Notes: generated by a model not told the origin, from the sequence alone. Positions 1 through 53,019 are shown, counted from the stretch's first letter. The stretch is 53,019 bases of DNA from a bacterium (GCA_017538365.1 JAFYIZ010000021.1:1-53019), one strand, 5' to 3'. Made by a program: numbers and translations.

Positions 1-466
1 CAAGCATCCATTCGTTCGATACCCCGAAAAGTCGCCGCTTCAAACCCTTTGTGTCGAAATCAAAAATGTAAAGAGAGGAAGCAGGAAATCCCGATACGAA
101 CATCGCCGACTGTTCAAGGTTTTCTCCGCAGTAAAAACCGGGGCCGAAATCGTTGCTCTTCTTTGATTTTGTGAGTTCGATCTTCCCCTCTATCCCGTTT
201 TTCGAGCCGTGAAACAGAGCAGTGTGACCTTTTTCGGAAAGTTCTTCCTTGTAGAGCTGCTCTTTGATTTTGTTCAACCGTATTCCGGCATTGAAGGCAA
301 AATCGTAAAAAGCCGTTGTGTTGATTTCGCTGATCCCGCTTTTTCCAGAGAGCCAGTTACTCAAAGTAACGCGGGAAACCCCCATTTTTTTTGCAAATTC
401 ATCCGATGAGATCCCAAGCAGCTCTTTTACCGCCGCTATATCATCTGCCGTTCTGAAACCGTTCAT
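1..466 (-). CDS. HTH-DUF3990 fusion protein, C-terminus cut by window edge
   Basis: The frame is open from an ATG at 466 to the window edge, giving 155 visible residues. Residues 6-45 form a Cro/CI-type helix-turn-helix (FAKKMGVSRVTLSNWLSG). From about residue 84 the protein matches the start of DUF3990: HGSKNGIEG at 86-94 and NDFGPGFYCG at 105-114. DUF3990 belongs to the ADP-ribosyltransferase superfamily, where the H-G-S stretch opens the NAD pocket. I infer a DNA-binding protein fused to an ART-like domain, as in toxin-antitoxin-type loci. No activity can be shown because the catalytic Glu region lies outside the window. An 18-bp palindrome at 490-507, just upstream of the start, could be its own operator. 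Confidence 0.75.
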   Translation of the reverse strand, partial: MNGFRTADDIAAVKELLGISSDEFAKKMGVSRVTLSNWLSGKSGISEINTTAFYDFAFNAGIRLNKIKEQLYKEELSEKGHTALFHGSKNGIEGKIELTKSKKSNDFGPGFYCGENLEQSAMFVSGFPASSLYIFDFDTKGLKRRLFGVSNEWML

Positions 467-489
467 TTTCGACCACTCAAAAAACTTGT

Positions 490-507
490 TTGTAAAGTAT
501 TTTACAA
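490..507. promoter_or_regulatory. Palindromic operator candidate upstream of HTH-DUF3990 gene
   Basis: TTGTAAAgtatTTTACAA has perfect 7-bp arms and a 4-bp spacer. It ends 24 bp before the ATG at 466, in an AT-rich gap. The position and symmetry fit autoregulation by the HTH domain encoded just downstream. That link is inference. Confidence 0.5.
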
Positions 508-542
508 TTAAGTTTTATGGTGTCAATAAATTTGCAGGGAAT

Positions 543-1253
543 TTATTGATCTTTTTCATCGACCATCGTTTTCAGGCACTCTTCGGCACTGAAAAACTCG
601 TCACCATCTCCGACAAGTTGAATCAAACGCAATTCTTTCTTGGGGTACGAATATGAAAAAACATAATTTATTCCCATTCTTTCAACATGAACAATTTCTC
701 CTTTTTTCTGGTAATCGACTGTTGCCTTACGGGTTACCTCTCCGCCGTTGTCACCGTCTTCCGACCAAAATTCATGGAAAACAAACTCCGCCTTTTTATT
801 GTCTAGAAAAATGATCCGTGTAGAAATTTCACCTTCGCAGATGCTGACGAATGTCCTTCCTATCAAAGGATTGACCTGTCTGCTCATATACCAAGTCCAC
901 GGAATAAACAGTACCATCAGTATGAAATACAAGATTACAGAAAACACTATAATTCCGATATTCAGCAATTCAGAACGCTTTTTTGAAGGATTTTCCGCAA
1001 GCTGCTTCGACTTCTTTTTAAGTCTTGTGTCGGCAAAAAATGCAAAAATGAAGTTAGGCAGGAAAAACAGCGGCAGCCATACAAAAATTTCGAAATCATG
1101 CGAACAACCTAAAAACACAGACATTCGAACCGAAATAATCAGAATTGTGATAGTTACTGAAATTATGAAAAGAATCACTCCTTCCAAATACATTCTTTTT
1201 CTGAAAAACCAGATAAAACCTAAAAACAGACTATAAAAAAAGTTGCTGCTCAC
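543..1253 (-). CDS. Membrane protein, four hydrophobic segments, unknown function
   Basis: A 236-residue protein starting at GTG 1253, chosen because GAGG lies eight bases upstream. Hydrophobic segments lie at about residues 5-17, 21-44, 54-74 and 96-119, followed by a soluble tail of about 115 residues rich in charged and aromatic residues. The N-terminal pattern (FFYSLFLGFIWFFRKRMYLEG) loosely recalls DUF2628 membrane proteins, but the match is weak. It lies 46 bp downstream of the ATPase gene on the same strand and may share its transcript. Function unknown. Confidence 0.7.
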   Translation of the reverse strand: MSSNFFYSLFLGFIWFFRKRMYLEGVILFIISVTITILIISVRMSVFLGCSHDFEIFVWLPLFFLPNFIFAFFADTRLKKKSKQLAENPSKKRSELLNIGIIVFSVILYFILMVLFIPWTWYMSRQVNPLIGRTFVSICEGEISTRIIFLDNKKAEFVFHEFWSEDGDNGGEVTRKATVDYQKKGEIVHVERMGINYVFSYSYPKKELRLIQLVGDGDEFFSAEECLKTMVDEKDQ

Positions 1254-1299
1254 TGATCAAACCTCGCGCCAATAAATATTGTAATTATTATGTTTTTCA

Positions 1300-2616
1300 T
1301 CATCTCACCTTATCCATATTCCACAGCAGATATAGCGGCAGGCTGATCGTTTCTGTTCCTTCGCAATCTGTTACAGCAAGGTTTTTGAGCGAAAGTTTGT
1401 AGCCAGCAACCGGCTTGAATTTTTGACAGAACTGCCTGTAGCTTTTTGCCTGCGTGTTTGCGGCAGCCTTGACTTCGACGGGGAATATTTTTCCATCCTC
1501 CTCAAAGAGGAAATCAAGTTCCGCACTGTTTCCCGAACGCCAGAAATAAGGGCTTTTCCGAAGCGTCACAAGTTCGTTCAGGACATAATTTTCGGCGATC
1601 GCCCCTTTGAATATTTTCAGGCTGTCGTTCTCGCAGAGGATTTCTTTGTAACCCAGTCCCAGTCTGCGGCAAAGCAGCCCTGTGTCGGCCATATAGACTT
1701 TGAAGTATGTCGAATCGGCATTTGCGGAAAGCGGAATTTCGGCATTCTGAACAAGTTCGACCAGATGAACAAGTCCCGCGTTTTTAAGCCACTGCAGCGC
1801 CGCTTCAAGCTCGTGTGCCCGTTTTCCCTCCTTAACGTGGGAAAAGACAAATTTGTTGTTTTCCTTCGCGAGCTGTTTCGGAACGGAATCCCACACAAGC
1901 CTGATCTTTTCTATTTCAGAAACTGGCGCGTGCTTTGAAAAATCGTCTGCGTAATCGCTTAAAATCGTCTCCTGAATCTCCTGAACTGCCGCAAAATCTT
2001 TCGATGAAACATATTCCTTCACCGCTTCAGGCATTCCGCCGACAACGTAATATTCCTTCAGAAGACGTTCAAGCGGCTTTGCATAGACTTCGGGGATAAC
2101 GCGGTCTGATTTCCAGCCGACAAAAAGTTCCAGATATTTTTCTTCACCGTTCGCCGCCAGAAACTCGTCAAAACTCATCGGGTACATCTGCATCCGGTTC
2201 ACTTTTCCGACCGGAAAAGAAAAATTCTCCCTTTTCAGCGCGACTCCGAGCAGAGAACCGGCGCATGCGACATGAAGATCCCGCTTGTTTTCGCAGAAAT
2301 ATTTCAGAGCGGTGATTGCACGCGGAGCCTCCTGGATCTCGTCGAATATCAGCAGCGTTTTTCCCGCCGTTATCCTGCACTGCTCCAGAAGTTCGATCTC
2401 CCGGATGATGCGTTCGACATCAAAATCGTAATCAAAAATTGAAGAATACGCCCTGCTCGATTCAAAGTTGATATAGCATACGTTTTCGAACTGCGTTTCG
2501 CCGAACTCTTTCAAAGCATAGGTCTTGCCGCACTGACGGACACCTGTGACAAGCAGCGGTTTCCGGTTCTTACTTTCCTTCCAAGCAATTAAATCTTTAA
2601 TGAAATTTCGTTTCAT
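1300..2616 (-). CDS. AAA family ATPase with DUF4143 domain
   Basis: A 438-residue protein of the AAA_14/DUF4143 family. A P-loop near residue 25 (GVRQCGKTYAL) and a Walker B with the acidic pair LLIFDEIQEA near residue 89 show ATP binding. The C-terminal part carries the DUF4143 signature: YFWRSGNSAELDFLF, then FPVEVKAA, an E-x-D...E-V-K pattern like the PD-(D/E)XK nuclease fold. Such proteins are common and mostly uncharacterised; nucleic-acid-related or mobile-element roles have been suggested. The length is normal and both ends are intact. A promoter candidate lies at 2658-2687. Confidence 0.9.
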   Translation of the reverse strand: MKRNFIKDLIAWKESKNRKPLLVTGVRQCGKTYALKEFGETQFENVCYINFESSRAYSSIFDYDFDVERIIREIELLEQCRITAGKTLLIFDEIQEAPRAITALKYFCENKRDLHVACAGSLLGVALKRENFSFPVGKVNRMQMYPMSFDEFLAANGEEKYLELFVGWKSDRVIPEVYAKPLERLLKEYYVVGGMPEAVKEYVSSKDFAAVQEIQETILSDYADDFSKHAPVSEIEKIRLVWDSVPKQLAKENNKFVFSHVKEGKRAHELEAALQWLKNAGLVHLVELVQNAEIPLSANADSTYFKVYMADTGLLCRRLGLGYKEILCENDSLKIFKGAIAENYVLNELVTLRKSPYFWRSGNSAELDFLFEEDGKIFPVEVKAAANTQAKSYRQFCQKFKPVAGYKLSLKNLAVTDCEGTETISLPLYLLWNMDKVR

Positions 2617-2657
2617 GGAGCCTCGTTTTTTACAAAAGTCATACCACTTTCGTTAAG

Positions 2658-2687
2658 TTTATAACATTTCTCATAGGACTTTTGCAA
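2658..2687 (-). promoter_or_regulatory. Promoter candidate for the DUF4143 ATPase
   Basis: Read on the minus strand: TTGCAA (2687-2682), 18 bp, TATAAA (2663-2658), about 40 bp before the ATG at 2616. The spacer is one base longer than the optimum. Confidence 0.35.
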
Positions 2688-2711
2688 GTTTTTTGAAAAT
2701 TTAATGTCGAT

Positions 2712-3308
2712 TTATATCGCTTCAAGCAGAAAGTAGTGGATCTCCCAGCAGTCTGCAATCTGCTTCTTTTCCCATTTGGTTTTTATGGGTCTGTCGTCGC
2801 CGCCGTAAGGGAGCCGCTTGAAAAATGCGCCGGTCTCGGCGATTTCCTTTTCCATAAAATCGGCGTATTCTGGGTGATCGGTCGCGATGAAGAGTTTGCC
2901 TCCTTTTTTGAGGCGGTTTCGCAGCATGATGAGGTTTTCAAAGCGGACAGTTCTGAATTTGTGGTGCTTTTTCTTGGGCCACGGATCTGGGAAGTAGATG
3001 TGGATGGCGTCAAGCGAATAAAACGGAACAAGTTCGCGCATCACGGCTATCGCTTCGAAGCAGACGATACGGACATTATCCTGATTAAGCCTGCGTTTGA
3101 GGTTCTTTTCGCCGCGAAGGAAGAATTTGCGGCTGTATTCGATCCCTAAGAATCCTGTATCGGGTTTTGAATTTGCGTATTCGCTGAGAAAGTGTCCGCT
3201 GCAGAAACCTATCTCGACTTCTGTGTGCTCACGACCGAAAAGTTCTTTGAAATCAAATGTTTTGTCTGCAAATTCCTCAAGCGGGATTTCAATTCGGGAG
3301 CTAATCAT
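2712..3308 (-). CDS. trmB: tRNA (guanine-N7-)-methyltransferase TrmB
   Basis: SAM-dependent methyltransferase that makes m7G46 in the tRNA variable loop. Family signs: an EIGFCSGHFL nucleotide-binding loop, the hallmark IYFPDPWPKKKHHKFR that binds tRNA, and ATDHPEYADFME followed by a C-terminal T-K-W-E-K block. The frame extends further upstream, but the start at 3308 (MISSRIEIP) is preferred. It overlaps the hpt stop as ATGATTAG, has GAAGAGAG upstream, and gives 198 residues, a normal TrmB size. It is the last gene of a minus-strand unit with hpt and the pseudo-receiver gene. Confidence 0.93.
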   Translation of the reverse strand: MISSRIEIPLEEFADKTFDFKELFGREHTEVEIGFCSGHFLSEYANSKPDTGFLGIEYSRKFFLRGEKNLKRRLNQDNVRIVCFEAIAVMRELVPFYSLDAIHIYFPDPWPKKKHHKFRTVRFENLIMLRNRLKKGGKLFIATDHPEYADFMEKEIAETGAFFKRLPYGGDDRPIKTKWEKKQIADCWEIHYFLLEAI

Positions 3309-3825
3309 TTTTGTCGCTCTCTTCGTAGATTTCGATATCGGGGAGATTTCTGTATTTCTGGTCAAGGTCAAGTCCGTAACCGACAATGAATTCGTTTCCT
3401 ATGTTAAAACCGAGATAATCGACTTTGACGCGCCCTTTATTGACCTCTTTTTTCTCGAAAAGAGAGCAGATTTTGACCGATTCGGGATTAACTTTTTTCA
3501 GTTCTTCCAGGAAAAACGAAAGAGTCGTACCTGTTTCGACAATGTCTTCGACAATCAGCAGGTTTCTGCCGCCGAAACGCTTGAGATCGCCCTGATCCAT
3601 AGAGACGCTGCCGCTGCTTTTCGTTCCGGTGTAGCTCGAAAGCCTGATGCAGTCGAGCTCGACTTTGTGCGATTTTATCTCTCTGAAAAGATCGGCTCCG
3701 AAAAGAGTGCTTCCTTTCAGAACGATAAGAAACGTGAACTCTTTTCCCGCATAGTCTTCCGTTATCTGTTTTCCAAGTTCCCTGACTCTTTTTTTGAGTT
3801 CTTCCGCACTGATAAGCGTTCTCAT
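3301..3825 (-). CDS. hpt: Hypoxanthine phosphoribosyltransferase
   Basis: Purine salvage enzyme that joins hypoxanthine or guanine to PRPP to give IMP or GMP. The 174-residue protein has the PRPP-binding motif LLIVEDIVETGTTLSFFL near residues 89-106 with adjacent Glu and Asp, and the flexible-loop region around SSYTGTKSSGSV near residues 63-74. It overlaps the gene before it by 4 bp and the downstream trmB by 8 bp, so the three genes are translationally coupled. Confidence 0.92.
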   Translation of the reverse strand: MRTLISAEELKKRVRELGKQITEDYAGKEFTFLIVLKGSTLFGADLFREIKSHKVELDCIRLSSYTGTKSSGSVSMDQGDLKRFGGRNLLIVEDIVETGTTLSFFLEELKKVNPESVKICSLFEKKEVNKGRVKVDYLGFNIGNEFIVGYGLDLDQKYRNLPDIEIYEESDKND

Positions 3826-5072
3826 ATCAAACCCCGATAGTAAATGAATATTATAATTGCGGCTGCTATTGCAAGAAGCAGTATGAAAAGTGCGATTCTG
3901 CCCGATTTTCTGCTGCGGGCGCGCTCTCTGGCAAGTTCATCCCAAGCCGATATTTTTGGCTCTCCGGCAGATTCCTCAACCGTTGTTTCAACCGGCTCAG
4001 TTTCCGCCGGTTTTTCAGTATTTTCAGCCGTTTCAGGTTTTTCTTCCGGCTTATTTTCTTCAATTTCAGCCGATTTTCCGCACGAAACAAGCCATTTCGG
4101 AGATTCCGATTTATAGAAAGTGTTCACGTTTTCGGCTGATACTACGGAAAGCTCGAAAAGCTGCTCCAGATAATTTACCGTACGCAGTCTGTCACCGCCG
4201 CAAGACTCGATTATGTCGCTTATTTTAGCTCCCGATTCCCCAATATTTCTGATGAGAGCATCAATGTCGTCGGGAAGTTTGTTCAGATTTTCGACGAATT
4301 TCGCAAAATCGAGATAAATCACAGTGTCAACCGGCGGAAGCGAGCGGAGAACAGATGAATATTCACGGAACCATTCAACCGATTTTTCGATTATCTTTTT
4401 CTGCGGAATGAAAATGTTGCGCTCAACGCTGACTTCGCCGTAATTTACCGAAAAAGTTCCGTCGGACCACGAAAGAATCTTGTAAAGTTCTTCCATTCCG
4501 TCTTTGTTTTCGCCGTCATCCGTTTCGGCCCGCACCACATTTCCGCAGTCGCAGAAAATCACGCCTCGCCTCTCTGATGAAGCGGAAAACTCGACTTCTC
4601 CCGACGACTTGTTTTCAAGGAGAATGCTTAAAATATTGAGCACTGAAATATCGGAAATATCGCCTTCAGGAGTTTTTTCTTCGGAAACCGAACTGTTTTT
4701 AAGCTCGTACTCACCGAGAATTTCCTTCAGTTTTTCCAGCAGATCGTTGATGAAAAGAGGCTTTGCCAGAACAGCGGCAGCACCCATATCAAGAGCTAGA
4801 ATTTTGTTTTCGACATCGCGCGACGACGACAGAAAAACAAAGGGAACGCGCATTGTTTCAGGGTTCATTTTGACTCTTTTCATAAAGTCGATGCCGCTCA
4901 TTTTAGGAAGAATCATCTCGGAAACGATGATATCAGGTCTGAACTCCGGAATTATTTTGAGCGCGTCAGCGGAATTACCTGCCGCAGTTGCCTCAAACCC
5001 CGACTGTTTCAGCTTTATACTCAGAATTGAAGCGACTTGTTCATCCGAATCGACAACCAGAATCCTTTTCAA
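3822..5072 (-). CDS. Pseudo-receiver plus DUF4388 protein with C-terminal membrane anchor
   Basis: About 416 residues from TTG 5072. That start was chosen because AGGGGG lies seven bases upstream; an in-frame TTG at 5090 would add six residues. Residues 3-120 form a CheY-like receiver (ILVVDSDEQ at the N-terminus, conserved Lys in VLAKPLF). The phospho-acceptor position reads IIVSEMILP, so Glu replaces the usual Asp. A DUF4388 (PatA-type) domain follows (DISVLNILSILLENKSSGEVEF). Next comes a region resembling repeated winged-helix modules, then a Glu/Pro-rich stretch, and finally one hydrophobic helix at the extreme C-terminus. I infer a constitutively on or phosphorylation-independent signalling protein tethered to the inner membrane. 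Confidence 0.85.
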   Translation of the reverse strand: MKRILVVDSDEQVASILSIKLKQSGFEATAAGNSADALKIIPEFRPDIIVSEMILPKMSGIDFMKRVKMNPETMRVPFVFLSSSRDVENKILALDMGAAAVLAKPLFINDLLEKLKEILGEYELKNSSVSEEKTPEGDISDISVLNILSILLENKSSGEVEFSASSERRGVIFCDCGNVVRAETDDGENKDGMEELYKILSWSDGTFSVNYGEVSVERNIFIPQKKIIEKSVEWFREYSSVLRSLPPVDTVIYLDFAKFVENLNKLPDDIDALIRNIGESGAKISDIIESCGGDRLRTVNYLEQLFELSVVSAENVNTFYKSESPKWLVSCGKSAEIEENKPEEKPETAENTEKPAETEPVETTVEESAGEPKISAWDELARERARSRKSGRIALFILLLAIAAAIIIFIYYRGLI

Positions 5073-5101
5073 AAAAGCCCCCTGAACCAAAAATTCGTAT
5101 T

Positions 5102-5129
5102 ATTTTAGTTGTTGAAAATACTTTGTCAA
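5102..5129 (-). promoter_or_regulatory. Promoter for the pseudo-receiver/hpt/trmB unit
   Basis: On the minus strand, a consensus TTGACA (5129-5124), a 16-bp spacer and TAAAAT (5107-5102). This places the start of transcription about 20-25 bp before the TTG start at 5072. Confidence 0.6.
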
Positions 5130-5179
5130 AAGAAGTTGTTTTTTTAGCATCAAAAACTTTGGGGGAGAGGTTGGAAATC

Positions 5180-7114
5180 CTATTTTTTTTCTTTGATTAT
5201 AGATTCGATCATTGATTCGAAAAATTCAGCCGGTTTTGCGCCTGCAACCTTTTTGCCGTTTACGAAAAATGCAGGAACGCCGCGCAGATTGTGATTTCCC
5301 GCCTCGCGGATATCTTCTGACACAGCCGCTTCGGTTTCGGGTTTTGCAGCTTCGGCTTTGACTTTCGCCCAGTCTGCACCGACCTCTTTTGCATAAGCCG
5401 CAAATTTTTCCTCAGAATTGCTCTTCCACTCGTTCTGTTTTGCATAGAGGATCGATGCCAGCTGGAAAAATTTCTCGTCGCCGTAAAGATTTTTCACAGC
5501 ATGAGCGAAAAGAGCTGCAGGTTTAGCTTCTTTGTGGAAATCGAGCGGAAGGTTTTTGTAAACCACTTTGACGTCGTTTTTGTATTTTGCTGCGACACTT
5601 TCAAGAGTTGCAAACGCCTTGCTGCAGAAAGGGCACTGGAAATCGGAGAACTCGATTATCGTAACTTTCGGATCTTTCGCACCTTTAACGGCTTCTTTGC
5701 CGCTCAGTTTGATCTGATAAACTTTGTTTGGATCTTCTTTTTCGGCCTTGTTGCCGTTGGCTTTTGCGACTGCCGGCTTGCCGTCTTTGATTATTTCGCG
5801 GTAAAGTGCATCGCCTTTAAGACCTTTGCCTTCAGCTTTTTTCAACTCTTCGTCGATAATTTTTTTGAAGGAATCTATCGGAAGTGCGCCGCTTATGAAT
5901 CTGCCGTTTACGAAAGAAGCCGGCGTTCCGCGAAGACCGAGCGATGTTGCGGTTTTGATGTCTTCTTCGACGATTTTTTCGATCTCTTTGCTTTCCATAT
6001 CCTTTTTGATAGCTTCCCAATCAGCCGGAATTTCGGCTTTGTTGGTTTCAAGCCACTCTTTAAAGTCGGGAACGCGGTTCCACTCTTTCTGTTTTGTGAA
6101 AAGGAAGCTGTAAACTTCCCAGAATTTTCCCTGTTTGTGAGCGGCTGCTGCAAGATAAGCGGCATCTTTCGCCTTTTTGTGGAAACCGAGCGGAAGGTTT
6201 ACGAAAGCGATTCTGATTTTTCCTTCATAATCTTTTTTGAGCTGCTCGTAAGTACCGTAGAGACGCGAACAGAAAGGACATTCAAAGTCGTCGAAAAGAA
6301 CCATCGTAACAAGCGCGTCTTCCGCACCCCATACCGGAGCGTGAGCCGGAATCTCTGCTTTGTAGACATCCTGAGAAACTGCCGGTGCCTCTCTTTTCGG
6401 CGGGATGAACTTTGTCTTTCCGTTCTTTACGATTTCAGCATAAGGATCTTTGACCCCTTTAGCCTTGAGCTGCTCGCCGATAACAAGCTGTTTCGTTATA
6501 GTTTCCTCGATCTTCGCATTGTTGGCACCGACTATCCTGATGCCGTTGATGAAAAGCGTGGGCGTTCCGCGGACTCCGAAAAGAGAACCCTGCGTGATGT
6601 CAGCCTGAACTTTTGCAGCCGTTTCAGCCGAAGTTCTGTCGGCATTGAACTTGTCCATGTCGAGTTTAAGTTCTTTTGCATAGGCGATGATCGTCTCCTC
6701 ATTGACATTTTTCACATCGCTGTAAAGTTTTGCGTAATATTCCCAGAATTTGCCCTGATTCTGCGCCGCGATAGCTGCATAGGAAGCGGGTTTTGCCCAT
6801 TTGTGGAAACTCAGAGGAAAGTGTTTGAAAACGTATCTCACCTTCCCGTTGTAACGTTTGAGCAGACCTTCCATCAAATCCACACTGCGTTTTGAAAACG
6901 GACACTGGAAGTCGGAAAAGTTGACGACCGTGACAGGCGCATCCTGCGGACCGCGGAAAATCGACGTTCCAAGATCGACATTGTAAATTTCCTCTTTGGG
7001 GGAATCCTGTTCTTCTTTAGCTTTTGCATTCTGATTGATAGCTTCCTCTTTTTTATTGCAAGCGGAAAAAATCAAAACCAAAATCAAAGAGAGAAGAAAA
7101 AGAGATTTTTTCAT
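5180..7114 (-). CDS. Lipoprotein with three DsbA-like thioredoxin domains
   Basis: A 644-residue protein from ATG 7114. This start gives a lipoprotein signal (MKKSLFLLSLILVLIFSACN, lipid Cys 19). Three Thioredoxin_4/DsbA-like domains follow in tandem, each with F-x-C-P-F near its start and a cis-Pro loop near its end (GTPTLFING, GTPASFVNG, GVPAFFVNG). Domains two and three have the C-P-F-C pair. Domain one has C-P-F-S (Cys 71, Ser 74), so it lacks the resolving cysteine. Family knowledge suggests periplasmic thiol-disulfide exchange or isomerisation. It lies 22 bp downstream of glnS on the same strand. Confidence 0.9.
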   Translation of the reverse strand: MKKSLFLLSLILVLIFSACNKKEEAINQNAKAKEEQDSPKEEIYNVDLGTSIFRGPQDAPVTVVNFSDFQCPFSKRSVDLMEGLLKRYNGKVRYVFKHFPLSFHKWAKPASYAAIAAQNQGKFWEYYAKLYSDVKNVNEETIIAYAKELKLDMDKFNADRTSAETAAKVQADITQGSLFGVRGTPTLFINGIRIVGANNAKIEETITKQLVIGEQLKAKGVKDPYAEIVKNGKTKFIPPKREAPAVSQDVYKAEIPAHAPVWGAEDALVTMVLFDDFECPFCSRLYGTYEQLKKDYEGKIRIAFVNLPLGFHKKAKDAAYLAAAAHKQGKFWEVYSFLFTKQKEWNRVPDFKEWLETNKAEIPADWEAIKKDMESKEIEKIVEEDIKTATSLGLRGTPASFVNGRFISGALPIDSFKKIIDEELKKAEGKGLKGDALYREIIKDGKPAVAKANGNKAEKEDPNKVYQIKLSGKEAVKGAKDPKVTIIEFSDFQCPFCSKAFATLESVAAKYKNDVKVVYKNLPLDFHKEAKPAALFAHAVKNLYGDEKFFQLASILYAKQNEWKSNSEEKFAAYAKEVGADWAKVKAEAAKPETEAAVSEDIREAGNHNLRGVPAFFVNGKKVAGAKPAEFFESMIESIIKEKK

Positions 7115-7136
7115 GAAAATCCTCCTGAATATCAAA

Positions 7137-8837
7137 TTATTTCGGCGCGATTGTTTTTTCAAAACTGTCTTTCAGCGTGACAATTCTGTTGACGACGATT
7201 TTTTCGGGTGTCGAATCTTTGTCAATGCAGAAGTAACCGACTCTTTCGAACTGGAACTGCTTGCCGATTTCGAGATTTTTGAGGTTGGTTTCGGCATAGG
7301 CATCAACAATCTGAAGCGAATTTCTGTTCATATTTTCGATGAAATCGTGACCTTCTTCAACTTCAAAAGGATCTTCCATCTCGAAAAGGTTTTCGTAGAT
7401 CCTCGCTTCAATTTTCAAGCAATTACGGGCATTTACCCAGTGGATCGTTCCCTTAACCTTTCTGCCGTCGCTCGACCAGCCGCCTTTCGTTGCGGGATCG
7501 TAGGTGCAGTGAAGCTCTTTTATCGAACCGTCTTCGTTTTTGATGACTTCGGTGCAGGTGATGTAGTAAGCTGATCTGAGTCTGACCTCTTTTCCGGGAG
7601 CAAGTCTGTGGAATTTTGCCGGCGGCTCTTCCATGAAATCCTTGCGCTCGATGTAAAGCTCTTTCGAGAATGAAACGAGCCTTTTTGCCGAATTTTCGTC
7701 TTCGGGGTTGTTGACTGCCTCGAATTCTTCGGTCTGATCGTCGGGATAGTTCGTGATGACGACTTTCAGCGGTTCGAAAACCCCCATGAATCTTTCAGCT
7801 TTTTTGTTGAGGTCTTCTCTGACGCAGTGCTCAAGAAGTGCGAGCGAAACCGTGCTGTTTCTCTTTGCAACGCCTACTCTTTCTGCGAAATCTCTAATAG
7901 ATTCAGGCGTATATCCGCGGCGTCTGATTCCTGCGATTGTCGGCATTCTCGGATCGTCCCAGCCTGAAACGTATTTTTCATCAACAAGTTTTTTGAGGAA
8001 TCTCTTGCTCATGACGGTATTCGTGAGGTTGAGGCGGGCAAATTCGATCTGCTGAGGTTTCTTTTCGATGCCGATCGCCTCTAAGAACCACTCGTAAAGC
8101 GGTCTGTGCGCCTCGAATTCAAGCGTGCATATCGAGTGTGTGATCCCTTCGATCGCGTCGCTCTGGCCGTGTGTGAAGTCGTAAGTCGGATAAATGCACC
8201 ACTTGTTGCCCGTTCTGTGGTGGTTGACCTTTCTGATTCTGTACATAACCGGGTCACGCAGAAGAACATTCGGGTGAGCCATGTCGATTTTTGCGCGGAG
8301 CATGTATTCGCCTTCGTTGAATTCTCCGTTTTTCATCCTCTCAAAAAGATCAAGGTTCTCTTCAACCGAGCGGTTTCTCCACGGACTCTCCTTACCCGCT
8401 CCAGTTGCAGTTCCGCGGTCGCGGCGCATCTCTTCAAGAGTCTGCTGGCAGACAAAAGCCTTTCCTTTTTTTATAAGTTCGACCGCCCATTCGTAAAGCT
8501 GATCGAAATAACTTGAAGCGTAGAGCACTTTATCGGGTTTGAAACCGAGCCATCTGATGTCATCCTGGATCGAATCGACATATTCGACATCCTCTTTTTC
8601 AGGGTTCGTATCGTCGAAACGGAGATTGCATTTGCCGCCGTACTGCTTCGCCAGACCGAAATTGAGGCAGATCGACTTTGCGTGTCCGATGTGCAGATAA
8701 CCGTTCGGTTCAGGCGGGAAACGGGTCTGGATCGCCGTGTGTTTGCCGCTTTCCAGATCGGCGTCAATGATGGCGCGGATGAAGTTTACAGATGATTTCT
8801 CTTCCGAATTCTTGATTTCATTGATTTCTTCACTCAT
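7137..8837 (-). CDS. glnS: Glutaminyl-tRNA synthetase
   Basis: Class I synthetase charging tRNA-Gln. The 566-residue protein has the HIGH element in [15 protein letters not shown] near residue 45 and the KMSKS equivalent [11 protein letters not shown] near residue 275, with the GlnRS-type anticodon-binding beta-barrels after it. Residues such as [10 protein letters not shown] and [13 protein letters not shown] are typical of GlnRS rather than GluRS. GAGGT precedes the ATG by six bases. Its presence implies direct charging of tRNA-Gln rather than only the GatCAB amidation route. Confidence 0.96.
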
Positions 8838-8889
8838 TTTTTACCTCAAAAAAGAACTTTTCACAAACGACAAAAAATTTCAGGCGAGG

Positions 8890-8917
8890 ATTATATTCGC
8901 TCTCTTTTTGCGGTCAA
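8890..8917 (-). promoter_or_regulatory. glnS promoter
   Basis: On the minus strand: TTGACC (8917-8912), 16 bp, then a perfect TATAAT (8895-8890), about 50 bp before the glnS ATG. The intergenic region 8838-9039 is a divergent promoter region. Confidence 0.65.
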
Positions 8918-8972
8918 TTTAAAAAAATAAACGGACAAAATTCAAATTATCGGCAAAAGTTAAGGATAAAAC

Positions 8973-9002
8973 TTGAAAAAAAAAGAAAAGTCAGTTTAAT
9001 AC
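8973..9002 (+). promoter_or_regulatory. Promoter candidate for the coiled-coil/TPR gene
   Basis: TTGAAA (8973-8978), 18 bp, TAATAC (8997-9002), followed about 38 bp later by the TTG start at 9040. Confidence 0.35.
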
Positions 9003-9039
9003 CTGCAGTTTTTTTTCAGAGTGATTGTTGGAGGAAAGA

Positions 9040-10356
9040 TTGAAAAAGAAAATTTTTATCCTTGCTTTGATGATTTCTTTTATACTTCCGGCTTATGCCG
9101 ACACAGTTTTTTTCATGAAACCTGTAACGAAAGAAATCGAAAAATCTGACGCTAACAAGATCATCAAAAATCTTGAATCGACTGTCAGTTCAAAACTCAA
9201 TTCCGTAAGCTACAAAGATGTTTCCAAAGCTAAACTCAAAAAATTCGGCAAATGCGGTATGAAGGCTGAATGCTGGTCTGAAAACGCTTCCGAAGAAGAT
9301 TTCCAGTTCGTTCTTCTTTCGCTCATCAGCATGAACGAAGACGAAGAAGTCACCATCAGACTCGTTCTCATCAACATTGAAGACGAGGAAGTAGTCGACG
9401 ATTCTTCAAAAACCTACGACTACGCCGATGATGCAAACGAAAAGGCGATTTTTGCTCAAATCAAAAAAATGGCAGCTTTCAACGAGATAAAAGGCGGCAA
9501 AAAATCTAAAAAAGACAGCGAAGTCGACAAACGCACGAAAAAACTCGAAGAAGAGCGCAAGAAAAGAGAGCGCGAACTTGAAAGACAGCGTGAGGAAGAA
9601 GCCCGTCTCGAAAAAGAGCGCAAGAAAAGAGAGCGCATGGAAGAAGAGAGACAGAGAAGAGAGGAAGAAGAAGAGATAGCACGTCTTGAAAAAGAGAGAG
9701 CAAGAAAGGAAGCCGAAAAGAAAAAAGAACAGGCAAGCAAGAAAAAATCTCTTAAAGACAACGCTGAAAAACTCGAAAGAGCGCGTGAACTCGTTCTCGA
9801 AATGTGCGCTCAGGGCAAATACAACGCAGCGATCAAAGCAATCGTAAAAGTCGGCGAAATCAAATGCGAATGTGAAGAAGACGCAAAAGTTCTTGCACTT
9901 AAAACCCAGCTTCTCAACTTCAACAAAGTCCGTGAGCAGATCCTCAAAGGCGTTGAAGTAAAGAACTCCTCACTCATTCTTGACAACATCGAAGCTGCAA
10001 AAGCTCTTGACGAATCGATCGTTGAAGGCGGAACGGAATTCTCGCAGAAAGTCGACAAATACGCAGCTACAGGCTGGCTTGCACGCGGCAAGGAAATGGA
10101 AAAGGCAAACAACTACGTCGAAGCGAACGAAGCTTATGAAAAGTGTGTCGAAGTTGATCCGGAAAAAACCGAATGCAGCGAATGGCTTGAGTCGAAAGAC
10201 AAACTCGTAAAAGCTATATACGACAAAGCAAGCGTAATGAAGAACTTCAACCCGACAAAGGCGAAAGAACTTCTCCGCGCAATCCTCAAACTCGTCACCG
10301 CTGAAAACGAACATTACAAAAAAGCTGAGCAAGATCTCCAGCAGCTTGAATACTAA
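9040..10356 (+). CDS. Exported coiled-coil protein with TPR-like C-terminus
   Basis: About 438 residues from TTG 9040, chosen because GGAGG ends five bases upstream. A signal peptide (MKKKIFILALMISFILPAYA) is followed by an alpha/beta domain of about 120 residues with a Cys pair (KFGKCGMKAECWSEN). Then comes a charged single-helix or coiled-coil block of about 85 residues built of E/K/R repeats such as LEEERKKRERELERQREEE. A helical C-terminus has paired Cys motifs (MCAQGKYNAAIKAI, KCECEEDAKVL) and TPR-like A/Y spacing (YVEANEAYEKCVEVDPE). Similar architectures occur in envelope proteins of deltaproteobacteria. Function unknown; periplasmic scaffold is a guess. Confidence 0.75.
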   Translation: MKKKIFILALMISFILPAYADTVFFMKPVTKEIEKSDANKIIKNLESTVSSKLNSVSYKDVSKAKLKKFGKCGMKAECWSENASEEDFQFVLLSLISMNEDEEVTIRLVLINIEDEEVVDDSSKTYDYADDANEKAIFAQIKKMAAFNEIKGGKKSKKDSEVDKRTKKLEEERKKRERELERQREEEARLEKERKKRERMEEERQRREEEEEIARLEKERARKEAEKKKEQASKKKSLKDNAEKLERARELVLEMCAQGKYNAAIKAIVKVGEIKCECEEDAKVLALKTQLLNFNKVREQILKGVEVKNSSLILDNIEAAKALDESIVEGGTEFSQKVDKYAATGWLARGKEMEKANNYVEANEAYEKCVEVDPEKTECSEWLESKDKLVKAIYDKASVMKNFNPTKAKELLRAILKLVTAENEHYKKAEQDLQQLEY

Positions 10357-11398
10357 AAATTTTCTTACTTTTTCAATCATTGTTTTTCTTTTTACACTCT
10401 TGATTTCATGCAGTTCCGAAGACCGTTTCGTGATTTGCAGAGTTTCCGAATACGACTGCGACTATCAGTACAGGATTCCCGGAATAATCACTATCACGAA
10501 AGGAAGCAGCCGCATTCATTACATTCTGACGCAAAAAGGACTCGAAAAAGCTGAAATCGTAGAAGGTGAACCTGTTGCCTACAATCCCGAAACCGGAACG
10601 GCAGTCGTAAAGGAAACAACTGATTCTTCGATCGATATTTTTACGGTTGACACCGGGAACGGAAAAGAACTCTCCCCCAAACTTTCCTTGAAACCAGAAA
10701 AAACACTCAACGGAAGAGGAGAAAACTTTTTTGCTTTTCCCAAACTTTTAAGCGGCTGCGTTAAAAATGACGGCACGATAGTCCTGCTCGTCCGCTATGA
10801 AAACCTGCTTTCCAACAGCAGCAGCATAATAAACGATCCGCAACAATACTCTGAAGAGGGAGTTACCGTTTCTTTGCATATCTACGAAAAAGGGGAAGTA
10901 AAAAAACCGAAAAAATATCTCTTTCCGCAGGACGAACCGTCAGAGGGAAACTTAGGCGATTATTTTTGGGAAGAACCGAAACAGCTTCAATGCACAGGCA
11001 AAGATATATACCTTTTTTCCGAACGAAACCATACCAACGAAATCTCTTTATTCTACAATTCTCAGCCGAACTGGATTTTGAGCAGAATCGACCTTGATCC
11101 CGAAAAAGAAGGTGTAAACATCAGCGACACAGCTCTTTTAGCCTACGACAACATCACTTTAAACTATTATTCAAAGAAAGAAAACACTGTCTACACCGCT
11201 GCGCGCTCTTCCGAAAAAAACAAGGTGCTCATGCGCATTACCGGACTGAACGAAGGGTATGAACTTCCTGAAATTCCTGTTGAAAAAGAAGGCGGGGAAT
11301 TTCTTTTTTCAGAAACATCCGACGGAAAACCGCTCGTTTTTTTCGTGAAGAACAGAAAAAATACCGAAGAATATGAGCGGCTTGAACCTGTTTTCTAA
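10346..11398 (+). CDS. Lipoprotein of unknown function
   Basis: A 350-residue protein that begins at TTG 10346, 11 bases before the end of the upstream gene, so translation is probably coupled. The N-terminus is a lipoprotein signal (FLFTLLISCSSED, Cys near residue 22). The rest is a beta-rich region with no family I recognise; stretches such as GIITITKGSSRIHYILTQKG and TVYTAARSSEKNKVLMRITG resemble propeller-like repeats. The 3' end overlaps the convergent glycosyltransferase gene by 4 bp. Confidence 0.7.
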   Translation: MNTKNFLTFSIIVFLFTLLISCSSEDRFVICRVSEYDCDYQYRIPGIITITKGSSRIHYILTQKGLEKAEIVEGEPVAYNPETGTAVVKETTDSSIDIFTVDTGNGKELSPKLSLKPEKTLNGRGENFFAFPKLLSGCVKNDGTIVLLVRYENLLSNSSSIINDPQQYSEEGVTVSLHIYEKGEVKKPKKYLFPQDEPSEGNLGDYFWEEPKQLQCTGKDIYLFSERNHTNEISLFYNSQPNWILSRIDLDPEKEGVNISDTALLAYDNITLNYYSKKENTVYTAARSSEKNKVLMRITGLNEGYELPEIPVEKEGGEFLFSETSDGKPLVFFVKNRKNTEEYERLEPVF

Positions 11399-12468
11399 AA
11401 CAGCAGTTTTTCAGCGTTTCTTTTGAAGTGAGACCAGTCAAAAAACGATGCTCTTTCTGAAATCTCATAACGAAGCGAAAAATCAGGATTTTCAGCAAAT
11501 TTTTCAATAAAATCAAAAAGTTTACCTTCTTCATAGAAAAGTTTTCCGAACTTTTCGGGTGGAAAAATTTCGGGATAACTAAGCCTTTTAGGCAGAATCG
11601 GAAGAACTCCCGCCGAAGCCGCTTCGAGAACGCTTATTCCGAAAAATTCGTGCTTTGAAGTGACAGGTTGGATATCGCAGAGTGCAACAAGTTTTTTGTA
11701 TTCTTCGTAACTTTCGGCATAACCGAATGAAATTATTTCATCTTTCAGTTTTTCACGCGCAACTTTGAAAATCTCGGGCGATGTCGATTTTTCCTCTCCT
11801 AAAACAACAAGCTGAAAAGGAATTCCGGCATCTTTGAGTCTGAACATCGTATCGAAAAAAGTCTCAGGATCCTTGTCATATTCCCATCGGTGATTCCATA
11901 ATATTTTCAGCACATTGTCTTTTTTGTCATTCGATTTAGGAATGGTGTTTATTCCCGGATAAAGCACTTTCGATTTTTTGTAAACTGCATCGATTTTACC
12001 GGTCAGCCTGTTGTCGGGAAACGAGCGCAGAAAACCTTCCAAAGCAGCAAAAAAGCTCTCTTTGTTGAATTCCGAATTGAAAAGCGCGATATCGGAAACA
12101 AGAGCCGAAGTAAAGTTGATGAAAGCGTAGTGCATATCTGTTTTTGAAGGTTCTCTGTCATCTTCAGACCACGGATAAACCAGCTGATTTTCATGAAAAT
12201 AAGTGACGAGGCGGGCCTCAGGCATTTTCGGAAGCAGAAGCGACTTCAAAAGAGCGGTGTCTGCAAGCGATGAAACTATGATTGTATCGAATTTTTCTCC
12301 GCTTTTTTCAAGCATATCGGCAAAAGTTACGGCTGAACCGTGCATACGCCATTTCCAGTGCCTGCCCTGAAGCGTAAACAGCTGCATTTGCCCGGGAAAC
12401 GCCTTGACAAAGCCGTCGGCGAAATATTTGTGGCTGCCTGAATAGTAAGGCTCTAAAAAAGCGAACAT
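11395..12468 (-). CDS. tRNA-queuosine alpha-mannosyltransferase-like glycosyltransferase
   Basis: About 357 residues. The N-terminal half matches DUF3524, the signature of the GTDC1/QTMAN family: EPYYSGSHKYFADGF near residue 5, RHWKWRMHGSAVTFADML near residue 35 and TYFHENQLVYPW near residue 90. The C-terminal half is a GT-B Glycos_transf_1 domain with a donor-site HEFFGISVLEAASAG. Vertebrate QTMAN mannosylates queuosine in tRNA-Asp. The bacterial role here is inferred from family only; no queuosine genes are in the window. The start is ATG 12468 within GTGATG, which contains the stop of the upstream permease gene. Confidence 0.85.
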   Translation of the reverse strand: MFAFLEPYYSGSHKYFADGFVKAFPGQMQLFTLQGRHWKWRMHGSAVTFADMLEKSGEKFDTIIVSSLADTALLKSLLLPKMPEARLVTYFHENQLVYPWSEDDREPSKTDMHYAFINFTSALVSDIALFNSEFNKESFFAALEGFLRSFPDNRLTGKIDAVYKKSKVLYPGINTIPKSNDKKDNVLKILWNHRWEYDKDPETFFDTMFRLKDAGIPFQLVVLGEEKSTSPEIFKVAREKLKDEIISFGYAESYEEYKKLVALCDIQPVTSKHEFFGISVLEAASAGVLPILPKRLSYPEIFPPEKFGKLFYEEGKLFDFIEKFAENPDFSLRYEISERASFFDWSHFKRNAEKLLF

Positions 12469-13601
12469 CACTTGTCTTTTGACGTGCCGGAAGGAGTTTC
12501 CACCGTCACTCCGAGAGTTCTGTCGTTGTAAAAATCGGAATCTTTGTAACGCGCAACAACTTCGTCTATCACGACTTTAATCATTGCAAAAACCGGAACA
12601 GCCGTAAGAACTCCCAGAAATCCGCCGATCTCAGCTCCCGCAAAAAGGGCGATGATCACGAAAACCGGACTTACGTTCACTTTCTTTCCGACGATATTGG
12701 GCGTTATGAAGATCGTGTCGCAGATTTGAATTATCACAAAAATAATGAGAACTTTGAACAAACCCCAGAAACCGCCGCTGATGAGTGCGAGAATCAGAGC
12801 AATCGAAATACCGGTGAAAAGTCCGACATACGGAACAAAACAGAGCGCGCCTATCATTATTCCGAGGTTGCCGCCGCCCTGGATTCCGGCAATCGTGAAA
12901 AGAACTGCGTAAAGCGAACCCAGAACAATGCAGACAGTAAGCTGACCGCGGATAAAACCTGAGAAAATTTTGTCGAATTTCAAAAGCCATTCTTTAGCCG
13001 ACGGCTGCATGTGCGGCGGAACAAGCGAAAAAATCGATTCCTGTATCTTTTTGAAGCGCGAACTCGCAAAAAAGGTGATGACTACGAAAATCAGCATGTC
13101 GAGCAGGAACGAAACGACCGAGAAAGTCTGCTTCAGAACAACGCCGGTCGTGCTTGAAACAAGCTTTGAAAGAGATTCCGCGTGACTTCCGAGCCCCGAA
13201 ACGAATTCGTCGCGGCTCACTAACTCACGAAGGTTGATGTTCATTTTTTGGGCATGCGTATTGGCCAGATCCCAGAGCGAACTCATGGCTGGCTGCATCT
13301 TTCCCGCCGCACTTCCCAGCTGACCTATGATCTCCGGCAGAATCGCAAGAAGAAGCACCGCAATAACTAAAATTATCAGGATTATCGAAAGAATCGTCGT
13401 GAAAGTTCGCGGAATCTTGAGCTTTTTCGAGAAAAAATCGACTATCGGCTCAATAGCATCTGCCGCAACGAACGAGGCTATAAGGATCGCAGCCATGCGC
13501 GGTGCCAGAACAAAGGCAAAAATCAAAAGAACAATAAAAAGAAGCGGAATCCACCCTTTTTTGTCAAACAAAAACTTCTGCAATCTTTCTTTCGTGATCA
13601 T
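12468..13601 (-). CDS. AI-2E family (UPF0118/PerM) permease
   Basis: A 377-residue integral membrane protein of the AI-2E transporter family. An N-terminal pair of helices (residues 14-45), another at about 64-86, a soluble amphipathic middle region (residues 90-150) and a C-terminal bundle with family motifs (RGQLTVCIVLGSLYAVLF, ALCFVPYVGLFTGISIALIL, NIVGKKVNVSPVFVIIALFAG). Substrates in this family vary (autoinducer-2, Na+/H+), so none is assigned. Its stop overlaps the start of the glycosyltransferase gene. Confidence 0.9.
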   Translation of the reverse strand: MITKERLQKFLFDKKGWIPLLFIVLLIFAFVLAPRMAAILIASFVAADAIEPIVDFFSKKLKIPRTFTTILSIILIILVIAVLLLAILPEIIGQLGSAAGKMQPAMSSLWDLANTHAQKMNINLRELVSRDEFVSGLGSHAESLSKLVSSTTGVVLKQTFSVVSFLLDMLIFVVITFFASSRFKKIQESIFSLVPPHMQPSAKEWLLKFDKIFSGFIRGQLTVCIVLGSLYAVLFTIAGIQGGGNLGIMIGALCFVPYVGLFTGISIALILALISGGFWGLFKVLIIFVIIQICDTIFITPNIVGKKVNVSPVFVIIALFAGAEIGGFLGVLTAVPVFAMIKVVIDEVVARYKDSDFYNDRTLGVTVETPSGTSKDK

Positions 13602-13659
13602 GACTACTCCTCAAAAAAACCGGAAAATTTTAGGCATAAAAAAATAAAAATCCACTATT

Positions 13660-13688
13660 TTGACATAATTGGAATATCGTGCTAAAAA
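13660..13688 (+). promoter_or_regulatory. Promoter for yfcE-like gene
   Basis: TTGACA (13660-13665), 17 bp, TAAAAA (13683-13688) with an upstream TGC that makes an extended -10. The hydE promoter candidate has nearly the same design. Confidence 0.5.
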
Positions 13689-13711
13689 AAGCGGTTTTGG
13701 GGGTGCAGGTT

Positions 13712-14251
13712 ATGAAAATACTTGTTGTTTCCGATACTCACGGCGAAATGCCGATAGACATAAAAAAGATGGATTTTGATGCTGTGATGCATGCGGGAGA
13801 CATTGGAGATGCAGCGTTTTTCGGCGCACTTAACGCAACTGCGGGCGAAAAAAATCTCTATGCTGTTTCAGGAAACACTGATTTTGTACTTTCCGGCTAT
13901 CTTCCAGAAAATGTTTCAACAAATATGGGCGGTTTGAATTTTTTTATGGTCCACAACCTGACTGCTCCTCACAGAATCCTTCCCGCAAACGAAAGCGCGA
14001 TGAATGCCGCAAAAGCCGAAATCGTCGTTTTCGGTCACACTCACACGCCGCTTGCCGAAGAACGAGGCGGCAGGATTTTCATCAATCCCGGTTCTTTGGG
14101 AAAAGCGGGACTTACAGGTCGCAGATCGTTTGCAGTTATGGAAACAGAGCCTTCCGGCACAGTGAAAATTCAAATTTACGATATTGATTCAAAAGAAGTT
14201 TTTATTTTAAAAAAATTTAATAAATTCAATGGCTTATTTAGGGAGATCTAA
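13712..14251 (+). CDS. YfcE/MJ0936-type metallophosphoesterase
   Basis: About 179 residues from ATG 13712, with a purine-rich GGGGGTGCAGG upstream; a GTG at 13679 would add 11 residues of no family match. Metal-binding motifs of the calcineurin-like family are all present: SDTHGE near residue 7, HAGDIGD near 30, SGNTD near 57, and GHTHTP near 110 with NPGSLG soon after. Members such as YfcE hydrolyse phosphodiesters with Mn2+; the physiological substrate is unknown. Confidence 0.9.
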   Translation: MKILVVSDTHGEMPIDIKKMDFDAVMHAGDIGDAAFFGALNATAGEKNLYAVSGNTDFVLSGYLPENVSTNMGGLNFFMVHNLTAPHRILPANESAMNAAKAEIVVFGHTHTPLAEERGGRIFINPGSLGKAGLTGRRSFAVMETEPSGTVKIQIYDIDSKEVFILKKFNKFNGLFREI

Positions 14252-14253
14252 AA

Positions 14254-16086
14254 ATGAAAAATCTTTTTCGGTTATTTTTCGTGATTTTTTCAATTTTTTT
14301 CTTTGTTTCATGCGGCGGAGACGAATCCAATTCTGAAGAGGAAGGCGCCTCTTTTTCGTTCAGAATGATGCGTGATGCAGAGAGCGAATGCAGCGAAATG
14401 GAACTGGAATGCCTCACTCTGGACATTTCAGCGATAGCTTTCAAAATAACAACAAAAACAAAAAACGGAGATGATAAGACCGTTCCTATCAACGGGAAAC
14501 CGGGATTTTCAATCAGCAGACAACAGTTAAAGGATTTTGACGGTAAAGTCAAAGGCATCGAGGATGCCACAAATGCGACTCTCATGGTTTCAGTGTTTAC
14601 CGGAACAGATTCAACGGGGCAACCGAATGTCACATACGCAAATTACGAAGGAAGAGCAACCGGTCTAAATTTTAAAAAGGGAAAAACGACAAAAGCAGAT
14701 ATTCTTCTTTACCCTGTAGCACCAAGAGCGAAAGAGCTTGAAATGCCTAAAACTAAAAACCTTGCGATGCCGAGATTCGGTCACACTTCTACAGTTCTTA
14801 GTGACAAAAGAGTTCTTGTAGCCGGTGGTTTTGTTTCATGCGGTGACAGCGGTCAATGTGCTGCAACAGACAGCGTCGAAATAATAGATATCGAGTCGGG
14901 AGAGATCGAACCTCTCATACCGATGACCACAAAACGTGCAATGCACACGGCAATACCTCTGAATGACGGAAGTGTCCTTTTTATCGGCGGAGTCCAGGAT
15001 TTCAGTGCAAAACAGCAGGAAACAGCATTTGACGGCTATCCGCTTCTGCCGTACGTTCAGAAAAATGCCGTTACAACGATTGAGAAGTATATGCCTTCAC
15101 AGCCGACCCATAACCGCAAGATAAACAATTCGGGAACCTCGGTTGAGAACAAAACCGAAACTATTACCGTTCCGGAAGAGATTAAATTCATGACGTTTCA
15201 GAGCATTTTTGTAAAACAAACTTTGAACGACGAAGAAAATAACATTGCAGAATTCGATGTTTTCCTTGTCGGCGGAGTTGACGCAGAGGGCAAACCTTCA
15301 AAAAAGACTTACAAATTAACAATCACGGACTCCACCGTTGGAGAAGGAACTGTTTCAGTAAGCACAGTCACCGAATTTGCCGAAACTTCTTCTCCGATGA
15401 TTCTTCCGGCCATCGCATACAGCAACGGTTCAATTCTCGCAGTAGGCGGAAGACCCGCACCTTCGGCGGCATCAACCAGAGACACAACAGAGGATGAAAC
15501 GACTGACGAAACAACTGAAGAAACAACTGAAGAACCGACCGCAGAATCAGGCTCCACAGGAGTCGTAGCATCAATTATCTCTGAAAATGAAAGCAAAGAT
15601 ATTGAAGCAGATCTGAGCAGCAACATATTTTTCGCAAACAGCGCAGCTTCTGACAACGCTCTCTATACTCTCGGCGGAATGCCCAACAAATCGGGAGAAC
15701 TTACAGATTCTGATCAAAACGGCGTTATAAGAAAATGGAATCTTAGCAGCGGTTCGTTCGAAACTCCGGAAAACAACAACGGTCTCAGCTCGAACGGCAA
15801 AAACGTAGCTTTTGCAAAAACAATTCTCGACAAGAAGAACAACCGCCTGATAGTTGTCGGCGGAACCAGCGCGGAAAATATGTATCAGGTAATAAATGCG
15901 GCAACTCTTGAGAAATTAAAAGATCCTACAAGCCATTATATGACCGATAAAAGAATCATGCCGGATGCATCAATTATTCCTGCAGGAACCATAGGCAACA
16001 ACCCCATACTTATCATCACAGGCGGCACAAGCGCCCTCAACAACAACGGATCAGCCGCAAATACTATAAAAATCAACGTATTATAA
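14254..16086 (+). CDS. Kelch-like repeat lipoprotein
   Basis: A 610-residue exported protein with a lipoprotein signal (FSIFFFVSCGGDES, Cys near 23). GGGAG precedes the ATG, which starts 2 bp after the yfcE-like stop. An N-terminal region of about 120 residues is followed by Kelch-type motifs: RFGHTSTVLSDKRVLVAGGF, RAMHTAIPLNDGSVLFIGG, DVFLVGGVD, ILAVGGRPAP, ALYTLGGMP, RLIVVGGTS and ILIITGGTS. They suggest a beta-propeller of about six or seven blades. A Thr/Glu-rich linker near residues 410-430 (ETTDETTEETTEEPT) interrupts the propeller. Probable outer-membrane or surface adhesion/scaffold role; partner unknown. Confidence 0.8.
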   Translation: MKNLFRLFFVIFSIFFFVSCGGDESNSEEEGASFSFRMMRDAESECSEMELECLTLDISAIAFKITTKTKNGDDKTVPINGKPGFSISRQQLKDFDGKVKGIEDATNATLMVSVFTGTDSTGQPNVTYANYEGRATGLNFKKGKTTKADILLYPVAPRAKELEMPKTKNLAMPRFGHTSTVLSDKRVLVAGGFVSCGDSGQCAATDSVEIIDIESGEIEPLIPMTTKRAMHTAIPLNDGSVLFIGGVQDFSAKQQETAFDGYPLLPYVQKNAVTTIEKYMPSQPTHNRKINNSGTSVENKTETITVPEEIKFMTFQSIFVKQTLNDEENNIAEFDVFLVGGVDAEGKPSKKTYKLTITDSTVGEGTVSVSTVTEFAETSSPMILPAIAYSNGSILAVGGRPAPSAASTRDTTEDETTDETTEETTEEPTAESGSTGVVASIISENESKDIEADLSSNIFFANSAASDNALYTLGGMPNKSGELTDSDQNGVIRKWNLSSGSFETPENNNGLSSNGKNVAFAKTILDKKNNRLIVVGGTSAENMYQVINAATLEKLKDPTSHYMTDKRIMPDASIIPAGTIGNNPILIITGGTSALNNNGSAANTIKINVL

Positions 16087-16103
16087 TTCACAGCCTCTTA
16101 AAC

Positions 16104-16131
16104 TTGTTTTCTTTTTACATATTCCTATAAT
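16104..16131 (+). promoter_or_regulatory. Promoter for the cyclase-like gene
   Basis: TTGTTT (16104-16109), 16 bp and a perfect TATAAT (16126-16131), 32 bp before the ATG at 16164. Confidence 0.55.
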
Positions 16132-16163
16132 TGCCCGGTTAATTTTTGAATTGGCAGGTAAAT

Positions 16164-19100
16164 ATGAGAAATTTAATTCCTGATCTTAAACAACTCGGTT
16201 ATTTTGATATCAATTCTGACAAAAAATCAGGATCGGTAGACGCCTCCGTTATGTTTGTCGACATATCTGGTTTCACGAACATGACAAGGCAGCTCATGTC
16301 GCAGGGAAGCGACGGTGCAGAAACTCTTTCGGTCTTCATGAACACAATATTCAACCCGCTTATTGAAGCAGTATATAACCTGAACGGCTTTATTCTGAAC
16401 TTTGCGGGAGACGCTTTCACCGCAGTTTTCAAAGACGATAACGGCAGACGCGCGATAACGGCGGCTTTCAATATTCACAAGTTTTTTACCGAAAACCCGT
16501 CACTTTACCACAAAGGTCAGGCTTTCAAAATTTCGGCTAAGGCCGGCATTTCAATAGGAAAATTCAACTGGATCGCAGCAAAAGGCGAGGAAAACTTAAG
16601 ACATTTCCTTTTCTTCGGCGATGTTGTTGACGAAGCTGCCGAAGCCGAGCACCACTGCACGGCAAACGACATCTGCATAAACGACAAAGTTTACACCATT
16701 CTCAAAAACGACTGCTGCACGCACATCAAAGAAGGCGCTTACTTTGTTGACGAACTTCTCGTTCCGGCTGAAACAAAGCCTGCCGAGACGACTCCCAAGA
16801 TCGAAGACCTCGAAATTTTCATTCCGCACACTGTCATCGAACAGGAAATTCCAGGAGAGTTCCGCGAAGTCGTCTCTCTTTTCATTTCCTACCAAATCTC
16901 GAAAGAGATGTGCGAAATTGAAAAAATGCTTGAATATTTAGCTAGTTACGTTCAGAAATACGGCGGTTACATCAGCGGTTTCGATTTCGGTGACAAAGGT
17001 GCGACACTATTGGCACTTTTCGGCGCTCCGGTAAGTTACGAAGACAACTTGGAACGCGCCATCGACTGTGTAGCCGAAATCAGGAAAAACTGCAATACCG
17101 AGCTTAGAAGCGGAATCACGCAGGGCGTCGTTTATGCGGGATTCGTAGGAAGCCCGAAACGCGCGGCTTACACGGCTCTGGGCGACAATGTAAACCTTTC
17201 GGCCAGAGTTATGATGAAAGCTCCGTACGGCGCAGACTGGATCGCAGGGAAAGCTGCAGACAAGGCAAAAAGCGTCTTCGAGCTCGAAAGCAAAGGCGAT
17301 TTTGCTTTCAAAGGAATCGATGTTCCGATCGAAGTTTTTGAAATAAAAGGACACCTCAAAGTTGAAGAAGAAGCTTCATTCTCCACAGCCTTCACCGGCA
17401 GAACAGCGGAACTCAAACAGCTTTTCGAAACACGCGACAAATGCCGCGAAAACAACAGGCTTTACTGCTCCACAATTTACGGAGAAGCAGGTATCGGAAA
17501 ATCACGTCTCATTTACGAGGTAAGAAAGAATTCCGCCAATGATTTCAGAGTATTGACCTTAAAAACCGATACCATTCTCAGACAGTCTCTGAATATGTTC
17601 ACAAACTTCTTTCACACGCTTTTCAACCAGAATGAAAACGCTACGACGGAAGAAAACCATGCGGCTTTTGAAAAAGCATGGGCAGCACTCTCGGCTGAAA
17701 TCATCAACAAAAAAGAGGCTTTTGAGGCTTCGAAAGCATATATTGCCGCTCTTGCCGGAATTTTCTGGGAAGGATCGGTTTATGACATTCTTGATGCAAA
17801 AAGCAGATACGAAAACACGATTTATGCAGTATGCGACTTCTTTTCCGCAATAGCCGAAACAAAGCCGCTTATGCTCGTTCTCGACGATATGCACGCGGCA
17901 GACAGCGATTCGCTCACAATCGCCAGGGCTTTGGTAAAGGCTCTTGATGACTACCCTGTAGCGCTTTACATCATGTCGAGGCTCAACGACGACGGCACGA
18001 AACCTGAAATACTTTTAAACACCGACGAAAGATTCAACGTAATCGTCATCGACAAAATGCAGAAAAGCGACATTCCGATGATGATCAAGAATATTCTCGG
18101 AGAAAAGGGAAACCGCGAACTCAACGACTTCGTATTTTCACGTACCGACGGCAACCCGTTCTTTATCGAACAGCTCGTTCTCTTCATGAAGGACAAAAAA
18201 TATATACAGAAAACCGGAAAGAACTATGCACTCACCAGCAACAAGGCAGAGGTTCCGAGCGGTGTCAATTCGCTGCTCGTCAGCCGTCTCGACAGGCTTT
18301 CGCAGCATTTGAAAGACCTCGTTTTCAGGGCTTCGGTTCTCGGCAACAATATCGACCTTCTGGTTTTGAACGACATAGCGCAGGATCAGGACAAACTCAA
18401 CATCCCGAATCTGCTCAAAGAAGGCGTCAACGAACTCGTCTGGAACGAAGCATCATCGCTGCTCTACTCTTTCAGGCACGCACTTCTCCGCGATGCGGCG
18501 TATTCGATGCAGCTCAAAGCGCGCTTAAAAGAGATTCACAAAAAAGTCGCCAACGCTATCGAGAAAAATTACAAAGACGAAGAAAAATTCTTCTCAACTC
18601 TCGCTTTCCACTATGAAAAAGCTGAAGATCTGGAAAAAGAGATAATTTACCTCAAAAAAGCTGCCGACTACGCAAAATCGCAGTATCACAATCAGGAAGC
18701 CGAAAAAATGTACGAAAAGCTCCTGACCATTCTCAAAGACGAAAAAGAGATAATCAAAGTCGGCCACAGTCTCGCACAGGTTTACCAGATCGAAGGAAAA
18801 TGGGATCTTACCGAAAAGCTGTTCAAAGAGAGTCTGGAACGCTCGCAGAAGATCGGCGACGAACTTCTCATTGCGACGAGTATGAAGGAACTCGCCAACA
18901 TGATGCTTCAGAAAGGACGTTACGACGAGGCAAATCCGCTCCTTGACGAGGCCGAAAAACTTTATACAAAACTCGACAACACAAAAGGCAAATGCGATGT
19001 CGAAGGCTACCGCGGACTTATCCATTATTACAAAGGCGAACTTGACGATGCGGTTGAGCACTTCACAGAAAAGCTCCGTCTTGCCGAAATAATTGACGAC

Positions 19101-19973
19101 AAATCGGCAAAAGCTCTTTCTTACCGCTACATGGGCGGTGTCGCATACTACCGCGGCGACTATCAGAAAGCGCTTCAGCACTACAAGAATCAGCTTAAAA
19201 TTTCGAAAGAAAACGAGAATCTGCTCGATGTGGCTGTTGCTGAAAACAACATCGGTCTCATATATTCCTACCTCAACGACTTCAAAAATGCGGCGAAATT
19301 CTACAGACGCGCTCTTGAAACCTACAAAAAAGTGGGCATCAGACAGTACATCTGCTACACATCTAACAATCTCGGCGAACTCAAATACTGGCTCGGCGAA
19401 TACGAAGAAGCGAAGTCGCTCATTGAAGACCAGCTTGCAATAGCTACCGAACTCGGAATCCGCAGACATGTCGCACTCGCCCACCTCATTCTCGGCAACA
19501 TCGCGAAAAAAGAGGGAAATTTCGAAAAATCAGAGGAGCATTATCTTCAGGCGATCACTATTGCCAAAGAGCTCAATGCCAACAATATCCTTTGCGAATT
19601 CATGTTTGAATACGCAGATCTTCTTTTCCGCATGAAACAATACGACAAAGCCGAAGAGATCAACAACGAAGCCGGCAGGATAATCGTTGAAGTCAACCGT
19701 AAGGATCTCCAGTTCAAAAACACGCTTCTTCAGTGGAATATAGTTGCGCTGAAAGATCCGGCAAAGGCAATTGACGGAATCAAAAATATGATAACCGACG
19801 ATACAACCGAGGCAAACCGCGCCGATGCCAATGTAGTGCTGTTCATGCTTACCAGAGATGAACACTACCGCGAAGAGGCAATCGAACATATAACCACCTT
19901 ATATGAAACCGCTCCGAAAAAAATCTACAAAGAAGCATTGGAATATCTCTGGTCAGACAAACAAAAGCTCTGA
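16164..19973 (+). CDS. Tandem class III cyclase, AAA ATPase and TPR protein (soluble adenylyl cyclase-like)
   Basis: A 1269-residue cytoplasmic protein; start ATG 16164 with GGCAGGT six bases upstream. Residues about 25-195 are a first cyclase domain with both metal Asp positions (FVDISGF, D33; FAGDAF, D83). Its transition-state pair is gone (GDVVDEAAE instead of G-x-x-V-N-x-A-x-R). Residues about 232-390 are a second domain lacking the first Asp (SLFISYQ) but keeping the Asn/Arg pair (GDNVNLSARV, N344/R348). Residues 405-720 are an AAA_16 ATPase (Walker A GEAGIGKS at 440-447; Walker B LVLDDMHAAD). Residues about 830-1240 are helical TPRs. The order matches mammalian sAC and some bacterial relatives. 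Confidence 0.9.
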   Translation: MRNLIPDLKQLGYFDINSDKKSGSVDASVMFVDISGFTNMTRQLMSQGSDGAETLSVFMNTIFNPLIEAVYNLNGFILNFAGDAFTAVFKDDNGRRAITAAFNIHKFFTENPSLYHKGQAFKISAKAGISIGKFNWIAAKGEENLRHFLFFGDVVDEAAEAEHHCTANDICINDKVYTILKNDCCTHIKEGAYFVDELLVPAETKPAETTPKIEDLEIFIPHTVIEQEIPGEFREVVSLFISYQISKEMCEIEKMLEYLASYVQKYGGYISGFDFGDKGATLLALFGAPVSYEDNLERAIDCVAEIRKNCNTELRSGITQGVVYAGFVGSPKRAAYTALGDNVNLSARVMMKAPYGADWIAGKAADKAKSVFELESKGDFAFKGIDVPIEVFEIKGHLKVEEEASFSTAFTGRTAELKQLFETRDKCRENNRLYCSTIYGEAGIGKSRLIYEVRKNSANDFRVLTLKTDTILRQSLNMFTNFFHTLFNQNENATTEENHAAFEKAWAALSAEIINKKEAFEASKAYIAALAGIFWEGSVYDILDAKSRYENTIYAVCDFFSAIAETKPLMLVLDDMHAADSDSLTIARALVKALDDYPVALYIMSRLNDDGTKPEILLNTDERFNVIVIDKMQKSDIPMMIKNILGEKGNRELNDFVFSRTDGNPFFIEQLVLFMKDKKYIQKTGKNYALTSNKAEVPSGVNSLLVSRLDRLSQHLKDLVFRASVLGNNIDLLVLNDIAQDQDKLNIPNLLKEGVNELVWNEASSLLYSFRHALLRDAAYSMQLKARLKEIHKKVANAIEKNYKDEEKFFSTLAFHYEKAEDLEKEIIYLKKAADYAKSQYHNQEAEKMYEKLLTILKDEKEIIKVGHSLAQVYQIEGKWDLTEKLFKESLERSQKIGDELLIATSMKELANMMLQKGRYDEANPLLDEAEKLYTKLDNTKGKCDVEGYRGLIHYYKGELDDAVEHFTEKLRLAEIIDDKSAKALSYRYMGGVAYYRGDYQKALQHYKNQLKISKENENLLDVAVAENNIGLIYSYLNDFKNAAKFYRRALETYKKVGIRQYICYTSNNLGELKYWLGEYEEAKSLIEDQLAIATELGIRRHVALAHLILGNIAKKEGNFEKSEEHYLQAITIAKELNANNILCEFMFEYADLLFRMKQYDKAEEINNEAGRIIVEVNRKDLQFKNTLLQWNIVALKDPAKAIDGIKNMITDDTTEANRADANVVLFMLTRDEHYREEAIEHITTLYETAPKKIYKEALEYLWSDKQKL

Positions 19974-19990
19974 TTTTATTAGACAAACAT

Positions 19991-20019
19991 GGTACGAATC
20001 TACACAGCCGTACCTTTTT
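19991..20019 (+). terminator. Intrinsic terminator after the cyclase-like gene
   Basis: GGTACG (19991-19996) pairs with CGTACC (20009-20014) across a 12-nt loop and is followed at once by TTTTT. It lies 18 bp after the stop, between converging genes. The loop is long and the stem short, so strength is uncertain. Confidence 0.5.
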
Positions 20020-21125
20020 CAGATATTTTTTGCAAAGAATTCTTTTATTTTTCCGGCAACAAAAGCAACTTCTTCAACGCTTAAATGTTCCCCGATCGGA
20101 AGTGAAAGAAGAGTTTTTGATTCTTTGACCGCGCGGTAACCGGCGCAATAGCCGATATGATTTGCAAAAACAGGCTGTTCGGGAAGAGAAAGCGGATAGT
20201 GAATACCCGTTTCAACGCCTGAATTTTTCAAATATTCCCGCAAGTTATCACGTTTTTCAGTTTTTATGACAAACAAGTGCCAGGCATCAATTGTTTCAGG
20301 ATGAATTTTTGGAAGAACGATTCCAGAGACATCTGCAAGCTGCTCGATATAACTTTTAGCCACACGGTTTCTCGCTTCCACCCACTCGTCAAGGTGTTTC
20401 AACTTGACATTTAAAACCGCCGCCTGAAGAGTATCCATTCTTGAGTTTATGCCGGCAAACTCGTGAAAATATTTCTGTGATCTTCCGTGGTTACAGAATT
20501 TACGCGCTTTTTCGGCAAGTGTTTCATCATTGAGAATTATCGCTCCGGCATCTCCCGCAGCACCTAAAACTTTTCCCGGATAAAAACTGAATCCTGCTCC
20601 GTCGGCAAGAGTTCCGACCTTTTTTCCGCGATAAACCGCGCCGTGAGCCTGAGCCGCATCCTCGAAAAGTTTCAAGCCGTGTTTTTCCGCGATTTTTTTC
20701 AACGGCTCCATATCTGCCGGATGCCCGTAAAGATGAACTGCAATAATCGCGCAAGTATTCTGATTTATTAAAGATTCTACGCTTTCAGGCGAAATCGTAA
20801 AATCATCTTTAATATCGGCGAAAACCGGTTTCAGACCGTTTGACAGGGCAGCTTCTGCGGTCGCTACAAAAGTGTTTGCAGGAAGAATCACTTCGCTTCC
20901 GCGCGGAAAATCGTGGATTTTAAGGAGTGCAGTCAGGGCATCAGTTCCGTTTCCGCAGGAAATACAGTGAGTTGCACCACAATAAGCTGCGAAATCAGCC
21001 TCAAATTTTTTAACTTCAGCTCCTTTTATGAAGTCAGCTTCTGCAAAAACCACCTGCACTGCTGAATCGATTTCGTTTTTGAGCAGAGAATACTGCTTTT
21101 TGAGATCCAAAAATTTTACTTCCAT
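20019..21125 (-). CDS. DegT/DnrJ/EryC1/StrS family PLP aminotransferase
   Basis: A 368-residue fold-type I PLP enzyme of the sugar aminotransferase family. The N-terminus MEVKFLDLKKQY, the cofactor loop CGNGTDALTALL, the Asp-containing FEDAAQAHGA and the Schiff-base Lys in FSFYPGKVLG (near residue 183) are characteristic. Members transaminate keto-sugars for O-antigen, capsule or protein glycans. No sugar-nucleotide genes lie next to it. The gene follows the DUF1846 gene after 4 bp and is probably co-transcribed with it. Confidence 0.92.
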   Translation of the reverse strand: MEVKFLDLKKQYSLLKNEIDSAVQVVFAEADFIKGAEVKKFEADFAAYCGATHCISCGNGTDALTALLKIHDFPRGSEVILPANTFVATAEAALSNGLKPVFADIKDDFTISPESVESLINQNTCAIIAVHLYGHPADMEPLKKIAEKHGLKLFEDAAQAHGAVYRGKKVGTLADGAGFSFYPGKVLGAAGDAGAIILNDETLAEKARKFCNHGRSQKYFHEFAGINSRMDTLQAAVLNVKLKHLDEWVEARNRVAKSYIEQLADVSGIVLPKIHPETIDAWHLFVIKTEKRDNLREYLKNSGVETGIHYPLSLPEQPVFANHIGYCAGYRAVKESKTLLSLPIGEHLSVEEVAFVAGKIKEFFAKNI

Positions 21126-21129
21126 AGTT

Positions 21130-22647
21130 TTATGCGTTTACAAGGTGGTTGGTTGCAAATTCCGGTTCGCTCGTGACATTTACGCCCAGTTTTCTTAAGC
21201 CCATCTCATCTCCAGGAGTCGGAATGTGGGTCAAATGGACTTCACAGCCGCGCAGATCTTTGAGTTTTTCCATCGCAAAAGCGGCTGACGGATTGAACGC
21301 CGCGCTTATTGCAATCGCAGTCAAAGTCTCTTCGAGGTCTAAACTGACGTTTCCGCGCATGAAAATATTCTGTTTCAGGTGAGCAACCATTTCCATTATG
21401 TGATCGGGAATAAGCGGGATTTCCTTAGGAATTCCGGCAAGTTTTTTGATTGCATTGAGAACCATCGCCGATGCTGCATGGAGAAAAGGAGAGTTGCTTC
21501 CAGTTACGAATTCGCCGTTTTTAAGCTCGATCGCGGCACCCGAATAAACACCTTCGTTACCTTTGTTGTTGGTTTTCGCATCAAAAGCGGCCTTTTTCGC
21601 ATACTCCGAAACGAGCCTGTCCGAAGGTTTTGCACCAATATTTTTCATAATCATTTCAGCTCGTTGCGCCGTTTCCTCGCTGGCAATTCCGAGAGCGTAG
21701 TCACATGCGTAGCGGTAGTATCTGCGGATGATTTCCTGCTTTGAAGCCTCCTGAACCGCTTCGTCATCAATGATACCGAAACCTGCGCGGTTGACACCCA
21801 TGTCGGTCGGAGACTTGTAAACCGAAGGCTGCCCCGTGATTTTCTCGATTATCCTTTTTACAAGCGGAAACGCTTCAAGGTCACGGTTATAGTTGACTGC
21901 AACTTCGCCGTAAGCCTCATAGTGGAAGTTGTCCATCATGTTGACATCTTTGAGGTCGCAGGTCGCCGATTCGTATGCAACGTTGACAAGGTGCTTGAGC
22001 GGAAGGCTCCAGATCGGGAAAGTCTCGAATTTCGCATATCCCGCCTTAACTCCGCGCTGATTCTCGTGGTAAAGCTGGCTTAAGCATGTCGCGAATTTTC
22101 CGCTGCCTGGCCCGGGGCCTGTAACAACAACTATCGGTTTTTCAGTCTCGATGAAAGAATTTTTACCGTAACCTTCAGGACTTACAATCGTATCGACATC
22201 AGTCGGATAACCTTTTGTAAAGCTGTGGGTATAGACTTTTACACCGCGTCTTTCGAGTTTGTTTTTGAAAGCTTCTGCTGCCGGCTGACCGTTGTATCGC
22301 GTGATGACAACTGCGCGCACCGTAACACCGCGGTCGGTAAAATCATCGATCGTACGCATCGTGTCGGCATCGTATGAAACGCCGAAATCGGCACGGATTT
22401 TTCTTTTCTCGATGTCTCCGGCGTAGATGCACATGATGACTTCGGCATCGTCCTTGATCATCTGCAGAAGACGCATCTTTACGTTCGGATCAAAGCCCGG
22501 CAGAACACGCGCAGCATGGTAGTCGTACATTATTTTGCCGCCGAACTCGAGATAAAGTTTGTTGTTGAACATCTTCACGCGCTCAAGGATTTCGCGTGAC
22601 TGCTCCTGAAGATACTTTTCGTTGTCGAACCCGATTTTAAAGACCAT
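21130..22647 (-). CDS. DUF1846 family protein
   Basis: About 505 residues, a typical length for this conserved family of unknown function. The start at ATG 22647 (MVFKIGFDNEKYLQEQS) is preferred because GGGGGC precedes it and family members begin this way. Recognisable segments are NNKLYLEFGGKIMYDYHAARVLPGF, with a P-loop-like VVVTGPGPGSGKFATCLSQ near residue 175. Structures of family members are known but the reaction is not. The P-loop-like element suggests nucleotide binding. Confidence 0.88.
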   Translation of the reverse strand: MVFKIGFDNEKYLQEQSREILERVKMFNNKLYLEFGGKIMYDYHAARVLPGFDPNVKMRLLQMIKDDAEVIMCIYAGDIEKRKIRADFGVSYDADTMRTIDDFTDRGVTVRAVVITRYNGQPAAEAFKNKLERRGVKVYTHSFTKGYPTDVDTIVSPEGYGKNSFIETEKPIVVVTGPGPGSGKFATCLSQLYHENQRGVKAGYAKFETFPIWSLPLKHLVNVAYESATCDLKDVNMMDNFHYEAYGEVAVNYNRDLEAFPLVKRIIEKITGQPSVYKSPTDMGVNRAGFGIIDDEAVQEASKQEIIRRYYRYACDYALGIASEETAQRAEMIMKNIGAKPSDRLVSEYAKKAAFDAKTNNKGNEGVYSGAAIELKNGEFVTGSNSPFLHAASAMVLNAIKKLAGIPKEIPLIPDHIMEMVAHLKQNIFMRGNVSLDLEETLTAIAISAAFNPSAAFAMEKLKDLRGCEVHLTHIPTPGDEMGLRKLGVNVTSEPEFATNHLVNA

Positions 22648-22706
22648 TTTTGCCCCCGTTTTTCGTCTAAAGCTGCAACTCAAAAAAACTCTGAAACGGG
22701 ATTCAA

Positions 22707-22734
22707 TATATAGAAAAAAATTTTTTCATGGCAA
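22707..22734 (-). promoter_or_regulatory. Promoter candidate for DUF1846/aminotransferase unit
   Basis: On the minus strand: TTGCCA (22734-22729), 16 bp, TATATA (22712-22707), about 60 bp before the ATG at 22647. Confidence 0.4.
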
Positions 22735-22760
22735 GGAAAAAATCACTTTTCTGCAAATTT

Positions 22761-24155
22761 TCAGTTCAGTTCCCGAACAAGATTTTTGATCCACTTTTTC
22801 GAGACGTATCGTTTGAAACCCCAGATGAATTTTATAGCCTCTTCCGACTTGCTTAAAACCAAAACCCAGTAAAGCGGAAGAGCGAATGCAGTTACTCCGG
22901 CCAGGGAGAGCGGGACTGCGATTATCCAGAGAGCTCCAACATCAATCAGAAATGCCGCCTTTGTGTCGCCGCCGCTTCGTAAGATACCGACAATATTGAG
23001 GTTATTGAACGCAACTATAGGCAGGAAAAATATCCAGACGAGAGTGCTTTTGTAGGCGAGATCATAAACGCTTTCGGAGATATTGTAAACGGAAAGAATC
23101 GGATTCATGAAAATAAAAAGGAGAATGGAAAGAAAAATTCCGGTGGAAATCGAAAGTTTGACGAGTCTCACAGATGTGCGCCAAACTTTTTCTGTCTCGA
23201 CGCACGCCCCGATATCGTGCCCGAGAACGACCGCTCCGGCGTTTCCGATTCCGATGAAGGCGGCAAAGAAAAGTTTCGTCACGCTCTCCGAAATATTGAT
23301 TGCGGCGATAGATTCCGTTCCCAGTTTCGCATAAATCCAGTTGAGCGCCAGAATTCCCAAAGCCCAGGTCATTTCATTGAAGAAAACGGGCATCGCCGTA
23401 ACAAAAAGCTGTTTCAAAAGCTCTTTTTTAGCACTCGTCAGCTCGCTGAATTTTGCCGCAGCAGCAAGGTTCCTGATGTAGGCGTAAGCAAGCGTGAACA
23501 GGGTTTCGGCAACTCTCGCAATAAGCGTTGCAATTGCAGCGCCCTCAATTCCCATCGCAGGAAAACCAAGGTGACCGAAAATCAGAATCCAGTTGAAAAA
23601 AACATTGATGACAAGCGCCAGAGCACACGAATAGACCGGCAGGCGCGGACTATCGGTACTCCTCAGCACGACCTGATAAATAAAGGAAACTGCGGTAAAA
23701 ATATAGCTCCAAGAAACGATTTTCAGATATTCACAGGCGTATTTTACGACCGGTGCGTCGTTTGAAAACAAGCCGACAATTACTTCCGGAAAGAATCTCG
23801 CCCCTACAAATGCCGCGAGCGAAACGCAGATTCCCAGCCCTAAGATGACCCCCATCACGCGCCGCAGATTAAGAAGATCTCCTTTTCCGTAGAACTGCGA
23901 AACGAAAATCTGACCGCCGCTACCCATTCCGAAAAGAAAAAGGATAAGAAGAAACATCAGCTGGTTGCTTATTCCCAAAGCGGCAATCGCTTCTTCGCCC
24001 AGCTGCCCCACCATGAAAACATCGACCATATTTATCGCTGAAATCATAAGATTGTGGATCGCAATCGGAACCGCGATACCTAAAACGCGCCTGTAAAAAC
24101 CTGATTCCATCTCTTTCTGCCGAAATCTTACAAAACGCCGTTTTTTAGCAGGCAT
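22761..24155 (-). CDS. MATE family efflux transporter
   Basis: A 464-residue inner-membrane protein with about twelve hydrophobic helices in two related halves. N-terminal MATE signatures are IAVPIAIHNLMISAINMVDV and FMVGQLGEEAIAALGISNQ, with the matching repeat MPVFFNEMTWALGILALNW near residue 255. MATE proteins export cationic drugs or metabolites with Na+ or H+ antiport; the substrate cannot be inferred. An in-frame ATG 15 codons in (MESGFYRR) is an alternative start. Confidence 0.93.
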   Translation of the reverse strand: MPAKKRRFVRFRQKEMESGFYRRVLGIAVPIAIHNLMISAINMVDVFMVGQLGEEAIAALGISNQLMFLLILFLFGMGSGGQIFVSQFYGKGDLLNLRRVMGVILGLGICVSLAAFVGARFFPEVIVGLFSNDAPVVKYACEYLKIVSWSYIFTAVSFIYQVVLRSTDSPRLPVYSCALALVINVFFNWILIFGHLGFPAMGIEGAAIATLIARVAETLFTLAYAYIRNLAAAAKFSELTSAKKELLKQLFVTAMPVFFNEMTWALGILALNWIYAKLGTESIAAINISESVTKLFFAAFIGIGNAGAVVLGHDIGACVETEKVWRTSVRLVKLSISTGIFLSILLFIFMNPILSVYNISESVYDLAYKSTLVWIFFLPIVAFNNLNIVGILRSGGDTKAAFLIDVGALWIIAVPLSLAGVTAFALPLYWVLVLSKSEEAIKFIWGFKRYVSKKWIKNLVRELN

Positions 24156-24176
24156 ACAGGGTTAAAGCAAGAAAAT

Positions 24177-24288
24177 GCCGCCGAATCTTGCCCGTCGCGC
24201 CAGATCTTGACGGAATACCGGGATTCCGGTTGCCGCCGTCGGGATCACGGTATCCCGGGATTACGGAATCCCGGCAAGACTCGGCGGC
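24177..24288. repeat. 112-bp palindromic intergenic element
   Basis: GCCGCCGAATCTTGCC (24177-24192) is an inverted copy, with one mismatch, of GGCAAGACTCGGCGGC (24273-24288). Inside are further self-complementary pieces built on GGAATCCCGG and GGTATCCCGG. No coding frame fits. The size and terminal inverted repeats resemble a small REP/MITE-like element. It lies between the start of the MATE gene and the hydE promoter. A related motif set (ATCCCG) recurs at 40200-40304. Confidence 0.6.
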
Positions 24289-24306
24289 CAAAACTAAGAC
24301 GGCTTC

Positions 24307-24335
24307 TTGACGATTTTTGTCTCCCGTGTTAAAAA
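24307..24335 (+). promoter_or_regulatory. Promoter for hydE-nadA
   Basis: TTGACG (24307-24312), 17 bp, TAAAAA (24330-24335) preceded by TGT. The start codon is at 24364. Confidence 0.5.
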
Positions 24336-24363
24336 ACCGCGCATTTGGTTCAAGGAGAAAAAG

Positions 24364-25413
24364 ATGACCAATCCCGAAATCACGGAACTTATTGCAAAAC
24401 TCAGAGACGAGAGAAATCTCTCGGATGAAGGTCTCGCGACTTTAATCGACTGCGAAGATGCGACTGAACTTTTAGGTATCGAAGCCGACAAAGTCCGTAG
24501 AAAAATCTACGGCGATGCAGTCTATATCCGAGGTCTCATCGAAATGACGAACTACTGCAAAAACGATTGTTTCTACTGCGGAATCAGGCGCAGCAACACA
24601 AGCGCAACAAGATACAGGCTCACTGAAGAAGAGATAATGGAGTGCTGCCGCGAAGGTTACTCTCTCGGCTTCAGGACTTTCGTGCTTCAGGGCGGCGAAG
24701 ACCTTTATTTCAACGACGAAAGGATGTGCGGAATTGTCGCAAATATCAGAAAAAATTTCCCGGATGTCGCAATAACACTTTCTCTGGGCGAAAAGTCGCG
24801 CGAAAGTTATCAGAAACTTTTCGATGCCGGGGCAAACCGCTATCTTCTGCGTCATGAAACTGCCGATAACGAGCATTATCACAAGATCCATCCGGCGGAA
24901 CTCTCGCCCGAAAACCGCAAAAAATGCCTTTTTGACCTCAAGGAAATCGGTTATCAGGTAGGTTCCGGCTTTATGGTGGGTTCTCCTTTCCAGACAACGG
25001 AAAACCTTGTCGCAGACTTGCGTTTTCTGCAGGAATTAGACCCCGACATGATTGGAATCGGCCCTTTCATTCCGCATGAAAAAACGCCGTTTGCCGATAA
25101 AAAGCAGGGCGAACTTACGCTTGTTTTGAGAATGGTTTCGATTCTGCGCCTCATGTTCCCTCATGCCCTTCTTCCTGCAACGACTGCTCTCGGAACAATC
25201 CATCCGCAGGGGAGAGAACTCGGACTAAAGGCTGGTGCAAACGTCGTTATGCCCAATCTTTCACCGGTTTCGGTGAGAAAACTTTACGATTTATACGAAA
25301 ATAAAATATGCACGGGTGAAGAATCGGCGCAGTGCCGCGGCTGCCTGGAGATGCGCGTAAAAAACGCCGGTTATCACATCATCACCGATATTGGAAACGT
25401 CAAAAGGAGTTAA
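24364..25413 (+). CDS. hydE: HydE-like radical SAM protein
   Basis: About 349 residues from ATG 24364 with AAGGAG eight bases upstream. The radical SAM [4Fe-4S] motif C-x3-C-x2-C is at NYCKNDCFYCGIRRSN near residue 66. HydE-type segments are YIRGLIEMTNYC, LQGGEDLYFND, LLRHETADNEHYHKIHP, FMVGSPFQTTENL and IGIGPFIPHEKTPFA. In HydE the SAM chemistry supplies part of the diiron cofactor of [FeFe] hydrogenase. No hydrogenase, hydF or hydG is in the window, so assignment rests on sequence; a related biotin-synthase-like enzyme is the alternative. The gene is followed by nadA after 3 bp. Confidence 0.85.
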   Translation: MTNPEITELIAKLRDERNLSDEGLATLIDCEDATELLGIEADKVRRKIYGDAVYIRGLIEMTNYCKNDCFYCGIRRSNTSATRYRLTEEEIMECCREGYSLGFRTFVLQGGEDLYFNDERMCGIVANIRKNFPDVAITLSLGEKSRESYQKLFDAGANRYLLRHETADNEHYHKIHPAELSPENRKKCLFDLKEIGYQVGSGFMVGSPFQTTENLVADLRFLQELDPDMIGIGPFIPHEKTPFADKKQGELTLVLRMVSILRLMFPHALLPATTALGTIHPQGRELGLKAGANVVMPNLSPVSVRKLYDLYENKICTGEESAQCRGCLEMRVKNAGYHIITDIGNVKRS

Positions 25414-25416
25414 AAA

Positions 25417-26331
25417 ATGAATATCTGCGAACTTCAGCAGGAGATCCTGCGAATCAAAAAAGAGAATGATGTCTGCGTTTTAGCCCACAGCTATCAGGCA
25501 AGAGAAATCACCGAAGTCGCCGATTTTACAGGCGATTCTTTCCAGCTCAGCGTCAAGGCGAAGGATGCTCCGCAGAAAACCGTCGTTATGTGCGGCGTCA
25601 GATTCATGGCTGAAACAGTAAAACTGCTTTCCCCGGAAAAAACGGTTTATCTGGCAAATCCGACCGCGGGCTGCCCGATGGCGGAACAGATGGATAAAGA
25701 CATTATTTCGGAAGTGAAAAAGCAGTATCCCGACTACACCGTTGTTGCCTACATCAACACGACAACTTCGCTCAAAACGATATGCGATGTCTGCGTAACC
25801 TCTTCTTCTGCAGTAAAAATCGTGAAAAAACTCGAAAATAAAAACATCCTTTTTATTCCTGACTGCAATCTCGGCGCATTTGTTGCAAAACAGGTTCCTG
25901 AAAAAAATTTCAAACTTTTAAACGGGGGATGCCCGACTCACGCGAAAATCTCGGCTGACAGCATCCACAAAGCGAAAGCGGCACATCCTGACGCGCTTGT
26001 TCTCGTTCACCCGGAATGCAAGCCTGAAGTCACCGAACTCGCGGATTACATCGGTTCAACCTCGGGAATCATGGATTTTGCGAGAAAATCGGACAAAAAC
26101 GAATTTATAATCGGCACCGAAATCAGCATAGCAGAACATCTTTCATACGACTGTCCCGAAAAACGCTTCTATCCTCTCGCACAGAATCTCATCTGCCAGA
26201 ACATGAAGGCTACCACTTTGGTTGACCTATACAATGCTGTTCGCGGCAAAGGCGGCGAAGAAATCAGACTTGACAGCGAAACAATCGAAAAAGCTCGCCG
26301 CTGCATCGATAAAATGATCGAACTCGGATAA
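25417..26331 (+). CDS. nadA: Quinolinate synthase A
   Basis: A 304-residue [4Fe-4S] enzyme condensing iminoaspartate with dihydroxyacetone phosphate to quinolinate in NAD synthesis. Family signatures are VLAHSYQAREITEVADFTGDS, VVMCGVRFMAETVKLL, LANPTAGCPMAEQ, TSSSAVKIV, IPDCNLGAF, HPECKPEV and GTEISIAEHL. The three cluster cysteines fall in CGVRFMAE, HPECKPE and the distal C-P-E/C-Q-N region. It is of the shorter NadA type. It is translated just after hydE; both are Fe-S proteins, but their pairing may be chance. Confidence 0.95.
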   Translation: MNICELQQEILRIKKENDVCVLAHSYQAREITEVADFTGDSFQLSVKAKDAPQKTVVMCGVRFMAETVKLLSPEKTVYLANPTAGCPMAEQMDKDIISEVKKQYPDYTVVAYINTTTSLKTICDVCVTSSSAVKIVKKLENKNILFIPDCNLGAFVAKQVPEKNFKLLNGGCPTHAKISADSIHKAKAAHPDALVLVHPECKPEVTELADYIGSTSGIMDFARKSDKNEFIIGTEISIAEHLSYDCPEKRFYPLAQNLICQNMKATTLVDLYNAVRGKGGEEIRLDSETIEKARRCIDKMIELG

Positions 26332-26370
26332 AATCAGGCAAAAGTACAGTTTTTCTCTAATCACAATAGA

Positions 26371-26520
26371 GGATTGGGGGAACGCATTTCAAAAAATATA
26401 ATTCAGATATTTATATTGAAAAAAGAACCTAAGAAGCGTTAAAAAACGCTGTCGGGGAAAAAAACGAAATGCACCTAAACGGTCAAAACCGAAAGATTCC
26501 GATTGAGGTCCCCCCACGTG
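26371..26520 (+). ncRNA. Candidate structured RNA in the nadA-cNMP gene gap
   Basis: The 328-bp gap has no gene but several nested stems. GCATTTC (26384-26390) pairs with GAAATGC (26466-26472). Inside lie AATATAA/TTATATT (26395-26401 with 26411-26417) and AGCGTT/AACGCT closing an AAAA tetraloop (26435-26450). After the outer pair comes CGGT/ACCG (26480-26491). GGGGG (26376-26380) can pair with CCCCCC (26510-26515) to close the whole fold. It matches no RNA class I know: the tmRNA, SRP and RNase P core motifs are absent. Strand is assumed from neighbours. It could be a small RNA or a 5' leader of the next gene. Confidence 0.4.
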
Positions 26521-26659
26521 ATAGAACGTTCAATGATAGCTGATAAAAATTAAATTTCAACTAAAAAAGTGAATTTTTTCATTATTTTACAAAAAAAATG
26601 GCATATCGGCGGTTAATTTAATATCATTTAAGGCATTCTGTTTTGAATAGGAGTTTGCA

Positions 26660-28765
26660 ATGAAAAATTCTTTTGTAGGAAACGATGCCGAACTCACAGT
26701 GCTGAAGCCGGTGAAGAACCTCTCTGTCACAAGATTTTCGGACTCGGTATTTTTCGCCGAAGCTGACGGAAATTTCGTGAAACTCGATTTTTTAGAGCAG
26801 AGACTGCTCTCAGAATTTGACGGCAAAAACACTTTGGCGGACATCACGGCATCCAGGTTGGACAAGGGTGACACGTCGGTTTTCGACAAGTTGATAACGT
26901 TGATCGAAAAACTGAACGATAGCGATCTGCTTGATCCGGAATGTGCAGCAGGACTTAAAAAATCGGCGCACAAGCATGCTTTTTATGAAAAAACGCTGGC
27001 TCAAAAAGAGCTCAAACCATCTGCTCTTCTTACTTTGGCGGGGAAAATCCTGACATCTCTGCCGATTCTCGTCATCATGCTTATTCTTTCGCTAATCTCC
27101 TTTCTGGCACCTTCGCTGAAAGGGGTGAACATTCTGACTTCGATAACTCAGGGAACGACAGAACTCGGCACGGCTTACATTCTGGCGCTTTTTTTCATCC
27201 TCGTTTTTCTGTTCGTTATCCTCTCTCTGCCGGCAATATTTTCCGCAGCAGACCTTGCAGCGCACGGCATCACGCCACGCCTCACGCTTAAAAACAAATG
27301 CGGATTTTTCTATCTGGAAGCCTCGTCCGCACAGATAATAGGCAAAGGACGCGCCGACGCACTCAAGCACTATGCGATGATACTCCTAACTCCGTTTGCA
27401 GTATCGGGACTCACCGCTCTTTTGTGGCAGTTTGGAATAGCCCGTCCGACGATGGCTGTAATGAATGTGATATCGACCGCATGCGGACTTATCGCACTGT
27501 CGCCGATAAGCACTTCCCCGCTTTCGATGATGGTTGATTTTTTCATGCCTGGAAGCGGAAAATCCTTCAACTATGCGAGGAAACGCTTCATCAAAGACGT
27601 TTTCGCACTTAAAAAAGTTTCGCCCGAAACAGAACGGATGATGATTCTTTCAAGTTTCGGACTGGTTTGGATTTACTTTGTCTACAGCTACTTCTGGAGT
27701 GTCGCAAAATCGACGATGAGCTACCTTTTTTCAGATTTTTACACTTCTTACACTCAAGGAGACATAACTTCTGAAATATTTATCGCGCTTACCCTTCTTC
27801 TCATGATAACACCTGCAATAGCAGCCCTCGCCGGTTTTATTGCGATCGCTTTCGGAAACATCGGTTCTGTCGTTGCGACCCCGCTTGTAAAAATGCGCGA
27901 TCTTGCAGGAACGATCACGGCGAAAGCAGTACCTGCAACAGAGGAAATAATCGGATTTTTAAAAGAGATTCCTCTTTTTGCGGAACTTAAGGAAGAAGAT
28001 CTCACTGAACTCTGCAAGCATATAAAACTGCGCCGCTTCATGAAAAATTCGCCTATAGTCCGTCAGGGAGACGCCGGCGACAACTTTTACACGATAGTTT
28101 CAGGCAAGGCGAAAATCGTCGTTACGGGAAACAACGGAGCGGAAAAGATTCTGGGAACTCTTTCAACGGGCGATTCTTTCGGCGAAACGGCACTTATCGA
28201 AAAAGGTCCGCGCACGGCAAGCATCATAACGCTGACTCAGACCGCAGTCTTTGAAATAAGCCGCGAAGGTTTTGAAAAATTCCTGGCTTCAAACACCGAA
28301 AACAGAGAAAAAATCACCGGCAAAATACGCCTCGGAAAGATGCTTCTCGCTTCTTCCGTATTTTCCTTCATGAGTCAGAAACAGATTTCCTATCTGATAA
28401 AAAATCTCAAACCCGAAAAGATAAAAGCGGGAACAGTAGTTTTCAAACAGGGCGACGAAGGAAACAAATTCTATCTCATTCAGGAAGGAAACATTCATCT
28501 CGAACGTTTCGACAACTCGCTTAAAACTCTCGATATCATTCTGAAACCGGGCAATTTCTTCGGTGAAATGGCACTTGTCAAAAACATTCCGAGAACTGCG
28601 ACGGCCGAAGCTGTCAGCGATTCACTGCTGTTCACTCTGGACAAGGAAAGCTTCTGCAACGTTATCGGAAGCACACTTTCGGGCGGCAGGGAACTCGATT
28701 CGCTCATCAACGAAAGAGCAGAACAACTTGGAGAGGAGGTAATAAAATCATGTTCGCGAAAATGA
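26660..28765 (+). CDS. PqqD-like/degenerate M50-like membrane protein with two cNMP-binding domains
   Basis: A 701-residue protein; TAGGAG precedes the ATG. Residues 15-100 look like a PqqD-type winged helix (DGNFVKLDFLEQRLLSEFDG). Residues about 115-430 hold roughly six membrane helices whose layout follows YydH/SpoIVFB-like M50 proteins, but no H-E-x-x-H is present. The equivalent segment reads FSAADLAAHGITPRL, and the second metal motif region reads LSPISTSPLSMMVDFF. Residues about 437-545 and 570-690 are two cyclic-nucleotide-binding domains, each with the phosphate-binding cassette pattern (GDSFGETALIEKGPRTAS; GNFFGEMALVKNIPRTAT). I infer an inactive protease-like membrane protein that senses cAMP or cGMP. 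Confidence 0.8.
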   Translation: MKNSFVGNDAELTVLKPVKNLSVTRFSDSVFFAEADGNFVKLDFLEQRLLSEFDGKNTLADITASRLDKGDTSVFDKLITLIEKLNDSDLLDPECAAGLKKSAHKHAFYEKTLAQKELKPSALLTLAGKILTSLPILVIMLILSLISFLAPSLKGVNILTSITQGTTELGTAYILALFFILVFLFVILSLPAIFSAADLAAHGITPRLTLKNKCGFFYLEASSAQIIGKGRADALKHYAMILLTPFAVSGLTALLWQFGIARPTMAVMNVISTACGLIALSPISTSPLSMMVDFFMPGSGKSFNYARKRFIKDVFALKKVSPETERMMILSSFGLVWIYFVYSYFWSVAKSTMSYLFSDFYTSYTQGDITSEIFIALTLLLMITPAIAALAGFIAIAFGNIGSVVATPLVKMRDLAGTITAKAVPATEEIIGFLKEIPLFAELKEEDLTELCKHIKLRRFMKNSPIVRQGDAGDNFYTIVSGKAKIVVTGNNGAEKILGTLSTGDSFGETALIEKGPRTASIITLTQTAVFEISREGFEKFLASNTENREKITGKIRLGKMLLASSVFSFMSQKQISYLIKNLKPEKIKAGTVVFKQGDEGNKFYLIQEGNIHLERFDNSLKTLDIILKPGNFFGEMALVKNIPRTATAEAVSDSLLFTLDKESFCNVIGSTLSGGRELDSLINERAEQLGEEVIKSCSRK

Positions 28766-29154
28766 TCGGCGTATGCGCCACAATATTCATTCTCGGAAAA
28801 TTCACCGGAATAGGCGGAGAACAGATTCAATACTTTATGAATATCGCAAAAATCACGCTGACACAGCACGAAGTCAATTCAATCGCCCACCAGATTTACG
28901 GCAAAACCATAGTTGACGGAAAAATTCCCGACCAAAGCAGTGAAGACTGGGCAAAATACATACGCGCAAACATGAAAGCCGATGTTCCGGGAAGAGATGC
29001 GGCAAAAGACTATTGGGACAAATTCTACGAAGTCCGTGAAGTTGATCAGGTTCCGGGACTTTCAAAGGAAGGGTTTATCGTAAAAAGCTGCGGTCCTGAC
29101 ACCTTGGAAAATACCGAAGACGACATCACTTCGGGTTACGAGTACAACAACTAA
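28750..29154 (+). CDS. Small protein with pseudopilin-like C-terminal loop
   Basis: A 134-residue protein overlapping the previous gene by 16 bp, with GGAGAGGAGG upstream of its ATG, so it is translationally coupled. The first 20 residues are hydrophobic (MIGVCATIFILGKFTGIGG) and may be a signal or membrane anchor. The middle is helical (ITLTQHEVNSIAHQIYG). The C-terminus SCGPDTLENTEDDITSG resembles the calcium-binding G-P-D...T-x-D-D-I loop of type II secretion pseudopilin GspG. No type IV prepilin cleavage site is clear. Role probably tied to the cNMP membrane protein. Confidence 0.7.
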   Translation: MFAKMIGVCATIFILGKFTGIGGEQIQYFMNIAKITLTQHEVNSIAHQIYGKTIVDGKIPDQSSEDWAKYIRANMKADVPGRDAAKDYWDKFYEVREVDQVPGLSKEGFIVKSCGPDTLENTEDDITSGYEYNN

Positions 29155-29170
29155 AACCAATCTCCCTAAA

Positions 29171-30544
29171 TCATCTGCATTCTTCATATATTCCCGGCGT
29201 TCCGTTTTCAACTTCCGACTGACATTTTCTGCCGTGAGCATCAGCCGTAAACGAAAAACCTTTATCGGTTTTAAAAGTGCCTGGGTCAGCTTCCGCGACA
29301 AGAGTTCTCACGCCGTCGATGTCGCACAGAATCTGCACCGATTCGTTGCCGGTAAGACCTGAATCGGCAATTGTCGTGTCGTCTACGATGAGCCATAGCG
29401 CGGAAGTCGGCAGAATATCACCGAAAGCCGCTTCGTTTCCGGTTATAACGGCGACTTCTCCAGACCTGAGAATAAGATCACCCCCTTCATTTTTCGCACT
29501 CAGCGGGTCAACACCCTTTCCGTCGTTTTTGTCGTCGATAAAGCAGTTTGAAAGGTCGAAATCCATTGCGCTGTAGTTGTAAATTTCGACAAATTCCCAG
29601 CTTTTCTGCGGCTCAAGAGATGGCGTGTGCATGATTTCGGAAATCATTATGTGCGGCGAGGCTTCGTCTGTTTCGACTGCGAAAGTGCGGCTTACTTTGC
29701 CGCTTTTCGTCCACACTTCGGCACTCACTTCATAATTTTTTTCGGCTTCAAGCCCGTCAAGAACGGCCGTGCACCCTTTGCGGCATATAAAATAGCTGTT
29801 TTCAAGTGCAAGAGCGATCACCGAATCCCCTGTGACTGAGAGAGTGAAAGTCGTATCGGTAACAGTTGAATCGAATAAAACCTCCGATTTTTCAGGCTCG
29901 CTTGAAGGAAGGCTTATTTTCACGTTTTCAAGTTCGTAGTTGCGTTCCGCAGATTTCGCCTTTTTAACAGTGAATGAGTCGACACTCTTCGAAAAGAGAA
30001 AAACATACCAGTCCTCAAGTTTCATCATATCTTCAGGCTTGGGCTCAATATCGGAAAACTTGATTTCTACCCCGCTGTCAAAGCGGACAGCGACGGCCAT
30101 GCTCTTTGAATCGTCAGGAATGATTTCGGCGACTTCAGGCAGTTTTTTTCCTGTTTCATACAGAAGTTCCCTGATCTCCTTATTTTCAGAAAACTGCTCC
30201 CCTGTCATCAGAGGTCTGTTGTCGGATGATTTGAGAGCAGAGGTCATCGTTATGAAAATATTGTCCTCAGCGGGAAGCGGCGGAAGCACCGTCACCGTAT
30301 CGCCTGAAACCTCGATCGAATCAAGCTTTCCCAAGTTTTCAGACGAAACTGAAAAACCTGTTGCGACGGAATTGGGATTCACATCGGAATTGAACCTGAA
30401 AACCAGTTTTTCTTCAGGGTAATAAACCCTGTTTTCGGGTTCTTCAACACATCTGAAAGGTGCATAAACACTAGGTTCGGGAGCATCCAGGCCGCACGAA
30501 ACGAAAAAAACTGCAAAGATTACCGTAAAAAGTGCTTTTCTCAT
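29171..30544 (-). CDS. Lamin-tail domain lipoprotein
   Basis: A 457-residue lipoprotein (signal MRKALFTVIFAVFFVSCG, Cys 17). Residues 30-110 resemble an SbsA/Big_5 Ig-like domain (EEKLVFRFNSDVNPNSVATGFSV...TVTVLPPLPAEDNIFIT). Residues about 300-450 match a lamin-tail domain (ISEIMHTPSLEPQKSWEFVEIYNYS, FDLSNCFIDD, LILRSGEVAVITGN). LTD domains in bacteria are found on surface and extracellular nucleic-acid- or glycan-related proteins. The start overlaps the stop of the upstream gene as ATGA, so it is the last gene of a three-gene operon. Confidence 0.8.
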   Translation of the reverse strand: MRKALFTVIFAVFFVSCGLDAPEPSVYAPFRCVEEPENRVYYPEEKLVFRFNSDVNPNSVATGFSVSSENLGKLDSIEVSGDTVTVLPPLPAEDNIFITMTSALKSSDNRPLMTGEQFSENKEIRELLYETGKKLPEVAEIIPDDSKSMAVAVRFDSGVEIKFSDIEPKPEDMMKLEDWYVFLFSKSVDSFTVKKAKSAERNYELENVKISLPSSEPEKSEVLFDSTVTDTTFTLSVTGDSVIALALENSYFICRKGCTAVLDGLEAEKNYEVSAEVWTKSGKVSRTFAVETDEASPHIMISEIMHTPSLEPQKSWEFVEIYNYSAMDFDLSNCFIDDKNDGKGVDPLSAKNEGGDLILRSGEVAVITGNEAAFGDILPTSALWLIVDDTTIADSGLTGNESVQILCDIDGVRTLVAEADPGTFKTDKGFSFTADAHGRKCQSEVENGTPGIYEECR

Positions 30545-31230
30545 TGTTTTTTACCGCAGCTGTAGAGATCAAAACCCGCATAAGACCTGAGCCATCCGTT
30601 GTTTTTCTTATCGATTATCCTGAAAACAATCATCTGATCTTCCGGAATTTTAATTCCCAAACTTTCTGCCGCCTTCATCATTGCCGAAAAATAGTAGACA
30701 TTGCTCAATCTCTCGATCATCTCTATCCGCATCAGGTAAAGTTTGTGCTCCTGCTCACCGAACCTTATCGTATCGGGGTTGTAAAGCAGTTTTTTCAGGT
30801 CAAAACTGATTTTGCCGCCCACTTCATAGGATTTAAGGTCTCCGTAAGTTGTGTTGTTGTCGTCCGGACCGACAGTGATGTAGTCCTTGCCGACCGCAAT
30901 GTTGTTGCGCTGATAGAGATACAGTTTTTCGTCGCTTTTATATTTTCCCCAGAAACTTATCTCCGGCAGAAGTCCGGCAACACGGGTGTTTTTACGCGCA
31001 GAAACGACCGCTTTTTCAAGATCTACAACATTGCGCAAAGCATGTTCGATCATTTCGTCAAGAGTGATGCAGCTGTAATCGTTTTCAAGCGATTCACTCG
31101 TCACGTCATATCCTTTCAGAAAAGCGGCCAAAGCTTCAACCGGAGAAACTTCGGCACAAAAAATCTCACTCGTCAGAAACAACAAAAGGATCGCCGTAAT
31201 CGATTTTAAAAGGGTCTGCGCCGACAACAA
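30541..31230 (-). CDS. Exported protein resembling a reduced TolC-like helix pair
   Basis: About 229 residues from TTG 31230, chosen because GGAGGAGGG lies eight bases upstream and the product then starts with a clear signal peptide (LLKSITAILLLFLTSEIFCA). The start lies inside the end of the preceding gene by 65 bp. The helical body (SARKNTRVAGLLPEISFWGK...KISFDLKKLLYNPDTIRFG, then EMIERLSNVYYFSAMM) recalls the helix-strand-helix pattern of short TolC-like proteins in deltaproteobacteria. It lacks a full efflux-duct length. Two Cys occur at the C-terminus (YSCGKKQ). Function unknown. Confidence 0.6.
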   Translation of the reverse strand: MLSAQTLLKSITAILLLFLTSEIFCAEVSPVEALAAFLKGYDVTSESLENDYSCITLDEMIEHALRNVVDLEKAVVSARKNTRVAGLLPEISFWGKYKSDEKLYLYQRNNIAVGKDYITVGPDDNNTTYGDLKSYEVGGKISFDLKKLLYNPDTIRFGEQEHKLYLMRIEMIERLSNVYYFSAMMKAAESLGIKIPEDQMIVFRIIDKKNNGWLRSYAGFDLYSCGKKQ

Positions 31231-31486
31231 ACGGATCGCCCTCCTCCACCACAAAAGGATCACTGAAATCGTTAAAGAACTCTTCATCGGCATCGTCCTC
31301 CGCCTCAAGCATATAGTTTATCTGATTTCTTATTTCGCCAATCTCAGTCGCAGAAAGCACCGCGCTGCTGAATTCTGGAACAAAGAAAGCGCTCTTTTTC
31401 GCACTCTCCTTTGATTTGTTGAAATCAATAGCCAGGTTGCAGAACCAGCCGTAGTGGAATGTGCCTGCTTCCCTCGTTACACGCAT
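31166..31486 (-). CDS. Small protein with C-terminal DPFVV repeats
   Basis: About 106 residues from ATG 31486; AGAAGG lies four bases upstream. Upstream in-frame ATGs at 31501 and 31525 and a TTG at 31615 are weaker alternatives. The region beyond is very AT-rich and looks like promoter. The tail has four imperfect copies of D-P-F-V-V (SDPFVVEEGDPFVVGADPFKIDYGDPFVVSDE, positions about 75-106, given here as spaced units DPFVV, DPFVV, DPFKI, DPFVV). The body has an Asp/Glu-rich stretch. The 3' end overlaps the next gene. No family recognised. Confidence 0.5.
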   Translation of the reverse strand: MRVTREAGTFHYGWFCNLAIDFNKSKESAKKSAFFVPEFSSAVLSATEIGEIRNQINYMLEAEDDADEEFFNDFSDPFVVEEGDPFVVGADPFKIDYGDPFVVSDE

Positions 31487-31695
31487 CTCGCCTTCTAACA
31501 TTATATTAAATCCAATCAAAAACATCATTAGTTCGATTTCTGCAATCAATTCACAAATTCTAAATAAAAAGCAAAATAACAAGCCGATAAATATATTATT
31601 TTTTATAAATGTCAATGATTTTTCAAATTAAAAATAAATTTTTGTCTCAAATAAAGAATTATGTTTGAGATTTTGGATTTCTTAAATAAAACAGA

Positions 31696-33681
31696 TTATT
31701 CGTTCTGACCGGCGTAATCTTTTCCCGGAACCACGATGACAACGTCTCTCATGTCGAGGAACGCGCCGTCACCCAAAACGCTTATTGATGCGGTAAAAAC
31801 TTTCGATTCGTAAGATTCGTTTTTGTAGAAAGTATTTTCAAAAGTGACATCAAAAGTAACTTCCTGACCCGGTTTTACATTCGGGAAACTTTCAGGACTT
31901 ATCGACTTGACGAACTTTGTTGTATCCTCGACCCCGAATTCGTTCGGAACGTGTTTTACTTTTGTCGTTATATCGATCTGAATGTTATTCGTAAGGGCGA
32001 TGACGGCATCGACTATCGCATTCGAGAATCCTGTTCCGTCTGCATTTACAGTGAAATTGAAACGTGTTCCTGCGCCGTCGTTCGATCCTGTTCCATCAGA
32101 AATATAGTTAAAATCGCTCATCGAACTGCCCGAATCGAGACCGATAAACTTCGCGTTTATCGCATTCATCTTCTCAATAGCCATGTCTCTATTCTTTCTC
32201 GAGCCGTCTTTCCAGCCGCAGAAATCGTCATCCGTAAAACCCTCGTCGCTCGCCATTATGAATATCGGCAGAGCTTCGTCCCTAAAGCATGCGCCGCCGA
32301 TGCTTCCCAGCTGTCCCGAACAGTTAACCGGCGCAATGGTAAAGTCAGAATGTTGTGTGGTGGCAGTGCATGTTCCGAACATATTGCTCGTCTTGATGTC
32401 TTCATAATCCCCTTCGCCGCAAGCGGCCTCCCAGAGTGCGTGGGTGTGGTATTCGTCAGATCCGTTGCAATCGGTTATTCCGTCAACTGCACTTTTTACC
32501 GCATCGGAATTAGTCGTCATCGGCTGAGCAAGAATATAAGGATCATCCTGGAGAGTTCCGAATTTGACAAGACCGAAAGCCGAATCGGGGATCTCGTTGC
32601 GGACTCCGTCGATAATGGTGTTTTTTATTCCGTTTTTCAGATTTACATGTTCCTCCATCATCGAACCGGAAAGGTCAACCATAATCAACACGTCGACTTT
32701 CTGAATATCGGTACTGAAATTAAGAGGCCGCACTTCCGGATCACCGTTATAAGGCAGAATAACATAAAAAGTATCTTCAGATATTACGCTCTCAGGATCA
32801 TTCGGATCGCTTCCCAGAATAAATTCGCTGTTGTCGTCAAATCCGTCGTCGTCACTGTCAGAGAGTCTCGGATTCGTACCGATTTCAGATTCGATTTTGT
32901 CAGAAAGACCGTCGCCGTCACTGTCGAAATCAAGAAAATCGGGATTTCCGTCGCCGTCGCTGTCAAGCGGAGGCATCGCTCCGTCATTTTCAACCGAATC
33001 GGGAATTCCGTCACCATCGCTGTCATCGTCTACGAAATTGGGAAGCCCGTCTTTGTCGGCATCTTTCATCCCCTCGTAAACATCGGGAATTCCGTCGCCG
33101 TCGCTGTCAGTATCAAGATAATCGGGCTTACCGTCGCCGTCGCTGTCTACACACGGAATGGAAAAACACTCATCAGCATCCAAAATACCGTCGCCGTCGC
33201 TGTCATCGTCACGGTAATTCGGCATCCCGTCACCGTCGTCGTCACCTGTTCCTTCCAACGTATCAGGAATACCGTCGCCGTCACTGTCATAGTCACGGAA
33301 ATTCGGAATTCCGTCGCCGTCGTCATCAACCGGAACACCGCGCGGGGCTTCTACCGAATCGGGAATTCCGTCGTTGTCGCTGTCATCGTCAAGATAGTTG
33401 GGAACACCGTCATTATCCTCATCGTCTTTTCCTTCGATTCCGTTGGGAATTCCGTCACCGTCGTCATCCCTTTCAGCCCATTCCGGATCTAAAGGATCAT
33501 CATCCGGTTCAGTATCAGTCGCATCATTATCCGATATAGTTGTGTCAGGCAGAGCCGAATCATCATCGGAATGAGTCCTGTCTCTGTCACCGCCGTATTC
33601 ACCGTACGGATCATCATTTTCTGAACCGCAGGCGGCAGCAAAAAGCAGAGCCGCAAGAATAATCAGAATTTTTATTTTCAT
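31696..33681 (-). CDS. Lipoprotein with thrombospondin-type-3 repeats and vWA domain
   Basis: A 661-residue lipoprotein (signal ILAALLFAAACGSEND, Cys 18). Residues about 70-300 hold about ten calcium-binding units of the D-x-D-x-D-G-I-P-D type (DDSDGDGIPDSVE and variants). Residues about 325-560 are a von Willebrand A domain with the MIDAS motif MVDLSGSMMEE. The C-terminal 90 residues are a beta-rich module (TTKVKHVPNEFG...VTFDVTFENTFYK). The repeats form a rigid Ca2+-dependent stalk holding the vWA ligand-binding head away from the outer membrane. It follows the UbiA-like gene by 33 bp and may be in the same operon. Confidence 0.88.
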   Translation of the reverse strand: MKIKILIILAALLFAAACGSENDDPYGEYGGDRDRTHSDDDSALPDTTISDNDATDTEPDDDPLDPEWAERDDDGDGIPNGIEGKDDEDNDGVPNYLDDDSDNDGIPDSVEAPRGVPVDDDGDGIPNFRDYDSDGDGIPDTLEGTGDDDGDGMPNYRDDDSDGDGILDADECFSIPCVDSDGDGKPDYLDTDSDGDGIPDVYEGMKDADKDGLPNFVDDDSDGDGIPDSVENDGAMPPLDSDGDGNPDFLDFDSDGDGLSDKIESEIGTNPRLSDSDDDGFDDNSEFILGSDPNDPESVISEDTFYVILPYNGDPEVRPLNFSTDIQKVDVLIMVDLSGSMMEEHVNLKNGIKNTIIDGVRNEIPDSAFGLVKFGTLQDDPYILAQPMTTNSDAVKSAVDGITDCNGSDEYHTHALWEAACGEGDYEDIKTSNMFGTCTATTQHSDFTIAPVNCSGQLGSIGGACFRDEALPIFIMASDEGFTDDDFCGWKDGSRKNRDMAIEKMNAINAKFIGLDSGSSMSDFNYISDGTGSNDGAGTRFNFTVNADGTGFSNAIVDAVIALTNNIQIDITTKVKHVPNEFGVEDTTKFVKSISPESFPNVKPGQEVTFDVTFENTFYKNESYESKVFTASISVLGDGAFLDMRDVVIVVPGKDYAGQNE

Positions 33682-33714
33682 GGAGCCTCCGTCAAAAAAA
33701 CCTAACTATTATAC

Positions 33715-34515
33715 TCAAATTTTCAGCATTACAACAGCGGCCACCGCCGTGATTCCAGTAATCAGAATGATTCTGGCATAGATTTTTTCTTTGAAATTCT
33801 TTTTCGCAAAGAAAAAATTCCCAAAAAGAAGAACCAGCGATGAAACCGGCAGAATAACCGCTGTTTTCTGAGGACTCAAAAGAAATCCTACAGCCGAGAG
33901 CAGCATGAAAAATGCTGATATCGCACACGTTTTTTTAAGACTTGCGCTGTTTTTCCTTCCGGCAAGCGCATCACCTTCAGCATCGGAAAGATCTTTTAAA
34001 GAGGTAACTCCCAAAACGTGGAGCAGAAGACTCAGAGAACACGGCAGACAACTCTTTCCGCCCGCAACAATCATCGGATAAGCGATACCGGCTCCGGTTA
34101 CGAGGCACGCAACAATCCCGCGTTTTTTAAGCGTGAACGGCGGCAGCGAGTAGGCAACTCCGAAAAACAGAATGGAAAAAACGAGAAATTTTTCCAAACC
34201 TTCAAACAGTATGACCGAACCGGCGATAGTGCCGAAAGTGAGGAAAATCAGCCACAAAACCGCGTCACGCCTTGATATATCGCCGCTTGGCAAAGGGCGC
34301 CACGGCTTGTTTGCCGAATCTTCAACGACATCGGTTATTGAATTGAGTGTATAAACGAAATTATACGGGAAAAGCGCGATAAAAAGCGACTGCACCGCAA
34401 AGAACCATGAAAAATCATCTTTTCCGAGTAATCTTCCGGCAAAAAATGCGAGAAACGAAAGCAGAAAAACATCTGCGCGGTAAAGCCTGAAAAATGCCGG
34501 AAATTTGCGAAACAT
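33715..34515 (-). CDS. UbiA-family prenyltransferase-like membrane protein
   Basis: A 266-residue protein with eight or nine hydrophobic helices. It has both Asp motifs of the UbiA superfamily: NSITDVVEDSANKPWRP (the N-x3-D-x3-D type) near residue 58 and DLSDAEGDALAGRKN near residue 176. UbiA enzymes transfer prenyl groups to aromatic or sugar acceptors using Mg2+. The start lies 3 bp after the subtilase stop without its own clear ribosome-binding site, so it is translationally coupled to two genes whose products share a GCAL C-terminal tail. Its natural acceptor is unknown. Confidence 0.85.
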   Translation of the reverse strand: MFRKFPAFFRLYRADVFLLSFLAFFAGRLLGKDDFSWFFAVQSLFIALFPYNFVYTLNSITDVVEDSANKPWRPLPSGDISRRDAVLWLIFLTFGTIAGSVILFEGLEKFLVFSILFFGVAYSLPPFTLKKRGIVACLVTGAGIAYPMIVAGGKSCLPCSLSLLLHVLGVTSLKDLSDAEGDALAGRKNSASLKKTCAISAFFMLLSAVGFLLSPQKTAVILPVSSLVLLFGNFFFAKKNFKEKIYARIILITGITAVAAVVMLKI

Positions 34516-34518
34516 CGG

Positions 34519-36456
34519 TTAAATCAGCGTGAGAGCACAACCTGAATCGTCGTCCCTGATAACAGGTCCGTTTCCTTCCGATTCGTTTGTCTGGGATTCC
34601 CCTTCTTCGTCGCTGCAATCCGATTTGTCCCAGCTCATGCAGTCAGGAGCACATTTTGCGGTTCCGTTTTTAGGAGCTCCGGCAAGCTGATCGCAGGGCA
34701 CCGTGTTTCCGTCGCAGATTTCGTTAGCATCGACATTTCCGTTTCCGCAAAGGGAATCTGTCGGATCGGTTGGCGTACCGGGATCGGGATTAACAGGATC
34801 AGACTGGTTGACAGGACCGCCGCATTCAACGGATGAAACATCCGTACCAGCCATTTCAAGAGCTTTTTTAACAGCCCTGCATGCGTTGATTCTGCCGTAA
34901 CCGTAATTCATGCTGAAACCGTTTCCATCATAACTGTCGGCACCTATTTTGTCGGAAGTTTCCTTGTAAATTTCGTAAACCTGATCTTTGGTCAGACTCG
35001 GATTTGCAAAAAGAACAAGTCCGGTAATTCCGGCTGCAAGCGGGCAAGCCGATGAGGTTCCGCCGAAACTGTTTGTATAGTTGCCGAGTGCGTCTCCGTC
35101 GTTCATATTGCCGGAATTGTAGCCGCCGCTACCCATGTTGTCGGTCGTCCAGATTCCGTCAATAACGCCGCCGCCGGCCCATGCGTCACCGCCGTTCATA
35201 TCCTGATCGCAGCTTGATGCCATGAAGTCGAGCGAGTTGCCGAAATCGGAATAAGAAGCCTTCATTCCGGCAGCGTTGCTTGCGCCGATCGCAAAAACAT
35301 TGGGGTTGCTTGCATAACCGTCGGTTTCGATGCTTTCACCGCCGTTTCCTGCTGCAAAAAGAATGATCGTTCCCAAACCGTTTCTACCGGTTGTAGTAAT
35401 ATTCAGTACGAGGTCCTGCAAAGTCTGGTTCATGTTGACTGTCTGGCCTGTTCCGTCCGCCGGTCCCCAGCTGTTTGAAATTATGTCAGCACCAGCATTT
35501 TGCGCCCATTCAAAGCATTCGATCGCAGACGAATCAAGCGAATATGTGCTCATGTTCATTCTTATCGGAATAAGCTGACAGTTCGGACATGCACCGGCGA
35601 TGCCGATTCCGTTGTCTGTCGCACCGCCTGCGACTCCTGCTACAGAAGTTCCGTGCTGATCAGGATTCATGCCGCTCTGGTTGGGATCCGGAAAGTCGTC
35701 TCCGTCGGCGAAATCGTGTCCGGGAAGGAATCGACCCTGAAAATCTTCGTGTGTGCTGTCAAAACCGTCGTCGATTATCGCCAGTTTTACGGTCGAACCG
35801 CCGAGTTCGCCTTTGATTTTACGCAGGACATCCCATGCTTCTGCGACATGTGTACTGTCATCACCGGAAACATTCGGATTTGTGCCGTCGTTGTAAAGAT
35901 GCCACTGATTTGCAAAAAGCGGATCGTTCGGAATGTACGTCCTCTCTTCGAATTTTACGAAAAAGCTCGGTTCAGCCTGAGGCGCAATCTTCTTTTCAAC
36001 AAGTTCGACCGATTTTTTTACCGGATTTTCGCTTGTTTCGGCAAGATACCAGCCAGGTGCGTATTTGAATGTTTTTATAAGGCGCAGACCGTTGTTTTTG
36101 CACCATTTTTCAGCAGCTTTAGCACCAAGTTCCGGAAGTTTAACGAAAATTCTGCCGCTTGCGAAAACCTTTTCTTTGCCGTTTCTTTTGTACGCAGGCA
36201 GAATTTTTCCGCTTTTTTCAAGCTCTTTAAGATTTTTCGAGCTTAATTTGTTGAAAAGATAAATATTTTCATGCCTGAGCGTGAAATTCAAACTTTTTGC
36301 AAAAGTGTCAACCGATTTAGTAGTTACATCATGAACAAAAGTGTAGCCTGAAGTCTCGGAAAGAGGGATTTTCTTACCGTTCGAATAGTAGTAAAGATTT
36401 TCGGCAAACATAAAAAACGGAAGCAAAACAACCAAAAGCAATGTGATTTTTTTCAT
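34519..36456 (-). CDS. S8 subtilase with C-terminal GCALTLI tail
   Basis: A 645-residue secreted serine protease. Signal MKKITLLLVVLLPFFMFA, then an inhibitory-type prodomain of about 170 residues. Next is the catalytic domain: Asp in LAIIDDGFDSTHEDF (near 229), His in DQHGTSVAGVAGG (near 267), oxyanion Asn in FAAGNGG and Ser in GGTSSACPLAAG (near 470). A Cys-rich repeat follows (CGNGNVDANEICDG...CAPDCMSWDKSDC), resembling Myxococcota Cys-rich repeats. Last comes an acidic linker ending in RDDDSGCALTLI. The tail is nearly the same as that of the upstream gene product. Confidence 0.92.
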   Translation of the reverse strand: MKKITLLLVVLLPFFMFAENLYYYSNGKKIPLSETSGYTFVHDVTTKSVDTFAKSLNFTLRHENIYLFNKLSSKNLKELEKSGKILPAYKRNGKEKVFASGRIFVKLPELGAKAAEKWCKNNGLRLIKTFKYAPGWYLAETSENPVKKSVELVEKKIAPQAEPSFFVKFEERTYIPNDPLFANQWHLYNDGTNPNVSGDDSTHVAEAWDVLRKIKGELGGSTVKLAIIDDGFDSTHEDFQGRFLPGHDFADGDDFPDPNQSGMNPDQHGTSVAGVAGGATDNGIGIAGACPNCQLIPIRMNMSTYSLDSSAIECFEWAQNAGADIISNSWGPADGTGQTVNMNQTLQDLVLNITTTGRNGLGTIILFAAGNGGESIETDGYASNPNVFAIGASNAAGMKASYSDFGNSLDFMASSCDQDMNGGDAWAGGGVIDGIWTTDNMGSGGYNSGNMNDGDALGNYTNSFGGTSSACPLAAGITGLVLFANPSLTKDQVYEIYKETSDKIGADSYDGNGFSMNYGYGRINACRAVKKALEMAGTDVSSVECGGPVNQSDPVNPDPGTPTDPTDSLCGNGNVDANEICDGNTVPCDQLAGAPKNGTAKCAPDCMSWDKSDCSDEEGESQTNESEGNGPVIRDDDSGCALTLI

Positions 36457-36483
36457 TTATCAACTCCTTAAAAAGTTTGCAGT

Positions 36484-38316
36484 CTAAATAAATATCAGCG
36501 CGCAGCCTGCATCATCCTCTTCATCTTCGCCGTCAGCGGGATCGGAAGAACCGTTATCTTTTCCGGTATCGCCGGAATCATCGTCTCCCGGCTTAGTGTC
36601 ACTGTCGGTGTCGTCCTTGTCGGAAGAGGGTTCGGGATCATCAGGAACTTCCTTGCTGCCGTCACAGGTCATACTCTCTTTCGTGTAAAGTTTCGCCTTT
36701 ACCGCAGCATCGTCCATGGCATCGCATGAAGCAGCCAAAATCGATCTGACCGGCAGACCCTGATTGGTTCTGTAAGCCGATTCCTCACCGGTTTTGGAAT
36801 CCCAGATTAAAGCCGTATTGTTGAATGAAGCGTTCTTCGGCGAATTTTCCGGCATTTTGACGAGGAAACGAAGAAGAATTCTTTCGCAGTTAGCCTCATC
36901 CTGACAGATTTCCATTTTATCAGCAACCATAATGCCCGATTTAAGCGGGAAATCACCGCCGTCAGGATAATCCTCGAAACATTTTCCCGTTCCGGTGTAG
37001 TCGATCTGGAAAGTTCCGGGAATATAAGTCTGGATATCTCTCAAAGTATCGCTGACCATTACCAGCTCTGCCGGCTCCTGACCGTGATTTTCAACTACGA
37101 TCTGATAACCGAAAGCAGTATCTTTGCAGACTTTGCCGTCCTCGCCTGTTGTAGTGAGCAGGAATTTTTCGTTTTTCTCCGGGATATCGAACGCAGGAAG
37201 GCGCGTATCGACCGAAAGGATAACGTAATTCGTAAGAACTATGTCGGCACCTGTTTTGATGTAGAAATCCATCGAATTCGTTCCGTACTGGACATGCGGA
37301 TTTATTATGCTGTCTTCAATATTCTCGTCATACTGCAGGAAAAAAGTGTCGATATCAAAAGAGAGTTCTTCGCGGCAGTCGGAAACTTCGCCTTTGTGGT
37401 TTACTGTCCTGAACTTGCTGTTGAAAGGCTGGTTCAGCGGATTGCACGAGCCGTCCACGTCGCCCAGAACAAGATGCTGATCAGTCAGACCGCCTCTGAC
37501 TTCGAGAGATTCAGGAGCCGATTTTACATCATCGCCGTCTGCGGTTACGAACGAAACTTTTACCGCAGCTTTTTCGGGAAGCTCGAAGTTGCCGATAGTT
37601 ATCGTCGTCGGCTTCAGCGTGGTGTTGGCACTCCAATCCAGACCGTTGTAAAGATAGAGTCTTTTACGTGCAATCTGCGAAGAACCGTAGATCAGAATAA
37701 GCTGCCATCCGCCGATCATGCTCGCATTCACGCAGTAATTGTGATTTTTGCCGCTACGGGCACAGTCGTAAATGTCGTCAACACCCGAAACTTTGTATTC
37801 ACCGACAAGTGATTTTTTCTCACCGGTCTCTTTGTCATACTGAAAATTTGCGATGATATCGGTAACATCGACCCTGTAGACATAGTAGTAATAGCCTGTT
37901 TTATAATATGATTCGAACTCGAATCCCTGCGGAGAAGCGGAATTACCCTGAAGCGAAGCAGTAACTGTATGATCCTCACCGTCCGGAGTCATCAAAGTGA
38001 CCTGATTGTCAGTGAACATCATCGAATCGGCGTCGTTTACCGAAGCGAACCAGACAAGAAAAGCCTGTTCGATTACGGCATCTTTAGGAATGTCGGTTTC
38101 AAGCAGAAAATCGCTTGCCCCTTCAACGCCTATCGAAGTGTCGCCCTGCGGCTCGTAAGTCGAATAGGCATCGGTATTTAAAAGCAACGATTTTGAAAGA
38201 ATGAAGTAGTCGTAAGCCCCTTCATACTCGAAAGTCGGGAAATTGCTTATAGGCAGAGCACTCAGAACTCCTGCAAAAAGCACGTTTAAAATCAATAATT
38301 TAAGCATCAGCTTCAT
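36484..38316 (-). CDS. Secreted DUF11-like protein with C-terminal GCALIFI tail
   Basis: A 610-residue protein with a signal peptide (MKLMLKLLILNVLFAGVLSA). AGGAGG lies upstream of the ATG. Most of it is beta-sandwich-like (LVWFASVNDADSM, YVYRVDVTDIIANF, GGWQLILIYGSS). A DUF11/CARDB-like repeat sits near residues 390-440 (AFGYQIVVENHGQEPAELVMVSDTL). The C-terminal 60 residues are a low-complexity Asp/Ser/Pro/Gly linker that ends in DDAGCALIFI. It is the first gene of the operon with the subtilase. Role unknown; surface structural or substrate protein is plausible. Confidence 0.75.
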   Translation of the reverse strand: MKLMLKLLILNVLFAGVLSALPISNFPTFEYEGAYDYFILSKSLLLNTDAYSTYEPQGDTSIGVEGASDFLLETDIPKDAVIEQAFLVWFASVNDADSMMFTDNQVTLMTPDGEDHTVTASLQGNSASPQGFEFESYYKTGYYYYVYRVDVTDIIANFQYDKETGEKKSLVGEYKVSGVDDIYDCARSGKNHNYCVNASMIGGWQLILIYGSSQIARKRLYLYNGLDWSANTTLKPTTITIGNFELPEKAAVKVSFVTADGDDVKSAPESLEVRGGLTDQHLVLGDVDGSCNPLNQPFNSKFRTVNHKGEVSDCREELSFDIDTFFLQYDENIEDSIINPHVQYGTNSMDFYIKTGADIVLTNYVILSVDTRLPAFDIPEKNEKFLLTTTGEDGKVCKDTAFGYQIVVENHGQEPAELVMVSDTLRDIQTYIPGTFQIDYTGTGKCFEDYPDGGDFPLKSGIMVADKMEICQDEANCERILLRFLVKMPENSPKNASFNNTALIWDSKTGEESAYRTNQGLPVRSILAASCDAMDDAAVKAKLYTKESMTCDGSKEVPDDPEPSSDKDDTDSDTKPGDDDSGDTGKDNGSSDPADGEDEEDDAGCALIFI

Positions 38317-38351
38317 TCTTTTTTCCTCCTAATCGCAACACAAAGCCGCTT

Positions 38352-38357
38352 ATTATA
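38352..38357 (-). promoter_or_regulatory. -10 element for the GCAL-tail operon
   Basis: Minus-strand TATAAT at 38357-38352, about 36 bp before the ATG at 38316. No good -35 is seen at the normal spacing, so an activator or another sigma contact may be involved. Confidence 0.35.
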
Positions 38358-38401
38358 CCTACAATTTTTATAAATTCCACTAACAATCGACATGACAAAT
38401 A

Positions 38402-38429
38402 TTGCCTACGGGCTCAAAAAATGTAAGAT
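38402..38429 (+). promoter_or_regulatory. argS promoter candidate
   Basis: TTGCCT (38402-38407), 16 bp, TAAGAT (38424-38429), 35 bp before the argS ATG. Confidence 0.4.
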
Positions 38430-38463
38430 TCCGCGTTTTTTGGAACTTTGGGGGAGCAGAAAA

Positions 38464-40179
38464 ATGGAACTTTTGAGAATCAGACTCGAAAAACTTTTTA
38501 AGGAAGCAATAAAAAATATCCGTCCCGATTTCGAGGATTGGGGAAAACTCGTCCTGCAGCCGGCAACCGATGAAAAATTCGGCGACTACCAGACAAATTT
38601 CGCTATGACGGCATCGAAAATATTCAGGCTTGCCCCGAAAATGATTGCTGAAAATCTAATTGCTGCGATCCCTGAAAACGACCTCACAGAAAAAATCGAA
38701 GTGGCAGGGCCTGGTTTCATAAACATTTTTCTCAAAAAAGAAGCACTTGCCGATACGGTCAGAAAAACCTTCACCGAAAAGTGGGATTTTTCGCACATAA
38801 ACACTGACGGAACAGTAGTAATCGACTACTCTTCGCCCAATATCGCAAAACCGATGCATGTCGGTCATTTAAGAACCACGATAATCGGCGACAGCATAAA
38901 AAGAATAATGAAATTCGTCGGTTACAACGTGATCGCCGATAACCATTTAGGCGACTGGGGAACGCAGTTCGGCAAACTTATCGTCGGCTGGGAACGGTGG
39001 CTCGACAAGGAAAATTTCGAGAAAGATCCGATCTCTGAACTTGAAAGAATCTACATAAAATTCGGTGACGAAGCTGAAAAAGATCCCGAACTTGAAGAAC
39101 TTGCGAGAACGGAACTCAAAAAAGTTCAGGACGGCGACGAAAAAAATATGGCTCTCTGGAAAAAATTCGTCGATATAACGCTTACCGAGTGCAAAAAGAT
39201 TTATGAGTATTTAGGAGTAAATTTCGATACTTACTACGGAGAATCGTTTTATCATCCGATCATGCCGCGCGTTATCGACGAGCTTGTTAAAAAAGGACTT
39301 GCGGTAGAGAGCGAAGGGGCTTTAGTCGTATTTTTTGATGAAAAGGAGAACCTTCATCCCTGCATCGTGCGCAAAAAAGACGGAGCTTTCCTCTATGCGA
39401 CGAGCGACCTTGCCACGATAAAATATAAATACGAAAACTACAAAATGAACAAGGCGCTCTATGTCACCGATGACAGGCAGGCAGTTCACTTCAAGCAGAT
39501 TTTCAACATTGCCGAGCGTGCAGGCTGGAAGATGGAATTCGTCCACATTCCGTTCGGAGTCCTCTCTTTCAACGGTGAAATTCTGAAGACCCGTGCCGGA
39601 AACACGATCAAACTTGCAGACCTCTTCAAAGAGGCTGAAAGCAAAGGTTTGAGCGTTGTAGAAGAGAAAAATCCCGAACTTCCGACGGAAGAAAAACGTA
39701 AAATCGCCAAAGCTGTCGGCATCGGCGCACTGAAATACTCCGACCTTTCCCAGAACAGAACGAGCAACATCGACTTTTCTTGGGAAAAAGCGCTTAGTTT
39801 TGAAGGAAATACCGCGCCTTACCTGCAGTATTCCTATGCAAGAGTCCAGTCTATAAAGAGAAAAGCTGCCGAAAAAGGAATAACTCTCGATTTCAACTGC
39901 AGAATTTCTTTGGAAAGCGAGATTGTTAGAAGCATTGCGGCAAGTGTTGCAAGATTCCCCGAATGCGTCGAAAAAGCGGCGGAACTTTACAAACCGAACT
40001 TCATCGCAGACCACATTTTCGACCTCGTTCAGAAATTCGGAACTTTCTACAACTCGACTCCTATCCTCAAAGCGGAACCCGAAAAGATGCAGTCGCGCCT
40101 TCTTCTTGCCGAAGCTGTGGCGCGGACAATCAAAACCGGGCTTGACCTGCTCGGAATCGAAGCACCGGAGAAAATGTGA
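38464..40179 (+). CDS. argS: Arginyl-tRNA synthetase
   Basis: Class I synthetase charging tRNA-Arg. About 571 residues from ATG 38464, where GGGGGAGC lies six bases upstream. An N-terminal Add-1 domain is followed by the HIGH element in SSPNIAKPMHVGHLRTT near residue 125 and GDWGTQFGKL soon after. The C-terminal anticodon-binding helices include NTAPYLQYSYARVQSI near residue 440. Like many ArgRS it has no canonical KMSKS. Length and motifs are normal. Confidence 0.96.
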   Translation: MELLRIRLEKLFKEAIKNIRPDFEDWGKLVLQPATDEKFGDYQTNFAMTASKIFRLAPKMIAENLIAAIPENDLTEKIEVAGPGFINIFLKKEALADTVRKTFTEKWDFSHINTDGTVVIDYSSPNIAKPMHVGHLRTTIIGDSIKRIMKFVGYNVIADNHLGDWGTQFGKLIVGWERWLDKENFEKDPISELERIYIKFGDEAEKDPELEELARTELKKVQDGDEKNMALWKKFVDITLTECKKIYEYLGVNFDTYYGESFYHPIMPRVIDELVKKGLAVESEGALVVFFDEKENLHPCIVRKKDGAFLYATSDLATIKYKYENYKMNKALYVTDDRQAVHFKQIFNIAERAGWKMEFVHIPFGVLSFNGEILKTRAGNTIKLADLFKEAESKGLSVVEEKNPELPTEEKRKIAKAVGIGALKYSDLSQNRTSNIDFSWEKALSFEGNTAPYLQYSYARVQSIKRKAAEKGITLDFNCRISLESEIVRSIAASVARFPECVEKAAELYKPNFIADHIFDLVQKFGTFYNSTPILKAEPEKMQSRLLLAEAVARTIKTGLDLLGIEAPEKM

Positions 40180-40199
40180 TTTTAGCGCCACAAAATCAT

Positions 40200-40304
40200 G
40201 CCGTAATCCCGTGATGCCGTAATCCCGTGATTCCGTAATCCCGTGATCCCGGCGGCGCGAACGAGATCCCGAAATCCCGAGATCCCGTGATCCCGGCGGC
40301 GCGC
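40200..40304. repeat. Short tandem and direct repeats built on ATCCCG
   Basis: Three copies of a 16-bp unit [G/T]CCGTAATCCCGTGAT run from 40200 to 40247. They are followed by two copies of CCCGGCGGCGCG (40248-40259 and 40292-40303) with ATCCCGA/GATCCCG units between. Not coding. Related to the palindromic element at 24177-24288 by the repeated ATCCCG word. It lies between argS and the tRNA cluster. Confidence 0.6.
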
Positions 40305-40365
40305 CAAAAAAGCCAAAGATCTCAACAACTTAAAGTTGCCGAGATTCCGAAATCAAACAAAAAAC

Positions 40366-40393
40366 TTGATTTTTAAAAAATTATTCGTAGTAT
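40366..40393 (+). promoter_or_regulatory. Promoter of the five-tRNA cluster
   Basis: TTGATT (40366-40371), 16 bp, TAGTAT (40388-40393), then a G+C-rich discriminator GCGTCCG just before tRNA-Pro, as is common for stable RNA promoters. Confidence 0.45.
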
Positions 40394-40405
40394 GCGTCCG
40401 CCTTT

Positions 40406-40484
<79 letters not shown>

Positions 40485-40516
40485 TCAGGTCTTTGGCAAC
40501 CGGATGCTTTGAGTGT

Positions 40517-40593
<77 letters not shown>

Positions 40594-40627
40594 TTTTTGA
40601 TAGTTCTTTTGAAATTTGAAGATACGT

Positions 40628-40703
40628 GGTGGGTGTAGTTCAATGGTAGAGCACCGGATTGTGGATCCGGGCGTTGTGGGTTCGAGCCCCACCTCCCACC
40701 CCA
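40628..40703 (+). tRNA. tRNA-His(GTG)
   Basis: Has the extra 5' G-1 (40628) opposite C73, the HisRS identity pair. Anticodon loop TTGTGGA gives GTG. Acceptor GTGGGTG/CTCCCAC has one U-U mismatch at 6-67. CCA encoded. As a GUN tRNA it would be a queuosine target if the organism makes Q, which links to the mannosyltransferase-like gene only by inference. Confidence 0.95.
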
Positions 40704-40719
40704 TTACGTTACGTTTTGT

Positions 40720-40795
40720 GGGCCCTTAGCTCAGCTGGTAGAGCAACTGACTCTTAATCAGTGGGTCGAAGGTTCGAATCCTTTAGGGCCTACCA
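40720..40795 (+). tRNA. tRNA-Lys(CTT)
   Basis: Acceptor GGGCCCT with AGGGCCT; anticodon loop CTCTTAA gives CTT; T-loop TTCGAAT; CCA encoded. A second Lys isoacceptor (TTT) is at 44012. Confidence 0.94.
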
Positions 40796-40863
40796 TCTTT
40801 TTTCTACTTTTGATCACCCGACATATTTTTTAGCTTTCCAAAATGAGGGAAAGTTGTATTCTT

Positions 40864-40946
40864 GCGAAAGTGGCGGAATTGGCAGACGCACCAGACTTAG
40901 GATCTGGCGGGCAACCGTGGGGGTTCGAGTCCCCCCCTTCGCACCA
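40864..40946 (+). tRNA. tRNA-Leu(TAG)
   Basis: Class II tRNA with a variable arm; anticodon loop CTTAGGA gives TAG; T-arm GGGGG-TTCGAGT-CCCCC; CCA encoded. The acceptor GCGAAAG/CCTTCGC has an A-C mismatch at 6-67. Confidence 0.94.
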
Positions 40947-41002
40947 GGAACGCTTGTAAAAACAACGGTTTTTTGACAATAACGTTTTAAACGGAGAAAA
41001 AA

Positions 41003-42292
41003 ATGGATTACAAAATCAATCATCTCAGCACAGTGGAAAAAGAACTTGAAATCAGTTTTTCCGCGGAAGAAGTTCAGGCTCAGTTCAAGCAGGAATATTC
41101 CCAGCTTTCACACACGGTAACGATCAAAGGTTTCAGACCCGGCAAAGTTCCTCTCAATGTTCTGAAGCAGTTCTACGGCAAGAACATCAAAGCAGACGTT
41201 GAACATCACTTCATTTCCGAAGGTATGCAGGACGCGGTTCTCAAGGAAAAACTCAGACTCGCTACGAATCCCGAGATTTTCGACGAGACCGAACTTTCCG
41301 AAAACGCACCTTTCAGCTTCAAACTCCGCGCTGAGGTTTTCCCGGAAATAGATGCCGAACTCAAACCTTTCGAGAAGGAATTCACTCCGATCAAATACGA
41401 CGAAACCATGCTTGAAAACGAACTTCAGGCAATAAAGGCAAGATTCGTCGAATACAAAGAGAGCGGCGAAGAACTTACTGCTGAAAAAGACAGACTCGTC
41501 ATTTCGTTTGTCGGCAGAATCGACGGCAAGGAAGTTGAAAACACCGCAGGAAAAGACGTTACGGTCATTGTCGGCGACGGAAAATTCGTTCCCGATTTTG
41601 AAAAAGCGCTTTACGGCCACAAAAAAGGCGACTCCTTCACGGCTGACGTCAAATTCCCAGAAGATTACAGATCGGCAGAACTTGCAGGAAAGACCGTTCA
41701 GTTCACTATCGATATAACGAAAGTCGAAAAATGCGAGAATGCGCCTGAACTTACCGATGAATTCCTCGCAGGAAAAGAAGGCTATCCGAACACCGTAGCA
41801 GAGCTCAAAGATCAGATCAAAAAGAATATCGAAAACTACCTTGATGACATTTCGATGCAGGGCAAAAAGAACATCGCGATTGAAACCTACGTCAAAGAGT
41901 ACGATTTCGAAGTTCCGCCGTCATTCCTTATGAACGAAAAGAATGCACGCATCGACGACTACAAGAAAGAGTTCAAAGTCGAAGAAGTTCCGGCTGAAGA
42001 GCTTGCAAAGATCGAAGACGATGCAAAATTCGCTATCAAGAGATACATAATCCTCAACACTTTCGCTGACAAACTCAACATCACCGTAACAGATAAAGAT
42101 GTTGACATCGCTTTCGCACAGGAAGCTGCACAGTACGGTCTTCCGGCTGAATTTGCGAACAAACTCCGCGAATACGCAGGCGAAGAAAGGATCAACGCGA
42201 AGAAGTACGAGATAAAAGAGCAGAAAGTTCTCGACAAAATGGTTGAGAAGATGGTTTTCACCGAAAAAGCTGAAGAAAAGAAGGCTGAATAA
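41003..42292 (+). CDS. tig: Trigger factor
   Basis: Ribosome-associated chaperone and peptidyl-prolyl isomerase, 429 residues. The N-terminal domain has the ribosome-docking signature GFRPGKVP at residues 43-50. An FKBP-type PPIase domain spans about 150-240 (LVISFVGRIDGKEVENT, GKFVPDFEKALYGHKKGD). A helical C-terminal domain with Lys/Glu-rich end forms the chaperone arms. The ATG follows GGAG by seven bases. Full normal length. Confidence 0.96.
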   Translation: MDYKINHLSTVEKELEISFSAEEVQAQFKQEYSQLSHTVTIKGFRPGKVPLNVLKQFYGKNIKADVEHHFISEGMQDAVLKEKLRLATNPEIFDETELSENAPFSFKLRAEVFPEIDAELKPFEKEFTPIKYDETMLENELQAIKARFVEYKESGEELTAEKDRLVISFVGRIDGKEVENTAGKDVTVIVGDGKFVPDFEKALYGHKKGDSFTADVKFPEDYRSAELAGKTVQFTIDITKVEKCENAPELTDEFLAGKEGYPNTVAELKDQIKKNIENYLDDISMQGKKNIAIETYVKEYDFEVPPSFLMNEKNARIDDYKKEFKVEEVPAEELAKIEDDAKFAIKRYIILNTFADKLNITVTDKDVDIAFAQEAAQYGLPAEFANKLREYAGEERINAKKYEIKEQKVLDKMVEKMVFTEKAEEKKAE

Positions 42293-42299
42293 TCAAAAT

Positions 42300-42779
42300 A
42301 TGAAAAAAATCCCGTTTTTAATCCTTTTAGTTTCAATGTTTCTCTGTATTTCCTGTTTTGAAGATCACTGGTGGTCTGCGACGGCAGCAGAACCGATGAC
42401 CTGGGAAGATGCGGTGAAATACTGCGACGAACTTGGCGAATCAAATCAATATGACTGGCATCTGCCTACAATAGACGAGCTCAGAGACAGGATTGCAGCC
42501 TGCCCTGCAACACGTCCGGGCGGTGAATGTTCCGTTTCCGAAGAAAACGGCAATCTTCCCTTCGGTGCTCTCGAAGAAGCCTGCAAAGGGTGTCCTGACG
42601 GAGAAAATCACAGCATCGGTCGCGACGAAGACGAAGACACAGGCTGGTTCTGGTCATCTTCGGCGCGTTCGGAAGATGCTATTGTGGCATTCCGCGTGAA
42701 CTTCGACACGGGAGAAATAGGCACTTACAACAAAGACCACAAATTCAAAGTCCGCTGTTTCAGATATACCGGATGGTAA
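42300..42779 (+). CDS. DUF1566-like lipoprotein
   Basis: About 159 residues from ATG 42300, 7 bp after the tig stop, with a lipoprotein signal (FLILLVSMFLCISCFED, Cys near 19). The remainder follows the DUF1566/Lcl-C pattern common in surface proteins of this kind of lineage: MTWEDAVKYCDELG, WHLPTIDELRDRI, a Cys-rich insert, GWFWSSSARS, AFRVNFDTGEIGTYN and KVRCFR. Function of the domain is unknown. Confidence 0.8.
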   Translation: MKKIPFLILLVSMFLCISCFEDHWWSATAAEPMTWEDAVKYCDELGESNQYDWHLPTIDELRDRIAACPATRPGGECSVSEENGNLPFGALEEACKGCPDGENHSIGRDEDEDTGWFWSSSARSEDAIVAFRVNFDTGEIGTYNKDHKFKVRCFRYTGW

Positions 42780-42803
42780 AATAATCGGAACAAACTTTTA
42801 AAA

Positions 42804-43658
42804 TTATCCTTTTACACCGCCGGCAGTAAGTCCGCCGATAAGGCTTTTCTGTAAAATGAAGAAAAGAATCATAACTGGAAGAGAAACTATTATCGCACCT
42901 GCCGCAAAGTGACCCCATTCGGTCGAGTAACTTCCGACATAGTGCTGAAGCGTAACGGGCAGAGTGAAAGCTCTTTCGTCACCCAGGAAAGTTGCAGCTA
43001 AAATGAACTCGTTCCACGCCGTCATAAAGCTGAAAAGTGCCGTAACGACTATCGCCGGTTTTGCAAGCGGCATAACTATTTTAACGAAAATCGTCCACTG
43101 GGAAGCGCCGTCCATGAGAGCGGCCTCTTCAAGATCCTTCGGAATCGTGTCGAAATATCCTTTGAGCATCCAGACACAGAAAGGGATCGCCGTCGTCGAA
43201 TAAACGAGAACAAGCCCCGCCATGCTGTTGAGAAGTCCGAGTTTGTCAAGCAGGATGTAAAGCGGAATCGCCATGACGACTCCCGGGAACATCTGGCTGA
43301 CAAGGAACATCTTCATGCCGAAATTCTTGCCCGGAAATTCAAAGCGCGAAAATGCGTAACCCGCCGTAGTTGCAAGGGTTATGCCGAGCAGAGTCGTCGC
43401 CGCCGAAATGACGACGCTGTTCAAGAACTGTCTGCCGAAAAGCCAGCTTCCGTTTGAATCTGTCGTGAAAATGACGTCCTTGAAGTTGCTCAAAGTGAAC
43501 TCTGTCGGGATCGGATTTGCCGAAAGGGAAAAGCCCTGACCGCTCGAAAGGGCCATTTTTATTACCCAGAGCACAGGATAAATCACTATTGCGCATATAA
43601 CTATCAGGGAAAGATGCATGAGCACCGCTTTCCCTAGACTTACTTCTCTTTTTGCCAT
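42804..43658 (-). CDS. Orphan MalG-type carbohydrate ABC transporter permease
   Basis: A 284-residue inner-membrane permease with six hydrophobic helices. The EAA loop that contacts the ATPase reads EAALMDGASQWTIFVKIVMP near residue 187, typical of MalG. N-terminal SNFKDVIF and NSVVISAATTLLGITLATTAGYAFS are also MalG-like. GGAGGTG precedes the ATG. No MalF, binding protein or ATPase lies beside it; the partner permease is normally just upstream, but here the upstream 350 bp hold repeats and a tRNA promoter. Confidence 0.88.
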   Translation of the reverse strand: MAKREVSLGKAVLMHLSLIVICAIVIYPVLWVIKMALSSGQGFSLSANPIPTEFTLSNFKDVIFTTDSNGSWLFGRQFLNSVVISAATTLLGITLATTAGYAFSRFEFPGKNFGMKMFLVSQMFPGVVMAIPLYILLDKLGLLNSMAGLVLVYSTTAIPFCVWMLKGYFDTIPKDLEEAALMDGASQWTIFVKIVMPLAKPAIVVTALFSFMTAWNEFILAATFLGDERAFTLPVTLQHYVGSYSTEWGHFAAGAIIVSLPVMILFFILQKSLIGGLTAGGVKG

Positions 43659-43740
43659 GGTACACCTCCAAAAAACGCGGAATTTTATTCAAAAAATAAA
43701 AAATAGACAGATTTTCGTGAAAAAATCTTCAATATTCCCC

Positions 43741-43878
43741 ATGTTGCGCGTTGTCGAAACATCTGCCGTCATCTTGAACGAATGTGAAAGATCTCTCGCG
43801 TCATGTTGAGGCTTGCCGAAACATCTCTGAGATTCTTCGCTCCGCTCAGAATGACGGATTCCACTCAGAATGACCGTG
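43741..43878. repeat. Cluster of 30-bp dispersed repeats
   Basis: Direct units CGTCATCTTGAACGAATGTG... (43767-43796) and CGTCATGTTGAGGCTTGCCG... (43799-43828) are 30 bp each, 32 bp apart. An inverted unit follows (43829-43856, ending CAGAATGACG) and a partial inverted unit (CACTCAGAATGACCG, 43862-43876). A decayed copy precedes them from 43741. Units share G-T-C-A-T-x-x-T-G-A and A-T-C-T-C ends. This family of intergenic repeats is known in many bacteria; its function is not. Confidence 0.65.
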
Positions 43879-43936
43879 AGTGTATCGCGAAAACACAAAC
43901 AAAATTAAATATTTACACAATTAAGCCTTTAAAAGT

Positions 43937-43964
43937 TTGACATTCATTGACTTTTCACTATTAT
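43937..43964 (+). promoter_or_regulatory. Promoter of tRNA-Lys/tRNA-Glu
   Basis: A perfect TTGACA (43937-43942), 16 bp, TATTAT (43959-43964), 47 bp before tRNA-Lys. Confidence 0.6.
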
Positions 43965-44011
43965 ACCGCCGTTTTTCTGGTTCGTTAAAGAATCGATTTC
44001 TTGAGTTGAAT

Positions 44012-44087
44012 GGGTCGGTAGCTCAGATGGAAGAGCATCTGACTTTTAATCAGGGGGTCGCGGGTCCGAGTCCCGCCCGACCCACCA
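44012..44087 (+). tRNA. tRNA-Lys(TTT) with altered T-loop
   Basis: Acceptor GGGTCGG/CCGACCC perfect; anticodon loop CTTTTAA gives TTT; CCA encoded. The T-loop is TCCGAGT where the norm is TTCGAGT, so the invariant U55 is C. Confidence 0.93.
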
Positions 44088-44107
44088 TTCGCTCTCACTT
44101 TTTTGGT

Positions 44108-44182
44108 GACCTTTTCGTCTAGTGGTTAGGACATCGGCCTTTCACGCCGGTAACGGGGGTTCGAGTCCCCCAAAGGTCGCCA
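44108..44182 (+). tRNA. tRNA-Glu(TTC)
   Basis: Acceptor GACCTTT/AAAGGTC; anticodon loop CTTTCAC gives TTC; T-loop TTCGAGT; discriminator G; CCA encoded. A run of T follows and may end transcription. Confidence 0.95.
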
Positions 44183-44287
44183 TTTTTTTTGCCCTGAAAT
44201 TTCCGTAACAGAATAAATTTGACAAGAAAAATCAACAGCTTAAAGTTTTCGCTGGTTATTTTACTGTTTTTTTTGAGGAGAAACATT

Positions 44288-45508
44288 ATGAAAAAATTTT
44301 CGTATTTTTTAACACTTGTTTTGGTGCTTTTCTTCGCAGTTTCATGCGGAGATTCCAAAAAAGAAGAGAAAGAGAAACCTGACACCGACGAAATTTCGGA
44401 TGAAGAACCTGCTGAAACCGACGGTGATGCTGAACCGGCTGAAACTGACGGCGATGCGGAAGAACCTGCAGACGATTCAGACAAAGAGCCTGCACCTGAA
44501 GCTGATCCGCTCAAATGCGAGGATTTCGCAGAAGGACTCAACGAAAATCTGTTCGTCGGCGAAGGCAAAAACGAACTTGCGCGTTCATTCTACCTGAGAC
44601 TGCCGGAAAATGTCGATTCAATGGAAAAAGTTCCCGTAATCTTTATTTACCACGGCTATGGAGACACAGCGAAAAATTTTGAAAGATTACTTTCAGGGTA
44701 TGTAAACAACGAAACAATGCCTTTCATCCTTGTAACCCCGGAATCGAGAGACGATATTTACGGATTTGATTTCACCAACTTCCCGCCGGCAGGTCTTGAG
44801 TGGGACATGATGAATCTCAAAGACGGAAGCGCTGAAGGCGACATGTTCGATGCAGTGCTCTCCTGCCTTGAAAAACGCTGGAACATTGATGAGAAGCACA
44901 TCCACGTTTCGGGTTTCTCGGCAGGTGCAATCACGGCAAACAGCCTGGGTCTCCAGAAACCTGAAAAAATTGCAAGCATTCTTTCTTACTCGGGCGCATA
45001 CTTCTCCGATGAAAAGAGTCTGGATGCTTTGGGAGACATCTATGGAATGAAAATCGGCGATTTCTTCAGCTGGCCTGAATTTGCCGAAGGACACACTAAA
45101 TATCCGCAGGTTTTCGTTTACGGAGACAAAGAGGCGGATTCATGGAGCATATCCGGAATATTCACGATTTATTTCAACCAGATGGGTCGTCTGGGCGCAG
45201 GCTATCTTTCTAAAAACGGTCATGATGCTATTCTCTGCGATCACGGTGTAGAAGATCATACTATCGCAGGAATAATGGAAAAAGATTTAATAAAATTCTT
45301 CCACGACCATCCTTTCGGAACAGTCGAGTCACCTTACCGCGAAGAGATGCCGGAAAACTTTGCAGAAATCTGCCACTTCTTCACGGAAGAGGACCTGGTC
45401 GATGAAGAAGAACCTGAAGAAAACGATGATACGGACACAAATCCTGAAGAACCGGAAATTCCGGACATTCCCGAAGAGGACTGCCTCTGGCTCCGCTGCA
45501 GCAATTAG
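44288..45508 (+). CDS. Alpha/beta-hydrolase (esterase-like) lipoprotein
   Basis: About 406 residues from ATG 44288, with GAGGAG nine bases upstream. Lipoprotein signal (LVLVLFFAVSCGDSK, Cys near 20), then an Asp/Glu/Pro/Thr-rich linker with repeats of PAETDGDAE. The hydrolase domain has VIFIYHGYGDTAKNF (oxyanion region), the nucleophile elbow HVSGFSAGAIT (Ser near residue 225), and a candidate His in DHGVEDH. It resembles feruloyl/acetyl-xylan esterase or PHB-depolymerase relatives. The C-terminal 40 residues are again acidic and end with two Cys. Confidence 0.8.
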   Translation: MKKFSYFLTLVLVLFFAVSCGDSKKEEKEKPDTDEISDEEPAETDGDAEPAETDGDAEEPADDSDKEPAPEADPLKCEDFAEGLNENLFVGEGKNELARSFYLRLPENVDSMEKVPVIFIYHGYGDTAKNFERLLSGYVNNETMPFILVTPESRDDIYGFDFTNFPPAGLEWDMMNLKDGSAEGDMFDAVLSCLEKRWNIDEKHIHVSGFSAGAITANSLGLQKPEKIASILSYSGAYFSDEKSLDALGDIYGMKIGDFFSWPEFAEGHTKYPQVFVYGDKEADSWSISGIFTIYFNQMGRLGAGYLSKNGHDAILCDHGVEDHTIAGIMEKDLIKFFHDHPFGTVESPYREEMPENFAEICHFFTEEDLVDEEEPEENDDTDTNPEEPEIPDIPEEDCLWLRCSN

Positions 45509-45593
45509 TCAAAATCTTAAATAAATTCAGACAAATATCCTAAATCTTCATATTTAAGAATCTTTCAATTTCGGGGAAATTCTAAAAAAGAAA

Positions 45594-45680
45594 TGGTGCC
45601 GGAGACCGGAATCGAACCGGTATGGGGTCGCCCCCGCTGGATTTTGAGTCCAGTGCGTCTACCTATTTCACCACTCCGGC
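45594..45680 (-). tRNA. tRNA-Leu(CAA)
   Basis: Read on the minus strand: acceptor GCCGGAG/CTCCGGC, anticodon loop CTCAAAA giving CAA, a long variable arm (GCGGGGGCGACCCCAT region), T-loop TTCGATT, CCA encoded. It lies 45 bp downstream of adk on the same strand. Confidence 0.95.
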
Positions 45681-45724
45681 AAAATCGGGCGGTATATTAC
45701 GGAAAAACGGCTGAAAGTCAAATT

Positions 45725-46297
45725 TTAACGCAGTGTTTCGATGATTTCGACTATCTTTTTCTGGATGTCTTCGATCTTTCCGAAACCGTCTACACTCTTG
45801 TAAAGACCGAGCTTTTTGTAGTGGTCTGCAATGGGAGCCGTTTTGCTGCGGTATTCCTCGAAACGCGCTTTAACGGTCTCGGGGTTGTCATCGGATCTGC
45901 CTTCGATCTCTGCTCTTTTGAGGATCCTTTTTGTCGATTCCTCTTCTGAAAGAAGGATCTCTACCATGCAGTCGAGCTTGAGGCCGAGTTCTTTCAGCAT
46001 ATTGTCAAAAATTTCAGCCTGTTTCAGCGTTCTCGGATAACCGTCGAACAAAAATCCGTTGCCGCCGATATTCTTTTTGAGCTCGCTTTTGAACATGTCG
46101 GAAATTATCGCGTCATCAAGAAGTTCGCCTCTGTCAATGATGGCTTTCGCCTTTTTGCCGAGCTCTGTTCCGCCTCTGATTTCCTGACGGATAAGCTCGC
46201 CTGTCGAAATGTGGCAAAGGCTGAAATGTTCTTTAAGAAGCTGTGCCTGTGTTCCTTTTCCTGCTCCCGGAACTCCGAAAAGAGCGATGTTGATCAT
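45725..46297 (-). CDS. adk: Adenylate kinase, short-LID type
   Basis: Converts AMP and ATP to 2 ADP. About 190 residues from ATG 46297 with AAGGAGG six bases upstream. P-loop GVPGAGKGTQAQ at residues 8-19, AMP-binding STGELIRQEI and the FLFDGYPRTLKQAE element. The LID is the short form (RAEIEGRSDDNPET) lacking the zinc-ribbon insertion usual in many bacteria. The gene is complete. Confidence 0.94.
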   Translation of the reverse strand: MINIALFGVPGAGKGTQAQLLKEHFSLCHISTGELIRQEIRGGTELGKKAKAIIDRGELLDDAIISDMFKSELKKNIGGNGFLFDGYPRTLKQAEIFDNMLKELGLKLDCMVEILLSEEESTKRILKRAEIEGRSDDNPETVKARFEEYRSKTAPIADHYKKLGLYKSVDGFGKIEDIQKKIVEIIETLR

Positions 46298-46422
46298 GTT
46301 TTCCTCCTTAAAAAAAACCAAAAAACAAAAACGGGCGACTATACAACATAGAAAAAATTAGGAAATTTTTTTGCTTTGCCGTAAATTCCGGCGGTTGAAA
46401 CTGCTGTCTTGACGGAGTTTTC

Positions 46423-47016
46423 ATGCGTTTTCCGGCATCTTTTTTCATGCGCGGCGCATTAGTCGTCGCTGAAGATCTTTTAGGTCACTATCTTGTCCGG
46501 CAGACCGAGCGCGGAAAGATCGTCGCAAAAATAGTCGAGACCGAGGCATACTGCGGAGTTACCGACAAAGGGTGCCACACTTTCGGCGGCAGACGCACCG
46601 AAAGGACGGAAGCGATGTTCCTTTCCGGGGGCCACGCCTATGTCTACATGATCTACGGAATGAATTTCTGCCTCAATGTCGTCACCTCACCGAAAGACGA
46701 TCCGCAGGCAGTCCTTATCCGCGCAGTCGAGCCGGTCAAAGGGCTTGAACTCATCCGCGAAAACCGCATAGGGATAATCAAAGAGACCGACCTCACGAAC
46801 GGCCCCGGAAAACTCGCAAAGGCGCTTCTTATCGACAAGAACCTGAACGGATGCGACCTTGTCAAAGGAAAAGAACTTTTTCTCGAAAAAAATCCGAACT
46901 TAGACGATTTTTCCATCGTTTCGACTGCCCGCGTAAACATCGACTACGCCGGCGAATTCAAGGACAAACCCTGGCGCAAATATATCGAAGGAAACAGATT
47001 CGTCTCCAAAGTTTAG
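46423..47016 (+). CDS. DNA-3-methyladenine glycosylase (AAG/MPG family)
   Basis: A 197-residue base-excision repair enzyme that removes alkylated purines. AAG signatures: AEDLLGHYLVR near the N-terminus, IVETEAYCG (catalytic Glu region), HTFGGRRTERTEAMF, GHAYVYMIYGMNFCLNVV and LTNGPGKLAKAL. GGAG precedes the ATG. It converges with the beta-barrel array, leaving 2 bp between stops. Confidence 0.93.
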   Translation: MRFPASFFMRGALVVAEDLLGHYLVRQTERGKIVAKIVETEAYCGVTDKGCHTFGGRRTERTEAMFLSGGHAYVYMIYGMNFCLNVVTSPKDDPQAVLIRAVEPVKGLELIRENRIGIIKETDLTNGPGKLAKALLIDKNLNGCDLVKGKELFLEKNPNLDDFSIVSTARVNIDYAGEFKDKPWRKYIEGNRFVSKV

Positions 47017-47018
47017 GT

Positions 47019-47606
47019 TTAAAACCTGTAACCTACTGCAACAGTAAGATCGGGATGAAACCCCATAAACGCATCGAAACCGAGTTTAAGTATCATCCCG
47101 TTTTTGAACACGAGATCTGTTCCCAAACCCCACGCTGGCAGCAGAATCAAAAAATAATCGCTCCAATAATATTCATCCACCTCATCCTTATCGAAAAGCA
47201 GCAGAAGTCCAAGCGAAACCCAGACACTAATCGATTTCAAATGCGGCTGATTCTTCAAATCTATATCTACAACCGCATTCGCCTGTAAAGCCAGTTCAAT
47301 GATGTTCCGCCAATACAAAGTCATATATCTGAGGTCAAAATCGAAACCCGTATAGAGATTCACTCCGCTGCTGTCGAAACGCTTTAAAAGGAAATCGATA
47401 TCCAAAGCGGCAGTCGTACGGAAAATGGAAAGACCCGATCCGACTCCCAAAGCGGGCTGGATATAAAATTTTTTCGGGGCTTCTTCAGTTTCAGCCGCAG
47501 TTTCAGAACTGCCGTTTTCAGCCGTTTTCACTTCATTTGATACAGATTCCGCCATGACAACGCTGAAAAAGAGGAACATTATCAAAAATATCGCGATTTT
47601 TTTCAT
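47019..47606 (-). CDS. Tandem beta-barrel paralogue, copy 9 (last of array)
   Basis: A 195-residue member of a family of nine. Signal peptide (MKKIAIFLIMFLFFSVVMA), acidic linker with TAENGSSETAAETEEAP, then FYIQPALGVGSG and about eight amphipathic strands ending GYRF. It belongs to the sub-group with the S-I-F/Y-R-x-T motif after the first strand. AGAGGGG beside the stop of copy 8 serves as its ribosome-binding site. Probable outer-membrane barrel; function unknown. Confidence 0.8.
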   Translation of the reverse strand: MKKIAIFLIMFLFFSVVMAESVSNEVKTAENGSSETAAETEEAPKKFYIQPALGVGSGLSIFRTTAALDIDFLLKRFDSSGVNLYTGFDFDLRYMTLYWRNIIELALQANAVVDIDLKNQPHLKSISVWVSLGLLLLFDKDEVDEYYWSDYFLILLPAWGLGTDLVFKNGMILKLGFDAFMGFHPDLTVAVGYRF

Positions 47607-47615
47607 AATACCCCT

Positions 47616-48290
47616 CTAAAACCTGTAACCCAAAGCAATTATAAGACTCAGATACAATCCGCGGAGATTGTGTTCGTCTTTTTCCACAGGCAGTCTGTCA
47701 AGCCCGATCTTTATCACCATGTCGTTGACAAAAATCATGCTCAAACCCGTTCTCCATGCAACAGCAGTGCCTTTCCATCCCGAATAATCTCTATACACCC
47801 AAAAGTTGAAGGCCGCTCCGATCGACATCCACAAACTTACATAATTAAGATTCGGATCTTTCTGCTTGAAATCGAAAGTGATATTTGCCTGAAGCGGAAC
47901 ACTGATAAACCGATCGTAAGGGGCACCTGTCATTCCTAAATCCAGACCAAGGTAGACGTTGTTTTTCCTTTTGGTTTGAGCAACGAGAAAATCAATATCC
48001 AAATTGAAGAGAGCACCGAAACCTATATTGCCTAATTCTATACCGAGAACCGGCTGGATATAGAAAAATTTCGGTTTTTCCTTAGTTTCCGGCGCAACTT
48101 CCTCTTCCTGTTTCTCAACTTTCGACTCTTTTTCAGGTTCTGGTTCGGGTTCAGGTTCAGGCTCAGGTTCCCTTTCTTCAAACAGGGTTATCGTGACATC
48201 TTCAATGGTGTATTCGCCGACCTGCACTTCTTCAGCAATCACAAAAACGGAAAAAAGAAAAACTGTGAGAAAGAGGAGCGTTTTTTTCAT
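47616..48290 (-). CDS. Tandem beta-barrel paralogue, copy 8
   Basis: About 224 residues from ATG 48290 (MKKTLLFLTVFLFSVFVIAE). The segment EYTIEDVTITLFEERE matches copy 1 almost exactly. Then a Glu-Pro repeat and a linker VEKQEEEVAPETKEKP shared with copy 6. The barrel begins FFYIQPVLGIELG and ends IALGYRF. It is a mosaic of other copies at its N-terminal third. Confidence 0.8.
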   Translation of the reverse strand: MKKTLLFLTVFLFSVFVIAEEVQVGEYTIEDVTITLFEEREPEPEPEPEPEPEKESKVEKQEEEVAPETKEKPKFFYIQPVLGIELGNIGFGALFNLDIDFLVAQTKRKNNVYLGLDLGMTGAPYDRFISVPLQANITFDFKQKDPNLNYVSLWMSIGAAFNFWVYRDYSGWKGTAVAWRTGLSMIFVNDMVIKIGLDRLPVEKDEHNLRGLYLSLIIALGYRF

Positions 48291-48297
48291 AAAGCAC

Positions 48298-49005
48298 CTA
48301 AAAGCGGTAACCAAGATTTGTATAAAGCCCCAGATAATAAAACAAAGTGTAGTCAACACCGATTTCAAGAACAATATTGTATTCAAACAAGAAATTCATG
48401 CCGATATTACATGACGGAAAAATAGCAAAAAGTTTATAATCGCCAAGAGGATTATACTCGCCTTCGTAATATAGATAGCTATAGAAGGCCCCTTCGACAT
48501 CACTGTAAGCATCCTCATGATGCAAAAAGGAGAAATCTACTCCCGCTGCCAAAAACAGTTCCAGCGATTTAAGCGAAGAACGGTAATTATACGGGAGAAA
48601 AGCAAAAACAACATTGAAATGAACAGGCACGCTCCACTCCCCTGCCAAATAACTACTGTGTCCTGCTAAATTTCCTACTAAATTACTGTTACTGTCTCCC
48701 GACAAACTATTACGGTGGAAATAAATAAGATTCATGTCGAATCCGAGATAAACATTCGTATTTTTCAATAGGAATTCCGCATCAATGCTTAATCTAGGCG
48801 CAACATTGGCCAATAAAGCAAACTCCATTCCGAATGTCGGCTGGATATAAATTTTTTTCAATTCTTCTTTCTTCTGCACGCTTTCGGTCTCAGAACTGTT
48901 TTGCACAGCAGCAGCACCGTTCTCCCCTTCATTCTTCATAACTTCTTCGCCGATCAAACAAAACAGCGGAAGAAAAATTATCAGAAACAGCAGGGATTTT
49001 CTCAT
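48298..49005 (-). CDS. Tandem beta-barrel paralogue, copy 7
   Basis: A 235-residue member with signal MRKSLLFLIIFLPLFCLIGE and linker NEGENGAAAVQNSSETESV. Barrel IYIQPTFGMEFA...NVYLGFDMNLIYFH...LGYRF. The longest loop (EDAYSDVEGAFYSYLYYEGE) sits between predicted strands five and six. AGGAG at the stop of copy 6 region precedes its ATG. Confidence 0.78.
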   Translation of the reverse strand: MRKSLLFLIIFLPLFCLIGEEVMKNEGENGAAAVQNSSETESVQKKEELKKIYIQPTFGMEFALLANVAPRLSIDAEFLLKNTNVYLGFDMNLIYFHRNSLSGDSNSNLVGNLAGHSSYLAGEWSVPVHFNVVFAFLPYNYRSSLKSLELFLAAGVDFSFLHHEDAYSDVEGAFYSYLYYEGEYNPLGDYKLFAIFPSCNIGMNFLFEYNIVLEIGVDYTLFYYLGLYTNLGYRF

Positions 49006-49014
49006 AAAAAGCTC

Positions 49015-49653
49015 CTAAAACCTGTATCCCAAACCGATGGTCGGCCTTATACCGATAACAAAAAAACTTTCCACAGCTATTTGTAAAACCAGCCCGTTTT
49101 CAAAAATAAGATCCGTTCCTACTCCCCATGTAATAACGGCGGCAGTCCACACAGGATTCAGTTCCTTCCCGCCGGAAACAGCTGCGGTAATATAGTTAAT
49201 ATCATAACGTCCGACACCGCCACCCAATGCAAACCACAAACTTACATATTCCGGGATTCTGTAAGGTGTATTTGTCTTAAAATCGAAGACTATTTTGGAT
49301 TGAATTGGTATTTCTACAGTTTTATATAGCGAATGAGCATATTTTACACCAAAATCGAATCCTACATAGATATTGTGTCTGCGTTTTATATTCACAACAA
49401 GGAAACTGAAATCGATATTCGTAGAAAAAAATCCGTAAATTACATCATCTTCTCCGCCTCTGCCGATTCCGGCTGCCATCATAGGCTGAACATGAAAAAA
49501 CTTTGGTTCTTTCACTTTATTTTCAAGCGGTTCTGTAACCTCTGGTACATTTTCACTCTGCGAATGAGGTTCTGACGGCTCGTTTTCAACTTCTTCAGCA
49601 ATCAAAATGCCGAAAAAGAAAAAAACTGTGAGAAAGAGGAGCGTTTTTTTCAT
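49015..49653 (-). CDS. Tandem beta-barrel paralogue, copy 6
   Basis: A 212-residue member: signal MKKTLLFLTVFFFFGILIAE, linker EPSEPHSQSENVPEVTEPLE, barrel FFHVQPMMAAGIGRGG...NIYVGFDFGVKYAH...GLGYRF. The signal is nearly the same as those of copies 4 and 5. Its ATG follows the stop of copy 5 by 7 bp with TAGGTG. Confidence 0.78.
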   Translation of the reverse strand: MKKTLLFLTVFFFFGILIAEEVENEPSEPHSQSENVPEVTEPLENKVKEPKFFHVQPMMAAGIGRGGEDDVIYGFFSTNIDFSFLVVNIKRRHNIYVGFDFGVKYAHSLYKTVEIPIQSKIVFDFKTNTPYRIPEYVSLWFALGGGVGRYDINYITAAVSGGKELNPVWTAAVITWGVGTDLIFENGLVLQIAVESFFVIGIRPTIGLGYRF

Positions 49654-49660
49654 AGATCAC

Positions 49661-50254
49661 CTAAAAGCGGTAACCAAAGCCGATTACAATATCCGGGAAA
49701 AAAATCATGTAATCATCTATGCCGAATTTAAAAACCATATTGTTCTTGAAAACCAGATCAAATCCCGTTCCCCAACCGATATAAGGATAAAACTTAATGT
49801 CATGTTCGTCATTTCTTCTTGACAGCAACATAGCGGGACCAACAGAAATTCTTACACTTACTGACCTTAATACCGGCTGATTCTCAAGCATAATATCAAA
49901 AACCGTGCTTGCTAAAACCGAAAAAGAAAGAAAAGGATTCTCTTCAATTGCATAGTCAGGCATAAGTTTCAAATCCGAATCCAATCCTAAATAAACATTA
50001 GTATTTTTGTTTACAGTACCTACAAGAAAACCGGCATCCAAAGCAAGTCCTGCACGAACAATATATCCCAGTCCAAAAGATATTTCAAAAGCAGGCTGAA
50101 TATAGAAAAAATCCGGTTTTTTATCCTTTTTCTGTAGGGCTTCAGATTCAGTTCTGATTTCAGTTTCCGTTGGCGCCGATTCTGTCTGCACTTCTTCTGC
50201 ACTCAAAAAAGTGAAAAAGAAAAAGACTGTGAGAAATAGAAGCGTTTTTTTCAT
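49661..50254 (-). CDS. Tandem beta-barrel paralogue, copy 5
   Basis: About 197 residues from ATG 50254 (MKKTLLFLTVFFFFTFLSAE). Linker with SAPTETEIRTESEAL, barrel FFYIQPAFEISFGLGY...NVYLGLDSDLKL...IGFGYRF. The start is chosen by homology to the other copies and by TAGGTG, which overlaps the preceding stop codon. Confidence 0.78.
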   Translation of the reverse strand: MKKTLLFLTVFFFFTFLSAEEVQTESAPTETEIRTESEALQKKDKKPDFFYIQPAFEISFGLGYIVRAGLALDAGFLVGTVNKNTNVYLGLDSDLKLMPDYAIEENPFLSFSVLASTVFDIMLENQPVLRSVSVRISVGPAMLLSRRNDEHDIKFYPYIGWGTGFDLVFKNNMVFKFGIDDYMIFFPDIVIGFGYRF

Positions 50255-50261
50255 AAAGCAC

Positions 50262-50939
50262 CTAAAACCGGTAACCGGCGAGAACGATAAAATCAAAGTT
50301 TCTGGTAGAACCGCTCACACCCAGTTTAATTACAAAATCATCCACTGAAATATTCAGCCCGAGTCCGCATACGAACCATGTAATATATTTAACAGCGTTA
50401 TGATAAGGGTTTGTGTCTTTGAGGTCGTTTTCCCATATCAAGTCCGGTCCTAATGCAAACCAGCCGCCTAAATGGGTCGAATATTGAGGATTGACCTGCG
50501 CATCAATAAAAAAAAGTGCCTGAATCGGAAGTTCAAAAACATGAGCATACATACTACTGTCATGATAATCGATAACCGGAGTATATTTGAATCCTATTTC
50601 TGTTCCCAAATAAACATCAACTGCTGTGTCAGCATTATTATTTATCAGGAAATAGGTATCCAACGCAGCAATAAAACTAAAATATCTATCCGATATTTCT
50701 ATTCCTCCAAGCGGCTGGATATAGAAAAATTCAGGTTTTTCCTTAGTTTCCGGCGCAACTTCCTCTTCCTGTTTCTCAACTTCCGGTTCTTTTTCCGGCT
50801 CGGGTTCAGCTTTTGACTCCTGCTCACTCCAACTTTCTCCAAGCAGGATCATTGAGCCGTCTTTGTAGACCTGCACTTCTTCCGCAATCAAAATGCCGAA
50901 AAAGAAAAAAACTGTGAGAAAGAGAAGCAGTTTTTTCAT
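50262..50939 (-). CDS. Tandem beta-barrel paralogue, copy 4
   Basis: A 225-residue member: signal MKKLLLFLTVFFFFGILIAE, a unique stretch VYKDGSMILLGESWSEQESK, then PEPEKEPEVEKQEEEVAPET, whose DNA (50734-50782) is identical over 49 bp to copy 8 (48073-48121). Barrel FFYIQPLGGIEISD...VLAGYRF. Confidence 0.78.
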   Translation of the reverse strand: MKKLLLFLTVFFFFGILIAEEVQVYKDGSMILLGESWSEQESKAEPEPEKEPEVEKQEEEVAPETKEKPEFFYIQPLGGIEISDRYFSFIAALDTYFLINNNADTAVDVYLGTEIGFKYTPVIDYHDSSMYAHVFELPIQALFFIDAQVNPQYSTHLGGWFALGPDLIWENDLKDTNPYHNAVKYITWFVCGLGLNISVDDFVIKLGVSGSTRNFDFIVLAGYRF

Positions 50940-50946
50940 AAAGCAC

Positions 50947-51570
50947 CTAAAAGCGGTAACCCAAAGTTACCGTAAGATCGGGGTATATTCCGCCGAAGCC
51001 GTCTATTCCCAATTTCAAAACTATATTTTTCTCAAACAGCAGATCGATTCCTATTCCCCATGCGGCGAAACATCTCAAAGAATCGTGGGCGTCATAATAA
51101 TAGTCCATCTCGCCGTTTTTGTCCGGACGCCGGTAATCTCCTCTGTAAAATATCAGATCGACTCCGGCGGAAAGCCACAATCCGACCGATTTAAGGACGA
51201 CGTTCGGTGTTGCGAAGTCAAAAACCGTGTTTGCCTGCAGAGGAAGCTCCACTTTCGGCGCAGGCCCTATCACCTGCTGGAGAACTATGTATCTGAAATC
51301 GAGATCAAGACCGACGTAAACATCCGATTTCGCAAGTTTTGCCACCAGGATATCCGCATCGAGCGAGATCGTAGGTCTGAAGATCGAAAATCCGGTCCCG
51401 AATCCGAATGCCGGCTGGATATAGAATATTTTCTGTTTTTCAGCTTTGCTTTCATTCTGAGATTCAGTTGCGGCGGCATTTTCAGGAGCGTTTTCCGCAT
51501 TCACGGCTTCTTCGGCAGACAGAGTGCCGAAAAGCATGAGAATCACTGAAAATATCAAGACCTTTCTCAT
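50947..51570 (-). CDS. Tandem beta-barrel paralogue, copy 3
   Basis: A 207-residue member: signal MRKVLIFSVILMLFGTLSAE, linker NAENAPENAAATESQNESKA, barrel FYIQPAFGFGTGFSIFRPT...DVYVGLDLDFRY...VELPLQANTVFDF...TLGYRF. With copies 1 and 9 it forms the GFSIFRPT sub-group. AGGAG inside TAGGAGC, overlapping the stop of copy 2, is its ribosome-binding site. Confidence 0.8.
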   Translation of the reverse strand: MRKVLIFSVILMLFGTLSAEEAVNAENAPENAAATESQNESKAEKQKIFYIQPAFGFGTGFSIFRPTISLDADILVAKLAKSDVYVGLDLDFRYIVLQQVIGPAPKVELPLQANTVFDFATPNVVLKSVGLWLSAGVDLIFYRGDYRRPDKNGEMDYYYDAHDSLRCFAAWGIGIDLLFEKNIVLKLGIDGFGGIYPDLTVTLGYRF

Positions 51571-51578
51571 AAAAGCTC

Positions 51579-52217
51579 CTAAAAACGATACCCGAAAGCT
51601 AAACTCAAAATAGGATATTTCCCTTTGAACGAATTAAATCCCGCCGTAAAAACGATATTATAATCCAATATGGCATCGAGACCTATGCCCCATGCGGCAT
51701 CGACTCTGGTCAGACCGTCATATTTGTAGTTGTCTTTTCTAAGATGTATCTCTTCGACATAAACGCTTTCGTACTCTCCTTCAAAAACAAGATCGGCTCC
51801 GAGAGTGATCCATAAAGATAGCGTATCGATATGGGGAGCGCGCTGCTTAAAGTTGAAAGAGCTCTTCATCTGAAGCGGAAGATATATATCATATACCCTG
51901 TCCGTGTTCGTCATAGAGCGCCCGAATCTGAAATCGGCCTTGAATCCCAGATAGACGTCTTTTCCTTTTCCTAAGTGTTTTACGCGGAAATCAGCGCTCA
52001 TCCCGAGGTCGATCCCCAAGCCGTAAAACCCTATTGAGGACAAAAAATAGAAAAAACCGGCAGGGTTGTCAGCCTGTTCTTCACCGCTGCAGCAGGTACT
52101 TTCCTGCTTTTCCGAAATTTCTCTGCTTTCCTGTGCCGCATCTTCTGCATACAATGAGAAAAGAAGAAAAAACATCATAAAAAGCAGTGATATTTTTTTC
52201 ACGAACCCGACACTCAT
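51579..52217 (-). CDS. Tandem beta-barrel paralogue, copy 2
   Basis: About 212 residues from ATG 52217, 2 bp after the TGA of copy 1. An in-frame GTG at 52202 (VKKISLLFMMFFLLFSLYA) matches the usual M-K-K start of the family and is an equal alternative. The linker holds a Cys pair (ESTCCSGEE). Barrel FFYFLSSIGFYGLG...DVYLGFKADFRF...LPLQMKSSFNF...AFGYRF. It is the most divergent copy. Confidence 0.78.
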   Translation of the reverse strand: MSVGFVKKISLLFMMFFLLFSLYAEDAAQESREISEKQESTCCSGEEQADNPAGFFYFLSSIGFYGLGIDLGMSADFRVKHLGKGKDVYLGFKADFRFGRSMTNTDRVYDIYLPLQMKSSFNFKQRAPHIDTLSLWITLGADLVFEGEYESVYVEEIHLRKDNYKYDGLTRVDAAWGIGLDAILDYNIVFTAGFNSFKGKYPILSLAFGYRF

Positions 52218-52219
52218 GA

Positions 52220-52948
52220 TCAAAACCTGTAGCCTACGGCAAATGTACAGTCGGGAGCAAGCGCCCACAAACTGTCCAATCCCAATTTCAGTACAAGATA
52301 GTTCCTGAACACCAGATCGACTCCGGTTCCCCATGCAACGTTATATTCCACATCTGCATCGAACTTTGTTCCGACATCATTTATGTCATGACCGTATCCC
52401 ATCTCAAGTCCTAGCGATATCCAGAGGCTTACCGATCTTATATACGGATTATTTCCGGTCATAACGTCAAAAACTCCAGACGCCTTAACGAAAAAATACA
52501 ATATAGGATCATAACGGTCAGTAATACTGTCACGCGGCCACCAAAGATCGAGATCCAACCCGACATAATAGTTGACTTCCGGAGTATGAGCAACAAGAAA
52601 ACCGGCATCAATAGCGACAGTCGGCCGATATATTGAAAATCCGCTGCCGAATCCGAGAGCGGGCTGGAAATAGAAAAATTTTGGTTTTCCACCGTTTTCA
52701 TTTGAATTATCACAGTTGCATGAGCTGTTTTCCGCTTGCGGTACAACTTCCTTTTCCGGCTCTTTTTCCGGTTCTGGTTCAGGTTCTTTTTCAGGTTCAG
52801 GTTCTTTTTCAGGTTCGGGCTCAGGTTCCCTTTCTTCAAACAGGGTTATCGTGACATCTTCAATGGTGTATTCGCCGGCCTGCACTTCTTCAGCAATCAC
52901 AAAAACGGAAAAAAGAAAAACTGTGAGAAAGAGAAGCAGTTTTTTCAT
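52220..52948 (-). CDS. Tandem beta-barrel paralogue, copy 1 (promoter-proximal)
   Basis: A 242-residue member: signal MKKLLLFLTVFLFSVFVIAE, EYTIEDVTITLFEERE, then a long Glu-Pro-Lys repeat (PEPEKEPEPEKEPEPEPEK), a CNC-containing linker (ENSSCNCDNSNENGG) and barrel FFYFQPALGFGSGFSIYRPT ending AVGYRF. DNA of its first 115 or so bp is nearly identical to copy 8. It is the first complete copy transcribed within the window. Its upstream 71 bp reach the window edge. Confidence 0.8.
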   Translation of the reverse strand: MKKLLLFLTVFLFSVFVIAEEVQAGEYTIEDVTITLFEEREPEPEPEKEPEPEKEPEPEPEKEPEKEVVPQAENSSCNCDNSNENGGKPKFFYFQPALGFGSGFSIYRPTVAIDAGFLVAHTPEVNYYVGLDLDLWWPRDSITDRYDPILYFFVKASGVFDVMTGNNPYIRSVSLWISLGLEMGYGHDINDVGTKFDADVEYNVAWGTGVDLVFRNYLVLKLGLDSLWALAPDCTFAVGYRF

Positions 52949-52980
52949 AAAGCACCTGCAACTACCTATTGAACAGATTT

Positions 52981-53007
52981 TTTATACATAATCATGATAA
53001 AATTCAA
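52981..53007 (-). promoter_or_regulatory. Weak promoter candidate for the beta-barrel array
   Basis: Minus-strand TTGAAT (53007-53002), 15 bp, TATAAA (52986-52981), about 33 bp before the first array gene. The spacer is short. More copies could lie beyond the window, so this may be an internal region. Confidence 0.25.
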
Positions 53008-53019
53008 GGATTTTTGGGC

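Follow-up and report, generated by a model that had tools for sequence, protein, structure and literature searches.

A tandem array of predicted outer-membrane barrel genes, apparently built from exchangeable two- to three-gene cassettes, in the uncultured ruminant-gut genus UBA1177

The window analysed here, a 53,019-nt stretch to whose positions all coordinates refer, is an entire contig (C20) from an uncultured organism of the genus UBA1177, candidate phylum UBP6, of the ruminant gut. Rumen UBP6 genomes have been assigned to this genus (PMC7820578), and the named metagenome-assembled genomes (MAGs) that match are Tb.RUG.391, UBP6_UBA1177 and RGIG2292, the last from goat duodenum. Nine adjacent genes of a single family lie on the minus strand at 47019-52948, running from 52948 towards 47019 with intergenic gaps of 2-9 bp. 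This agrees with a sequence-only reading made beforehand, save that three starts were corrected (those of gene 2, now 47616-48290; gene 5, 49661-50254; and gene 8, 51579-52217). Each protein follows one plan, a hydrophobic N-terminus and an acidic linker of ~25-70 residues followed by a barrel of ~150 residues that runs to a GYRF end. The features are listed below in the direction of reading, with letters denoting barrel types, which are clusters of barrels by identity.

52949-53019, minus strand: 3′ part of a ~243-bp spacer found repeatedly at cassette boundaries; the contig edge falls within it, and contig C17 ends in the 5′ part, with a 24-bp overlap
52979-53008, minus strand: promoter-like site CTTGAATTTT-N10-TGTATAAAAA of the nine-gene unit, from a pattern search
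52220-52948, minus strand: gene 9, type D, lead of D-I-J; 242 aa; predicted signal peptide, constant leader (GEYTIEDVTITLFEERE and EP repeats), AlphaFold2 model with 8 strands
51579-52217, minus strand: gene 8, type I, second of D-I-J; 212 aa; its ATG lies 2 nt past the gene 9 stop
50947-51570, minus strand: gene 7, type J, last of D-I-J; 207 aa; cassette junction GGTTACCGCTTTTAGGTG at its end
50935-50961, minus strand: cassette junction GGTTACCGNTTTTAGGTG-N4-ATGAA (stop, then RBS and start of the next gene); further copies at 50250-50276, 49649-49675 and 48286-48312
50262-50939, minus strand: gene 6, type S; 225 aa; lead-type leader variant EVQVYKDGSMILLGE
49661-50254, minus strand: gene 5, type K; 197 aa; its G014 counterpart has the full constant leader
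49015-49653, minus strand: gene 4, type E, first of E-F; 212 aa
48298-49005, minus strand: gene 3, type F, last of E-F; 235 aa; long L2 loop
47616-48290, minus strand: gene 2, type C, lead of C-B; 224 aa; constant leader
47019-47606, minus strand: gene 1, type B, last of C-B and of the array; 195 aa; AlphaFold2 model with 8 strands, Foldseek matches to OmpA, NspA, OmpX and Ail

A profile built from the nine genes recovered, at a best E of 1.9e-70, 11 further family genes that had not been included in it, all on contig C17 of the same genome; the family is therefore not a product of chance. C17 ends after its eleventh family gene, and its final 24 bases recur exactly at the start of C20 read in reverse complement. 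Moreover, joining the two contigs yields a spacer that matches three intact copies of the ~243-bp spacer over its full length. The left flank of the array on C17 carries hisS and a 5′-nucleotidase-like lipoprotein gene, the right flank on C20 carries mpg and adk, and in the related genome G014 all four surround one continuous array; the flanks in G012 agree for those genes present in its assembly. The contig sequences thus place an array of ~20 genes between hisS/5′-nucleotidase and mpg/adk, of which the nine first noticed are the portion left where the window stops at a contig edge inside the array. In the joined array the barrel types run A L M N O P Q R X G T, then D I J S K E F C B.

The pattern CTTGAATTTT-N10/11-TGTATAAAAA has three matches in the 2.3-Mb genome, before genes A, G and D, and none in the reversed control. 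These three promoter-like sites make transcription units of nine, two and nine genes likely, the last of them being held in the window. That the site acts as a promoter is suggested by its form and positions; a generic promoter and terminator scan gave no excess over shuffles. Most spacers within these few large units measure 2-17 bp. Almost every copy is intact and has its own start codon, RBS-like sequence and stop codon; only single broken copies occur, in G014 and G001. We considered phase variation and rejected it: homopolymers in the window genes and those of G012 reach at most 8 nt, and repeats in the linker have a period of 6 or multiples of it, so that slippage alters linker length and not frame.

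AlphaFold2 models of genes 1 and 9 contain exactly eight antiparallel strands, where about eight had been counted from the sequence, with a mean pLDDT of 82 and 72 respectively; in the latter the barrel is mostly above 90 and the linker, predicted to be disordered, below 50. The best Foldseek matches of the models are the barrels of OmpA (transmembrane domain), NspA, OmpX and Ail, with PagL and OprF also among the matches (E 1e-6 to 1e-3). The TM-scores are moderate, 0.4-0.7 depending on the target, and the match is therefore one of fold class and not a family assignment. Hydrophobic residues alternate between inward and outward positions in most strands across the family, most weakly in strands 6 and 8. 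A conserved core with variable loops was also found, the most variable loops being L2 (1-24 aa) and L3 (6-30 aa), against an almost constant last periplasmic turn, T3. All nine window genes end in an unchanged GYRF, which is kept in nearly all relatives and whose aromatic end conforms to the C-terminal BAM signal; genes for Omp85/BamA homologues are present in the genome. The mid and late motifs N-V-Y-L-G and S-V-S-L-W, first described as common to the array, occur in the majority of the nine genes and not in all. Most members have a hydrophobic N-terminus followed by A-E or A-Q which, judged by eye, is a predicted signal peptide. Taken together, the models and these features support the original interpretation of the array proteins as eight-stranded outer-membrane barrels, and the models assign them the OmpA/OmpX/NspA/Ail fold.

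The family had not been recognised from sequence, and no curated library claimed it either. No Pfam or NCBIfam family scored above its curated cut-off against array members, and a sequence search of the PDB returned no significant match. The best Pfam score among array members was to OmpW (PF03922), below cut-off at E 0.06; low-E NCBIfam matches fell on the linker, also under cut-offs; and PF01617 (P28/Msp2, Surface_Ag_2) was without a match in the Pfam scans. A distant single paralogue on contig C45 scored 21.4 bits against PF13505 (OMP_b-brl), for which the cut-off is 28.7. Nor did we find a description of the barrel family in the open-licence literature. A PagL-like enzyme was rejected as a candidate: although PagL is among the Foldseek matches, the residues invariant across the nine barrels are Gly, Tyr, Arg and Phe positions and form no conserved catalytic set.

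The family is present in all 15 UBA1177 genomes, in arrays ranging from 1 to ~21 genes (~21 in G014, one of them broken; 18 in G012; 6 in G004; and 1 each in G003 and G007). Other genera of the same taxonomic family gave few and weak matches. Multi-gene arrays, which had been anticipated in related genomes, therefore characterise the genus within the set of genomes searched, all of which are draft assemblies and, where named, derived from metagenomes. A phage or plasmid vehicle was rejected, as we found no relative in IMG/VR (with a single query), in phage records or among plasmids.

When barrel types are read in array order, the same blocks recur in different genomes: L-M, N-O-P, Q-R, D-I-J, E-F, C-B, G-V or G-T, and S-K, with U-Y occurring once. 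Block order and content vary between species. The order in G012 is A UY CB GV DIJ EF LM QR SK, and that in G014 is Z aA A CB CB LM NOP QR aB (with the broken gene) EF CB K. In all, 29 gene adjacencies recur from one genome to another, where 2000 shuffles gave 5.0 on average and never more than 13. Gene A, which has a linker of ~100 residues, is first in the array in most species. Type G has V as its next gene in two species and T in another two; K comes after S in two species, and in G014 it is solitary and has a lead leader. Most blocks open with a gene carrying the constant leader, that is, a signal peptide, GEYTIEDVTITLFEERE and EP repeats, which the other genes lack. Hence the acidic, Glu-Pro linker proposed at the outset is present, but not as one variable element throughout. 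Two constant-leader genes are neighbours only once, against 7.7 times expected (P = 1e-4), and this pair is X-G, between which lies a spacer with a promoter-like site. These arrangements show the array to be built from cassettes of 2-3 genes that are kept as units and reordered between species.

The boundaries of these cassettes are marked by changes in identity. In most profiles of matched cassettes, identity is ~0.4-0.5 in the upstream sequence, which is unrelated, ~0.8 in the signal peptide of the lead gene, 0.5-0.9 in its linker and 0.9-1.0 across the barrel and the following genes, before falling again at the next signal peptide past the cassette. Among pairs with a barrel identity of at least 0.85, identity in the signal peptide drops by 0.116 for lead genes versus 0.011 for internal genes (P = 1.6e-9 over pairs, which share sequences; 9e-5 with one value per barrel type). 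Moreover, the leaders of different barrels in one genome resemble each other more closely (0.840) than do those of one barrel in different genomes (0.786). The Arg codon of GYRF is CGN in 31/34 cassette-ending genes and AGR in 28/32 others, a test that is not fully independent, as the two classes come from adjacency in the same data and were set after the junctions had been inspected. The strict junction pattern has five copies in the genome, all within the array (four in the window and one on C17), and none in the reversed control, and we therefore rejected the motif as a genome-wide element; a longer pattern proved too strict, with only six copies in relatives. The leader peptide likewise matches array genes only. 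Since the collapse of identity is confined to the leader of the first gene, crossovers map to the shared leader and junction. The alignments thus place the left crossover in the leader of a cassette's first gene, and the right one in the stop, RBS and leader of the next cassette.

The barrels of a given cassette reach 97-100% DNA identity between species, whereas the backbone genes differ much more. Between G012 and G014, 11 backbone genes around the array have a median dS of 0.72 (minimum 0.30) and gene A has a dS of 0.96, while barrels in cassettes fall to 0.01 (Q), 0.04 (R), 0.04 (F), 0.07 (M) and 0.09 (E), with further values of 0.15 (B), 0.15 (C) and 0.24 (L). Between G000 and G012 the backbone median is 0.79 (minimum 0.35), and types E, D, I, R, K and Q lie at 0.18-0.28; types B, C, G, L and M exceed the backbone, as would be expected of old alleles. 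Such low values go beyond protein-level constraint alone and point to either recent movement of cassettes between lineages or chimeric assemblies, of which the latter is unlikely. Calculated within barrel types, dN/dS is 0.35 for the predicted outer loops and 0.20 for the remaining positions. The coding sequence is under purifying selection, more relaxed in the loops, and positive selection on the predicted outer loops was not found by dN/dS within types. The suggestion that such an array reflects selection for diversity is supported as regards diversity as an outcome, reached through exchange of cassettes between species and not through point mutation; evidence for a benefit of diversity is indirect, since dN/dS gives no sign of positive selection.

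Several known systems share parts of this design. Descriptions of the Ehrlichia p28-omp/map1 locus report 17-22 tandem, mostly complete paralogues of a small outer-membrane barrel (PMC4534519, PMC7971322), with spacers of 200-600 bp and functional promoters (PMC4534519). The UBA1177 array resembles it in having many complete paralogous barrel genes at one tandem chromosomal locus, but differs in its missing PF01617 match and in its mostly short spacers, grouped in a small number of large units; the descriptions of Ehrlichia cited here do not mention cassettes of 2-3 genes being shuffled among species by crossovers in a shared leader, as in UBA1177. In Anaplasma msp2/p44, donor pseudogenes recombine into one expression site (PMC4534519); there too an outer-membrane protein is varied by recombination beside a conserved 5′ part, yet the UBA1177 copies are complete and selectively maintained. 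The OmpA transmembrane domain, OmpX/Ail and NspA are alike in fold, size and a predicted topology with both chain ends in the periplasm, but show no significant sequence similarity, whereas the UBA1177 barrels have an acidic EP linker in front and stand in a tandem cassette array. Integron arrays also hold cassettes in one orientation whose order and content differ between relatives; in UBA1177, however, every cassette encodes one barrel family and begins with a homologous leader, with boundaries that resemble homologous crossovers inside coding sequence.

We hypothesise, with a probability of roughly 0.6, that the array is a repertoire of small surface barrels that is transcribed as a few multi-gene units and owes its diversity to homologous exchange of 2-3-gene cassettes. 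Homologous recombination between the repeated leaders and junctions is the simplest account of the alignments and is strongly supported by them. Neither a recombinase nor switching between strains came to light in these draft genomes. At about even odds, we further propose that exchange between species via the repeated junction (last codons, RBS, and the next signal peptide and leader) would yield species-specific sets, in frame and in operon, from a shared pool, in the manner of an integron but by homologous recombination within coding sequence. The barrels would be exported by the Sec route and inserted by BAM into the outer membrane, with L2 and L3 exposed and the acidic EP linker perhaps serving as a flexible periplasmic spacer. 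The repeated leader and junction would supply homology for RecA-type recombination, and cassettes could be exchanged, duplicated, gained or deleted whole with reading frames left intact. Many barrels would be expressed at once, as opposed to singly. The parallel with Ehrlichia P28 makes a variable surface role likely, and the benefit may lie in a changing surface, the candidate agents being phages, grazing protists, antibodies such as host IgA, and rumen ligands.

Other readings account for parts of these data. Were each barrel a narrow channel or binder for its own rumen oligosaccharide or solute, with cassettes exchanged for metabolism, the rumen habitat would suit, and purifying selection on all copies would be expected, each having its own job. 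No transport or hydrolase genes lie within the cassettes, however, and eight-stranded barrels of the OmpA/OmpX type are usually too narrow to serve as nutrient pores, so that we regard this as improbable. Inheritance of pairs and triplets as units would also follow if the two or three barrels of a cassette formed one hetero-oligomeric complex whose members must match, but the position of the crossover sequence explains the unit equally well, and some types occur alone or with other partners (G-V versus G-T; S-K versus the lone K of G014), leaving such complexes rather more doubtful still.

Alternatively, the locus could have arisen by ordinary tandem duplication and decay, the apparent cassette transfer being an artefact of chimeric metagenome assembly or binning. 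The genomes are all drafts, repeats break contigs, as at the end of the window itself, and in any single genome a chimeric join in the repeat-rich array is possible. Against this, C-B follows gene A in MAGs from separate studies (RUG.391, UBA1177 and the goat MAG RGIG2292), the same cassettes are found within long contigs with different neighbours and leaders, and flanking genes on the same contigs show full species divergence; as a general explanation it is very unlikely. We give least credence to an archive of antigens like those of Anaplasma msp2 and Borrelia vls, with one expression site and silent donors. A constant 5′ and a variable 3′ part do recall expression-site designs (PMC4534519), but in place of incomplete donors we find closely spaced copies that are nearly all complete and under purifying selection, only single broken ones, and several promoter-like sites. 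The surface repertoire diversified by cassette exchange remains our preferred reading.

The best-known large tandem families of outer-membrane barrels are those of tick-borne pathogens, in which host immunity is the accepted driver. The UBA1177 array places such a family, itself unclaimed by the curated libraries searched, in an uncultured and apparently commensal gut genus, and how it is rebuilt can be read directly from the DNA, as blocks of 2-3 genes apparently swapped between species via a shared leader. What is new is this mode of array construction by cassettes, through which species-specific surface sets are seemingly reassembled from a shared pool. The array may therefore offer a testable model of surface variation in gut bacteria, with defined junctions that would be traceable in metagenome reads.

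Close to the barrel array, the window carries a putative lipoprotein gene:

44219-45508, Asp/Glu-rich linker and esterase-like domain (Abhydrolase_2)

It is likewise found close to the array in several other species. Gene A and the G-V cassette are separated in a further genome, G013, where each is found on a long contig of its own (L072 and L073), and therefore cassettes can also sit apart from gene A.

Distant single relatives of the barrels occur outside the array in the window's own genome (G000):

C37:52985
C40:25127
C45:8751, near Pfam OMP_b-brl but below its cut-off (21.4 bits vs 28.7)

The barrel profile also matches, over part of their length, reading frames of 440-500 aa (E 1e-19 to 1e-13) that may encode outer-membrane proteins with several domains in this genus. 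Among these reading frames are:

G004:C73:3237
G004:C65:77642
G014:C26:1001

Between the last two barrel genes of the G014 array (locus L068) lies an ATPase gene:

L068:16405-17757, AAA_14/DUF4143 ATPase

It stands in place of the 3′ portion of the ~243-bp spacer that recurs at cassette boundaries, of which the first part and the final AGGTAGTTGCAGGTG are retained.

Lastly, broken barrel copies were found inside two arrays:

L068:13051-13670 (G014), V-like barrel gene split over two frames
L069:5307-5855 (G001), C-type barrel gene with a damaged leader

These copies suggest that gain and loss of array genes are still continuing.
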